From contig CAMYJU010000019.1 of the NCBI GenBank assembly GCA_947258795.1, positions 1-44,815 of the forward strand: DNA of 44,815 nt, written 5' to 3'. Each line of letters opens with the position of its first letter. Positions within the stretch are counted from its first letter, which is position 1. Shown one piece after another: positions 1-44,815 of this stretch. The notes under the pieces are model-generated. The model was not told where the DNA came from. It did no database searches and was given only the letters and a program-made list of their open reading frames with translations. The stretch is from an uncultured Gammaproteobacteria bacterium (GTDB lineage Bacteria; Pseudomonadota; Gammaproteobacteria; DRJJ01). The position numbers and the translations under genes are program-made.

Positions 1-556
1 CGGCGCACGTGCGTGCCGCCGCATAGCTCAACCGAGAAGTCACCGATCGACAGCACCCGCACTTCATCGCCGTACTTCTCGCCGAACAGCGCCATGGCGC
101 CGGCCTCCATGGCCTGGTCGACAGGCATGATGCGGGTTTCAACGCCGGCATTGGCGCGGATCTGTTCATTGACGCGATTTTCGATGCGCTGTAACTCATC
201 TGCCGTCAACGGCTGAAAATGCGAGAAATCGAAGCGCAGGCGTTCCGGGTCTACCAGCGAGCCCTTCTGCTGGACATGATCGCCCAGTATTTCACGCAAC
301 GCCGCATGCATCAGGTGGGTGGCCGAATGGTTCAAGCGGGTCGCCGCGCGCCGCTGGTGGTCGATCAGTGCTTCCAGTTCGTCACCTGTGTGAATACTGC
401 CCTGGGTCAGTTCACCGATATGCACAAAAGCACCGTCGCCCTGCTTCTGGGTATCCAGTACCCGGAACACACCGCCGTTTTTACGCAGTACGCCCCGGTC
501 GCCGACCTGTCCGCCGGACTCGGCATAAAAAGGCGTGTGATCCAGTACCACCACGC
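1..556 (-). other. alaS: AlaS-derived segment (editing domain) of the chimeric frame
   Basis: Translated on the minus strand, this segment matches bacterial alanyl-tRNA synthetase from just before the glycine-rich [11 protein letters not shown] motif, through the zinc/editing motif [12 protein letters not shown], to ELCGGTHV at the window edge. These are hallmarks of the AlaS editing domain, which hydrolyses Ser- and Gly-tRNA(Ala). The aminoacylation and tRNA-recognition parts that should come first are absent; the receiver/GGDEF protein stands there instead. What lies beyond base 1 is not visible, so an intact C-terminal domain cannot be confirmed. The junction lies within about 542-560. Confidence 0.85.
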
Positions 557-1388
557 CGATACTGGCAGTGATCTGGAAGATTTCCTCACCGACCTTAAAG
601 CGGATGCTGTTAATGCGTTTACGTATGCGCTCGGTACACAAACCGGCGTTTTCATGATCGGTACCGCTCAGGGAAATGGCATAGCGTGACATGCCGATAC
701 GTGCGACCGAATCTTCTTCGCGCACCTGCTTCTGGACCACGTCAGCAACCTTGCGCAGTATCGCATTACAACGTTTGCGCCCAAGCTTGACGAACAGGCG
801 ATTAAACTGGTCCAGATCAACACGGATCACCGACAGGGGTTCCTGGTGACGACGTGCATAGGATATGCTTTGCGACAGGCCTTCCTCGAACACATGGCGA
901 TTGACCAGGCCGGTTACCGAATCCAGTGCCTGCTCTTCGGCAGGCGCTTCGGTCTGCTCACGCAGTTCGGTGGTCACCTGCGCCGCATTGGCATGCGAAT
1001 TGGCACGCGCTTTCAGATCAACGGAGTTAAACGGTTTGGTGATAAAGTCTGTCGCACCGGCGGCCAGAACCTTTTCACGGGCGTCATCATCATCCTCGGC
1101 CCCGGTAATGATGATGATCGGTAATTCACTAATGCGTGCTGTTTCAGAACCGCGCACCTTGTCGAGCAGCCCAAAGCCGTCGAGGTGTGGCATTGACAGG
1201 TCGGTAAACACCACCTGGATAGTCGTGTCCGACTCAATCATTTCCCAGCCGGCCTGACCGTCTTCGGCAACAACGACATCAAAATCATCATTGAGCACCT
1301 TGCGTGCGGCCAGACGCATTACCTTGGAATCATCCACCACCAGTATGCGCGGTAAATCTGATTGTCCTACTTCCTGGGTCATAGTCAT
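1..1388 (-). CDS. Response regulator/degenerate GGDEF protein joined in frame to an internal part of alanyl-tRNA synthetase; partial at left edge
   Basis: The frame starts at ATG 1388 with an AGGTG Shine-Dalgarno six bases upstream and stays open to base 1. Residues about 10-130 are a CheY-like receiver: a VVDDS acidic pocket, [10 protein letters not shown] holding the phospho-acceptor Asp, and FITKPF holding the conserved Lys. A GGDEF-type domain follows (DSVTGLVNR, then DLDQFN). Its signature pentapeptide reads GMSRY instead of GGDEF, while an RxxD inhibitory-site motif (REED) sits five residues before it. The GGDEF domain stops at ITASIGV, short of its usual end. Without a frame break the sequence becomes AlaS from [16 protein letters not shown] onward. 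Expected role of the first part is signal transduction, probably without cyclase activity. The join may be a true fusion, a deletion scar or an assembly chimera; the sequence alone cannot decide. Confidence 0.75.
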
Positions 1389-1583
1389 CTCTTTCACCTG
1401 CCATCGTCACTTGAACGGCTATACTGTTGATAGATGCTGATTTACCTGCCTGCCAGGCAGCCGTTTTCAGTGAGACGGTCCTGTATCAGCCTGTTCACTT
1501 TATTATATATCGACCATACAGGAAACAACCTTAGTTAAAATATTTAATATTGTGGAATCAATCAGTTGCAGGCTCAATAGCGC
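1389..1583. other. Divergent intergenic region with a short palindrome
   Basis: This gap separates the leftward regulator frame from the rightward DsbA-family gene, so promoters in both directions are expected. A 15-base odd palindrome, CTGCCTG-C-CAGGCAG, lies at 1446-1460 and could be an operator or a small hairpin. A minus-strand TATAAT at 1502-1507 is a possible -10 element for the regulator, but no convincing -35 box pairs with it. The 1540-1560 stretch is AT-rich. Confidence 0.35.
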
Positions 1584-2204
1584 ATGGCTACCAGCAAACT
1601 CAGACTGACGGTGTTTTACGATTACATCTGCCCGTTCTGCTACATCGGCAGTCGACGCATTCTGGCCCTGAGTGATCAGTACGAACTCGAAATCAACTGG
1701 TCCGGCATCGAAATTCATCCCGAAACCCCCGTTCAGGGACGTTCCACCCAGTCCCTGGGCTATTCAAATCAGCAGTGGTCACAAATGATGCAGGCCCTGG
1801 ATGAACTGGCAAAAGTCGAAGGCATTGCGATGCAGGATCATGATTTTACGACCAATTCCGGCCCGGCCCTGCGGCTGGCCGAGGCCGCCAAAAAGGACGG
1901 CCGGGAGGTGTTTTACCGGCTACACGAAGGACTGTTCGAGGCCCTGTTCTGCCAGGGCCGGAACATCGCCGACAGGGAGGTTCTGACAGAACTGGCCCAC
2001 CAGGCCGGCATGAGCGAGGAACAAATAGGGCAGTTTTGTGATCAAATGGATATCGTCAAACGTTTACAATGGAATCTGCAGATGGCCAGACAGCACCGCA
2101 TTACATCGGTGCCGACCTACATTATCGGTAACCGGCTATTAAGCGGTGCGCAGCCGGTGTCGATGCTACGCGATGCCGCGCAACAGGCCTGTGCCGCCAG
2201 CTGA
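1584..2204 (+). CDS. DsbA family oxidoreductase (FrnE-like)
   Basis: This 206-residue protein has a thioredoxin-fold active site CPFC at residues 16-19, straight after an N-terminal beta strand (LTVFYDYICPFC). A helical insertion follows, and the cis-proline motif SVPTYIIG sits at about residue 177. This is the FrnE/DsbA-like or 2-hydroxychromene-isomerase-like architecture. No signal peptide is visible, so it probably works in the cytoplasm as a disulfide oxidoreductase or isomerase; the substrate is unknown. Two lipoprotein genes follow on the same strand after 28 bases and may share its transcript. The family call is firm and the physiological role open. Confidence 0.85.
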   Translation: MATSKLRLTVFYDYICPFCYIGSRRILALSDQYELEINWSGIEIHPETPVQGRSTQSLGYSNQQWSQMMQALDELAKVEGIAMQDHDFTTNSGPALRLAEAAKKDGREVFYRLHEGLFEALFCQGRNIADREVLTELAHQAGMSEEQIGQFCDQMDIVKRLQWNLQMARQHRITSVPTYIIGNRLLSGAQPVSMLRDAAQQACAAS

Positions 2205-2232
2205 GTACCTGCCTGCCGCAAGGAGACAAAGG

Positions 2233-2790
2233 ATGAAACTCACCAGCCTGATCCTGATTCCGGCTGTCCTGCTCGGTGCCTGTACTGGCAAACCGGTCAG
2301 GCTGGCCGATTCGCCCTATGCGCTGGTACCTGCCGGCTCGGTACTGGTCCAGCACCAGGACCTGGTGCTGCCGTCCAACACCTATGCCCTGCAATTCCAG
2401 AACGGCCAGCAGTTACATCATAACCAGATCGATCAATACTATGCCAACTGTGAACTGGAATCACGGAACAAGGCCGACCGGCCGCGTACCCTGAAGGCCG
2501 GTCGCTACCTGATCGTCAGAAGCAGCCGCTACGAAGATTACGCCTTCCTGCCGGTAAAACTGGCGCGTATTGGTATCGGGGTAGGTATCGGCATCGGCGA
2601 TGACTTTGGCGTGAGTGACGTGTTTACCTATGTACTGTCGATGTACCTGCAGTCTGACCAGAATCCGAACATCATACGTTTTAACTGTACACATTGGGGT
2701 ACCCACGCGGATGACGACTACCTGACCCTGAACGTGATCAGGCAGACCCTGCACCCCCTGTTCAGCATCAAGTTACCGGGTGAAAAATGA
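2233..2790 (+). CDS. Putative lipoprotein, first of a tandem pair
   Basis: The start at 2233 has a good Shine-Dalgarno (AAGGAGA), unlike the upstream in-frame start at 2146, which overlaps the previous gene. The 185-residue product begins with a lipoprotein signal whose lipobox ends LLGAC (Cys16), so it should be lipidated and held in the envelope. The mature part is not a family I recognise. It shares with the next gene the block SPYALxPxGSxLVQH, LPxNTYxLxxQNG, a central Cys in CELES/CLLES, and SDQNPNIIRFNC. A glycine/isoleucine-rich run (IGIGVGIGIG) at about residues 115-125 is absent from the paralog. Function unknown. Confidence 0.8.
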   Translation: MKLTSLILIPAVLLGACTGKPVRLADSPYALVPAGSVLVQHQDLVLPSNTYALQFQNGQQLHHNQIDQYYANCELESRNKADRPRTLKAGRYLIVRSSRYEDYAFLPVKLARIGIGVGIGIGDDFGVSDVFTYVLSMYLQSDQNPNIIRFNCTHWGTHADDDYLTLNVIRQTLHPLFSIKLPGEK

Positions 2791-3326
2791 AATACCTGAA
2801 TCTGATTTTCTTACTATTGAGCGGCAGCCTGTTTTTGAGCGCCTGCCAGCAGGACACTGTCCGCCCTGAAGACTCGCCTTACGCCCTGTTCCCGAACGGC
2901 TCGATACTGGTACAGCACGAGGCGATCACGCTGCCGGCCAATACTTACGACCTGACCATCCAGAATGGTGTAATCACCCGGCACGATGGACTGGATTGGC
3001 GTGAAGCGCACTGCCTGCTCGAGTCGAACACCTCTTTCGACAGCAATCAAACGCTGAAAAGCGGTGAGTACCGCATCATTCACAGCCGGCGTCACCATGA
3101 AGAGACCAGTCTGCCGCTACGTATGGCCGGGCTGATGCCGGTCAAAGGGGATGCGACCAAGATTATTGTGCTGACACTGGATTTGCGTTCCGAACAGAAC
3201 CCGTCTATCGTGCGCATGACCTGCAACGACTGGGGCTACTATTTCGACGACCAGTTCCTGTCGCTAAACCAGGTCAGGGCGACCCTGCAACCGCTGTTCA
3301 GTATCAGGCTGCCGGGCCAACAATAG
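2787..3326 (+). CDS. Putative lipoprotein, second of a tandem pair
   Basis: The start overlaps the previous stop (ATGA), so the two genes are translationally coupled. The product has 179 residues, with a lipoprotein signal ending LSAC (Cys20). It is a clear paralog of its upstream neighbour: conserved SPYAL, GSILVQHE, LPANTYDLTIQNG, CLLESN, LKSGEYRI, SEQNPSIVRMTC and the ending LFSIRLPG all line up in order. Two internal cysteines are kept and could form a disulfide, which fits the DsbA-like gene just upstream, although that gene shows no export signal. No function can be assigned. The gene ends 12 bases from the convergent thiC stop, with no recognisable terminator between. Confidence 0.8.
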   Translation: MKYLNLIFLLLSGSLFLSACQQDTVRPEDSPYALFPNGSILVQHEAITLPANTYDLTIQNGVITRHDGLDWREAHCLLESNTSFDSNQTLKSGEYRIIHSRRHHEETSLPLRMAGLMPVKGDATKIIVLTLDLRSEQNPSIVRMTCNDWGYYFDDQFLSLNQVRATLQPLFSIRLPGQQ

Positions 3327-3338
3327 GCCCGCCATCGA

Positions 3339-5291
<1,953 letters not shown>

Positions 5292-5293
5292 TC

Positions 5294-5369
5294 AGCTTCC
5301 CTACGCCGGTATTACCCGGATCAGGTATAAGGGTATATCTCAGCCCGACCTGGTCGTGGCACCCCTAGC
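5294..5369 (-). promoter_or_regulatory. TPP riboswitch (thi box) upstream of thiC
   Basis: Read on the minus strand, the conserved TPP aptamer landmarks occur in order: CTAGGGGTGCC, GGGCTGAGA, ACCCTTATACCTGATC, GGGTAATACC and GCGTAGGGAAGC. The outer stem can pair GCT with AGC. The aptamer ends about 77 bases before the thiC ATG. This class binds thiamine pyrophosphate and lowers thiC expression; in Gram-negatives the output is usually on translation initiation, which fits the palindrome at the ribosome binding site. Confidence 0.95.
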
Positions 5370-5630
5370 ACAACATGGCTGCAACTATATCGGAACTGAC
5401 CGGCAATGCAAGCCAGGTAAGCCGAAACCGTAAAAATCCTCCAGCGGATGCTTGCCAGCGTCAGCCAAACCCCTTACCCTGTGGGTCAGATACAAATCAG
5501 GCGCATGGAAGAGACGAAACAACAATAATGCCTGATCATAAGTATATAATAATCAATCGGTTGTAATAAATTACGCCTGGTCCGGCCTGTCGCCCGGGTA
5601 TGACCAGCGAAAATCGACGGGAACGAATAA
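5370..5630. other. Divergent promoter region between thiC and the PCM-like operon
   Basis: No gene is recognised here. The stretch must hold the thiC promoter (minus) and that of the methyltransferase-tolC run (plus). It turns AT-rich at 5525-5570, with TATAAT-like sequence around 5543-5552 readable on either strand. No clear -35 partner was found, so no promoter is called. Confidence 0.4.
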
Positions 5631-6293
5631 ATGACAGAAGTAAACACCGAAATCGCGCGCAGGAACATGATCAGCCAGCAATTCCGCACCTGGCACGTGA
5701 ACGACCAGGACGTGCTGGACCTGCTCGATACCATACCACGCGAACGCTTCGTACCGGAACAATACCGCAACCTGGCATTCTCTGACCTGGAAGTGCCTCT
5801 GGGCCATGGTGAAGTCATGATGGCGCCGAAGATCGAGGCCCGCCTGCTGCAGTCACTGGCAATCAAACCGCTGGAGCGCATCCTCGAGATCGGCACCGGC
5901 AGCGGCTATCTGACCGCCTGCCTGGCCAGGCTCGGCGGTCACTTGGTCACGGTCGAACTGGTACCCGAATTCAGCCAGCATGCCCAGCAACTGCTGACCG
6001 GCATGGGCTACGAGAATATCGAGTTTCGCGTTGGCGATGCGGCCAGCGGCTGGGACCAGGACGGCAGCTTTGACGTGATCGCGATCACCGGTTCGCTGCC
6101 GGTACTGCCGGAGGATTTCCAGCACGCCCTGAACAAGGACGGCCGCCTGTTTGTGATCACCGGCGAATCACCGGTAATGCAGGCGCAGCTGGTCACACGA
6201 CTATCCAGCCAGGAATGGCACAGCGAAACCCTGTTCGAAACGGATCTGCCGCCGCTGCAGAATGCCGTCAAGCCGCAGATATTCGCTCTCTAG
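5631..6293 (+). CDS. Protein-L-isoaspartate O-methyltransferase family protein
   Basis: This 220-residue SAM-dependent methyltransferase has the PCM fold. Near the N-terminus it has NMISQQFRTW and IPRERFVP. Residues 84-99 hold SAM motif I (ILEIGTGSGYLTACLA), followed by an acidic ribose-binding strand end (VTVELVPE). True PCM repairs isoaspartyl residues in aged proteins. Paralogs of this type lying before tolC are common in gammaproteobacteria and may have another substrate, so no symbol is given. Rhodanese, tolC and hemerythrin genes follow closely on the same strand, suggesting one operon. Confidence 0.85.
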   Translation: MTEVNTEIARRNMISQQFRTWHVNDQDVLDLLDTIPRERFVPEQYRNLAFSDLEVPLGHGEVMMAPKIEARLLQSLAIKPLERILEIGTGSGYLTACLARLGGHLVTVELVPEFSQHAQQLLTGMGYENIEFRVGDAASGWDQDGSFDVIAITGSLPVLPEDFQHALNKDGRLFVITGESPVMQAQLVTRLSSQEWHSETLFETDLPPLQNAVKPQIFAL

Positions 6294-6309
6294 TCCCTTA
6301 TCCAGGCCC

Positions 6310-6633
6310 ATGATGCGCGAGATGAGCGCAGTACAACTGCAGGAATACTTGGATTCCGCGCAGCCCGGTCCCATTTTGCTCGATGTGCGTGAGCCATGGG
6401 AATATGATATATGTGCCCTGGAGGACTCCAGGCTGGCGCCGATGCGCCAGATACCGGCCGCGGTCCATGACATGGATCCGGATCGCGAGTATGTCGTGAT
6501 TTGCCATCACGGTATCAGGAGCCGGCAGGTCGCCCTGTACATGGAGCGTATCGGCTTCAAACACCTGATCAACCTGAACGGTGGCATAGACGCCTGGGCG
6601 CGTACGATTGATTTACAAATGGATACCTATTGA
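6310..6633 (+). CDS. Rhodanese-like domain protein
   Basis: This is a single-domain rhodanese of 107 residues. LLDVREPWEYDI marks the first conserved block, and the active-site loop CHHGIRS has its catalytic Cys at residue 65, followed by the LNGGIDAWA block typical of the fold. Such proteins carry sulfur as a persulfide and act as sulfurtransferases; the acceptor is unknown. The start at 6310 was preferred over an in-frame one at 6262, which lies inside the preceding gene. The stop is one base before the tolC start. Confidence 0.9.
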   Translation: MMREMSAVQLQEYLDSAQPGPILLDVREPWEYDICALEDSRLAPMRQIPAAVHDMDPDREYVVICHHGIRSRQVALYMERIGFKHLINLNGGIDAWARTIDLQMDTY

Positions 6634-6634
6634 T

Positions 6635-7963
6635 ATGCACTACTACAAACGTATATTTCTCAGTCTCGTATCTGCTAATCTGCTGTGGAGTGGCTCGCTG
6701 CTGGCGGAAGACCTTAACGATATCTATCAGCTTGCACGCGAGAACGACTCCCAGCTCAAGGCAGCCATGGCATCGCGGGAAGCAGCTTACACGGCCAAGC
6801 CACAGTCTCTGGCAGGCCTGCTACCAAACATCAATCTCCGATCCAACGCAGACCGGATAGACCAGGACTCATCCCTGACTGGCGAAAGTAATTTTAACAA
6901 CACCGGTTACAACCTGAGCCTCACACAACCTGTATTCAACTATGGTGCCATACAGCAATACCGACAGTCTGATTACACCCTGCGTCAGGCCGATGCCGCC
7001 TATGGTGCAGCCGAGCAAGAACTGATACTACGTGTATCGGAAAATTATTTTAATGTACTCGCTGCGGGTGACGACGTCGAATTTGCACGCACCAACAAGG
7101 CCGCGATTGCCAGGCAACGAGAGCAGGCTCGTAAGCGTTTTGAAGTGGGCCTGATAGCCATTACCGATGTACATGAAGCCGAAGCGGCCTATGACCAGGC
7201 TGTTGCCCAGGAAATCGCTGCGCTGAACGAGAAAGAAAACAGCCTCGAGGCTCTTAACGTAATTACAGGGGCCTATCACAACAAGCTGAGTCTGTTACAA
7301 AGTGAAATCCCCTTGATAAAACCCGATCCGGATAACGTGGACAAGTGGACCGAGATTTCACTGAAACAAAACCTGAGTCTGCAAGCCGCCATGGCTGCCG
7401 TCGAAATTGCGAAAAAAGATGTCGATATACGTGAGGCTGATCATTTACCAACCGTTGATATGGTTCTGTCAAGCAGCAATCAGGATGTCGGTGGAGATTT
7501 TGCCAGGGACACTGATACCAACTCAATCAGTGTTCAGCTTAATGTGCCCATCTATACCGGGGGATTGACCACAGCGCGTGTCGACGAATCAGTCTATCTA
7601 CTAAAACAATCCCGAGAACAGGAGGAATTTGAACGCCGTTCAACCATCGCCCAGACACGCAATGCCTACCGTGGTGTACTGACTGGTATCAGCCAGGTTC
7701 TAGCTCTTGAAAAATCCATTATTTCAACACGTAGCGCACTGGAAACTACCGATGCGGGTTTTGAAGTTGGCACCCGCACCATCGTCGATGTACTTAATGC
7801 ACAGCGTCTTTTATTCCAGACCAAGAGCGACCTGGCGCGCGCGCGTTATGATTATATCCTGAACTATCTACGTCTAAAACAGGCTGCCGGCACCCTGTCA
7901 CCCGATGACATAATAAGGGTAAATAAATATCTGACTATAACCGAAACGCCGGGAGAGTCCTGA
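6635..7963 (+). CDS. tolC: TolC family outer membrane channel
   Basis: This 442-residue outer membrane efflux protein would form the trimeric exit duct for type I secretion and RND or MFS pumps. A signal peptide ends at SLLAED (about residue 20). Two repeats typical of the family follow: N-terminal LNDIYQLARENDSQLKAA with PNINLRSN and SLTQPVFNYG, and C-terminal VEIAKKDVDIREADHLPTVDM with LNVPIYTGG, then VGTRTIVDVLNAQR near the end. The start at 6635 leaves a well-formed signal; an earlier one at 6608 overlaps the rhodanese gene. No pump genes are nearby. The thiC-tolC neighbourhood also occurs in pseudomonads. Confidence 0.95.
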   Translation: MHYYKRIFLSLVSANLLWSGSLLAEDLNDIYQLARENDSQLKAAMASREAAYTAKPQSLAGLLPNINLRSNADRIDQDSSLTGESNFNNTGYNLSLTQPVFNYGAIQQYRQSDYTLRQADAAYGAAEQELILRVSENYFNVLAAGDDVEFARTNKAAIARQREQARKRFEVGLIAITDVHEAEAAYDQAVAQEIAALNEKENSLEALNVITGAYHNKLSLLQSEIPLIKPDPDNVDKWTEISLKQNLSLQAAMAAVEIAKKDVDIREADHLPTVDMVLSSSNQDVGGDFARDTDTNSISVQLNVPIYTGGLTTARVDESVYLLKQSREQEEFERRSTIAQTRNAYRGVLTGISQVLALEKSIISTRSALETTDAGFEVGTRTIVDVLNAQRLLFQTKSDLARARYDYILNYLRLKQAAGTLSPDDIIRVNKYLTITETPGES

Positions 7964-8482
7964 GTGGACAGCCTGATACCTGACGTCGCGCCGGATTTTT
8001 CCGACCCGCTCGAAATGCTGCATGCTTGTCACCAGCGCATGCGCGACCACTGCGATCTGTTGCAACGCGCGGCGCAGCACCTGAACGATAACGGACTGGA
8101 TGACGAATTCAAAAAGGCCGCTGCGCAGGTGCATCGCTATTTTGCCAGTGCCGCCATACTGCACCAGCAGGATGAAGAGCAGGACCTGTTCCCGCTGCTG
8201 ATACGCAGTTCGATGAAAATGGCCGACATCATCAACCAGCTCAAGCAACAGCATCAGGCAATACAGCAGCTGTGGCAGGAACTGGCGCCGTTACTGGCCC
8301 GGCCCGTGAAAATCGAGGACCCGGCTGCGTTGATTGAACTGGGTGATCGCTTTGCCGAATTGTACCGGCAGCATCTGGACTACGAGGAACAGGAATTTCT
8401 GAGTATGGCCGTACATATGCTCAGTCAGGAACAGCTGGACAAGATTGGCGGTGCAATGAAACAGCGGCGCCAGACCGTCTAA
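7964..8482 (+). CDS. Hemerythrin-like (HHE) domain protein
   Basis: The GTG start directly follows the tolC TGA, with GGGAGAG as Shine-Dalgarno. The 172-residue four-helix protein has the spaced iron ligands expected of a hemerythrin: His20/His23 and His29 in HACHQRMRDHC, His57, the HQQDEEQDLFP block (His67), His97, and HLDYEEQEF (His137 with following Glu). A diiron centre for oxygen, nitric oxide or iron sensing is likely. The role beside TolC is unknown. Confidence 0.85.
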   Translation: MDSLIPDVAPDFSDPLEMLHACHQRMRDHCDLLQRAAQHLNDNGLDDEFKKAAAQVHRYFASAAILHQQDEEQDLFPLLIRSSMKMADIINQLKQQHQAIQQLWQELAPLLARPVKIEDPAALIELGDRFAELYRQHLDYEEQEFLSMAVHMLSQEQLDKIGGAMKQRRQTV

Positions 8483-8497
8483 AACTTTTGTTTTAGT

Positions 8498-8534
8498 TGT
8501 CATTGCTTCGTCGCTATCGCTGCTCGCAATGACA
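8498..8534. repeat. Palindromic interspersed repeat (GTCATTGCGAGC family), possible two-way terminator
   Basis: Nine-base arms TGTCATTGC (8498-8506) and GCAATGACA (8526-8534) enclose a further pairable core. The element lies between the convergent hemerythrin and waaA genes, just after a T-rich run, so it may end transcription from both sides. Read on the minus strand it starts GTCATTGCGAGC, like the copy at 44594-44630. Confidence 0.7.
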
Positions 8535-8545
8535 GCAATACTTTA

Positions 8546-9823
8546 TCAACTCGCCCTCTTTTTCAACACTTGTCCTATTAGACCCATCAACCGCTCCAGC
8601 GCACCGCGATTGGCCTCGACAAAACGGCAACCGCGCTCCCCGGCTTCGTTGCGCGAGACCGCGTCGGACAACCAGTCATCGACCGCCTCGACCAGTTCTG
8701 CCCTGCTGTTTACCTTGCGTGCGGCACCGGCCTGTATCAGCCCCTGATACACCACTTCGAAGTTATGAATATGCGCAGCGGTGACCACGGCGCGTCCGAC
8801 CGCGGCCGGCTCCAGTGGATTATGGCCACCGACCGGGACCAGACTGCCGCCCATAAACGCGACATCGGCAACCGTAAACAGCAGCAACAGCTCACCGAGC
8901 GTATCGCCAAGATACACATCGATATCGGCACCCGGCATCTGGTTCAGGCTACGTTGTGCAGTCTTGTAATGTTTGTCTTTGACCAGTTCGGCGACCTCGG
9001 CAAAACGGTCCGGGTGGCGCGGTACCAGGATCAACAACAATTGCGCGTGACGCTGACGTAACATCGCGAACACCTCCAGCACCACTTCCTCCTCACCTGG
9101 ATGGGTACTGGCCGCAATCCACACCGGACGCGCCTGACCGATGCTGGCGCTTAAAACCTCCGCCCGGTCCTGCAAATCGGCCGGCACATCCTGCTCGTAT
9201 TTCAGATTGCCACTGACCTGGACCTGAGCTGCCGGCAGACCCAGCTGCCTGAATCGTTCTGCACTGGACTCATCCTGTGCCGCCACCCGATCGACAAAGG
9301 ACAGAACCTTGCTAATAGTCTTTGGAAACCTTGCATAACGGCGTGCCGAGCGTTCGGACAATCGCGCATTCGCCACCACCAGCGCAATACCCCTGTGTCG
9401 ACACTGCGCAAACAGGTTTGGCCACAATTCGGTCTCCATCACAATCAACATCACCGGATTTAAAGCAGACAGATAACGCCTGGTCATGAACGGCAGGTCA
9501 TAAGGCAGATAGCTATGCAACACACGGTCCCCGAACAGGTCACGCACACGCTGGGAACCGGTAGGGGTGGTCGTAGTTACAAAAACATCATAGCTGTCAT
9601 ACGTTGCCAGCAAGCGCTGTACCAGGGGTGTCGCTGCCTGCACTTCTCCGACCGAAACCGCGTGCACCCAGATCACCGGTTTCTGAGCCACAGGCAGGCG
9701 CAGGGTCAGACGTTCGGACCAGCGCCAACGGTAGGCGGGCAGCCGAATACTGCGAAACAACAGACGGAGCAGTGCGAATGGCAGGATCAGCAGGGTCAGC
9801 AGGGAATAGATCGGGAAATGCAT
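8546..9823 (-). CDS. waaA: 3-deoxy-D-manno-octulosonic acid transferase (Kdo transferase)
   Basis: WaaA adds Kdo to lipid IVA at the inner membrane, the first step of LPS core assembly. The product has 425 residues, the usual length. It has an N-terminal membrane anchor (about residues 5-25), then YRWRWSERL, the catalytic segment HAVSVGEVQAA (Glu60), ETELWPNLF, the nucleotide-sugar site near GGSLVPVGGHNPLEP, and the C-terminal GT-B fold. ATG 9823 aligns with family N-termini; in-frame starts up to 9874 would add 17 unlikely residues. It is divergent from lpxL. Whether it transfers one or two Kdo units cannot be told. Confidence 0.96.
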   Translation of the reverse strand: MHFPIYSLLTLLILPFALLRLLFRSIRLPAYRWRWSERLTLRLPVAQKPVIWVHAVSVGEVQAATPLVQRLLATYDSYDVFVTTTTPTGSQRVRDLFGDRVLHSYLPYDLPFMTRRYLSALNPVMLIVMETELWPNLFAQCRHRGIALVVANARLSERSARRYARFPKTISKVLSFVDRVAAQDESSAERFRQLGLPAAQVQVSGNLKYEQDVPADLQDRAEVLSASIGQARPVWIAASTHPGEEEVVLEVFAMLRQRHAQLLLILVPRHPDRFAEVAELVKDKHYKTAQRSLNQMPGADIDVYLGDTLGELLLLFTVADVAFMGGSLVPVGGHNPLEPAAVGRAVVTAAHIHNFEVVYQGLIQAGAARKVNSRAELVEAVDDWLSDAVSRNEAGERGCRFVEANRGALERLMGLIGQVLKKRAS

Positions 9824-9921
9824 ACTGAGCTGCCGGGCATCATATTGAACATGGCTACATCTTAGCATAGACAATCGCGTACAATATCATACCAGTATAT
9901 GATCGCTGATATTGAAAACTG

Positions 9922-10854
9922 ATGACAGACATTCCGCAACCGGGTATTCGCAAACTGCTGTCGCCGCGTTACTGGCCAAGCTGGATCGGCTTTGGCCTGT
10001 TGCGACTGATCGCGCTGCTGCCCTATCCGGCCGGCCTGGTCGTCGGACGGATGCTTGGTCAGTTGCTGCACCTGTTGCCACTGCCAACCCGCCAGATTGC
10101 TCGAATCAATATCGACCTGTGCTTTCCCGAGCTGCCAGAAAAAGAACGTACACGCATCTTGCGCGATCATTTCATCTCACTGGGCATCAGCCTGGTCGAA
10201 ACCGCGTACAGCTGGTGGGGAACCGGCAAAAAGGTAATGAACCGTTACCGCATTGAAGGACTGGAACATCTGCAGGAGGCAAAAAGCAAAGGCAATGGCG
10301 TGATCCTGCTGAATGCGCATTTCACCACCCTGGAACTGGGCGGCTGCCTGATTGGCAAGCACACGCGGCTGGCCGCGATGTACCGCGACCAGAAAAACCT
10401 GCTTGCGGACCGCATCATGTTTCAAGGGCGCAGTAAAAACGCGGACATTGTCATTCATCGCAATGACATACGCAGCCTGCTCAAGGCGCTGAAAGACGAC
10501 TACGCCGTCTGGTACGCACCGGACCAGAACTATGCCGGCAGCAACCATGCCTTCGTGCCGTTCTTCGGCATACCGGCTGCAACCAATACCGCCACCGCGC
10601 GTATCGCCAAGACCAGCGGTGCCGCTGTGGTGCCGTTTTTACAGTACCGCGACGACAACAATAATTATCACCTGGTGATCGAGCCGGCACTGAAAGACTT
10701 TCCGGGTGATGACCTGGTGGCGGCCACGGCCCGGATCAATCAGGTCATCGAGGCGCAGATACGCCAGGCGCCGGCGCAGTATTTGTGGGTACACCGGCGC
10801 TTCAAGAACCGCCCGGAGGGTGTCGACCCGGTATACCCGGGTCAGAAAACCTGA
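9922..10854 (+). CDS. lpxL: Lipid A acyltransferase (LpxL/HtrB family)
   Basis: This 310-residue inner-membrane enzyme transfers a secondary acyl chain to Kdo2-lipid IVA. It has an N-terminal hydrophobic segment (about residues 22-52), the catalytic HX4E motif HFTTLE (His133, Glu138) after GVILLNA, YRDQKN, and the APDQNYAG and FFGIPAATNTATARIA blocks. LpxL, LpxM and LpxP paralogs differ in acyl donor and order of addition, which cannot be settled here; lpxL is the best general name. The gene is divergent from waaA and ends six bases from the convergent hldD stop. Confidence 0.88.
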   Translation: MTDIPQPGIRKLLSPRYWPSWIGFGLLRLIALLPYPAGLVVGRMLGQLLHLLPLPTRQIARINIDLCFPELPEKERTRILRDHFISLGISLVETAYSWWGTGKKVMNRYRIEGLEHLQEAKSKGNGVILLNAHFTTLELGGCLIGKHTRLAAMYRDQKNLLADRIMFQGRSKNADIVIHRNDIRSLLKALKDDYAVWYAPDQNYAGSNHAFVPFFGIPAATNTATARIAKTSGAAVVPFLQYRDDNNNYHLVIEPALKDFPGDDLVAATARINQVIEAQIRQAPAQYLWVHRRFKNRPEGVDPVYPGQKT

Positions 10855-10860
10855 AGCGGA

Positions 10861-11817
10861 TCAGGCTGTCTGTTGCTGGTCACGCAACCAGTCCAGGTAG
10901 TCCTTCACGCCCTGCTCGACGGTACGAAACGCAACATCACAACCCGTCTCAAGCAATTTGCTCATGTCGGCCTCGGTAAAACTCTGGTAACGACCGGCCA
11001 GTTGCTCAGGGAACGGGATGTATTCCAGCCTGCCGCGGCCGTGCCAGTTGATCACTGCATTGGCAACATCATTAAAGCTCTGGCTGTTGCCAGTACCCAG
11101 ATTGAAGATACCTGACTGCTCCGGGTGATCCAGAAACCACAGCTTGGCCGCGACCGCATCACCGACATAGATAAAGTCGCGGCGCTGTTCGCCGTTACCG
11201 TAACCGTCACAGCCCTCGAACAGTTTCGCGACGCCGTTATCCATCACCTGGTGATGGAAGTGCCAGGCCACACTGGACATAGTGCCCTTGTGCTGCTCAC
11301 GCGGACCATAGACATTGAAGAAACGGAAACCGGCTATCTGGATCGATGCGTCGGGTAATGAACGACGTACATACTGGTCAAACAGGAACTTCGAATAGGC
11401 GTAGACGTTTTTCGGTTTTTCATATTGCCGCTCTTCCCTGAATACCGGCCCGTCACCATAAACCGAGGCCGAAGAGGCATACAGAAACGACGCCTGCTTG
11501 TCCATGCACAGTTGCAACATGCGCTTGGAATACTCAAAGTTATTGCGCATCATGTACTGGCCGTCCCATTCGGTGGTGGCCGAACAGGCGCCTTCATGAA
11601 ACACCGCCTGGATATCACCGAAATCGACACCCTGATCCAGCCGGGCGATAAAATCGTCCCGATCCAGATAGTCGGCGATCTCGCAGTCAGCCAGGTTCTG
11701 GAACTTGCTGCCGTCCTTCAGGTGATCAACCACCAGGATGTCATCGACACCACGCTGATTGAGCGCCTTGACGATATTACTGCCGATAAAACCGGCACCG
11801 CCGGTAACGATAATCAT
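10861..11817 (-). CDS. hldD: ADP-L-glycero-D-manno-heptose 6-epimerase
   Basis: HldD is the last enzyme of ADP-heptose synthesis, inverting C6 of ADP-D-glycero-D-manno-heptose. The 318-residue extended SDR has the nucleotide-binding GGAGFIGSN at residues 6-14, an SS-ASVYGDG block, the catalytic YAYSK (Tyr139, Lys143), FFNVYGPRE and the C-terminal sugar-binding region with the [10 protein letters not shown] family signature. It follows hldE on the same strand after 37 bases, so two steps of one pathway are encoded together. Confidence 0.97.
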
Positions 11818-11854
11818 GAATCCGGATACCTTTTATCTTGTTGGGTAAGCTGGG

Positions 11855-13288
11855 CTAATCACGTCTGCTCTGTATGGTTTCAATCAGCGAGGTGGTTGAA
11901 AAACCGTCATGAAAATCCAGTATGACCACATCGCCACCCTGTTCCCTGACACAATCCGCACCGGCAATTTCCTCAGGGCGATAGTCCCCGCCCTTGACCA
12001 GCACATCGGGTTGTAGCGCACAAATCAGCCGCTCGGGGGTATCTTCCGAAAACGCAATCACCCAGTCCACACAGTCCAGCGCGGCCATCACCTGAGCACG
12101 GTCTGCCAGCGTATTCAGCGGACGACCGGGACCTTTTAGCCGTGTTACCGAATCGTCGTCATTCAGCGCCACAATCAGGCGGTCACCCAACTGCCTGGCC
12201 TGTTGCAAGTAACGCACATGACCCGGGTGCAGGATATCAAAGCAGCCATTGGTCATGACGATGCGCTCCTGGTGGGCGCGTGACACCTCTATGCGCTCCA
12301 GTAATGCGGTCTGATCCAGCAGCTCGCCGTCATATTGCTCGGCCTGGTGCAGGGCGCGTTTCATCTCGGCTACCGATACAGTCGCCGTACCGAGTTTGCC
12401 GACCACGATGCCTGCGGCGAGGTTGGCCATCGCCATCGCGTCTGCTGCTGACTGACCGCTTGCGATCACCGCTGCGATCACCGAAATCACCGTATCACCG
12501 GCACCGGTTACATCGTATACCTCCTGTGCCAGGGTGGGCAGATGGACCGGTGGCTGACCGGTCTGCAACAGGCTCATGCCGTGCTCACCACGCGTAACCA
12601 GCAAGGCATCCAGCCCGAGCTCGGACATCATCGCCAGACCGCGCTCGACCAGTTGTTGCAGCGAATCGCAGGCACCCACTGCGGCCTCAAATTCCGACAG
12701 ATTCGGGGTAATCAGGGTCGCGCCCCGGTAACGGGAAAAGTCCTGACCCTTGGGATCGACCAGTACCGGCTTGCCGGCCGTCCTGGCCACGGCAATCAGG
12801 GCGCTGATGTTCGCCAGGGTGCCCTTGCCATAATCAGATAACACCACGACATCGGCATCCGGCAACAGGGCCTCGAACCCGGGCAGCAACTGTTCGGCCA
12901 TCATGCCGGTGAAACCGTCTTCATAATCGAGCCGGATCAATTGCTGGTTTCGACTGATAATCCGCAGCTTGCTGACCGTGGTGCAGTCCATCTGTTGTAG
13001 CAATTCAGCATTAACCTCTTCGTCCCTGAGGATGTCGCCCAGTATATCGGCCGCGGTATCATCGCCGACCAGTGCCAGCAGGTCAGCCTTTGCACCCAGG
13101 GTGGTGATATTCAGCGCGACATTGCCGGCACCTCCGAGTCGCACCTCTTCACGACCGACGTGCACCACCGGGACCGGCGCCTCTGGCGAAATACGCTGCG
13201 TTTGCCCATACAGGTAGCGGTCGAGCATCAGGTCGCCGACCACCAGGACACGTGCATTTGAAAAATCAGGGACTTTGGGTGCTTGCAT
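11855..13288 (-). CDS. hldE: Bifunctional heptose-7-phosphate kinase/heptose-1-phosphate adenylyltransferase
   Basis: This 477-residue fusion has the normal domain order. Residues 1 to about 318 form a PfkB/ribokinase-type sugar kinase: LVVGDLMLDRY, GGAGNVALN, and the catalytic VTGAGDTVISV near residue 265. The C-terminal domain is a nucleotidyltransferase with TNGCFDILHPGH (HxGH) and a late LIETIQ segment. It phosphorylates heptose-7-phosphate at C1 and later adenylylates heptose-1-phosphate. It is first of the hldE-hldD pair and lies 14 bases after a glycosyltransferase gene. The Shine-Dalgarno is weak. Confidence 0.97.
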   Translation of the reverse strand: MQAPKVPDFSNARVLVVGDLMLDRYLYGQTQRISPEAPVPVVHVGREEVRLGGAGNVALNITTLGAKADLLALVGDDTAADILGDILRDEEVNAELLQQMDCTTVSKLRIISRNQQLIRLDYEDGFTGMMAEQLLPGFEALLPDADVVVLSDYGKGTLANISALIAVARTAGKPVLVDPKGQDFSRYRGATLITPNLSEFEAAVGACDSLQQLVERGLAMMSELGLDALLVTRGEHGMSLLQTGQPPVHLPTLAQEVYDVTGAGDTVISVIAAVIASGQSAADAMAMANLAAGIVVGKLGTATVSVAEMKRALHQAEQYDGELLDQTALLERIEVSRAHQERIVMTNGCFDILHPGHVRYLQQARQLGDRLIVALNDDDSVTRLKGPGRPLNTLADRAQVMAALDCVDWVIAFSEDTPERLICALQPDVLVKGGDYRPEEIAGADCVREQGGDVVILDFHDGFSTTSLIETIQSRRD

Positions 13289-13302
13289 GACAGCAAATCA
13301 TA

Positions 13303-14394
13303 TCACAGGCGCAGGCCTTCACAGTACCAGGACTGTTGCTCGAACAGTTCACGCAGCGCGCTATGTGCCATTTCAGGCGTAATCATCTTCATGCAACTGT
13401 GATGATCGCAGTGTTGGACGCAGTAACAGTTGATACAGGGTAAATCGGCCTGTAGCGTAATCACATTGTCCCCGGCCGGTTTCACCCGCGCCGGGTCGGT
13501 CGGCCCACAGATCACCAGCATCGGTCGCTCTGCAGCCGATACCATATGCCCGGTACCGGTATCATTGCCAACCGTCAGGCAGGCATCCTGCGCCAGTGGC
13601 ACAATATCCATCAACTCGGTCTGGCCACACAGATTGACCGCAAAGTCTGCGCACGCATCGCTGATCGCGTCGCACTCCTTCATCTCGTCACGGGCGCCAA
13701 TGATCACGATATGACGCAGACCGGCCTGGTGCAGGCGCTGCCCCAGACCGATATAGTTATCCTCACCCCAGCGTTTAAGATAGCCCGCCGCCTGGCAGCC
13801 CGGCAGTAACAGCGCGTATTGGCCGGGCTGCAATTGATGTTCCTGCTGTAATGCCTGCACCCGGTCGATATTACGCTGCGGGATATGTAACACCGGCCGG
13901 GGCGTTACTGCCGCTATCCCGGCCAATTCGATAGCGGCACGATAGCGTTTCAGCGCATGCACGGTATTATGCGGCATGTCGCCTGGTGCAATATTGAACG
14001 GCCAGCGCGTAGTGTTACCAATACGCCAGCGGATACCGGCGCCGAACAGCTGCGCCAGTCCCAGCATGATCGCCGAGCGGTCAGTGGTCTGCAGATCGAC
14101 CACCATGTCATAACGGCCTGCACGCACGACCCTGATCCATTTGATTGCATTGCGCAGGCGTGCACCTTTGTTGCGTACATCAATACTGATAATGCGACTG
14201 AAGCGATCGTCCTGCTCGAACAGCGGCGCCCAGGCAGGCAGGGTGTTCAGATGAATTTCTGCGTCCGGAAACGCGCGCGCCAGATCCTCGAATATCGTGG
14301 TTGATAGCACCACGTCACCCATCGCGCTCCACTTGACCACCAGTATGCGCCGGATGTTGTCGTTGACCGCCTGCCTGCTATCCCGTTTAGCCAT
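13303..14394 (-). CDS. Glycosyltransferase family 9 (heptosyltransferase-like)
   Basis: This 363-residue GT-B enzyme resembles ADP-heptose:LPS heptosyltransferases. It starts RRILVVKWSAMGDVVLSTTIFEDLARAFPDAEI, split between the family's nucleotide-fold strand and first helix, and later has LLLPGCQAAGYLKRWGEDNY and the donor-site VGNDTGTGHMVSA with CGPTDPARV. The Cys-rich end (CINCYCVQHC, then CMKMI) is frequent in the family. ADP-heptose is the probable donor given hldE/hldD next door, but which core heptose it adds is unknown. The start has GGGAG upstream and directly follows the stop of the family 4 glycosyltransferase gene. Confidence 0.9.
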   Translation of the reverse strand: MAKRDSRQAVNDNIRRILVVKWSAMGDVVLSTTIFEDLARAFPDAEIHLNTLPAWAPLFEQDDRFSRIISIDVRNKGARLRNAIKWIRVVRAGRYDMVVDLQTTDRSAIMLGLAQLFGAGIRWRIGNTTRWPFNIAPGDMPHNTVHALKRYRAAIELAGIAAVTPRPVLHIPQRNIDRVQALQQEHQLQPGQYALLLPGCQAAGYLKRWGEDNYIGLGQRLHQAGLRHIVIIGARDEMKECDAISDACADFAVNLCGQTELMDIVPLAQDACLTVGNDTGTGHMVSAAERPMLVICGPTDPARVKPAGDNVITLQADLPCINCYCVQHCDHHSCMKMITPEMAHSALRELFEQQSWYCEGLRL

Positions 14395-15513
14395 CTATGC
14401 TCCCGGAGCTGTCTCGGCCAGTGAGCGATACAGGCCCAGCGTTGCATCCAGCATGCCTGCCAGCGTGTAGGAATGCCCTTCATGTACCGGCGCCGCCTGG
14501 CCCTCGAGGATGCCACTCACTTTTTGCGTTAATTCCACAAGCTGGCCCGGCGCCACCCGGCCATCGGGATACAGCGTTTGCATGATCTCACCGACACCGC
14601 CATGGTCATAGGCCACCACCGGGCGGCCCAGGCTTAACGCCTCGAGCACGGTACGCCCGAACGATTCCGGTTTGCCGGATAATGAAAGCACCACATCGGA
14701 GACAGCGTAAATGGCCTTCAGGTCTTGCCTGGCACCGGTCATGATGATGTAGTCACCCAGGCCCGATGCCTGGATATGCTGGCGAATTTCCCCGGCATAC
14801 CTTTTCCGACGCGGATCTTCTCCACCAACGATCAGGCCATAGACCCGTTTGCCGTTACGGTGCAATGCCGCTATCAGATCGATAAAGTCACGATGCCCTT
14901 TCAGCCGCGTGAGACGCCCGGGCAGGGTCAACACCTGCGCCGATTGCAACTGTGGATACTCGGTATACCATGGCCCCAGCCAGCCCTGTGGTGGCTGGTA
15001 GCCATATGGATACCTGTCAGGATCGATACCCCGTGGGATCACCACGATACGCTCCGGGTTCAGTCGTGGATAGTGTTCGAGCAGGAAGTCCCGTACCGTG
15101 TCGGATACCGCAATCACCTTCTCACCACGGGTCATGATTTCACTGTAACGACTGACCGAATACAGGCCGTGCACCGTGGTCACCAGGTGCGGGCGATTGC
15201 CGGCGGGCATGCCTTTCCAGGCCAGGTAAGCAATCCATGCCGGCATGCGCGAACGCAGATGCAGGATATCGACCTGCTCGCGCTGCAGGAGTCGGCGCAA
15301 CGGCCGGATATGCCGGGCAGTGAGTAGCGACTTGCGCCCCACATCTATACGGATATGCTCGCTGCCATCGAACTGTAGTTGTTCGACCAGCCGGCCACCG
15401 GCAGAAATGACAATGGAGCGATGACCGCCCTCGACCAGCGCCTTCGCAACCTCCAGTGTACCGCGTTCGACCCCACCACTCTCCAGTGCCGGTAATACCT
15501 GTACCACGGTCAT
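14395..15513 (-). CDS. Glycosyltransferase family 4 protein
   Basis: This GT-B glycosyltransferase has about 372 residues. The N-terminal motif TVVQVLPALESGGVERG is the glycine-rich acceptor-side loop. In the C-terminal half, LPGRLTRLKGHRDFI and the donor motif ESFGRTVLEALSLGRPVVA (EX7E type) are plain. It probably acts on LPS core or surface glycan in the cytoplasm. Start choice is uncertain: ATGs at 15513, 15528, 15543 and 15552 are all in frame. 15513 was chosen because it begins the conserved domain and lies six bases past the upstream stop; longer versions overlap the ELM1-like gene. Confidence 0.88.
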   Translation of the reverse strand: MTVVQVLPALESGGVERGTLEVAKALVEGGHRSIVISAGGRLVEQLQFDGSEHIRIDVGRKSLLTARHIRPLRRLLQREQVDILHLRSRMPAWIAYLAWKGMPAGNRPHLVTTVHGLYSVSRYSEIMTRGEKVIAVSDTVRDFLLEHYPRLNPERIVVIPRGIDPDRYPYGYQPPQGWLGPWYTEYPQLQSAQVLTLPGRLTRLKGHRDFIDLIAALHRNGKRVYGLIVGGEDPRRKRYAGEIRQHIQASGLGDYIIMTGARQDLKAIYAVSDVVLSLSGKPESFGRTVLEALSLGRPVVAYDHGGVGEIMQTLYPDGRVAPGQLVELTQKVSGILEGQAAPVHEGHSYTLAGMLDATLGLYRSLAETAPGA

Positions 15514-15518
15514 CGCAT

Positions 15519-16409
15519 CTATCGCCATTGTTGTACGATCCATTCTGCGCATCGAGCGGATTCATGCAATTGCTGAGCCGGCTGATGTAGCGCCTGACCC
15601 TGTTGCCACTGGCTATAGCTCACCAGCATATTGTCCTCGATCAAGCTGTCCACACCCCGGGTAATACGGTTGTGTTGTTTCCGGTCGACCTCGATCAGGC
15701 CACAACGGGCACCGGCGGTCAGGGCCTCGTAAATCATCGACACACTGTCCTCGCTGATCCAGATGGTTTCAGCGCGGCCCATTTGCACAGGCAACCAGCC
15801 GGCATCGGTGTGCTCGGCCGCCACCCAGTTGATATGGTCGAGCTGATCGAGCCTGACTGACAGGTCAGCCGGTGTGCGTCTGGAACCGGCCACGGTCCAG
15901 CGCTGTTCGGGTGCGGAACAAATATTGGTAATTTGCCGGATCACCGCGTCATTGTCCCAGTCATAGTGACGCGACGGACCACCGATCAGAATCAGGCCGT
16001 TACCCGGTTCACGACCAGCGGCCGGGGTAATCCGGTTGAGTACGCCGCGGGTGGTCAGGACATTGGTTCGGGCCGCGACCTGGTCGTGCTCGGGTACGAT
16101 ACACAGATCAAACCATGACATCGGCAAACTGGGTTTCATTAACACCACGGAGCGGGCGCCGGTCGCACGACTTGCCGCCAGCACTGACAGATGGGTGGCG
16201 TGCCCGGCGCCCAGCACCAGCCAGGGTTCGGGTAAAGCATCCGCTTGCGGATAACGACCGCCGAGCAGCACCTTGAGTGCCTGCATCAGCGACAGAGGCT
16301 GCAGCTTGCACACCTGTATATCCATGCGCGCGGACAACGCATGTAACAGGCCGAGGGTCTGATTTTCATGCCCGGGTTTTCCGTCTGTGAAATAACAGAC
16401 TACAGGCAT
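15519..16409 (-). CDS. ELM1-like protein (mitochondrial fission ELM1 family, DUF1022)
   Basis: This 296-residue protein matches the ELM1/DUF1022 family, first named from a plant mitochondrial fission factor and widespread in proteobacteria. Diagnostic parts are FTDGKPGHENQTLGL at the start, VLGAGHATHLSVLAA, LMKPSLPMSWFDLCIVPEHD, LIGGPSRHYDWD, and the late ISEDSVSMIYEALTAGARCG, which recalls a GT-B nucleotide-sugar site. A glycosyltransferase-like role in surface glycan synthesis is inferred from the fold and from the two glycosyltransferase genes downstream. The start has GAGGTAA eight bases upstream. The biochemical function is not established. Confidence 0.82.
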   Translation of the reverse strand: MPVVCYFTDGKPGHENQTLGLLHALSARMDIQVCKLQPLSLMQALKVLLGGRYPQADALPEPWLVLGAGHATHLSVLAASRATGARSVVLMKPSLPMSWFDLCIVPEHDQVAARTNVLTTRGVLNRITPAAGREPGNGLILIGGPSRHYDWDNDAVIRQITNICSAPEQRWTVAGSRRTPADLSVRLDQLDHINWVAAEHTDAGWLPVQMGRAETIWISEDSVSMIYEALTAGARCGLIEVDRKQHNRITRGVDSLIEDNMLVSYSQWQQGQALHQPAQQLHESARCAEWIVQQWR

Positions 16410-16545
16410 GTTCTATTTACCTCATTAGTGTCCTGTCCCATAACCATGCAAGTAACAGCTGTTAAGTTCCTGACTTTACCGGAATGAAGAGTGAATAAAA
16501 AAACAACGAAGACATGATTTGTTTTTCTCAAAATCGATAGCAATC

Positions 16546-16643
16546 CCTTCTCCCTGAGGGAGAAGGTTAGGATGAGGGAATAAATAAGACAACGATTTTC
16601 TAATATGATCCCCTCACCCCGACCCTCTCCCTAAGGGAGAGGG
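16546..16643. repeat. Interspersed double-hairpin element, copy 1
   Basis: Two near-perfect palindromes bracket about 56 bases of mostly AT-rich DNA. The left one, at 16546-16566, has 10-base arms (CCTTCTCCCT, one base, its complement). The right one, at 16623-16643, has arms CCCTCTCCCT. A second copy in the opposite orientation begins at 44726. The arrangement recalls REP doublets or a miniature mobile element. It fills most of the 255-base gap between the ELM1-like and zinc-finger genes and could act as a terminator. Confidence 0.8.
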
Positions 16644-16664
16644 GGTTTATGGGATACTTAAGAT

Positions 16665-16865
16665 TTAATCCTTGAGGACGTATTCAGCGCTGCAATATGG
16701 ACAGGTTGCCTTACCGCTGTCCTCGATCGGCAGGAATACCCGTGGATGCGAATTCCACAGGCTCATGCCATCCATTGGACAATGCAGTGGCAGGTCCTTG
16801 CGGCTCACCTCGTAGCGGTTTTCCGCGTTGGGTGTAATTTGTTCCTGTGTGTCTACCTGTGCCAT
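16665..16865 (-). CDS. CHCC zinc-finger domain protein
   Basis: This 66-residue protein carries a zf-CHCC domain: Cys29 in HCPMDG, His40 in NSHPRVFLPIED, and Cys55/Cys58 in CPYCSAEYVL form the predicted zinc site. The same domain occurs in the mitochondrial complex I subunit NDUFS6; bacterial versions are small and of unknown role. ATG 16865 begins the conserved protein; the frame continues upstream into ilvE without family similarity. It lies 28 bases downstream of ilvE and is likely co-transcribed with it. Confidence 0.88.
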   Translation of the reverse strand: MAQVDTQEQITPNAENRYEVSRKDLPLHCPMDGMSLWNSHPRVFLPIEDSGKATCPYCSAEYVLKD

Positions 16866-16893
16866 GTTGATACCTTGATTGCTGGTTGTGATC

Positions 16894-17817
16894 CTAGATA
16901 TAGGCAAGCCATTCCGGGTACAGGTCGCTGCGTCCGTGTACCTGGTCGAAATAGGCCTCCTGTAGCTGTTTGGTGATCGGGCCACGCTCACCATTACCGA
17001 TTGCACGACCATCCAGTTCACGGATTGGTGTGACTTCAGCGGCGGTGCCGGTAAAAAAGGCCTCGTCGGCGATATAGATTTCATCGCGGGTTATGCGCCT
17101 TTCGTACAGGTCCAGCCCCATTTCGGCTGCCAATGCGAATATGGTATTGCGGGTAATACCGTCCAGCGCTGAGGTCAGGTCCGGTGTATACAGCATACCA
17201 TCGCGTACGATAAAGATGTTCTCGCCGCTGCCTTCCATCACATAACCGGATGTGTCCAGCAACAATGCCTCGTCATAACCGTCATGCATGGCCTCGGCCA
17301 GCGCCATCATCGAATTGATATAGTGACCATTGGCCTTGGCGCGACACATGGTGACATTGACATGGTGACGTGAGAACGAAGAGGTCTTTACTCGTATACC
17401 CTTCTCGATACCCTCGCTACCGAGGTAGGCGCCCATATCCCAGGCGGCAATCATGACGTGAACCCTGAGGTTGTCAGCACGCAGACCCATGCCTTCAGAA
17501 CCGTAAAACACCATAGGACGCAAATAGGCCGAACTGAGATTGTTCTCGCGTACTGCATCGATCATCGCCTGGTTGATTTCCTGCTTGTCGAACGGCATGG
17601 ACATATTCACGATATGGGCCGAATTGAACAGCCGGCCGGTGTGTTCACGCATGCGGAAAATGGCCGTACCCTGTTCAGCCGCATAGGCGCGCACCCCTTC
17701 AAACACCCCCATGCCGTAATGCAGGGTATGGGTCAGCACGTGCACATTGGCATCGCGCCAGGGCACCATTTCTCCATCCATCCAGATGACGCCATCGCGG
17801 TCGGCCATCGTTGACAT
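16894..17817 (-). CDS. ilvE: Branched-chain amino acid aminotransferase
   Basis: This fold-type IV PLP aminotransferase makes the final step of leucine, isoleucine and valine synthesis. The 307-residue length matches the family. LHYGMGVFEGVRAY and the PLP lysine in CRAKANGHYINS (Lys161) are present, as are EGSGENIFIV and the C-terminal FFTGTAAEVTPI. The ATG at 17817 is preceded by GAGGTGA. A probable sigma70 promoter lies just upstream. The gene lies downstream of glnE, an order shared with pseudomonads. Confidence 0.97.
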   Translation of the reverse strand: MSTMADRDGVIWMDGEMVPWRDANVHVLTHTLHYGMGVFEGVRAYAAEQGTAIFRMREHTGRLFNSAHIVNMSMPFDKQEINQAMIDAVRENNLSSAYLRPMVFYGSEGMGLRADNLRVHVMIAAWDMGAYLGSEGIEKGIRVKTSSFSRHHVNVTMCRAKANGHYINSMMALAEAMHDGYDEALLLDTSGYVMEGSGENIFIVRDGMLYTPDLTSALDGITRNTIFALAAEMGLDLYERRITRDEIYIADEAFFTGTAAEVTPIRELDGRAIGNGERGPITKQLQEAYFDQVHGRSDLYPEWLAYI

Positions 17818-17858
17818 GCAATCACCTCGTACTGTTCATTCGATTATTCGGATCGATC

Positions 17859-17888
17859 ATTGTAGCCGATTTTGCCAGGCCCTGTTAA
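17859..17888 (-). promoter_or_regulatory. Likely sigma70 promoter for ilvE
   Basis: On the minus strand TTAACA (17888-17883) and TACAAT (17864-17859) each match consensus at five of six bases, with an 18-base spacer. The -10 box lies about 40 bases before the ilvE ATG, within the gap after glnE, so ilvE can be transcribed independently. Confidence 0.6.
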
Positions 17889-17907
17889 CACTGAATCAAC
17901 AGGCCTG
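17876..17907. other. Inverted repeat in the glnE-ilvE gap
   Basis: On the plus strand CAGGCC-CTGTT and AACAGGCCTG pair with one bulged base around a short loop. It overlaps the -35 side of the ilvE promoter. It could be the glnE 3' hairpin, though no T-run follows, or an operator. Confidence 0.45.
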
Positions 17908-17943
17908 GTCGCGTGTACCGGACATCAGCGGAGGGAGGGGGGG

Positions 17944-20868
17944 TCAGCTCAGGTACAGGTCAAACCAGTGTTCCCAGATGCCGGCGACATATTCGCGCAC
18001 CGAGCGGTCCTGTTCGGCATCGACCTGCATGCGCAGCCCGTCCAGGGTCAGTGACTGTATACGCTGCAGGTAATAGCGATAGGCATCGGTCAGGCCGTTG
18101 GCAATGGCGGATTCGATCAGGCCTGATTCATCCAGCAGATCCAGCAGACCGATATTGTCGGTACACCCGGTCAGTTCCGGATAGCGTTCGGCGCAACGCA
18201 GCACCGCATATTGCACCATAAACTCGATATCCACCAGCCCGCCATTGCCCTGTTTCAGGTCAAACTTGCCCGGGCGATGCTTGAGTAATTCATTGCGCAT
18301 GCGCTTGCGCATCGACACCACTTCGTTACGCAGGCTCAACGGGTCGCGTGGCTGGCACAGTATTTCATGCCTGATGCGCTCAAAGCGCTCGCAGATGTCC
18401 GTATCACCGGCCACCGCCCTGGCCTTGACCAGCGCCTGGTGCTCCCACACCCAGGCCTCCTGTAACTGGTATTCCTGAAAGCCCGCCAGCGATTGCACCA
18501 GCAGACCGGAATTGCCGCTGGGCCTGAGGCGCATATCCACTTCATACAGGGTTCCGGTGGCGGTCGGCTGGTTCAGCATATGAATAAAACGCTGCCCGAG
18601 CCTGGCCAGGAAGGTTTCGGACGGTATCTTTTTCGGGCCGCGTGTAACAGTCCCTTCCCGTTCACAGCCATGCAGGAACACCAGGTCGAGATCCGAGCTG
18701 TAGTTCAGCTCCTGGCCACCGAGCTTGCCGTAGGCAATCACAGCAAAGCCGGGCCATTGATTCCCACAAGGCATACCATGCCGTTTGAGCAAATAGTCAC
18801 AATTCAGTGCCAGCGCCTGATCCAGGCAGACATCGGCACAGATAGCCAGTTGTCTGCCGACCTCGTCGGACAGCATGCCTTCGGTGATCGAGGCATCGGC
18901 AATACCGAGCACGACCGCATCCTTGAAGTGATGCAAGGCCTCCATTTGCTGTTCCAGGTCATCCTCATCAACGTAGCCCATACGCGCCGATATCTGTTGT
19001 ACCAGGTGCTCGCGGTCGGTCTGCAGGCGACGATGCACCGGGTCATACAACTCGTCCAGCAAGGCCGGATGCAGCGCCAGCAGTTCGGCAATCCAGGCAC
19101 TGGCACCGAGCAGGCGCACCAGTTGTACCAGCGCCAGCGGATTCTCGATCAGCAGACTCAGATAGGTGGTGCGTCCGGCAATGCGCTCTAACAGGTGGAT
19201 CACGCGCATCAGCGTGGTATCCATATCCTCGACCGAATACAGCGCACCCAGTATCAAAGGCATCAGGCGGTTCATGCGTTCACGACCCTGCTGCCCCATG
19301 GTGCGGTAGGCGTAGCCATTCCTGAAATCCTGCAGGCCCTGCCAGGCCGACGCGGGCGATTCGAAACCGGCGTCGGTCAGACGTTGCAGTATCTCTTGTT
19401 CAGGTAAATCGGGTATCCAGACACCGACCAGTCCGCCCGGATCGGGTATCTCGATCGTCTGATTCTCATCTTCCGGTGCCGTAATCAGCTCATTGAAACT
19501 GTTGTGTACCCGGCTACGCACGGCATCGAGTCGCGTCGCGAGTTCATCCCAATCAGAAAAACCGCTGGCACAGGCCAGTTGCTGTCGCGCCATGTGATCG
19601 TTCGAGATGCTATGCACCTGTCGGTCGGCCGCCATCTGCAGGGCGTTTTCGACCTTGCGCAGCACACGGTAATCATTGATAAGCTGGTCTGTAATGCCCG
19701 TTTCTATATATCCGGCCTGCGCCAGCAGGCCGAGCACAGACTGGATGTCGCGGATACGCAGGGCCGGTTCACGGCCACCGCGGATCAGCTGAAAGGCCTG
19801 ACCGATAAACTCGATCTCGCGAATCCCGCCAGGACCGAGCTTGACGTTATCCTGCATGCCACGCCGGCTTACCTCGCGGTTGATTTGCGCTTTCATATCG
19901 CGCAACGCGGCGAAGGCCTCGAAATCCAGGTAGCGCCGGTACACAAACGGCTGCATCAGCTGCATGATCTGTTGCCGATGATCCTCCCGGCCCCAAACCG
20001 GGCGCGCCTTGATCCAGGCATATCGCTCCCAGTCGCGCCCCTGGGTCTGGTAGTAATCCTCCAGCGCCTCAAAGCCTGATGCCAGTGCGCCACTACGTCC
20101 ATACGGACGTAAGCGCATATCCACCCGGTAGACGAAACCATCCTCGGTTTCACTGTCGATCACGTCGATCAGTTGCTGGCCCAGCCGGGCGTAGTATTCC
20201 TCGTATTCCAGGCCGTTGCGACCGCGGAGCTTGCCGTCTTCGGCATACGCGAATATCAGGTCGATATCGGAAGAAAAGTTCAGCTCATAGGCACCCAGCT
20301 TGCCCATTGCCATGACGATCATGGATTGCGACTTGCCATTGGCGGTTTTGGGTTGCCCCCATTCCTTTGCCTGCCAGACCTCCAGCCTGACCATCGCCGC
20401 GGCAATACAGGCATCGGCGAGCAACGACAGGTCGTGCAGGGTCTCGTTCAGATCGGCCCAGCCGGCCAGGTCACGCCAAGCGATCCGCACACATTCATAG
20501 CGCCGGAAAAGACGCAGCATACGCGCCAACTCGTCCTTGTTCTTCAGGGGTGCGGCATAGCTCAGCGCACGCTGCATATAACTGCCCGGCTGGTAATCAC
20601 TGTGCAGGTCGCCACTGTAGATCAACTGCGCCAACCAGTGTGGCTCATTGATCAGGTTGTCTGCGACAAACTCGCTGCAGGCCAGCACCTTCTGGCAGCT
20701 CGCAATCCAGTGCCGGTCCCGGGGCAGTCTAAGCTTTGCGGCCTGGCATGCTGCAGATAAATCCTGCCAGCGCGATGCAGCCAGTTCTTGCAAATCCTCG
20801 GGTAATGACTGATAACCGGGGCTTGCCTCGGTACGAGATCCTTTCCTGGAGCGACGACGCTTTGCCAT
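17944..20868 (-). CDS. glnE: Bifunctional glutamine synthetase adenylyltransferase/adenylyl-removing enzyme
   Basis: GlnE adds AMP to, and removes it from, glutamine synthetase in response to PII and glutamine, tuning nitrogen assimilation. The 974-residue protein has the expected two nucleotidyltransferase domains. The N-terminal deadenylylase site GAYELNFSSDIDLIFAY has its metal aspartates at 201 and 203; the C-terminal adenylylase site GGQELNYSSDLDLVF lies near residue 724. Regulatory helical regions separate them (LGPGGIREIEFI; later GNGGLVDIEFMVQ). The Shine-Dalgarno at 20868 is weak. A groL terminator precedes the gene. Confidence 0.97.
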   Translation of the reverse strand: MAKRRRSRKGSRTEASPGYQSLPEDLQELAASRWQDLSAACQAAKLRLPRDRHWIASCQKVLACSEFVADNLINEPHWLAQLIYSGDLHSDYQPGSYMQRALSYAAPLKNKDELARMLRLFRRYECVRIAWRDLAGWADLNETLHDLSLLADACIAAAMVRLEVWQAKEWGQPKTANGKSQSMIVMAMGKLGAYELNFSSDIDLIFAYAEDGKLRGRNGLEYEEYYARLGQQLIDVIDSETEDGFVYRVDMRLRPYGRSGALASGFEALEDYYQTQGRDWERYAWIKARPVWGREDHRQQIMQLMQPFVYRRYLDFEAFAALRDMKAQINREVSRRGMQDNVKLGPGGIREIEFIGQAFQLIRGGREPALRIRDIQSVLGLLAQAGYIETGITDQLINDYRVLRKVENALQMAADRQVHSISNDHMARQQLACASGFSDWDELATRLDAVRSRVHNSFNELITAPEDENQTIEIPDPGGLVGVWIPDLPEQEILQRLTDAGFESPASAWQGLQDFRNGYAYRTMGQQGRERMNRLMPLILGALYSVEDMDTTLMRVIHLLERIAGRTTYLSLLIENPLALVQLVRLLGASAWIAELLALHPALLDELYDPVHRRLQTDREHLVQQISARMGYVDEDDLEQQMEALHHFKDAVVLGIADASITEGMLSDEVGRQLAICADVCLDQALALNCDYLLKRHGMPCGNQWPGFAVIAYGKLGGQELNYSSDLDLVFLHGCEREGTVTRGPKKIPSETFLARLGQRFIHMLNQPTATGTLYEVDMRLRPSGNSGLLVQSLAGFQEYQLQEAWVWEHQALVKARAVAGDTDICERFERIRHEILCQPRDPLSLRNEVVSMRKRMRNELLKHRPGKFDLKQGNGGLVDIEFMVQYAVLRCAERYPELTGCTDNIGLLDLLDESGLIESAIANGLTDAYRYYLQRIQSLTLDGLRMQVDAEQDRSVREYVAGIWEHWFDLYLS

Positions 20869-20904
20869 CCGGTCATGCTACTGCGGGGTGTGTTGTTGTT
20901 GCAA

Positions 20905-20930
20905 CAAAAAGGCCCCGCGCTGCGGGGCCT
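20905..20930 (-). terminator. Rho-independent terminator after groL
   Basis: On the minus strand GGCCCCGC, a three-base loop and GCGGGGCC are followed at once by TTTTTG. It lies 27 bases past the groL stop and before glnE, so it closes the groSL operon and separates it from glnE. Confidence 0.92.
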
Positions 20931-20956
20931 TTCGGTATAAAGCTGGAAAGCCGGGC

Positions 20957-22944
<1,988 letters not shown>

Positions 22945-23008
22945 CTTGATAGTCTCCTTGGCGACGACTTAATTTATGTCTATACATTAATATTGGCGGG
23001 AGTACGGT

Positions 23009-23035
23009 TTAGCACTCTCCTGCAGTGAGTGCTAA
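23009..23035. promoter_or_regulatory. CIRCE operator (HrcA binding site)
   Basis: A perfect TTAGCACTC-N9-GAGTGCTAA palindrome lies 65 bases before the groS start, at and just after the predicted -10 boxes. This is the canonical binding site of the HrcA repressor. hrcA is not in the window. Confidence 0.97.
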
Positions 23036-23065
23036 TTATGGGGACGAAATCCCTAAAGTCAAGGG
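23034..23065 (-). promoter_or_regulatory. groSL promoter with overlapping sigma32 and sigma70 signals
   Basis: On the minus strand CCCTTGAC (23065-23058), 14 bases and CCCCATAATT (23043-23034) closely fit the sigma32 heat-shock consensus. The same DNA gives TTGACT, a 16-base spacer and CATAAT for the housekeeping factor. The downstream end overlaps the CIRCE palindrome. The remaining DNA up to 23286 is AT-rich and must hold the start signals of the rightward gene at 23287. A TATAAT at 23187-23192 is a candidate -10 for that gene, without a clear -35. Confidence 0.8.
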
Positions 23066-23286
23066 CTGACGGGGCAGGAAAATTCTGACGTTTACAAGAA
23101 CTGGTTTGCAGTTCGGACAAATACCATTGTTAACATGCCAGGATTACCCGGCTTCAAAAACAACATTATGGAATGTGTTATGCATATATAATCATAACGG
23201 ATGATCGCTTAAGGTCATCTTGCGCTATTTTTTCAGCAATGCGAAAACACTATCTATTCACTAAACTATAAAGATTTCATACGGTT

Positions 23287-26200
23287 ATGACGATTCGAGT
23301 AGGCATACACCACAAAACGGTATACAAATTTGATCGCTTGGTATCGATCTCGCCGCATCAAATTCGCCTGCGGCCTGCACCACATACGCGCACACCCGTG
23401 CACCAATATTCCATCAAGGTTGAACCGGAAGACCACTTTGTCAATTGGCAACAGGATCCGTTCGGCAATTATATCGGACGCTATGTTTTCAATCGGAAAG
23501 CCCATAAGATGATTATTGAGGTCGATATGGTCGTCGACATGGTAACGATAGATCCATTCGATTTTTTCGTCGAGGAATCTGCCGAAAAGTTTCCATTCAA
23601 GTATGACAAGCAACTGAGCAAGGAACTGACACCCTATTTTGAATGTACAGAATCCGGTCCGTTACTTCTTGAAAGGGTAAGACAAGTACCGACCAAACCC
23701 AAACGCATTGTCGATTTTCTTGTTGATCTGAACTATCAGCTCCATCATGACATTGGTTATGGCATTCGTATGGAACCTGGCGTACAAACCTGCGAACAAA
23801 CCCTGGAACTGGCCAAAGGATCTTGCCGCGACAGCGCATGGTTACTGGTACAGATCCTCAGGCATATTGGCCTGGCTGCGCGCTTTGTATCCGGTTACTT
23901 GATTCAGCTGACTGCCGATGTGCAATCACTTGACGGTCCTTCGGGTCCAGAGAAAGATTTTACTGACCTGCATGCATGGGCCGAAGTGTTTGTCCCTGGC
24001 GCAGGCTGGATCGGTCTCGATCCCACCTCGGGTCTTTTCGCCGGTGAAGGTCATATCCCGCTGGCCTGTACGCCTGATCCGGAAAGTGCTGCACCTGTAA
24101 CGGGTGCAATCGATGAATGCGAGGTTGAGTTTGAATTCGAAAACACCGTCACACGAATACATGAAGACCCAAGGGTAACAAAACCTTATTCTGACGAACA
24201 ATGGCAAGCCGTTATGTCGCTTGGAGAACAACTGGAGTCCGAACTTGAGGCTAATGATGTCAGGCTAACGATGGGCGGTGAACCAACATTCGTTTCTATA
24301 GACGATATGGAGGGGGAGGAATGGAACATTGCCGCCCTGGGCCCACATAAAAGGGAACGCGCAGAAGTCCTACTCAGAAAATTATGGAAAAAATTTGCCC
24401 ATGCTGGCGTCCTGCATCATGGACAGGGGAAGTGGTATCCCGGTGAACCCTTACCTCGCTGGGCACTGAGTTGCTACTGGCGAAATGATGCCGTACCGGT
24501 CTGGGACACACCCAAATTGATTGCAGACCCGACCCAGAAGGGTGGATACACCAGCGAGCATGCGGCTGCCTTTTCAAAGCGGCTCGCTCAGCATATTGGC
24601 ATTTCATCCTCACATGTTCTGCCCGGCTACGAAGACGTCCTGTATTACCTGTGGAAGGAAGGCACCCTGCCAAAAAATCTTGATATCCTTGATAACAAGC
24701 TTGCCAATAAAATAGACCGGGAACGCCTGCGCCGGATATTTGAACAGGGCCTGGATCAGATCGTCGGGTATACCTTACCGCTGGCCTGGGAACCGGTTGA
24801 TAAACGATGGGTCAGCTCATTGTGGGAATTCAGCAGGCAACACTTGTTCCTGCTACCGGGTGATTCGCCGATGGGCTACAGACTGCCGCTGGACAGCCTG
24901 CTCTGGGAAAAGGACGAAGAGCGACATAAACACCTGGATGCCGATCCGTTTGCTGAACATGAGGGCCTGCCCGGTTCGGTCAGTAGTCGTTACACCAGGT
25001 TTGAACCCAGCGATAAAGGCCAGGACCCACGCGCTGAACAAGGCATCGCCGATGACGAAGAACGTGAAAGCGGCTTTTTTGTTCGGACGGCGATGTGCGT
25101 CGAACCCAGAAACGGCAACCTGCATGTCTTCCTGCCACCCATTTCACACCTGAATCACTGGCTTGAACTGATCGGTCATATCGAGACCACTGCCAAGGAG
25201 CTGGCCCTGCCGATCATCCTGGAAGGCTACGAAGCGCCACATGATCCACGCCTGAAACGTTTTTCCGTCACACCAGATCCGGGTGTGATTGAAGTTAATA
25301 TTCAGCCGACCAATAACTGGAAGGAACTGGTCAACAACACCGAGATACTATACGAACAAGCCTATCAGTCACGACTCGGTACTGAAAAATTCATGCAGGA
25401 TGGACGACACACCGGAACCGGTGGCGGTAACCACGTAACACTGGGTGGCAGTTCCCCGGCCAACAGCCCGATCCTGCGCAAACCCGAATTGCTGGGTAGC
25501 CTGATCCGCTACTGGCAAAATCACCCTGCGCTATCTTACCTGTTCTCTGGTATGTTTATCGGCCCAACCTCCCAGGCACCCAGAGTTGATGAAGCGCGTG
25601 ACGACAGCATGTATGAACTCGATATTGCCCTGCAACAATTACCGGATGGAGAACATCCCTCACCCTGGATCATTGACAGGGTGTTACGTAACCTGCTCGT
25701 CGACATCACCGGCAACACACATCGCGCCGAGTTTTGTATCGACAAACTCTATGCCCCTAGCTCGGCCACCGGCCGACTCGGAATAGTGGAGTTCCGCGGC
25801 TTTGAGATGCCTCCCCATCCACGTATGTCCATTGTACAGAACCTGTTACTACGTACCCTGATATCACGATTCTGGAAGACACCTTATGAGGTAAAAACCG
25901 TTCGCTGGGGTACTGAACTACATGACCGATTCATGTTGCCTCACTATGTCGAAAGAGACATGGCCGATGTTGTTACAGACCTCAGACGCTGGGGCTATCC
26001 AATCGAAATGGAATGGTTTGATCCATTCACAGAATTCAGGTTTCCGCATTATGGCACTATCAATATCGATGACATCGAAATTGAGCTCAGGTTCGCGATC
26101 GAACCCTGGCATGTCCTGGGCGAAGAAATTAGCGCCCAGGGTACCTCGCGCTATGTAGACTCTTCGGTAGAACGCCTGCAGGTCAAGGTTCGCGGTATGA

Positions 26201-26589
26201 CCAAGGGTCGCCACGTCATTGCCTGCAACGGACAGGCACTGCCGCTCAGAAATACCGGTGAACGTGGCGAATATGTTGCCGGGGTACGTTACAAGGCCTG
26301 GAAACCACCTTCAGGTCTGCATCCAACACTACCGATCGATTCACCGCTGATATTCGATCTGGTTGACCGATGGTCGAAGAAGTCACTCGGTGGCTGCACC
26401 TATCATGTAGCACATCCGGGTGGACGCAACCCGGAAACATTCCCGGTCAATGCATATGAGGCCGAAGCCAGAAGACTGGCACGATTTTCGCGAATTGGAC
26501 ATACAGGAGGTAAATTAAGGGTCAGGATGAAACATCCCGACCCCGAGCATCCATACACCCTGGACCTTAGAAAAGTTAAGGGAGTCTGA
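23287..26589 (+). CDS. Transglutaminase-like protease fused to DUF2126
   Basis: This 1100-residue protein has two parts. Residues 1 to about 265 are a bacterial transglutaminase N-region plus transglutaminase-like core with a full Cys-His-Asp triad: Cys180 in GSCRDSAWL, His229 in DLHAWAEVF, Asp245 in GLDPTSG. From about residue 325 (LTMGGEPTFVSIDD) to the end is DUF2126, with YEAPHDPRL, VIEVNIQPTNNW and HTGTGGGNHVTLGG. Family members accompany ATP-grasp, alpha-E and Anbu genes; the domain is thought to cleave or transfer peptide bonds, substrate unknown. No signal peptide is seen. There is no obvious Shine-Dalgarno; the start fits the family N-terminus. It is first of an apparent five-gene run. 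Confidence 0.93.
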   Translation: MTIRVGIHHKTVYKFDRLVSISPHQIRLRPAPHTRTPVHQYSIKVEPEDHFVNWQQDPFGNYIGRYVFNRKAHKMIIEVDMVVDMVTIDPFDFFVEESAEKFPFKYDKQLSKELTPYFECTESGPLLLERVRQVPTKPKRIVDFLVDLNYQLHHDIGYGIRMEPGVQTCEQTLELAKGSCRDSAWLLVQILRHIGLAARFVSGYLIQLTADVQSLDGPSGPEKDFTDLHAWAEVFVPGAGWIGLDPTSGLFAGEGHIPLACTPDPESAAPVTGAIDECEVEFEFENTVTRIHEDPRVTKPYSDEQWQAVMSLGEQLESELEANDVRLTMGGEPTFVSIDDMEGEEWNIAALGPHKRERAEVLLRKLWKKFAHAGVLHHGQGKWYPGEPLPRWALSCYWRNDAVPVWDTPKLIADPTQKGGYTSEHAAAFSKRLAQHIGISSSHVLPGYEDVLYYLWKEGTLPKNLDILDNKLANKIDRERLRRIFEQGLDQIVGYTLPLAWEPVDKRWVSSLWEFSRQHLFLLPGDSPMGYRLPLDSLLWEKDEERHKHLDADPFAEHEGLPGSVSSRYTRFEPSDKGQDPRAEQGIADDEERESGFFVRTAMCVEPRNGNLHVFLPPISHLNHWLELIGHIETTAKELALPIILEGYEAPHDPRLKRFSVTPDPGVIEVNIQPTNNWKELVNNTEILYEQAYQSRLGTEKFMQDGRHTGTGGGNHVTLGGSSPANSPILRKPELLGSLIRYWQNHPALSYLFSGMFIGPTSQAPRVDEARDDSMYELDIALQQLPDGEHPSPWIIDRVLRNLLVDITGNTHRAEFCIDKLYAPSSATGRLGIVEFRGFEMPPHPRMSIVQNLLLRTLISRFWKTPYEVKTVRWGTELHDRFMLPHYVERDMADVVTDLRRWGYPIEMEWFDPFTEFRFPHYGTINIDDIEIELRFAIEPWHVLGEEISAQGTSRYVDSSVERLQVKVRGMTKGRHVIACNGQALPLRNTGERGEYVAGVRYKAWKPPSGLHPTLPIDSPLIFDLVDRWSKKSLGGCTYHVAHPGGRNPETFPVNAYEAEARRLARFSRIGHTGGKLRVRMKHPDPEHPYTLDLRKVKGV

Positions 26590-26619
26590 CAGCTATGCTC
26601 GATAATACAGGTGCAGCTT

Positions 26620-28065
26620 ATGGGTATTGATCTGAACCAATATGATCCCGGAAAATTTTATGACGAGACCATGTCCGGGAAGAATCGTGCGCGCGGTTAC
26701 AGCAAGGAACTGGTCAAACTGTTCAGAAAAATGGATGAGGACGAGCTCACTGCCAGGCAATCGGCGGCTGATCTGGCAATCAAGGAAATGGGGATTACCT
26801 TCACCGTGTATAGCGAGAGTGAAGGGACAATCGATCGTAACTGGCCGTTTGACATCATACCCAGAATTATTCCGAAAAGTGAGTGGGACAATATTGAAGC
26901 AGGCTTGATTCAACGTGTTAAGGCACTGAATTTATTCATAAATGATCTCTATAGTGAGCAGAAAATTATTGCCGATGGCGTTTTTCCTGCCGAGGTGCTG
27001 GCGGATTCAAAAAATTTCAGGCCGCAGTGTGTCGGTATATCACCAGCGCATGGTGTCTGGGCTCATGTCTGCGGGTCAGACCTGGTCCGTGATATAGACG
27101 GTACTGTGTATGTACTCGAGGACAACCTGCGTGTGCCATCCGGTGTTTCCTACATGCTGGAAAACCGGGAAGTGACCAAGCGCGTATTTCCTGAGTTGTT
27201 CAAGAGCTATGCACCAATGCCCGTTGACGACTACCCGGTACAGTTGCATGACATGCTTGCCTCAATCTCACCAAGGAAGGTAAAACGCCCCGAAGTGGTC
27301 GTTTTGACACCCGGAATCTACAATTCAGCCTACTTCGAACATGCCTATCTGGCGCACCAAATGGGTGCGGAGCTGGTCGAAGGCAGGGACTTGTTCGTCG
27401 ATAAAGACGAATGCGTCTATATGCGTACTGTCGCCGGGCCCCAACGTGTAGACGTGATCTACCGCAGGATCGATGATGATTTTATCGATCCCGAAGTCTT
27501 TCGCAAGGACTCTGCACTCGGTGTACCGGGCCTGATGCGAGCCTGGAAAGCCAACAAGGTCGGTCTTGCCAATGCCCCTGGTGCCGGCGTTGCAGACGAC
27601 AAGGTCGTTTACGCGTTCGTACCCGATATCATACGCTACTATCTTGACGAAGAACCGATCATCCCCAACGTACCAACCTATCGTTGCATGTACAAGGATG
27701 AGTGTGAATATGTACTGGCAAACCTGGACAAACTGGTCGTCAAACCGGCTAACGAATCCGGAGGCTACGGCATGATGATTGGCCCCAACGCATCAAAAGA
27801 CGAACAGAATACCTTTGAGGCACTGATAAAGAAACATCCCAGAAACTATATCGCCCAGCCTACTCTTGGCATTTCCACAGTACCGACTGTCAGTGGCAAA
27901 ACACTCGAGCCGAGGCATGTTGACCTCAGACCATTCGTGCTCAGCGGCAAAGTCACTACGGTCACCACCGGGGGATTGACCCGTGTCGCCATGCGTAAAG
28001 GTTCACTGGTGGTCAATTCATCACAGGGCGGTGGATCCAAGGATACCTGGATAGTGGCGGATTAA
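26620..28065 (+). CDS. Circularly permuted ATP-grasp type 2 family protein
   Basis: This 481-residue protein belongs to the circularly permuted ATP-grasp group (DUF404/DUF407-type). Visible blocks are AEVLADSKNFRPQCVGISP, VLEDNLRVPSGVSYMLENR (Glu167-Asn169 region, a likely metal or ATP site), TPGIYNSAYFEHAYLAHQMG, and VVKPANESGGYGMMIG (Lys375 to Gly388, phosphate loop). The C-terminus is RHVDLRPFVLSG. Such enzymes ligate an amine to a carboxylate using ATP and are predicted to make peptides of unknown sequence. ATG 26620, with AGGTG six bases upstream, was preferred to GTG 26611. The alpha-E gene follows after 12 bases. Confidence 0.93.
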   Translation: MGIDLNQYDPGKFYDETMSGKNRARGYSKELVKLFRKMDEDELTARQSAADLAIKEMGITFTVYSESEGTIDRNWPFDIIPRIIPKSEWDNIEAGLIQRVKALNLFINDLYSEQKIIADGVFPAEVLADSKNFRPQCVGISPAHGVWAHVCGSDLVRDIDGTVYVLEDNLRVPSGVSYMLENREVTKRVFPELFKSYAPMPVDDYPVQLHDMLASISPRKVKRPEVVVLTPGIYNSAYFEHAYLAHQMGAELVEGRDLFVDKDECVYMRTVAGPQRVDVIYRRIDDDFIDPEVFRKDSALGVPGLMRAWKANKVGLANAPGAGVADDKVVYAFVPDIIRYYLDEEPIIPNVPTYRCMYKDECEYVLANLDKLVVKPANESGGYGMMIGPNASKDEQNTFEALIKKHPRNYIAQPTLGISTVPTVSGKTLEPRHVDLRPFVLSGKVTTVTTGGLTRVAMRKGSLVVNSSQGGGSKDTWIVAD

Positions 28066-28077
28066 AGGAGTCTAACG

Positions 28078-29028
28078 ATGTTATCCCGTGTGGCAGAAGC
28101 GATTTACTGGTCCGGTCGATACATAGAGCGTGCCGAAAATACCGCCCGCCTGCTAAGAGTCAATTCCAACCTGATGATGGACACACCGAGAGGAATTTCC
28201 CCTGGATGGGAGCCACTGGTCTCCATTACCGGTCTCGGGGCGGAATTCGAAAAAAAGAAGTCCGGGGCGACTGAACGTAGTGTCGCCAAATATCTGATCG
28301 GTGACGCAAAAAATCCCAATTCGATTATCAGCTGTCTGAAGATGGCGCGGGAAAACTGCCGTACCATCCGTGAAATTATCCCGCTTCCCGCCTGGCAGGA
28401 ATTGAACAAGCTTTACCTGTTTGCAAAGGAAAACGCTGCCTCAGGTGTAACACAAAAAGGCAGGGATTATTATCTGGATGGCATATTTTCCGGTTCGCAA
28501 CAGCTTAATGGTCTGTTCGCATCGGTCATGTATCAGGATGTGGCCTGGCATTTTCTTCGTATTGGTCGTGATATTGAGCGCGCCGAGATGACGACCCGTA
28601 TCCTGGATGTACGAACCTCTGATTTGTTAACCGAAGCTGAAGAAATCATAGAGTCCAGAAGCCTGGAAAGCGTGCAATGGATCAGTATCCTGAAATCACT
28701 ATCTGCCTATTCAATCTATCGTCGTACTGTGCAGGTACGCGTAAGCAGATATCCCGTACTGGAATTCCTGTTTCATGACGCCCAGTTCCCCAGGTCAATT
28801 GCACACTGCCTTACATCCGTGGAAGAAAGTGTCGGCCTGATGTCAAATAATACCTTACCGCTGAAGGCGCTAAGAGTGGTTTTCCGTCGGCTCAACAGAC
28901 AAAGCATGGAAAACCTGCGGCAACAGAAACTGCATAAGTTCATTGACGAGCTGCAGCTTGGTATCAGGCAATTTCACAATTCCCTGGAGAAACAGTATTT
29001 TCCACATCAATTTCAACATGTTAACTAA
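28078..29028 (+). CDS. Alpha-E domain protein (DUF403)
   Basis: This 316-residue, almost all-helical protein starts MLSRVAEAIYWSGRYIERAENTARLL in family style (given here only as its recognised motif). It later has the second signature RIGRDIERAEMTTRILDVR. Alpha-E proteins always accompany circularly permuted ATP-grasp enzymes, as a partner or as a fused domain; their own activity is unknown. A strong Shine-Dalgarno (AAAGGAG) precedes the ATG, and only 12 bases separate it from the ATP-grasp gene, so the two are surely co-transcribed. A 114-base gap with a hairpin follows before Anbu. Confidence 0.92.
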   Translation: MLSRVAEAIYWSGRYIERAENTARLLRVNSNLMMDTPRGISPGWEPLVSITGLGAEFEKKKSGATERSVAKYLIGDAKNPNSIISCLKMARENCRTIREIIPLPAWQELNKLYLFAKENAASGVTQKGRDYYLDGIFSGSQQLNGLFASVMYQDVAWHFLRIGRDIERAEMTTRILDVRTSDLLTEAEEIIESRSLESVQWISILKSLSAYSIYRRTVQVRVSRYPVLEFLFHDAQFPRSIAHCLTSVEESVGLMSNNTLPLKALRVVFRRLNRQSMENLRQQKLHKFIDELQLGIRQFHNSLEKQYFPHQFQHVN

Positions 29029-29071
29029 AAGCACAGGGTGTGGCCGGCCTCTCAAAGATAAAAGATCCAGC

Positions 29072-29116
29072 GCTGCCATGATGGAATTCGGATCTAGAAC
29101 ATACTAGTATGGCAGC
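29072..29116. other. Hairpin between the alpha-E gene and Anbu
   Basis: Perfect 8-base arms GCTGCCAT (29072-29079) and ATGGCAGC (29109-29116) enclose a 29-base loop. It lies 43 bases after the alpha-E stop and 26 bases before the Anbu ATG. It could attenuate or stabilise the transcript, or be an operator for Anbu. No T-run follows, so a simple terminator is unlikely. Confidence 0.5.
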
Positions 29117-29142
29117 ATCTGTAACATCGCATAGGTTTACAT

Positions 29143-29967
29143 ATGACATATTGCGTCGGACTGAGTCTTGATCAGGGCCTGGTATTTGCGTCTGACTCTC
29201 GCACCAATGCGGGAGTGGATTACGTTACCACCTACAGCAAAATGCACCTGTTTACGCCAGCAGAGGACAGGCTATTTGTGATACTGTCAGCGGGTAATCT
29301 GGCCACAACCCAGGAAGTCATCAATCACATTCAGCGTGACATAGACTATCCCACCGGCGAACCGAATTTGAGCAATGTTAAATATCTATTCGAAGCCGCA
29401 GAGTATGTTGGAAGCATCAGCCAGCAGGTTCAACAGGAACACAGTAGTGCATTCAACAAATCAGGTGTCAGCGGAGAAACTACCTTGCTGATCGGAGGGC
29501 AGATCCTCGGACAACCCCCCGGGCTGATTATGATCTACCCGGAGGGTAACTACATCAGTTCATCGCCACAAACCCCCTATTTACAAATCGGCGAAAGCAA
29601 GTACGGCAAGCCCGCCCTGGACCGTATTGCACACACTGGCCTGCAACTTGATGAAGGTGCGCGACTGACCCTGGTATCTCTGGATGCAACAACACGCTCC
29701 AACATCACAGTGGGCCCGCCTTTCGAAGTCGCCATCTACCCAAAAGACAGTTTCAAGCTCAGTTGTCGTTGCAGCTTTGATGAAAAAGACCCTTACCTCA
29801 TGAGGCTGCGAGACGCCTGGAACTCGGGCATTAATGCTGTTTTTCATGGCTTGCCTCCGTTTGAAAGCAGCCCTCTGCAACAGCAGACGATAAACTTTCC
29901 CGCAACACAGGAACAGGTACAGTCGCAAGCGGAACAAATGACGAAACCGCAACGACAGATTACCTGA
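29143..29967 (+). CDS. Anbu, proteasome-type Ntn peptidase
   Basis: Anbu is the third bacterial proteasome-like family besides HslV and the 20S proteasome. The 274-residue product starts MTYCVGLSLDQGLVFASDSRT. After Met removal Thr2 would be the N-terminal nucleophile, with Asp18 in SDSRT and Lys33 in TYSKMH completing the usual Thr1/Asp17/Lys33 site. FVILSAGNLATTQ and IGESKYGKPALDR are further family marks. The last 35 or so residues are Gln-rich (QQQTINFPATQEQVQSQAEQ) and look like an added flexible tail. Anbu genes typically sit with ATP-grasp, alpha-E and transglutaminase genes, as here. The natural substrate is unknown. Confidence 0.95.
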   Translation: MTYCVGLSLDQGLVFASDSRTNAGVDYVTTYSKMHLFTPAEDRLFVILSAGNLATTQEVINHIQRDIDYPTGEPNLSNVKYLFEAAEYVGSISQQVQQEHSSAFNKSGVSGETTLLIGGQILGQPPGLIMIYPEGNYISSSPQTPYLQIGESKYGKPALDRIAHTGLQLDEGARLTLVSLDATTRSNITVGPPFEVAIYPKDSFKLSCRCSFDEKDPYLMRLRDAWNSGINAVFHGLPPFESSPLQQQTINFPATQEQVQSQAEQMTKPQRQIT

Positions 29968-30011
29968 ACCCGGCTCCACTGGCTTTGTATGACTGATACG
30001 GACTGACTACA

Positions 30012-31250
30012 TTGAATTCACTCGCATTCAAACGTAACGGCGACAAAAAAAATTCTGACTTTTTCGAGGAATACCTGGTACGACTGCTGGAAGAACGGGA
30101 CTCGGTCGGTCTCAGCGACATGATCTACGAGATTGACGCAATCATGATTACGGTTGATCCGGGTCATTCAATTCGCTATATCGCCGAACTTTCACTGATG
30201 TCGCCCTATCATTACCTGGTCTCGCTGGAAACTGAAAATCACTGGACGCATGTCCTGCGGGTCGACATGAACTCACCCGACTTGCTGATACGTGAAGTCA
30301 AGGATGCCCATATACAGGGTATATTTCGCAGCCTGAACGAGATTTACCCGATCGGCTCACACAAACCTAACAGCCGTTATATGGGTGAAATCCTCAGGGT
30401 CAGCGACTTGCATGGCGTTGTTCAACTTCAGCAGGAACGTGATTTCCGGTTTTTCACCCAGGACCAGATCAGAAAACTGGAACTGCCGGGCAACCTCGGC
30501 ATCAGCAAACCATCGCCCTATACGCACAACATCATCGGCTATATAGAACGGCCTGAAGACCAGCTACGGGTTTATTCTCTGGGAGTCAGCACTATTCGCA
30601 ATGATGTTCAGGAGGCATATTGCAGTGCAAAAGAACTGCAAAAGAAGTTACAGATAGACGAGCTGATACTTCCGATCGACCACCTGGCAACCCGCATCTA
30701 CAGCCAGAACCGTGAAGTTGCCATTCTGGAGTGGCTGTCCTTGTCCAGCTATTACTACTGGGGCTCATATGACATCAAGGACCAGAACTCGTCAACCAAT
30801 GTAACCAAGAGTGTGCATCATTCCAATGAATTAAAGAGCCCGGCCAAGGTCTTTACTGCCAACAACACACCGTATCTGGTCAATCATCTGGTAAAACTTC
30901 CATCGCCGACGGAGACCTTTGTTCGTAACTATGGCCCGCGACTGCACCATATCGCCCTGGCTGTTCGTGATGGAACCACCAATAACATCGAAAATATAGA
31001 AATGGTGGTTAACCAGATCGCCGCACAGGGCAAGGACTTTCTACTTGATGTTATTGGCTCCAAGGAGGAAGGGCTCAAACAGATATTTTCCAGTGCTTCT
31101 GAACATTCCTCACTGATCATCGAATATGTGCAGAGATTTGGAGACTTCCAGGGATTCTTCGCCAAGGATAACGTAGCGGAACTTACTCATGCGGCAGGGG
31201 TCGAGAATGAACTCAACAAACTTTCAAAAAGCTCTTATGTAGATAGCTGA
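30012..31250 (+). CDS. Uncharacterised protein with a C-terminal HPPD-like VOC domain
   Basis: This 412-residue protein starts at TTG 30012; a stop at 29994-29996 limits the frame and the only other upstream choice is CTG. The Shine-Dalgarno is poor. Residues 1 to about 210 match nothing I recognise. The C-terminal half resembles 4-hydroxyphenylpyruvate dioxygenase: PIDHLATRI (His224), GPRLHHIALAVRD (His313) and SSLIIEYVQRFGDFQGFF (Glu371) lie where the two-His-one-Glu iron ligands of that fold would be. An iron-dependent oxygenase is plausible, but the identity is inferred from motifs only. It follows Anbu after 44 bases on the same strand and ends two bases from the convergent SthA-like gene. 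Confidence 0.7.
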   Translation: MNSLAFKRNGDKKNSDFFEEYLVRLLEERDSVGLSDMIYEIDAIMITVDPGHSIRYIAELSLMSPYHYLVSLETENHWTHVLRVDMNSPDLLIREVKDAHIQGIFRSLNEIYPIGSHKPNSRYMGEILRVSDLHGVVQLQQERDFRFFTQDQIRKLELPGNLGISKPSPYTHNIIGYIERPEDQLRVYSLGVSTIRNDVQEAYCSAKELQKKLQIDELILPIDHLATRIYSQNREVAILEWLSLSSYYYWGSYDIKDQNSSTNVTKSVHHSNELKSPAKVFTANNTPYLVNHLVKLPSPTETFVRNYGPRLHHIALAVRDGTTNNIENIEMVVNQIAAQGKDFLLDVIGSKEEGLKQIFSSASEHSSLIIEYVQRFGDFQGFFAKDNVAELTHAAGVENELNKLSKSSYVDS

Positions 31251-31252
31251 TA

Positions 31253-32647
31253 TTATCCAAGCTGCGTCAGGCATTCAATTGCTGCTGTCTTGTAGCATTG
31301 GGCCAGCGTAGGGTAGTTAAACACCGTTGATGCCAGTGTATCCACCGTCGCCATGCATGTCATGGCCATCTGTCCGACATGCACCAGTTCACTGGCCGAT
31401 TCCCCGATGATATGCACACCCAGTATTTCCCGGCTCTGGCTGTCTATCAGCAGCTTGAGCAAGCCATGCTCATTTCCGATAATCTGCCCACGTGCCGTAT
31501 CGGCATAGGCTGCGTAACCTTTTACATACCCGGCACTACGCGCCTGTAGCTGTCTTTCGGTTTCACCCACATACGACAGCTCCGGAATCGTATATATCGC
31601 CATCGGCAGATAATCAAGCTTACAGGCCGCCTCACCCAGGAAAGCATGGCGTACTGCCAAACGACCCTGCTCCATAGCGGTTGATGCCAGTGACGGCCGG
31701 CCGGCCAGATCACCGATTATGTAGACATGATTTCTTGAGGTCTGGTGATGCTCATTGATCTTGACCCAACCCCCGTCATCGGCAACCAGGCCCGCCTTGT
31801 CCAGGCTCAGAGGGTCATAGTTAGGCTCTCTTCCCTGGGCGTAGAGCAAGGCGTCAGCCAGTACCCTGTTGCCGTCATTGGTCAATACACTGACACCACC
31901 ATCTGTACGCTCGATGCGGCTGATTCGGGTTTCCATGCGCAGGCTGATGTTCATATCATTAAAGTCATCTTCCAGCCTGGTAACGATATCTGCATCCAGA
32001 TAGGAGAGGATTTGTTCATGCGTATCGATCAGCGTAATACGACTGCCAAGTGCAGCAAATATCGTGGCAAACTCACAGGCAATGACACCGCCGCCGACAA
32101 CAATGAGCGAATCAGGCAGACGCCGGATTTTCAAAATCGACGTCGAATCCAGCACCCTTTCCCTGTCAAACGGCACGGATGCCGGACGTCTGGGTCTTGA
32201 ACCTGTTGCTAGAATGATGAATTCTGCACTTAAGTTTCGTTGCTCACCATACGGGCCGGTTACCTGTATGCTGTGTTCATCAACGAAACCGGCCTCCCCG
32301 GGTATCAGGATCACTCCATCTTTCATAAGTTGCTCAAGTAAACGGGAGTGCGTCTGATCGATAACACTGTCTTTCTGGCTCAAGGCATCTGCCAGATAAT
32401 TCACATTATTGTCTGGTTGTATCCTTTTTGACAGGCGCATGCCGAGACTTGCGGACCTTGACGTGACATAGGCCGCTTCCCGAAGCGCTTTACTGGGCAT
32501 GGTGCCTGTTTGCAGACTGACGCCGCCGAGATAAGGCTTGCGCTCAACGATTGCAACGCACTTTCCCAGTCTCGCGGCATTGATAGCGGCCGATTGACCG
32601 CCTGGACCAGAACCAATTACCAGCAAGTCATAATCAAAGCCTGACAT
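31253..32647 (-). CDS. sthA: SthA-like pyridine nucleotide-disulfide oxidoreductase family flavoprotein
   Basis: This 464-residue FAD protein of the dihydrolipoamide dehydrogenase superfamily is nearest to soluble pyridine nucleotide transhydrogenase SthA, which moves hydride between NADPH and NAD. It has the FAD fold IGSGPGG (residues 11-17), NAD site VVGGGVIACEFATIF, second FAD site YIIGDLAG, and the dimerisation domain with YTIPELSYVG and FNYPTLAQCYKTAA. The redox cysteine pair of the superfamily is replaced by Ser44 and Thr49 in GGVSLQTGTMPSKAL, which excludes disulfide chemistry and fits SthA. Identity with SthA rather than a sister family is likely, not certain. Confidence 0.82.
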   Translation of the reverse strand: MSGFDYDLLVIGSGPGGQSAAINAARLGKCVAIVERKPYLGGVSLQTGTMPSKALREAAYVTSRSASLGMRLSKRIQPDNNVNYLADALSQKDSVIDQTHSRLLEQLMKDGVILIPGEAGFVDEHSIQVTGPYGEQRNLSAEFIILATGSRPRRPASVPFDRERVLDSTSILKIRRLPDSLIVVGGGVIACEFATIFAALGSRITLIDTHEQILSYLDADIVTRLEDDFNDMNISLRMETRISRIERTDGGVSVLTNDGNRVLADALLYAQGREPNYDPLSLDKAGLVADDGGWVKINEHHQTSRNHVYIIGDLAGRPSLASTAMEQGRLAVRHAFLGEAACKLDYLPMAIYTIPELSYVGETERQLQARSAGYVKGYAAYADTARGQIIGNEHGLLKLLIDSQSREILGVHIIGESASELVHVGQMAMTCMATVDTLASTVFNYPTLAQCYKTAAIECLTQLG

Positions 32648-32759
32648 GTATGTACCCGAAGCTGTGTTTCATAAATCAATGTCGTGCAAACCAGCAGTTG
32701 AAGACAACAACAGTAACAGGTCGTCGTTTGAACTCTCAGTATATAAAAGGTAAACCTGA

Positions 32760-33212
32760 TCAGTCGTCATCGCGAGTGTATTCGCCCTCAATGGTGTGAC
32801 GCTCACTGCGCCCGGGAGACTGCCCGGGCGGGACGTCTGGTTTTACCACCGGACGTATCGCACTACCCAGCAGCCTTATGATCAACCAGCGGCGCAGTGA
32901 AGGCACCAGCAGTACAAAGCCGATGCTATCGGTCATGAACCCCGGGGTCAGCAAAAAGGCACCACTGACCAGCAGCGCCGCTCCCTCCAGCATCGGCATC
33001 GCCGGAATACTGCCGCGATTCATTTGTTCTCGTGCACGCAACATAGTCGTCAAACCCTGATGGCGGATCAACAGTGCGCCAAGCACGGCTGTAAAAACCA
33101 CCAGAAATACCGTCGGTATCGCACCGATCAGACCACCGACCTCAATCAGCAGGTAAATCTCCACCAGCGGGACCAGCAGGAACACAAGAAACAGGATTAG
33201 ACGGATATTCAT
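32760..33212 (-). CDS. fxsA: FxsA family membrane protein
   Basis: This 150-residue inner-membrane protein has hydrophobic segments at about residues 4-25, 28-47 and 78-105. It carries the FxsA pattern LVEIYLLIEVGGLIG, then RHQGLTTMLRAREQMNRG and FLLTPGFMTDSIGFVLLVP. The family is named for suppression of F-plasmid exclusion of phage T7; the cellular role is unclear. The charged C-terminus is cytoplasmic by inference. ATG 33212 was chosen over 33284 because family members start at MNIRL-like sequence. The gene is divergent from cutA. Confidence 0.92.
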   Translation of the reverse strand: MNIRLILFLVFLLVPLVEIYLLIEVGGLIGAIPTVFLVVFTAVLGALLIRHQGLTTMLRAREQMNRGSIPAMPMLEGAALLVSGAFLLTPGFMTDSIGFVLLVPSLRRWLIIRLLGSAIRPVVKPDVPPGQSPGRSERHTIEGEYTRDDD

Positions 33213-33378
33213 ATGTAAAGCCAGGTTGCAATCAGGCCGATATAGTGCCCAATGTATATCGATCTTACTGTTTTTGCCTGGCAAATGTACAGCAACGCAC
33301 TGCAGAATGGACTGCGGCTGTGGCGTGCGGGCATCACAGTTGTGTAATATAAGGCCACTGGAACAAACAGATTAACGC

Positions 33379-33714
33379 ATGACCGAGCAATCAGCCCATA
33401 TCCTGATGTTGTCGACCTGCCCGGACCGGGCCTGCGCCGACCAGATCGCACACACCCTGGTCGAGGAAAAACTGGCTGCCTGTGTTAATGTACTGGACGG
33501 GGTGTCTTCGGTTTACCGCTGGCAGGGTCAGGTCGAATCATCGCAGGAAACACTGTTGCTGATAAAAACCACTCGTGAAACTGGAAAAAGCACACAAAAA
33601 CGAATAGTTTCGCTGCATCCTTATGAACTTCCTGAGATAATCTCAGTCCCAATAGAAACGGGCTCGGTACCGTATCTGGACTGGATTACAAAAAATACAG
33701 GCTTAAAAACATGA
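33379..33714 (+). CDS. cutA: Divalent cation tolerance protein CutA
   Basis: This 111-residue small trimeric protein of the CutA family is linked to copper tolerance. Recognised by STCPDRACADQIAHTLVEEKLAACVNV (read as its two motifs around the first helix), SVYRWQGQV, and HPYELPEIISVPI. The last codon overlaps the dsbD start (ATGA), a cutA-dsbD coupling seen in many gammaproteobacteria. Confidence 0.96.
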   Translation: MTEQSAHILMLSTCPDRACADQIAHTLVEEKLAACVNVLDGVSSVYRWQGQVESSQETLLLIKTTRETGKSTQKRIVSLHPYELPEIISVPIETGSVPYLDWITKNTGLKT

Positions 33715-35978
33715 ACTTACGCTTTACCGGCCTAGCCTTGCTAGTCCTATCGTTACTAGCAGGCATCTCCCATGCCACCGAAGAGCCACTACCGCCAGAC
33801 CAGGCATTCAAGTTCAGCGCGGTCGCTAAAGACGGCGATACTATCATCGGTACCTGGACACTGCCGGATGGCTACTACCTGTATCATGACAAGTTCAATT
33901 TCAGCACCACCAGCAGCGATGTGCAGCTTGGCAGCCCGATCATCCCGAAGGGCAAGATCAAGGACGACCCATTGTTTGGCAAGGTCGAGACCCATCGTCA
34001 TCAGGTCAGCCTGGAACTGCCGGTCACCCGCGGCACCCAGGGCGAAACCACTATCGCGCTGACTGCCGGTTCCCAGGGCTGCGCCGACCTTGGCATCTGC
34101 TATCCCCCGTATCGCACCACCGTGAACGTGGTGTTACCGGCGGTCGCGGCCGCCAGTTCAGCCGCCACCCAGGCCGATCCGCTCAAGGCACTGAACCAGC
34201 TCGGCAACAGCCTCGGCCTGCAGGATACCGAGCAGGAGTTCCTCGACCCGGACCAGGCCTTTGTGCTGAGTACCGAATTCGGCGCGGACTATGTGCTGGT
34301 CGCGCGCTGGAAGATTGCCGACGGCTACTATATGTACCGCGACAAATTCCGTTTCAGACTCAAGGACGCCAGCGGCGACATCAAGCTTGGCCAGGCCGAC
34401 ATCTCACGCGGCAAGATCAAGGACGATGAATACTTCGGTAAAATCGAGGTGCTCTACAAAAACGCCGAGGCACGCATTCCGGTCATCGCCACTGCCGGTG
34501 CGACAGCGCAACTGGAACTGAGTTACCAGGGCTGTGCCGATGCCGGCCTGTGCTATCCGCCACAGTACAAGACCGTCGCACTGAACCCGACCGCGACCAG
34601 CGCAGCCACCGGCCAGCCACCCGCCACGACCGGCAGCGCGCAGGCCGAGCTGGACCAGCCGTTTACCGAACAGGACAAGATGGTTGCGCTGCTCAAGGGT
34701 GGTAACACCTGGACCATCGTTGGCATCTTTTTCCTGGCCGGACTGGCGCTGGCGTTCACCCCCTGCGTGTTCCCGATGATTCCTATCCTGTCCGGCATCA
34801 TTGCCGGTCAGGGCGAAAAGATCACCACCGGTAAGGCGTTCACGCTGTCGCTGGTTTATGTGCTGTCGGTCGCCGTGACCTATACCGCGGTCGGTGTCAT
34901 TGCCGGCAAGTCCGGCGCCAACCTGACCGCGGCCTTCCAGGACCCGTGGATACTGAGCGGCTTCGCGGCCGTGTTCGTGATGCTGTCACTGTCGATGTTC
35001 GGATTCTACGACCTGCAAATGCCAAACTTTGTGCAGAGCCGCCTGACCCAATACAGCAACAAACAGGAAGGCGGCACCATTATCGGCGTGGCGATCATGG
35101 GCCTGCTGTCCGCCTTGATCGTTGGCCCCTGTGTGGCCGCACCGCTGGCCGGCGCGTTGATCTTCATCGCCAACCAGGGTAGTGCCGTACTCGGCGGCAT
35201 GGCGTTGTTCTCGATGAGTATGGGTATGGGTGTACCGCTGTTGATCATCGGTACCGGCGGCGGCAAGCTGCTGCCCAAGGCCGGCCCGTGGATGGATGCG
35301 GTAAAGGGAGTTTTCGGTGTCACGCTGCTCGGTGTTGCGGTATGGATGCTGGAACGCATCCTGCCCGGTGAAATCATCATGGTACTGTGGGCGGCGTTAC
35401 TGATCGTACCGGCGATCTACCTTGGTGCACTGGAGCCGCTGCGCAAGGAATCCGGTGGCTGGCCACATTTCTGGAAAGGTGTCGGTATCATGATGCTGCT
35501 GTACGGTATCATCCTGATGCTCGGCGCCACCACCGGCAACACCGACCCGTTACAGCCTTTAAAGAAAATCTCTTTCAGTAGCGCTTCCACTGGCACCACC
35601 ACAGCCGGACACAGCCTGCCATTCAAAACCATCAAATCCATCGAGGACCTGAACCGCGAGGTCGCCAGCGCCAGCTCCCAGGGCAAGACCGTGATGCTGG
35701 ACTTTTATGCCGACTGGTGCATCTCGTGCAAGGAGTTCGATAAATATGTGTTCTCGAATGCCGAGGTACAAAGCCGGCTGGCCGATACCGTCGTATTGCA
35801 GTCTGATGTGACCGCGAATGATGAAATCGACAAGGCGTTGATGAAAAACTTCGGCATCATCGGGCCGCCGACCATCCTGTTCTTCGACAAGGGTGGCCAG
35901 GAACTGAAACGTTATCGTGTGGTTGGCGAGATGAACGCCAAACAGTTTCTGGATCACCTGAACGCGACATTCAAATAA
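33711..35978 (+). CDS. dsbD: Thiol:disulfide interchange protein DsbD with duplicated N-terminal domain
   Basis: DsbD passes electrons from cytoplasmic thioredoxin across the inner membrane to periplasmic reductases. A signal peptide ends near residue 22. Two periplasmic alpha domains follow, about 28-142 and 179-292, each with the same landmarks: DGYY(L/M)Y, DKF, GKIKDD, and a Cys pair in QGCADxGxCYPP (Cys124/130 and Cys275/281). The membrane domain, about 335-600, holds TPCVFP and GPCVAAP. The C-terminal thioredoxin-like gamma domain has DWCISCKEF. With 755 residues it is larger than single-alpha forms because of the extra domain. A TlpA-like gene, a possible partner, follows after 28 bases. 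Confidence 0.97.
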   Translation: MNLRFTGLALLVLSLLAGISHATEEPLPPDQAFKFSAVAKDGDTIIGTWTLPDGYYLYHDKFNFSTTSSDVQLGSPIIPKGKIKDDPLFGKVETHRHQVSLELPVTRGTQGETTIALTAGSQGCADLGICYPPYRTTVNVVLPAVAAASSAATQADPLKALNQLGNSLGLQDTEQEFLDPDQAFVLSTEFGADYVLVARWKIADGYYMYRDKFRFRLKDASGDIKLGQADISRGKIKDDEYFGKIEVLYKNAEARIPVIATAGATAQLELSYQGCADAGLCYPPQYKTVALNPTATSAATGQPPATTGSAQAELDQPFTEQDKMVALLKGGNTWTIVGIFFLAGLALAFTPCVFPMIPILSGIIAGQGEKITTGKAFTLSLVYVLSVAVTYTAVGVIAGKSGANLTAAFQDPWILSGFAAVFVMLSLSMFGFYDLQMPNFVQSRLTQYSNKQEGGTIIGVAIMGLLSALIVGPCVAAPLAGALIFIANQGSAVLGGMALFSMSMGMGVPLLIIGTGGGKLLPKAGPWMDAVKGVFGVTLLGVAVWMLERILPGEIIMVLWAALLIVPAIYLGALEPLRKESGGWPHFWKGVGIMMLLYGIILMLGATTGNTDPLQPLKKISFSSASTGTTTAGHSLPFKTIKSIEDLNREVASASSQGKTVMLDFYADWCISCKEFDKYVFSNAEVQSRLADTVVLQSDVTANDEIDKALMKNFGIIGPPTILFFDKGGQELKRYRVVGEMNAKQFLDHLNATFK

Positions 35979-36006
35979 GTAATAACAATCATTCAACGGT
36001 ATTAAC

Positions 36007-36564
36007 ATGTCAATCAAGCAAACCCTGTTTCTGATCGTGCTCGGTCTGGCCTCCGCTGTCGCCGGTTTTATGCTGTACCAGGCAAACAAGTCTGACACGC
36101 AGGAAGCCACGGAAAGCCAGGCTCAAAAACCGGCTGCAAACACAACGCGACGCCCGGACTTCAAACTGGCCGATGTGGACGGTGTCGAACATAGCATCAG
36201 CGAATGGGATGGCAAGGTCATTATCCTGAACTTCTGGGCCACCTGGTGTCCACCCTGCCGTCGTGAAATGCCGGCCTTCATTAAGCTGCAGGAACAGTAT
36301 GGTGAACAGGGTCTGCAAATCATTGGCCTGGCCATAGACCAGGTCGACCTGGTCGAGGCCTTTGCCGACAATGTTGGTGTTAACTATCCGATACTGGTCG
36401 GTGAAAATGATGCGATCAAAATCACCGAGGACTATGGCAACCGCTACGGCCAGTTGCCATACACCGTATTCATCGACAGGCAGGGAAATATTCGTCATAT
36501 CAAGCATGGCGAAGTGACCTATGACCAGGCGGTAACATTTATTACACCGTTATTGAAACCCTGA
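36007..36564 (+). CDS. TlpA-like thioredoxin family protein
   Basis: This 185-residue, membrane-anchored or secreted thioredoxin starts with a hydrophobic stretch at residues 5-24. A TlpA/ResA-type domain follows: DFKLADVDG, then NFWATWCPPCRREMP with the active-site pair Cys81/Cys84, AIDQ, and the cis-proline region LPYTVFID. It probably reduces periplasmic disulfides, for example in cytochrome c maturation, using electrons from the adjacent DsbD. The substrate is not shown by the sequence. Confidence 0.93.
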   Translation: MSIKQTLFLIVLGLASAVAGFMLYQANKSDTQEATESQAQKPAANTTRRPDFKLADVDGVEHSISEWDGKVIILNFWATWCPPCRREMPAFIKLQEQYGEQGLQIIGLAIDQVDLVEAFADNVGVNYPILVGENDAIKITEDYGNRYGQLPYTVFIDRQGNIRHIKHGEVTYDQAVTFITPLLKP

Positions 36565-36966
36565 GTCGAAAACCGTCAGCAGCCCCCTACCGATCATCAC
36601 AACCATCGGGGATCACAGCAAATCCGTCAACACGGTAATAGTTATTAAACTAGTTGCGATTGGCAGCGATTTAGCACCGAAAAAACGACAACTCTAGACA
36701 TTAGCACTAACTTCGTGCACAATTCCGGCAAATAACGCTGCGCGACTGGCCGGTACCTGGAGCAAGCCACAACTGCTCACGGAGAAGAATCTCCATCTTA
36801 TTGACATTAATATAGTTTTTTAATATTCAACAAGATTTGCCGTTACCTTAAGCTGATCGACGCAGGATGCCTGACTCGATCGATACTGGTTCAAACGGGT
36901 CGCGATCATCGAAGATCATGAGATAAACTGCACTGAACGTGATTGAATTCACAGGATGAGAGTGAA
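36565..36966. other. 402-base gap upstream of aroQ
   Basis: No gene is recognised. The left half has no clear terminator for the thioredoxin gene; CCGAT and ATCGG around 36589-36608 can pair but no T-run follows. GGAGA/TCTCC at 36781-36794 is a small hairpin just before the best promoter. The region most likely carries the aroQ-accBC control sequences. Confidence 0.4.
36801..36829 (+). promoter_or_regulatory. Candidate sigma70 promoter for aroQ-accBC
   Basis: A perfect -35 TTGACA at 36801-36806 is followed after 17 bases by TATTCA, a weak -10. The spacer is very AT-rich. This would give a leader of about 130 bases before aroQ. The exact -10 is uncertain. Confidence 0.45.
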
Positions 36967-37410
36967 ATGGCAAAGATCTTGCTTCTGAATGGACCAAACC
37001 TGAACCTGCTCGGCAAGCGTGAGCCCGGTATTTACGGGCAGCAGGATTTGGAGCTGATCCAGAATGAACTGGCATCCCGTGCACAGGATGCCGGCCATGA
37101 ACTCAGCAGTTACCAGAGCAATGCCGAACATGAACTGGTTAATCGCATCCATCAGGCCGGGAACGAGGCGATTGACTTCATCCTGATCAACCCGGCTGCG
37201 TTTACGCATACCAGTATCGCGATACGTGACGCCCTGCTCGGCGTCAGTATCCCGTTTATTGAATTACACCTGTCGAATGTGCATCAGCGTGAGGCCTTTC
37301 GCCAGAATTCCTATTTTTCAGATATTGCAGAGGGCGTGATTAGTGGCTTTGGTGCTAACAGCTACACACTGGCACTGGATGCGGCCTTGAAAATTTTGCA
37401 GAACAGGTAG
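36967..37410 (+). CDS. aroQ: 3-dehydroquinate dehydratase, type II
   Basis: This 147-residue dodecameric enzyme of the shikimate pathway converts 3-dehydroquinate to 3-dehydroshikimate. The start motif [21 protein letters not shown] (catalytic Tyr within the last residues), the [15 protein letters not shown] block, [10 protein letters not shown] and the catalytic-His region [11 protein letters not shown] are all present. The ATG at 36967 is preceded by GAGTGAA; the frame is open upstream to 36943. It begins the conserved aroQ-accB-accC run, five bases before accB. Confidence 0.97.
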
Positions 37411-37415
37411 CCATT

Positions 37416-37895
37416 ATGGATATTCGTAAAATAAAAAAACTGATTGAACTGCTGGATGAATCCGGTATTGATGAAATCGAGATTCACGAAGGTGAAGAAT
37501 CGGTGCGCATCAGCCGCCAGTCCAACCAGATTGCCGTCAACGCGGCGCCTTACATGACACCCCAGGTAGTCGCCGCACCGGCACCGGCCGCAGCGCCCGC
37601 CGCACCGACCGCAGCTTCGGCCGCAGCCGAACCACGGGGCGAAAGCGCTGAACTGATGAAAGGCCATCAGATCAAATCGCCGATGGTTGGTACCTTCTAC
37701 CGTTCACCGGCACCGGGCAACCCGTCCTTTGTTGAAGTGGGCAGTCATATCAGCAAGGGCGACACTCTGTGTATTATTGAAGCCATGAAGATGTTTAACC
37801 AGATCGACTCGGACACCTCTGGCGTCATCAAGGCCATCCTGGTCGAAAACGGCGAACCGGTTGAATACGGACAGCCGCTGTTTGTAATTGAATAA
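37416..37895 (+). CDS. accB: Biotin carboxyl carrier protein of acetyl-CoA carboxylase
   Basis: This 159-residue carrier holds the biotin swung between the two halves of acetyl-CoA carboxylase, the first step of fatty acid synthesis. An N-terminal helical region with [16 protein letters not shown] is followed by an Ala/Pro-rich linker (about residues 50-72) and the biotinyl domain with [14 protein letters not shown] and the biotinylation motif EAMKM. It lies between aroQ and accC, as usual. Confidence 0.98.
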
Positions 37896-37933
37896 TTCGT
37901 TTTACGAATTCAAGCTGAAGTAAACGCATCGTT

Positions 37934-39274
37934 ATGTTAAAAAAAATTGTGATTGCCAATCGGGGAGAAATCGCGCTGCGTATCCTGCGCGCGTGCCACG
38001 AAATGGGCATCAAGACCGTCGCCGTCTACTCCACCGCAGACAGGGACCTCAAACATGTGCTGCTCGCAGATGAGTCGGTGTGCATCGGCCCACCACCGTC
38101 AACAGACAGCTACCTGAATGTACCGGCACTGATCAGCGCCGCCGAGGTAACGGATGCCGTCGCGATTCACCCCGGTTACGGTTTCCTGTCCGAGAATGCC
38201 GATTTTGCCGAACGTGTAGAGCAAAGCGGCTTTATTTTCATCGGACCCAAGGCCGACACCATCCGTGCCATGGGCGACAAGGTCTCTGCGATCGAGGCCA
38301 TGAAAAAGGCTGGCATACCCTGTGTTCCAGGCTCTGATGGCCCACTGGGCGAAGACGACAAGACCAATATGGAGATCGCCAGCCGCATCGGTTATCCGAT
38401 CATCATCAAGGCCGCCGGTGGCGGCGGTGGCCGCGGTATGCGCGTGGTACACAGTGAAGCCAATCTGCTCAGCGCGATTTCGCTGACCCGCAGCGAAGCC
38501 GCGGCAAATTTTGGCAACAACATGGTGTACATGGAGAAATACCTGGAGACCCCGCGTCATATCGAGTTCCAGGTACTGGCCGACACCCATGGCAATGCGA
38601 TCTGCCTCGGCGAACGCGACTGTTCCATGCAGCGCCGTCACCAGAAGGTGATCGAGGAAGCCCCTGCGCCGGGTATTACCGAGGAGATCCGTCAGCGCAT
38701 GGGTGAACTGTGCGCGAAGGCCTGTATCGACATCGGCTACCGTGGAGTGGGCACCTTCGAATTCCTGTATGAAAACGGTAATTTCTATTTCATCGAGATG
38801 AACACGCGCGTCCAGGTCGAACACCCGGTCACCGAGGAAATCACCGGTGTCGATATAATCCGGGAACAACTGCTGATAGCTGCCGGCGAATCCCTGAGCT
38901 ACCGTCAACAGGATATCAAGATTCAGGGTCATGCAATTGAATGCCGTATCAATGCCGAGGACCCGAACAACTTCATGCCCTGCCCCGGCACCATCGAGGA
39001 ATTTCATGCACCGGGTGGTCCGGGCATACGCATGGACACGCACATCTATAACAAGTATCGTGTGCCGCCGAACTACGACTCCATGATCGGCAAACTGATT
39101 GCCTACGGGCATACGCGCGATTCGGCCATACGCCGTATGCGCATGGCGCTATCGGAAATCGTGATCGAAGGCATCAAGACCAATATCCCGCTGCACTGTG
39201 ACCTGCTCGATGACAGCGCGTTCCAGGCCGGTGGTACGAATATCCATTACCTGGAGAAAAAACTCGGACTGTAG
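37934..39274 (+). CDS. accC: Biotin carboxylase subunit of acetyl-CoA carboxylase
   Basis: This 446-residue ATP-grasp enzyme carboxylates biotin on AccB using bicarbonate. It has the N-terminal [26 protein letters not shown], the glycine-rich ATP lid [12 protein letters not shown], the catalytic [14 protein letters not shown] and the C-terminal barrel ending with [13 protein letters not shown]. Length is normal. It is 38 bases after accB and co-transcribed with it by inference. Confidence 0.98.
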
Positions 39275-39337
39275 GAACAGCGGCAACCGATACCGGGTCA
39301 CTGGTCTATACCCATAGTCCTCCACGTAAGCGAGCCT

Positions 39338-40222
39338 ATGTTTCAAATCACCCTGACCGCGTCTGACCCGGACATGGCATGTCGTTATGAACAGGCATTG
39401 GAGGCCTGTGGCGCACTATCGGTTACCCTGTCCGATGCCGCCGACCAGCCCTTGCTGGAACCCGGGCCTGGCGAAACCCCGATCTGGCAACAGGTCGTGG
39501 TCACCGGTCTGTTTGACGGCCAGCCCGAATCCACACAGGTCGGTCAGCGCATCCTGGATACACTGGCCACTGACGGTCTGACCCCCAAACTGAATGTCGA
39601 AACGGTACCGGAACGCGACTGGGTACGCGCGTGGATGGATGACTTCAAGCCGATGCAGTTCGGCGACAGGCTGTGGATATGCCCCAGCGAATACCAGCCG
39701 CCCGAAGCGGACGCGGTCAATATTATGCTCGACCCCGGCCTGGCCTTTGGTACCGGCACCCACCCGACCACGGCTTTATGCCTGCGCTGGCTGGATGCCC
39801 ATGCACCGGCCGGCCAGCAGGTGATCGACTACGGTTCCGGCTCCGGAGTACTGGCGATCGCGACTCTGTTACTCGGCGCCACCCGCGTGGTGGCGGTCGA
39901 CAATGATCCCCAGGCCCTGCAGGCCAGCCAGGACAACGCCGAACGCAACCACGTCGTCGAGCGGCTGCAGGTCTGTGCACCCGACACCCTGCCGGCGCAG
40001 CAGGTCGACCTGGTGATAGCCAATATCCTCGCCGGCCCACTACAGCAACTGGCACCGGTGTTAAGCGCGCTGCTCAAACCCGGCGGGCAACTGGTGCTGT
40101 CCGGTATCCTGATCGAGCAACAGGAAGCGGTCGAACAGGCCTATGCCGATACGATTGAATGGCTCGCAGTTAGCGAGGAACAGGGATGGATATGTCTGGA
40201 AGGCAAACGCAAAGTCATTTAA
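39338..40222 (+). CDS. prmA: Ribosomal protein L11 methyltransferase
   Basis: This 294-residue SAM-dependent enzyme trimethylates ribosomal protein L11. The N-terminal substrate-recognition domain is followed by family motifs DWVRAWMDDFKPMQFG, LDPGLAFGTGTHPTT and the SAM motif VIDYGSGSGVLAIATLLLGA, then VIANILAGPL. The product diverges most at residues 1-60, as usual. It lies between accC and a zinc-ribbon membrane protein gene in the standard gammaproteobacterial order. Confidence 0.96.
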   Translation: MFQITLTASDPDMACRYEQALEACGALSVTLSDAADQPLLEPGPGETPIWQQVVVTGLFDGQPESTQVGQRILDTLATDGLTPKLNVETVPERDWVRAWMDDFKPMQFGDRLWICPSEYQPPEADAVNIMLDPGLAFGTGTHPTTALCLRWLDAHAPAGQQVIDYGSGSGVLAIATLLLGATRVVAVDNDPQALQASQDNAERNHVVERLQVCAPDTLPAQQVDLVIANILAGPLQQLAPVLSALLKPGGQLVLSGILIEQQEAVEQAYADTIEWLAVSEEQGWICLEGKRKVI

Positions 40223-40254
40223 CCTATTGAAGGTCCTCTAAACAATTTAACCGT

Positions 40255-41370
40255 ATGTTATGTCAATGTCCCAAATGTGAAACCATATTCCGGCTCGGCC
40301 GTGAGCAGCTCGATGTCGCCGATGGCCTGGTCGCCTGCAGTATCTGCGAGTATGAATTCGACGCCTATGACATCCTGGTCCCGGAACCTGGCGACCGCAA
40401 GGCCCCCGCACACCCTGTAGAGGCGGAGACCCTGGTAGCAGCCCCTGGTCAGGCACAGACATTCGATGACACACCTATAGACGACGAAGTCCCGATCATC
40501 ATCATTGACGATGAAGAAGACAATGATATGTCCGTACTGTACAGTGCCTCGATAGAAGAACAAATCCAGCAGGCCAAGGCCTCACACGTATCAGAAGAGC
40601 CCCTGGCAACGCTGATCACCATCCCTGAGATCGAACCGGATGACACCTCGATGATAGCGGAGCCCGAGGAGCCCGAAGTAGCGGCGCCAGAACCGACCTT
40701 GCAGGGCGAACAGGCGGCAGCGATGGATGAGCCGGAAGCCGATGCCGGCCTCGATCTGACCGAACAGATGGACCTGCCCGAACCGAAACACGGACCTGAC
40801 AAACCCGAACCCCCCGCCCCACGCCGGAAAGAGGGCCTGCCGGAGCAACTGGAAACCGAACTGATGTCAGCCAAGCTGCACCAGGCCGCAATCGCCACAC
40901 ACCGCACACGCCGTCTCCTGTGGAACACCGGCACCGTGTTGCTGATCCTGGCACTGGGCATGCAATACATCTACGTGATTCGCAACGAACTGGCGCAATC
41001 GGCCGAATCCCGCCCCTGGGCGGAACGCTATTGCAAGCTGGTCGGTTGCGAACTGCCACTGCGCCGGGACGTACAGAGTATCGAGTTACTCCAACGCGAG
41101 ATCACCCAGGACCTGGAACGAGATGACGTGCTGCATGTGCGCGCGATGTTTGTCAACCAGGCCGGGTTTACCCAGTCCTGGCCGATCGTACAAGTCACCC
41201 TGTCCGACACCAGCAACCAGGTAATTGCAATGCGCCGGTTAAAGCCCGCGGAATACCTGATTGACGAACCGGTCAAACAGGGCATGTTGCCGGGCAAACA
41301 GGTGATCATCGATTTACGTTTTCTCAAACCCGAAAAGCCGGTTTCAACCTATGAATTCGACTTTCTTTAG
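40255..41370 (+). CDS. Zinc-ribbon and DUF3426 domain membrane protein
   Basis: This 371-residue protein has three parts. An MJ0042-type zinc ribbon lies at residues 3-31, with CPKC and CSIC pairs. A long acidic, proline-rich and probably disordered region spans about 40-200. A single transmembrane helix at about 221-240 is followed by the DUF3426 domain (AERYCKLVGCELPL, ALPLR-like region, YLIDEPVKQGMLPGKQVIIDLRF). The topology suggests a cytoplasmic zinc ribbon and a periplasmic C-terminal domain. The role is unknown; the gene commonly sits between prmA and dusB. Confidence 0.9.
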   Translation: MLCQCPKCETIFRLGREQLDVADGLVACSICEYEFDAYDILVPEPGDRKAPAHPVEAETLVAAPGQAQTFDDTPIDDEVPIIIIDDEEDNDMSVLYSASIEEQIQQAKASHVSEEPLATLITIPEIEPDDTSMIAEPEEPEVAAPEPTLQGEQAAAMDEPEADAGLDLTEQMDLPEPKHGPDKPEPPAPRRKEGLPEQLETELMSAKLHQAAIATHRTRRLLWNTGTVLLILALGMQYIYVIRNELAQSAESRPWAERYCKLVGCELPLRRDVQSIELLQREITQDLERDDVLHVRAMFVNQAGFTQSWPIVQVTLSDTSNQVIAMRRLKPAEYLIDEPVKQGMLPGKQVIIDLRFLKPEKPVSTYEFDFL

Positions 41371-41469
41371 CGTATATCTCCGTAACAACCGTGATCAGGC
41401 CCGCACGGATACGCGAACTAATTCGAATGACACATCAGGTGTCCAGTTTAAGCGCCCGTAATCAAAGTT

Positions 41470-41535
41470 GTTTTTATTTTTCAATAAAAACTTCACCTGA
41501 ACATCCAAAAAAGCCGCTTTATCCAGTAGCGGTTT
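41470..41535. other. Two small hairpins in the dusB upstream region
   Basis: GTTTTTAT (41470-41477) and ATAAAAAC (41484-41491) form an 8-base AT stem. CCGCT (41514-41518) and AGCGG (41528-41532), flanked by AAA and TTT, form a second. They lie in the 219-base gap before dusB. The second might weakly end transcription of the preceding gene; the first may belong to the dusB-fis promoter region. The role is not shown. Confidence 0.35.
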
Positions 41536-41589
41536 AACGGTATCATTCGTAGTCCGTCTTCGACTACAAAACCAGTTTATCTTATCGGC

Positions 41590-42579
41590 ATGCAAATCGG
41601 TTCTTACAAACTGAAAAACAACCTGGTCCTTGCACCCATGGCCGGTGTAACCGACAGACCGTTCAGACAGTTGTGTAAATCACTGGGTGCCGGTTTTGCG
41701 GTATCGGAAATGGTTTCATCCAACTCGTTACTGTGGGGCAGTGAAAAGACCAGACGCCGTGCCGATCACCAGGGCGAGGTCGAACCACGCTCGGTACAAA
41801 TTGCCGGCGCCGACCCGGCGATGATGGCCGAGGCCGCAAAATACAACGCCGACAAGGGCGCGCAAATCATCGATATCAACATGGGCTGCCCGGCCAAAAA
41901 GGTCTGCAATGTGATGGCCGGCTCCGCCCTGCTGCAAAACGAAAAGCTGGTCGACCGGATCGTCAATGCCGTGGTCAGCGCGGTCGATATCCCGGTCACC
42001 CTGAAGATCCGCACCGGCTGGGATACCGGTAACCGCAATGCCGTGAGCGTCGCACGCATCGCCGAACAGGCGGGCATACAGGCACTGGCCATACACGGCC
42101 GTACCCGCGCCTGTGGCTACAAGGGCAACGCCGAATACGACACCATCGCCGAGGTCAAACAGGCAACCGGCATCCCGGTGATCGCCAACGGCGATATCAG
42201 GACACCCGAAAAGGCCCGTTTCGTACTGGATTACACCGCTGCCGACGCCATCATGATCGGCCGCGCCGCCCAGGGTCGACCCTGGGTGTTCCGGGAGATC
42301 GACCACTATCTCAACACCGGTGAGCGACTGCCGGAACCGGATGTGACCGAGATACGCGACATTATGCTCGGTCATCTAGAGAATCTGTACCAGTTCTATG
42401 GTGAATACACCGGCGTGCGCATCGCGCGCAAACACATCTCCTGGTACAGCAAGGGGCAGCAAGGAGGAGCGGCCTTTCGTCATACCGTCAACAAGGCTGA
42501 AACACAAGAACAACAACTTGCCATGACGCGGGAGTTTTTCGACCGCCTGGCTGATAATAATGGGGAAATAGCCGCATGA
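41590..42579 (+). CDS. dusB: tRNA-dihydrouridine synthase B
   Basis: This 329-residue FMN enzyme reduces a uridine in the tRNA D-loop. It has the TIM-barrel start LVLAPMAGVTDRPFR, DINMGCPAKKV with the catalytic Cys100, HGRTRACGYKG and the late GRAAQGRPW, followed by the helical tRNA-binding domain. Its stop overlaps the fis start (ATGA), the usual dusB-fis operon in gammaproteobacteria, where the promoter drives growth-rate control of fis. Confidence 0.97.
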   Translation: MQIGSYKLKNNLVLAPMAGVTDRPFRQLCKSLGAGFAVSEMVSSNSLLWGSEKTRRRADHQGEVEPRSVQIAGADPAMMAEAAKYNADKGAQIIDINMGCPAKKVCNVMAGSALLQNEKLVDRIVNAVVSAVDIPVTLKIRTGWDTGNRNAVSVARIAEQAGIQALAIHGRTRACGYKGNAEYDTIAEVKQATGIPVIANGDIRTPEKARFVLDYTAADAIMIGRAAQGRPWVFREIDHYLNTGERLPEPDVTEIRDIMLGHLENLYQFYGEYTGVRIARKHISWYSKGQQGGAAFRHTVNKAETQEQQLAMTREFFDRLADNNGEIAA

Positions 42580-42875
42580 ACTACAGCACTGTAGAGTCAC
42601 CTGCCTTTACCGAGCAGGACCAATATAACGACAACAACACCAACGATGAAAGTGCACTGGCCGGTACCGTACGCAAGGCACTGGTGAAATATTTCGAGGA
42701 CCTGGACGGCCATACGGCCAATGACCTGTATCGTATGGTCATTGACGAGGTGGAAAAACCGTTGCTGGACATCGTCATGCAGCAGATGGGGGGTAATCAG
42801 ACCCACGCTGCACAGGTACTGGGGATTACCCGCAGCACCCTGAGGAAAAAACTCAAGCGACACCAGCTGGACTGA
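42576..42875 (+). CDS. fis: Nucleoid protein Fis
   Basis: Fis is a dimeric DNA-bending protein of fast growth that controls rRNA promoters and site-specific recombination. The 99-residue length fits. The dimerisation helices contain [12 protein letters not shown] and [14 protein letters not shown], and the C-terminal helix-turn-helix is [20 protein letters not shown]. It is translationally coupled to dusB by a four-base overlap. Confidence 0.98.
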
Positions 42876-42912
42876 AGCACCAGCCCACATTTCTGACCAA
42901 GCGGATTTATAC

Positions 42913-44478
42913 ATGGCAGCCATACAACGCGCCCTGATCAGCGTATCTGACAAAACCGGTATAGTGGAATTTGCACAAGCACTGCAGGACAGGGATATCG
43001 AAATCCTGTCCACCGGCGGAACCGCGCGTTTGCTGGCCGAGCAAGGCATCGCAGTCACCGAGGTCTCGGATTACACCGGATTCCCGGAAATGATGGACGG
43101 TCGTCTGAAGACCCTGCACCCGCGCGTCCACGGTGGCCTGCTCGGACGGCGTGGCACCGATGATGCAGCGATGCAGGAAAACGATATCCCGCCGATCGAT
43201 CTGGTCGTGGTCAACCTGTACCCGTTCGAGAATACCGTGTCGCAGCCTGACTGCACGCTGGAGAACGCGATCGAGAATATCGATATCGGTGGCCCGACCA
43301 TGCTGCGCGCCGCGGCCAAGAACCACCAGTCGGTAACCGTGGTGGTCAATGCCGAGGACTACCCGGTGGTCCTGGAAGAACTGCGTGACAACAACGGCGA
43401 GGTCAGCGCGGCGACGCGCTTCCGCCTGGCACGCGCTGTATTCGAACACACCGCGCATTACGACGGCACCATCGCCAATTACCTGGGCGCGCTGGACCCG
43501 GAAGGCACCACCAGCAACTTCCCGAACACGCTTAACCTGCAGTACCTGCACAAGCAGGGCATGCGTTATGGCGAGAACCCGCATCAGCAGGCCGCGTTCT
43601 ACGTCGAGGCCAATAACCCCGAGGCCTGTGTCGCGACTTCCGAGCAGATCCAGGGCAAGGAATTGTCATTCAATAATATCGCCGATACCGATGCCGCGCT
43701 GGAATGCGTCAAGCAGTTTGAAGAACCGGCCTGCGTAATCGTCAAGCACGCCAACCCGTGCGGTGTGGCGGTCGCATCGAACATCATGGAGGCCTACGAC
43801 CGCGCCTACCAGACCGATCCGACCTCGGCCTTCGGCGGCATTATCGCGTTCAACAACCCGCTCGATGCCGAAACCGCCAGCGCGATCATCGAACGCCAGT
43901 TTGTCGAAGTGATTATCGCACCTGAAATCGACGAGGACGCAGCCGATGTGCTCGGCAGCAAACAGAACGTGCGCGTACTGGCCTGCGGCGCCTGGGAAAA
44001 CGACAGCATCGCCATGCTGGACTACAAACGCGTCTCCGGCGGTCTGCTGGTACAGGACCGTGATACCGGTATGGTCAGCGAGAGCGATCTCAAAGTAGTC
44101 ACCCAACGCACACCGACCGAGGACGAACTGCGCGACCTGCTGTTTGCGTGGAAGGTCGGCAAGTTCGTCAAATCCAACGCAATCGTGTACTGCAAGGACA
44201 GCACTACCATCGGGGTCGGTGCCGGCCAGATGAGCCGCGTGTACAGCGCGCGCATCGCCGCGATCAAGGCCCAGGACGCCGGCCTGCAGGTCAATGGCTC
44301 CGTAATGGCATCGGACGCGTTCTTCCCGTTCCGTGACGGCCTCGACTCCGCCGCCGATGTCGGCATCACCGCCGTGATCCAGCCCGGCGGCTCCATGCGT
44401 GATGAAGAAGTTATCGAAGCGGCCGACGAGCACAACATCGCCATGGTGTTTACCGGCATGCGTCATTTCAGGCATTAA
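42913..44478 (+). CDS. purH: Bifunctional AICAR formyltransferase/IMP cyclohydrolase
   Basis: PurH carries out the last two steps of IMP synthesis. The 521-residue product has an N-terminal MGS-like cyclohydrolase domain ([40 protein letters not shown]) and a C-terminal formyltransferase with [23 protein letters not shown] holding the catalytic Lys-His, [11 protein letters not shown], and the ending [11 protein letters not shown]. It follows fis after 37 bases; purD, its usual neighbour, is not in the window. Confidence 0.98.
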
Positions 44479-44520
44479 TACAAGCCTGTCGAATACAACT
44501 GTACATAATAGTATTCATTT

Positions 44521-44547
44521 GTCAGTTTCTGATTAGCTAAAACTGAC
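44521..44547 (+). terminator. Hairpin after purH, possible terminator
   Basis: GTCAGTTT and AAACTGAC form an 8-base perfect stem around an 11-base loop, 42 bases past the purH stop. No clear T-run follows, so the terminator call is tentative. The rest of the 337-base stretch to the right edge holds only the two repeats listed next; no gene is seen. Confidence 0.4.
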
Positions 44548-44593
44548 AACATCATTACGAGCTGCAAAGCACCCGCCAAGCCAAAAAAAACAG

Positions 44594-44630
44594 CGTCATT
44601 GCGAGCCGCGTTAACGGCGCGGCAATCTCC
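44594..44630. repeat. Palindromic interspersed repeat (GTCATTGCGAGC family), second copy
   Basis: CGTCATTGCGAGC opens the element and GCGGCAATCTCC closes it. An inner stem GCCGCG/CGCGGC surrounds a short loop. It is related to 8498-8534 read on the minus strand. A decayed half copy (ATCATTACGAGCTGC) lies at about 44552-44566. Confidence 0.65.
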
Positions 44631-44725
44631 CAAACCCGGAATTACCATAGGCAAAAATATCTAGTCTATGTCGCTTGTTACATTTCATATTTTTACTATT
44701 TAGACACACTGCTGTCCCATAAACT

Positions 44726-44815
44726 CCCTCTCCCTCAGGGAGAGGGTTGGGGTGAGGGGATCATATAATATAACTCATTGTTTTGTTTATCCCCTCATCC
44801 TGTCCTTCTCCCTGA
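44726..44815. repeat. Interspersed double-hairpin element, copy 2 (cut by window edge)
   Basis: CCCTCTCCCT, one base and its complement form a perfect palindrome at 44726-44746. TTGGGGTGAGGGGATCATAT and AT-rich DNA follow, then the start of the second palindrome (TCCTTCTCCCTGA in part), cut at base 44815. The reverse complement matches the element at 16546-16643 along its length, including the flanking TTTATGGG, so the two copies are inverted relative to each other. Confidence 0.8.

Follow-up and report, generated by a model that had tools for sequence, protein, structure and literature searches.

We describe an unnamed family of VOC proteins that belongs with the small class of 4-hydroxyphenylpyruvate dioxygenase (HPPD), hydroxymandelate synthase (HMS) and hydroxyglutarate synthase (HglS). 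The gene is almost confined to bacteria with the little-understood ATP-grasp/alpha-E/Anbu peptide-bond system and, therefore, probably encodes a component of it that uses oxygen and has so far gone unrecognised. The explanation we favour, with moderate confidence, is that these proteins form a new HPPD/HMS/HglS-like family of two-substrate, alpha-keto-acid-dependent oxygenases, functionally part of the ATP-grasp/alpha-E/transglutaminase-amidoligase system with Anbu. The novelty lies in the link between such a family and an Anbu-type amidoligase system. Crystal structures of Anbu exist, but its substrate, activity and partner have not been reported, and neither co-expression nor pull-down experiments were successful (PMC5666114, PMC6376114); published Anbu work names neither substrate nor partner (PMC5666114, PMC6376114, PMC8665760). 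An oxygenase-like protein tied to the system predicts assayable chemistry, involving Fe(II), O2 and a 2-oxo acid that bears a distal carboxylate, and this chemistry would point to the metabolite of the system. Our literature searches revealed no mention of the VOC gene; Iyer 2009, the main review of the system, could hold one.

Gene context of the VOC protein

The window, by which we mean the whole 44,815 nt stretch of DNA that was analysed, contains the gene set published for the Anbu operon (ATP-grasp, alpha-E, transglutaminase and Anbu), all in one direction (PMC5666114, PMC6376114). An oxygenase is absent from the published four-gene descriptions, whereas the window has a candidate directly 3' of Anbu. 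All four genes 5' of the VOC gene were confirmed with Pfam (Table 1). Because one 1100 aa protein fuses the transglutaminase-like domain to DUF2126, the window holds two predicted amide-forming enzymes besides Anbu. The VOC ORF is intact, with a TTG start codon, and lies where an earlier note on this DNA had placed it, on the same strand as Anbu and starting 44 nt past the Anbu stop codon, with no terminator-like site found between the two. The gene is single-copy in its own genome.

Table 1. Features of the VOC gene and its 5' neighbours (positions in the window)
Feature	Position	Strand	Basis
Transglutaminase-like domain fused to putative amidoligase DUF2126, 1100 aa	23287..26589	+	Pfam PF08379, PF01841, PF09899
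Circularly permuted ATP-grasp	26611..28065	+	Pfam PF14403, 2e-167
Alpha-E protein	28078..29028	+	Pfam PF04168, 8e-87
Anbu, proteasome-like Ntn hydrolase	29143..29967	+	Pfam Proteasome 6e-05; Anbu-type orthologues
HPPD-fold VOC protein (predicted), 412 aa	30012..31250	+	ORF, translation, orthologues, predicted structure, fold matches
N-terminal VOC domain (predicted), residues 38-194	30123..30593	+	Two modules in model; metal ligands not expected; HPPD alignment 30-403
C-terminal, catalytic-type VOC domain (predicted), residues 219-375	30666..31136	+	Model, hhalign alignment, HPPD fold match
His224 codon, predicted metal ligand 1 (PIDHLATR)	30681..30683	+	Invariant; aligns with HPPD His161
Arg228 codon, predicted anchor for distal carboxylate	30693..30695	+	Invariant; DHxAxR motif as in DUF1338/HglS, FLO7
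His313 codon, predicted metal ligand 2 (RLHHIAL)	30948..30950	+	Invariant; aligns with HPPD His239
Glu371 codon, predicted metal ligand 3 (IIEYVQR; HPPD FFEIIQR)	31122..31124	+	Invariant; aligns with HPPD Glu319

Predicted fold

The AlphaFold model of the VOC protein was built from 77 sequences (pLDDT 79, pTM 0.83) and replaced a first model from 25 sequences (pLDDT 62). It contains four beta-alpha-beta-beta-beta modules, at residues 38-96, 126-194, 219-284 and 312-375, so that the paired modules of the VOC superfamily are present in the prediction. The top 50 Foldseek matches in the PDB were all HMS or HPPD structures (best E 3.9e-13), and VIA alignment to human HPPD gave Z 22.0 and rmsd 4.0, with 319 residues aligned over model residues 30-403. 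At least about 117 of these residues must come from the N-terminal half, and since one half alone could not yield 319 aligned residues, the N-terminal half appears to be a normal first VOC domain. The earlier note had described this region of about 210 residues as unrecognised and as standing in place of the normal first VOC domain, and had proposed structure prediction and fold comparison as a check. No sequence family matches the N-terminal half, so it is unrecognised in that sense; however, its predicted fold matches HPPD, VOC modules are present in both halves of the model, and the idea of a novel domain is not supported. As a prediction, the HPPD-like fold is well supported computationally.

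Putative active site

His224, His313 and Glu371 occur at the positions and in the HPPD-ligand contexts that had been claimed for them, and are invariant in 109 orthologues. Alignment to the HPPD profile with hhalign (E 2.4e-4; probability 44% at a low diversity, Neff 1.75) placed all three in register with the HPPD Fe ligands, with a score of 38.7 against a maximum of 28.4 among 140 column-shuffled controls. Asn285 and Gln357-Ile358-Phe359 aligned to conserved HPPD positions and are likewise invariant; together with the triad and Arg228 they are retained across the gamma-, beta- and zetaproteobacterial orthologues (77-109 compared). The conserved ligand positions predict metal binding, and topology and alignment suggest that the three side chains converge. 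Predicted fold and alignment support the proposal that the protein is an HPPD-like member of the VOC superfamily whose 2-His-1-Glu site is complete.

The protein has in common with HPPD and HMS the predicted four-module VOC fold over its full length, and it lines up with them at the 2-His-1-Glu ligands and at the QIF and E-x-x-QR motifs. However, identity is only ~13-15%, and the VOC protein had no NCBIfam match at E up to 1, so that it is not recognised by the HPPD model TIGR01263. His312 stands in place of the HPPD glutamine before the second histidine, and DHLATR in place of DHLTHN, with Arg228 replacing the HPPD residue. The predicted HPPD fold is what would favour an ordinary 4-hydroxyphenylpyruvate dioxygenase of tyrosine breakdown. 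We reject this as extremely unlikely, given the missing TIGR01263 match, the motif differences and a gene context without tyrosine-catabolism genes, a lack that the earlier note had pointed out; nor is there any other HPPD in the genome, which itself argues against a role in tyrosine catabolism.

The position of Arg228 recalls a different member of the class. DHLATR corresponds to the DH(I/F)A(L/F)R motif of DUF1338/HglS proteins, and in HglS and FLO7 the motif arginine (Arg74/Arg64) binds 2-oxoadipate by its distal carboxylate; in HglS, an enzyme of lysine catabolism, this arginine is required for activity (PMC7286885). The VOC protein also has the HHE triad order and E-[FY]-x-x-R of HglS/DUF1338. 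At the level of motifs, therefore, both the triad and the substrate arginine are matched, and we take Arg228 as the probable counterpart of the HglS substrate arginine. In contrast, none of 25 family members matched PF07063 (DUF1338/HglS), and profile alignment to HglS/DUF1338 was weak (E 0.002-0.012), with less similarity than to HPPD.

Size, spread and conservation of the family

A scan of GTDB contigs revealed 305 sites encoding the family, the best 80 of which lie in Gammaproteobacteria, Methylophilaceae and other Betaproteobacteria, and Zetaproteobacteria such as Mariprofundus. The gene was carried by 6/94 genomes in the search of relatives, 30/369 genomes of the class and 7/398 of the phylum, counts that include the genome of the window where it is listed. 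No copies were found on plasmids. Across Gamma-, Beta- and Zetaproteobacteria, 109 full-length orthologues are 64-91% identical to the window protein. At the best 80 of the 305 sites, selected for high VOC similarity, median identity to the corresponding window protein was 76% for VOC, 60% for ATP-grasp, 47% for Anbu and 39% for alpha-E. The family is a tight one, since a profile run against 135 genomes of the phylum turned up nothing more divergent. It is not recognised by any Pfam or NCBIfam model; the sole matches of any relevance, YecM and Glyoxalase_4, were below threshold, the latter appearing weakly in 9 of 25 members, and phmmer and profile searches of PDB sequences returned chance matches only.

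Association with the ATP-grasp/alpha-E/transglutaminase/Anbu system

Among the 369 class genomes, alpha-E was present in 28/30 VOC carriers versus 78/339 non-carriers (p 1e-14, relatedness ignored) and Anbu in 27/30 versus 59/339 (p 5e-16, relatedness likewise ignored). The carriers span 20 families, in 19 of which the system is present. Of 258 genomes lacking both alpha-E and Anbu, only two encode the VOC protein, one of them 79% complete. As a control in the same class, HPPD showed no enrichment with alpha-E (6/17 vs 22/97, p 0.36). About two thirds of genomes with both alpha-E and Anbu (54/81) lack the VOC gene, which makes it an accessory to the system.

Physical linkage was also frequent. 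ATP-grasp, alpha-E or transglutaminase genes lie within 10 kb of the VOC gene at 56 of the best 80 loci, and at 30 loci same-strand system genes are within 700 bp. The gene may follow Anbu, alpha-E or transglutaminase, or be divergent from ATP-grasp. Both genome-level co-occurrence and recurrent linkage in different arrangements, our two grounds for system membership, were therefore observed. Clustering of flanking ORFs revealed no further gene family recurring near the VOC gene across lineages, the next clusters being confined to at most 10 loci. Of the 50 loci whose flanks are complete, 13 had no system gene within 10 kb, but all 13 genomes encode alpha-E elsewhere, and 12 encode Anbu.

The earlier note had proposed the protein as a possible partner of Anbu, perhaps an oxygenase or other modifying enzyme for whatever the ATP-grasp/Anbu system produces, and suggested counting orthologues beside it. 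The association is indeed non-random, but Anbu is near the VOC gene at only 20 of the best 80 loci and away from it at 37 of the 56 system-linked loci. A partnership with Anbu alone was accordingly rejected. Mariprofundus ferrooxydans has the VOC gene, alpha-E and ATP-grasp, with Anbu not detected. Because system genes are linked far more often than Anbu, and because unlinked copies occur in genomes with alpha-E, we identify the partner of the VOC gene as the entire system, the link being strictest with the ATP-grasp/alpha-E core. This association is well supported computationally.

Proposed chemistry and alternative explanations

The metal, activity, substrate and pathway place of the VOC protein are ones that we infer, taking HPPD, HMS and HglS as templates for the mechanism (PMC7286885). 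His224, His313 and Glu371 would hold Fe(II), to which a 2-oxo acid would bind in bidentate fashion through its carboxylate and keto oxygens. O2 would then oxidatively decarboxylate the 2-oxo acid, giving an Fe(IV)-oxo species that would hydroxylate the same molecule to yield a chain-shortened 2-hydroxy acid. Arg228, positioned like Arg74 of HglS, may grip a second carboxylate, which would make a 2-oxo-dicarboxylate of the glutamate family, or some comparable acidic group, the probable substrate. A peptide-like molecule, presumed to be made by the ATP-grasp/DUF2126 enzymes and cut by Anbu, could then contain the product as a building block or cap, or pass through it as an intermediate of its breakdown. 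We tentatively speculate that the system makes or recycles a peptide-like metabolite with an oxidatively tailored group, which the VOC oxygenase would make from a glutamate-family 2-oxo acid. If true, this would be the first chemical handle on the function of the Anbu/ATP-grasp/alpha-E system.

One genome, G279 (99% complete), is an exception to the association: the VOC gene is present, and alpha-E, ATP-grasp and Anbu were not found in the genome. Here (L156:7843-13852) there is a 4 bp overlap between the VOC gene and putA, and a glutamate-synthase-domain gene comes next. The arrangement, seen in this one genome, agrees with a 2-oxo acid of the glutamate family as substrate; it also agrees with an alternative in which the protein, HglS-like in function, is an independent oxygenase for 2-oxo acids of the glutamate/lysine family and only accompanies the amidoligase system. 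The HglS-type DHxAxR motif around Arg228 and the 13 loci distant from any system gene point the same way. We nevertheless consider a stand-alone enzyme rather unlikely, in view of alpha-E in 28 of the 30 carriers and in every genome with an apparently isolated copy, and because putA adjoins the VOC gene in G279 only, among the loci examined.

It is improbable, in our judgement, that the protein is inactive and serves the ATP-grasp, alpha-E and Anbu proteins as a scaffold, substrate carrier or regulator. A protein-protein interface could explain why the whole protein is unusually conserved, with 54 invariant residues in its non-catalytic N-terminal half, but pseudo-enzymes usually lose their ligands, and the triad, Arg228, Asn285 and Gln357-Ile358-Phe359 are unchanged across three proteobacterial groups. 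The VOC fold accommodates many chemistries, and another metal-dependent VOC enzyme (an isomerase, a lyase or an extradiol ring-cleavage enzyme) could work with the same system; the best-ranked folds are, however, all HPPD and HMS, and the QIF and E-x-x-QR motifs are common to HPPD, making such an activity very improbable.

Unusual VOC loci

Two VOC copies appear disrupted, one with a TAG and missing parts (L031, genome G205) and one split into two frames (L029, genome G156); decay or sequencing error is possible in each. At L040:7189-9950 the VOC gene is directly preceded by two tandem Anbu genes. Genome G044 has two VOC copies (L007/L060 and L002/L039), one after Anbu and the other between two amidoligase clusters, of the separate and the fused ATP-grasp/alpha-E type.
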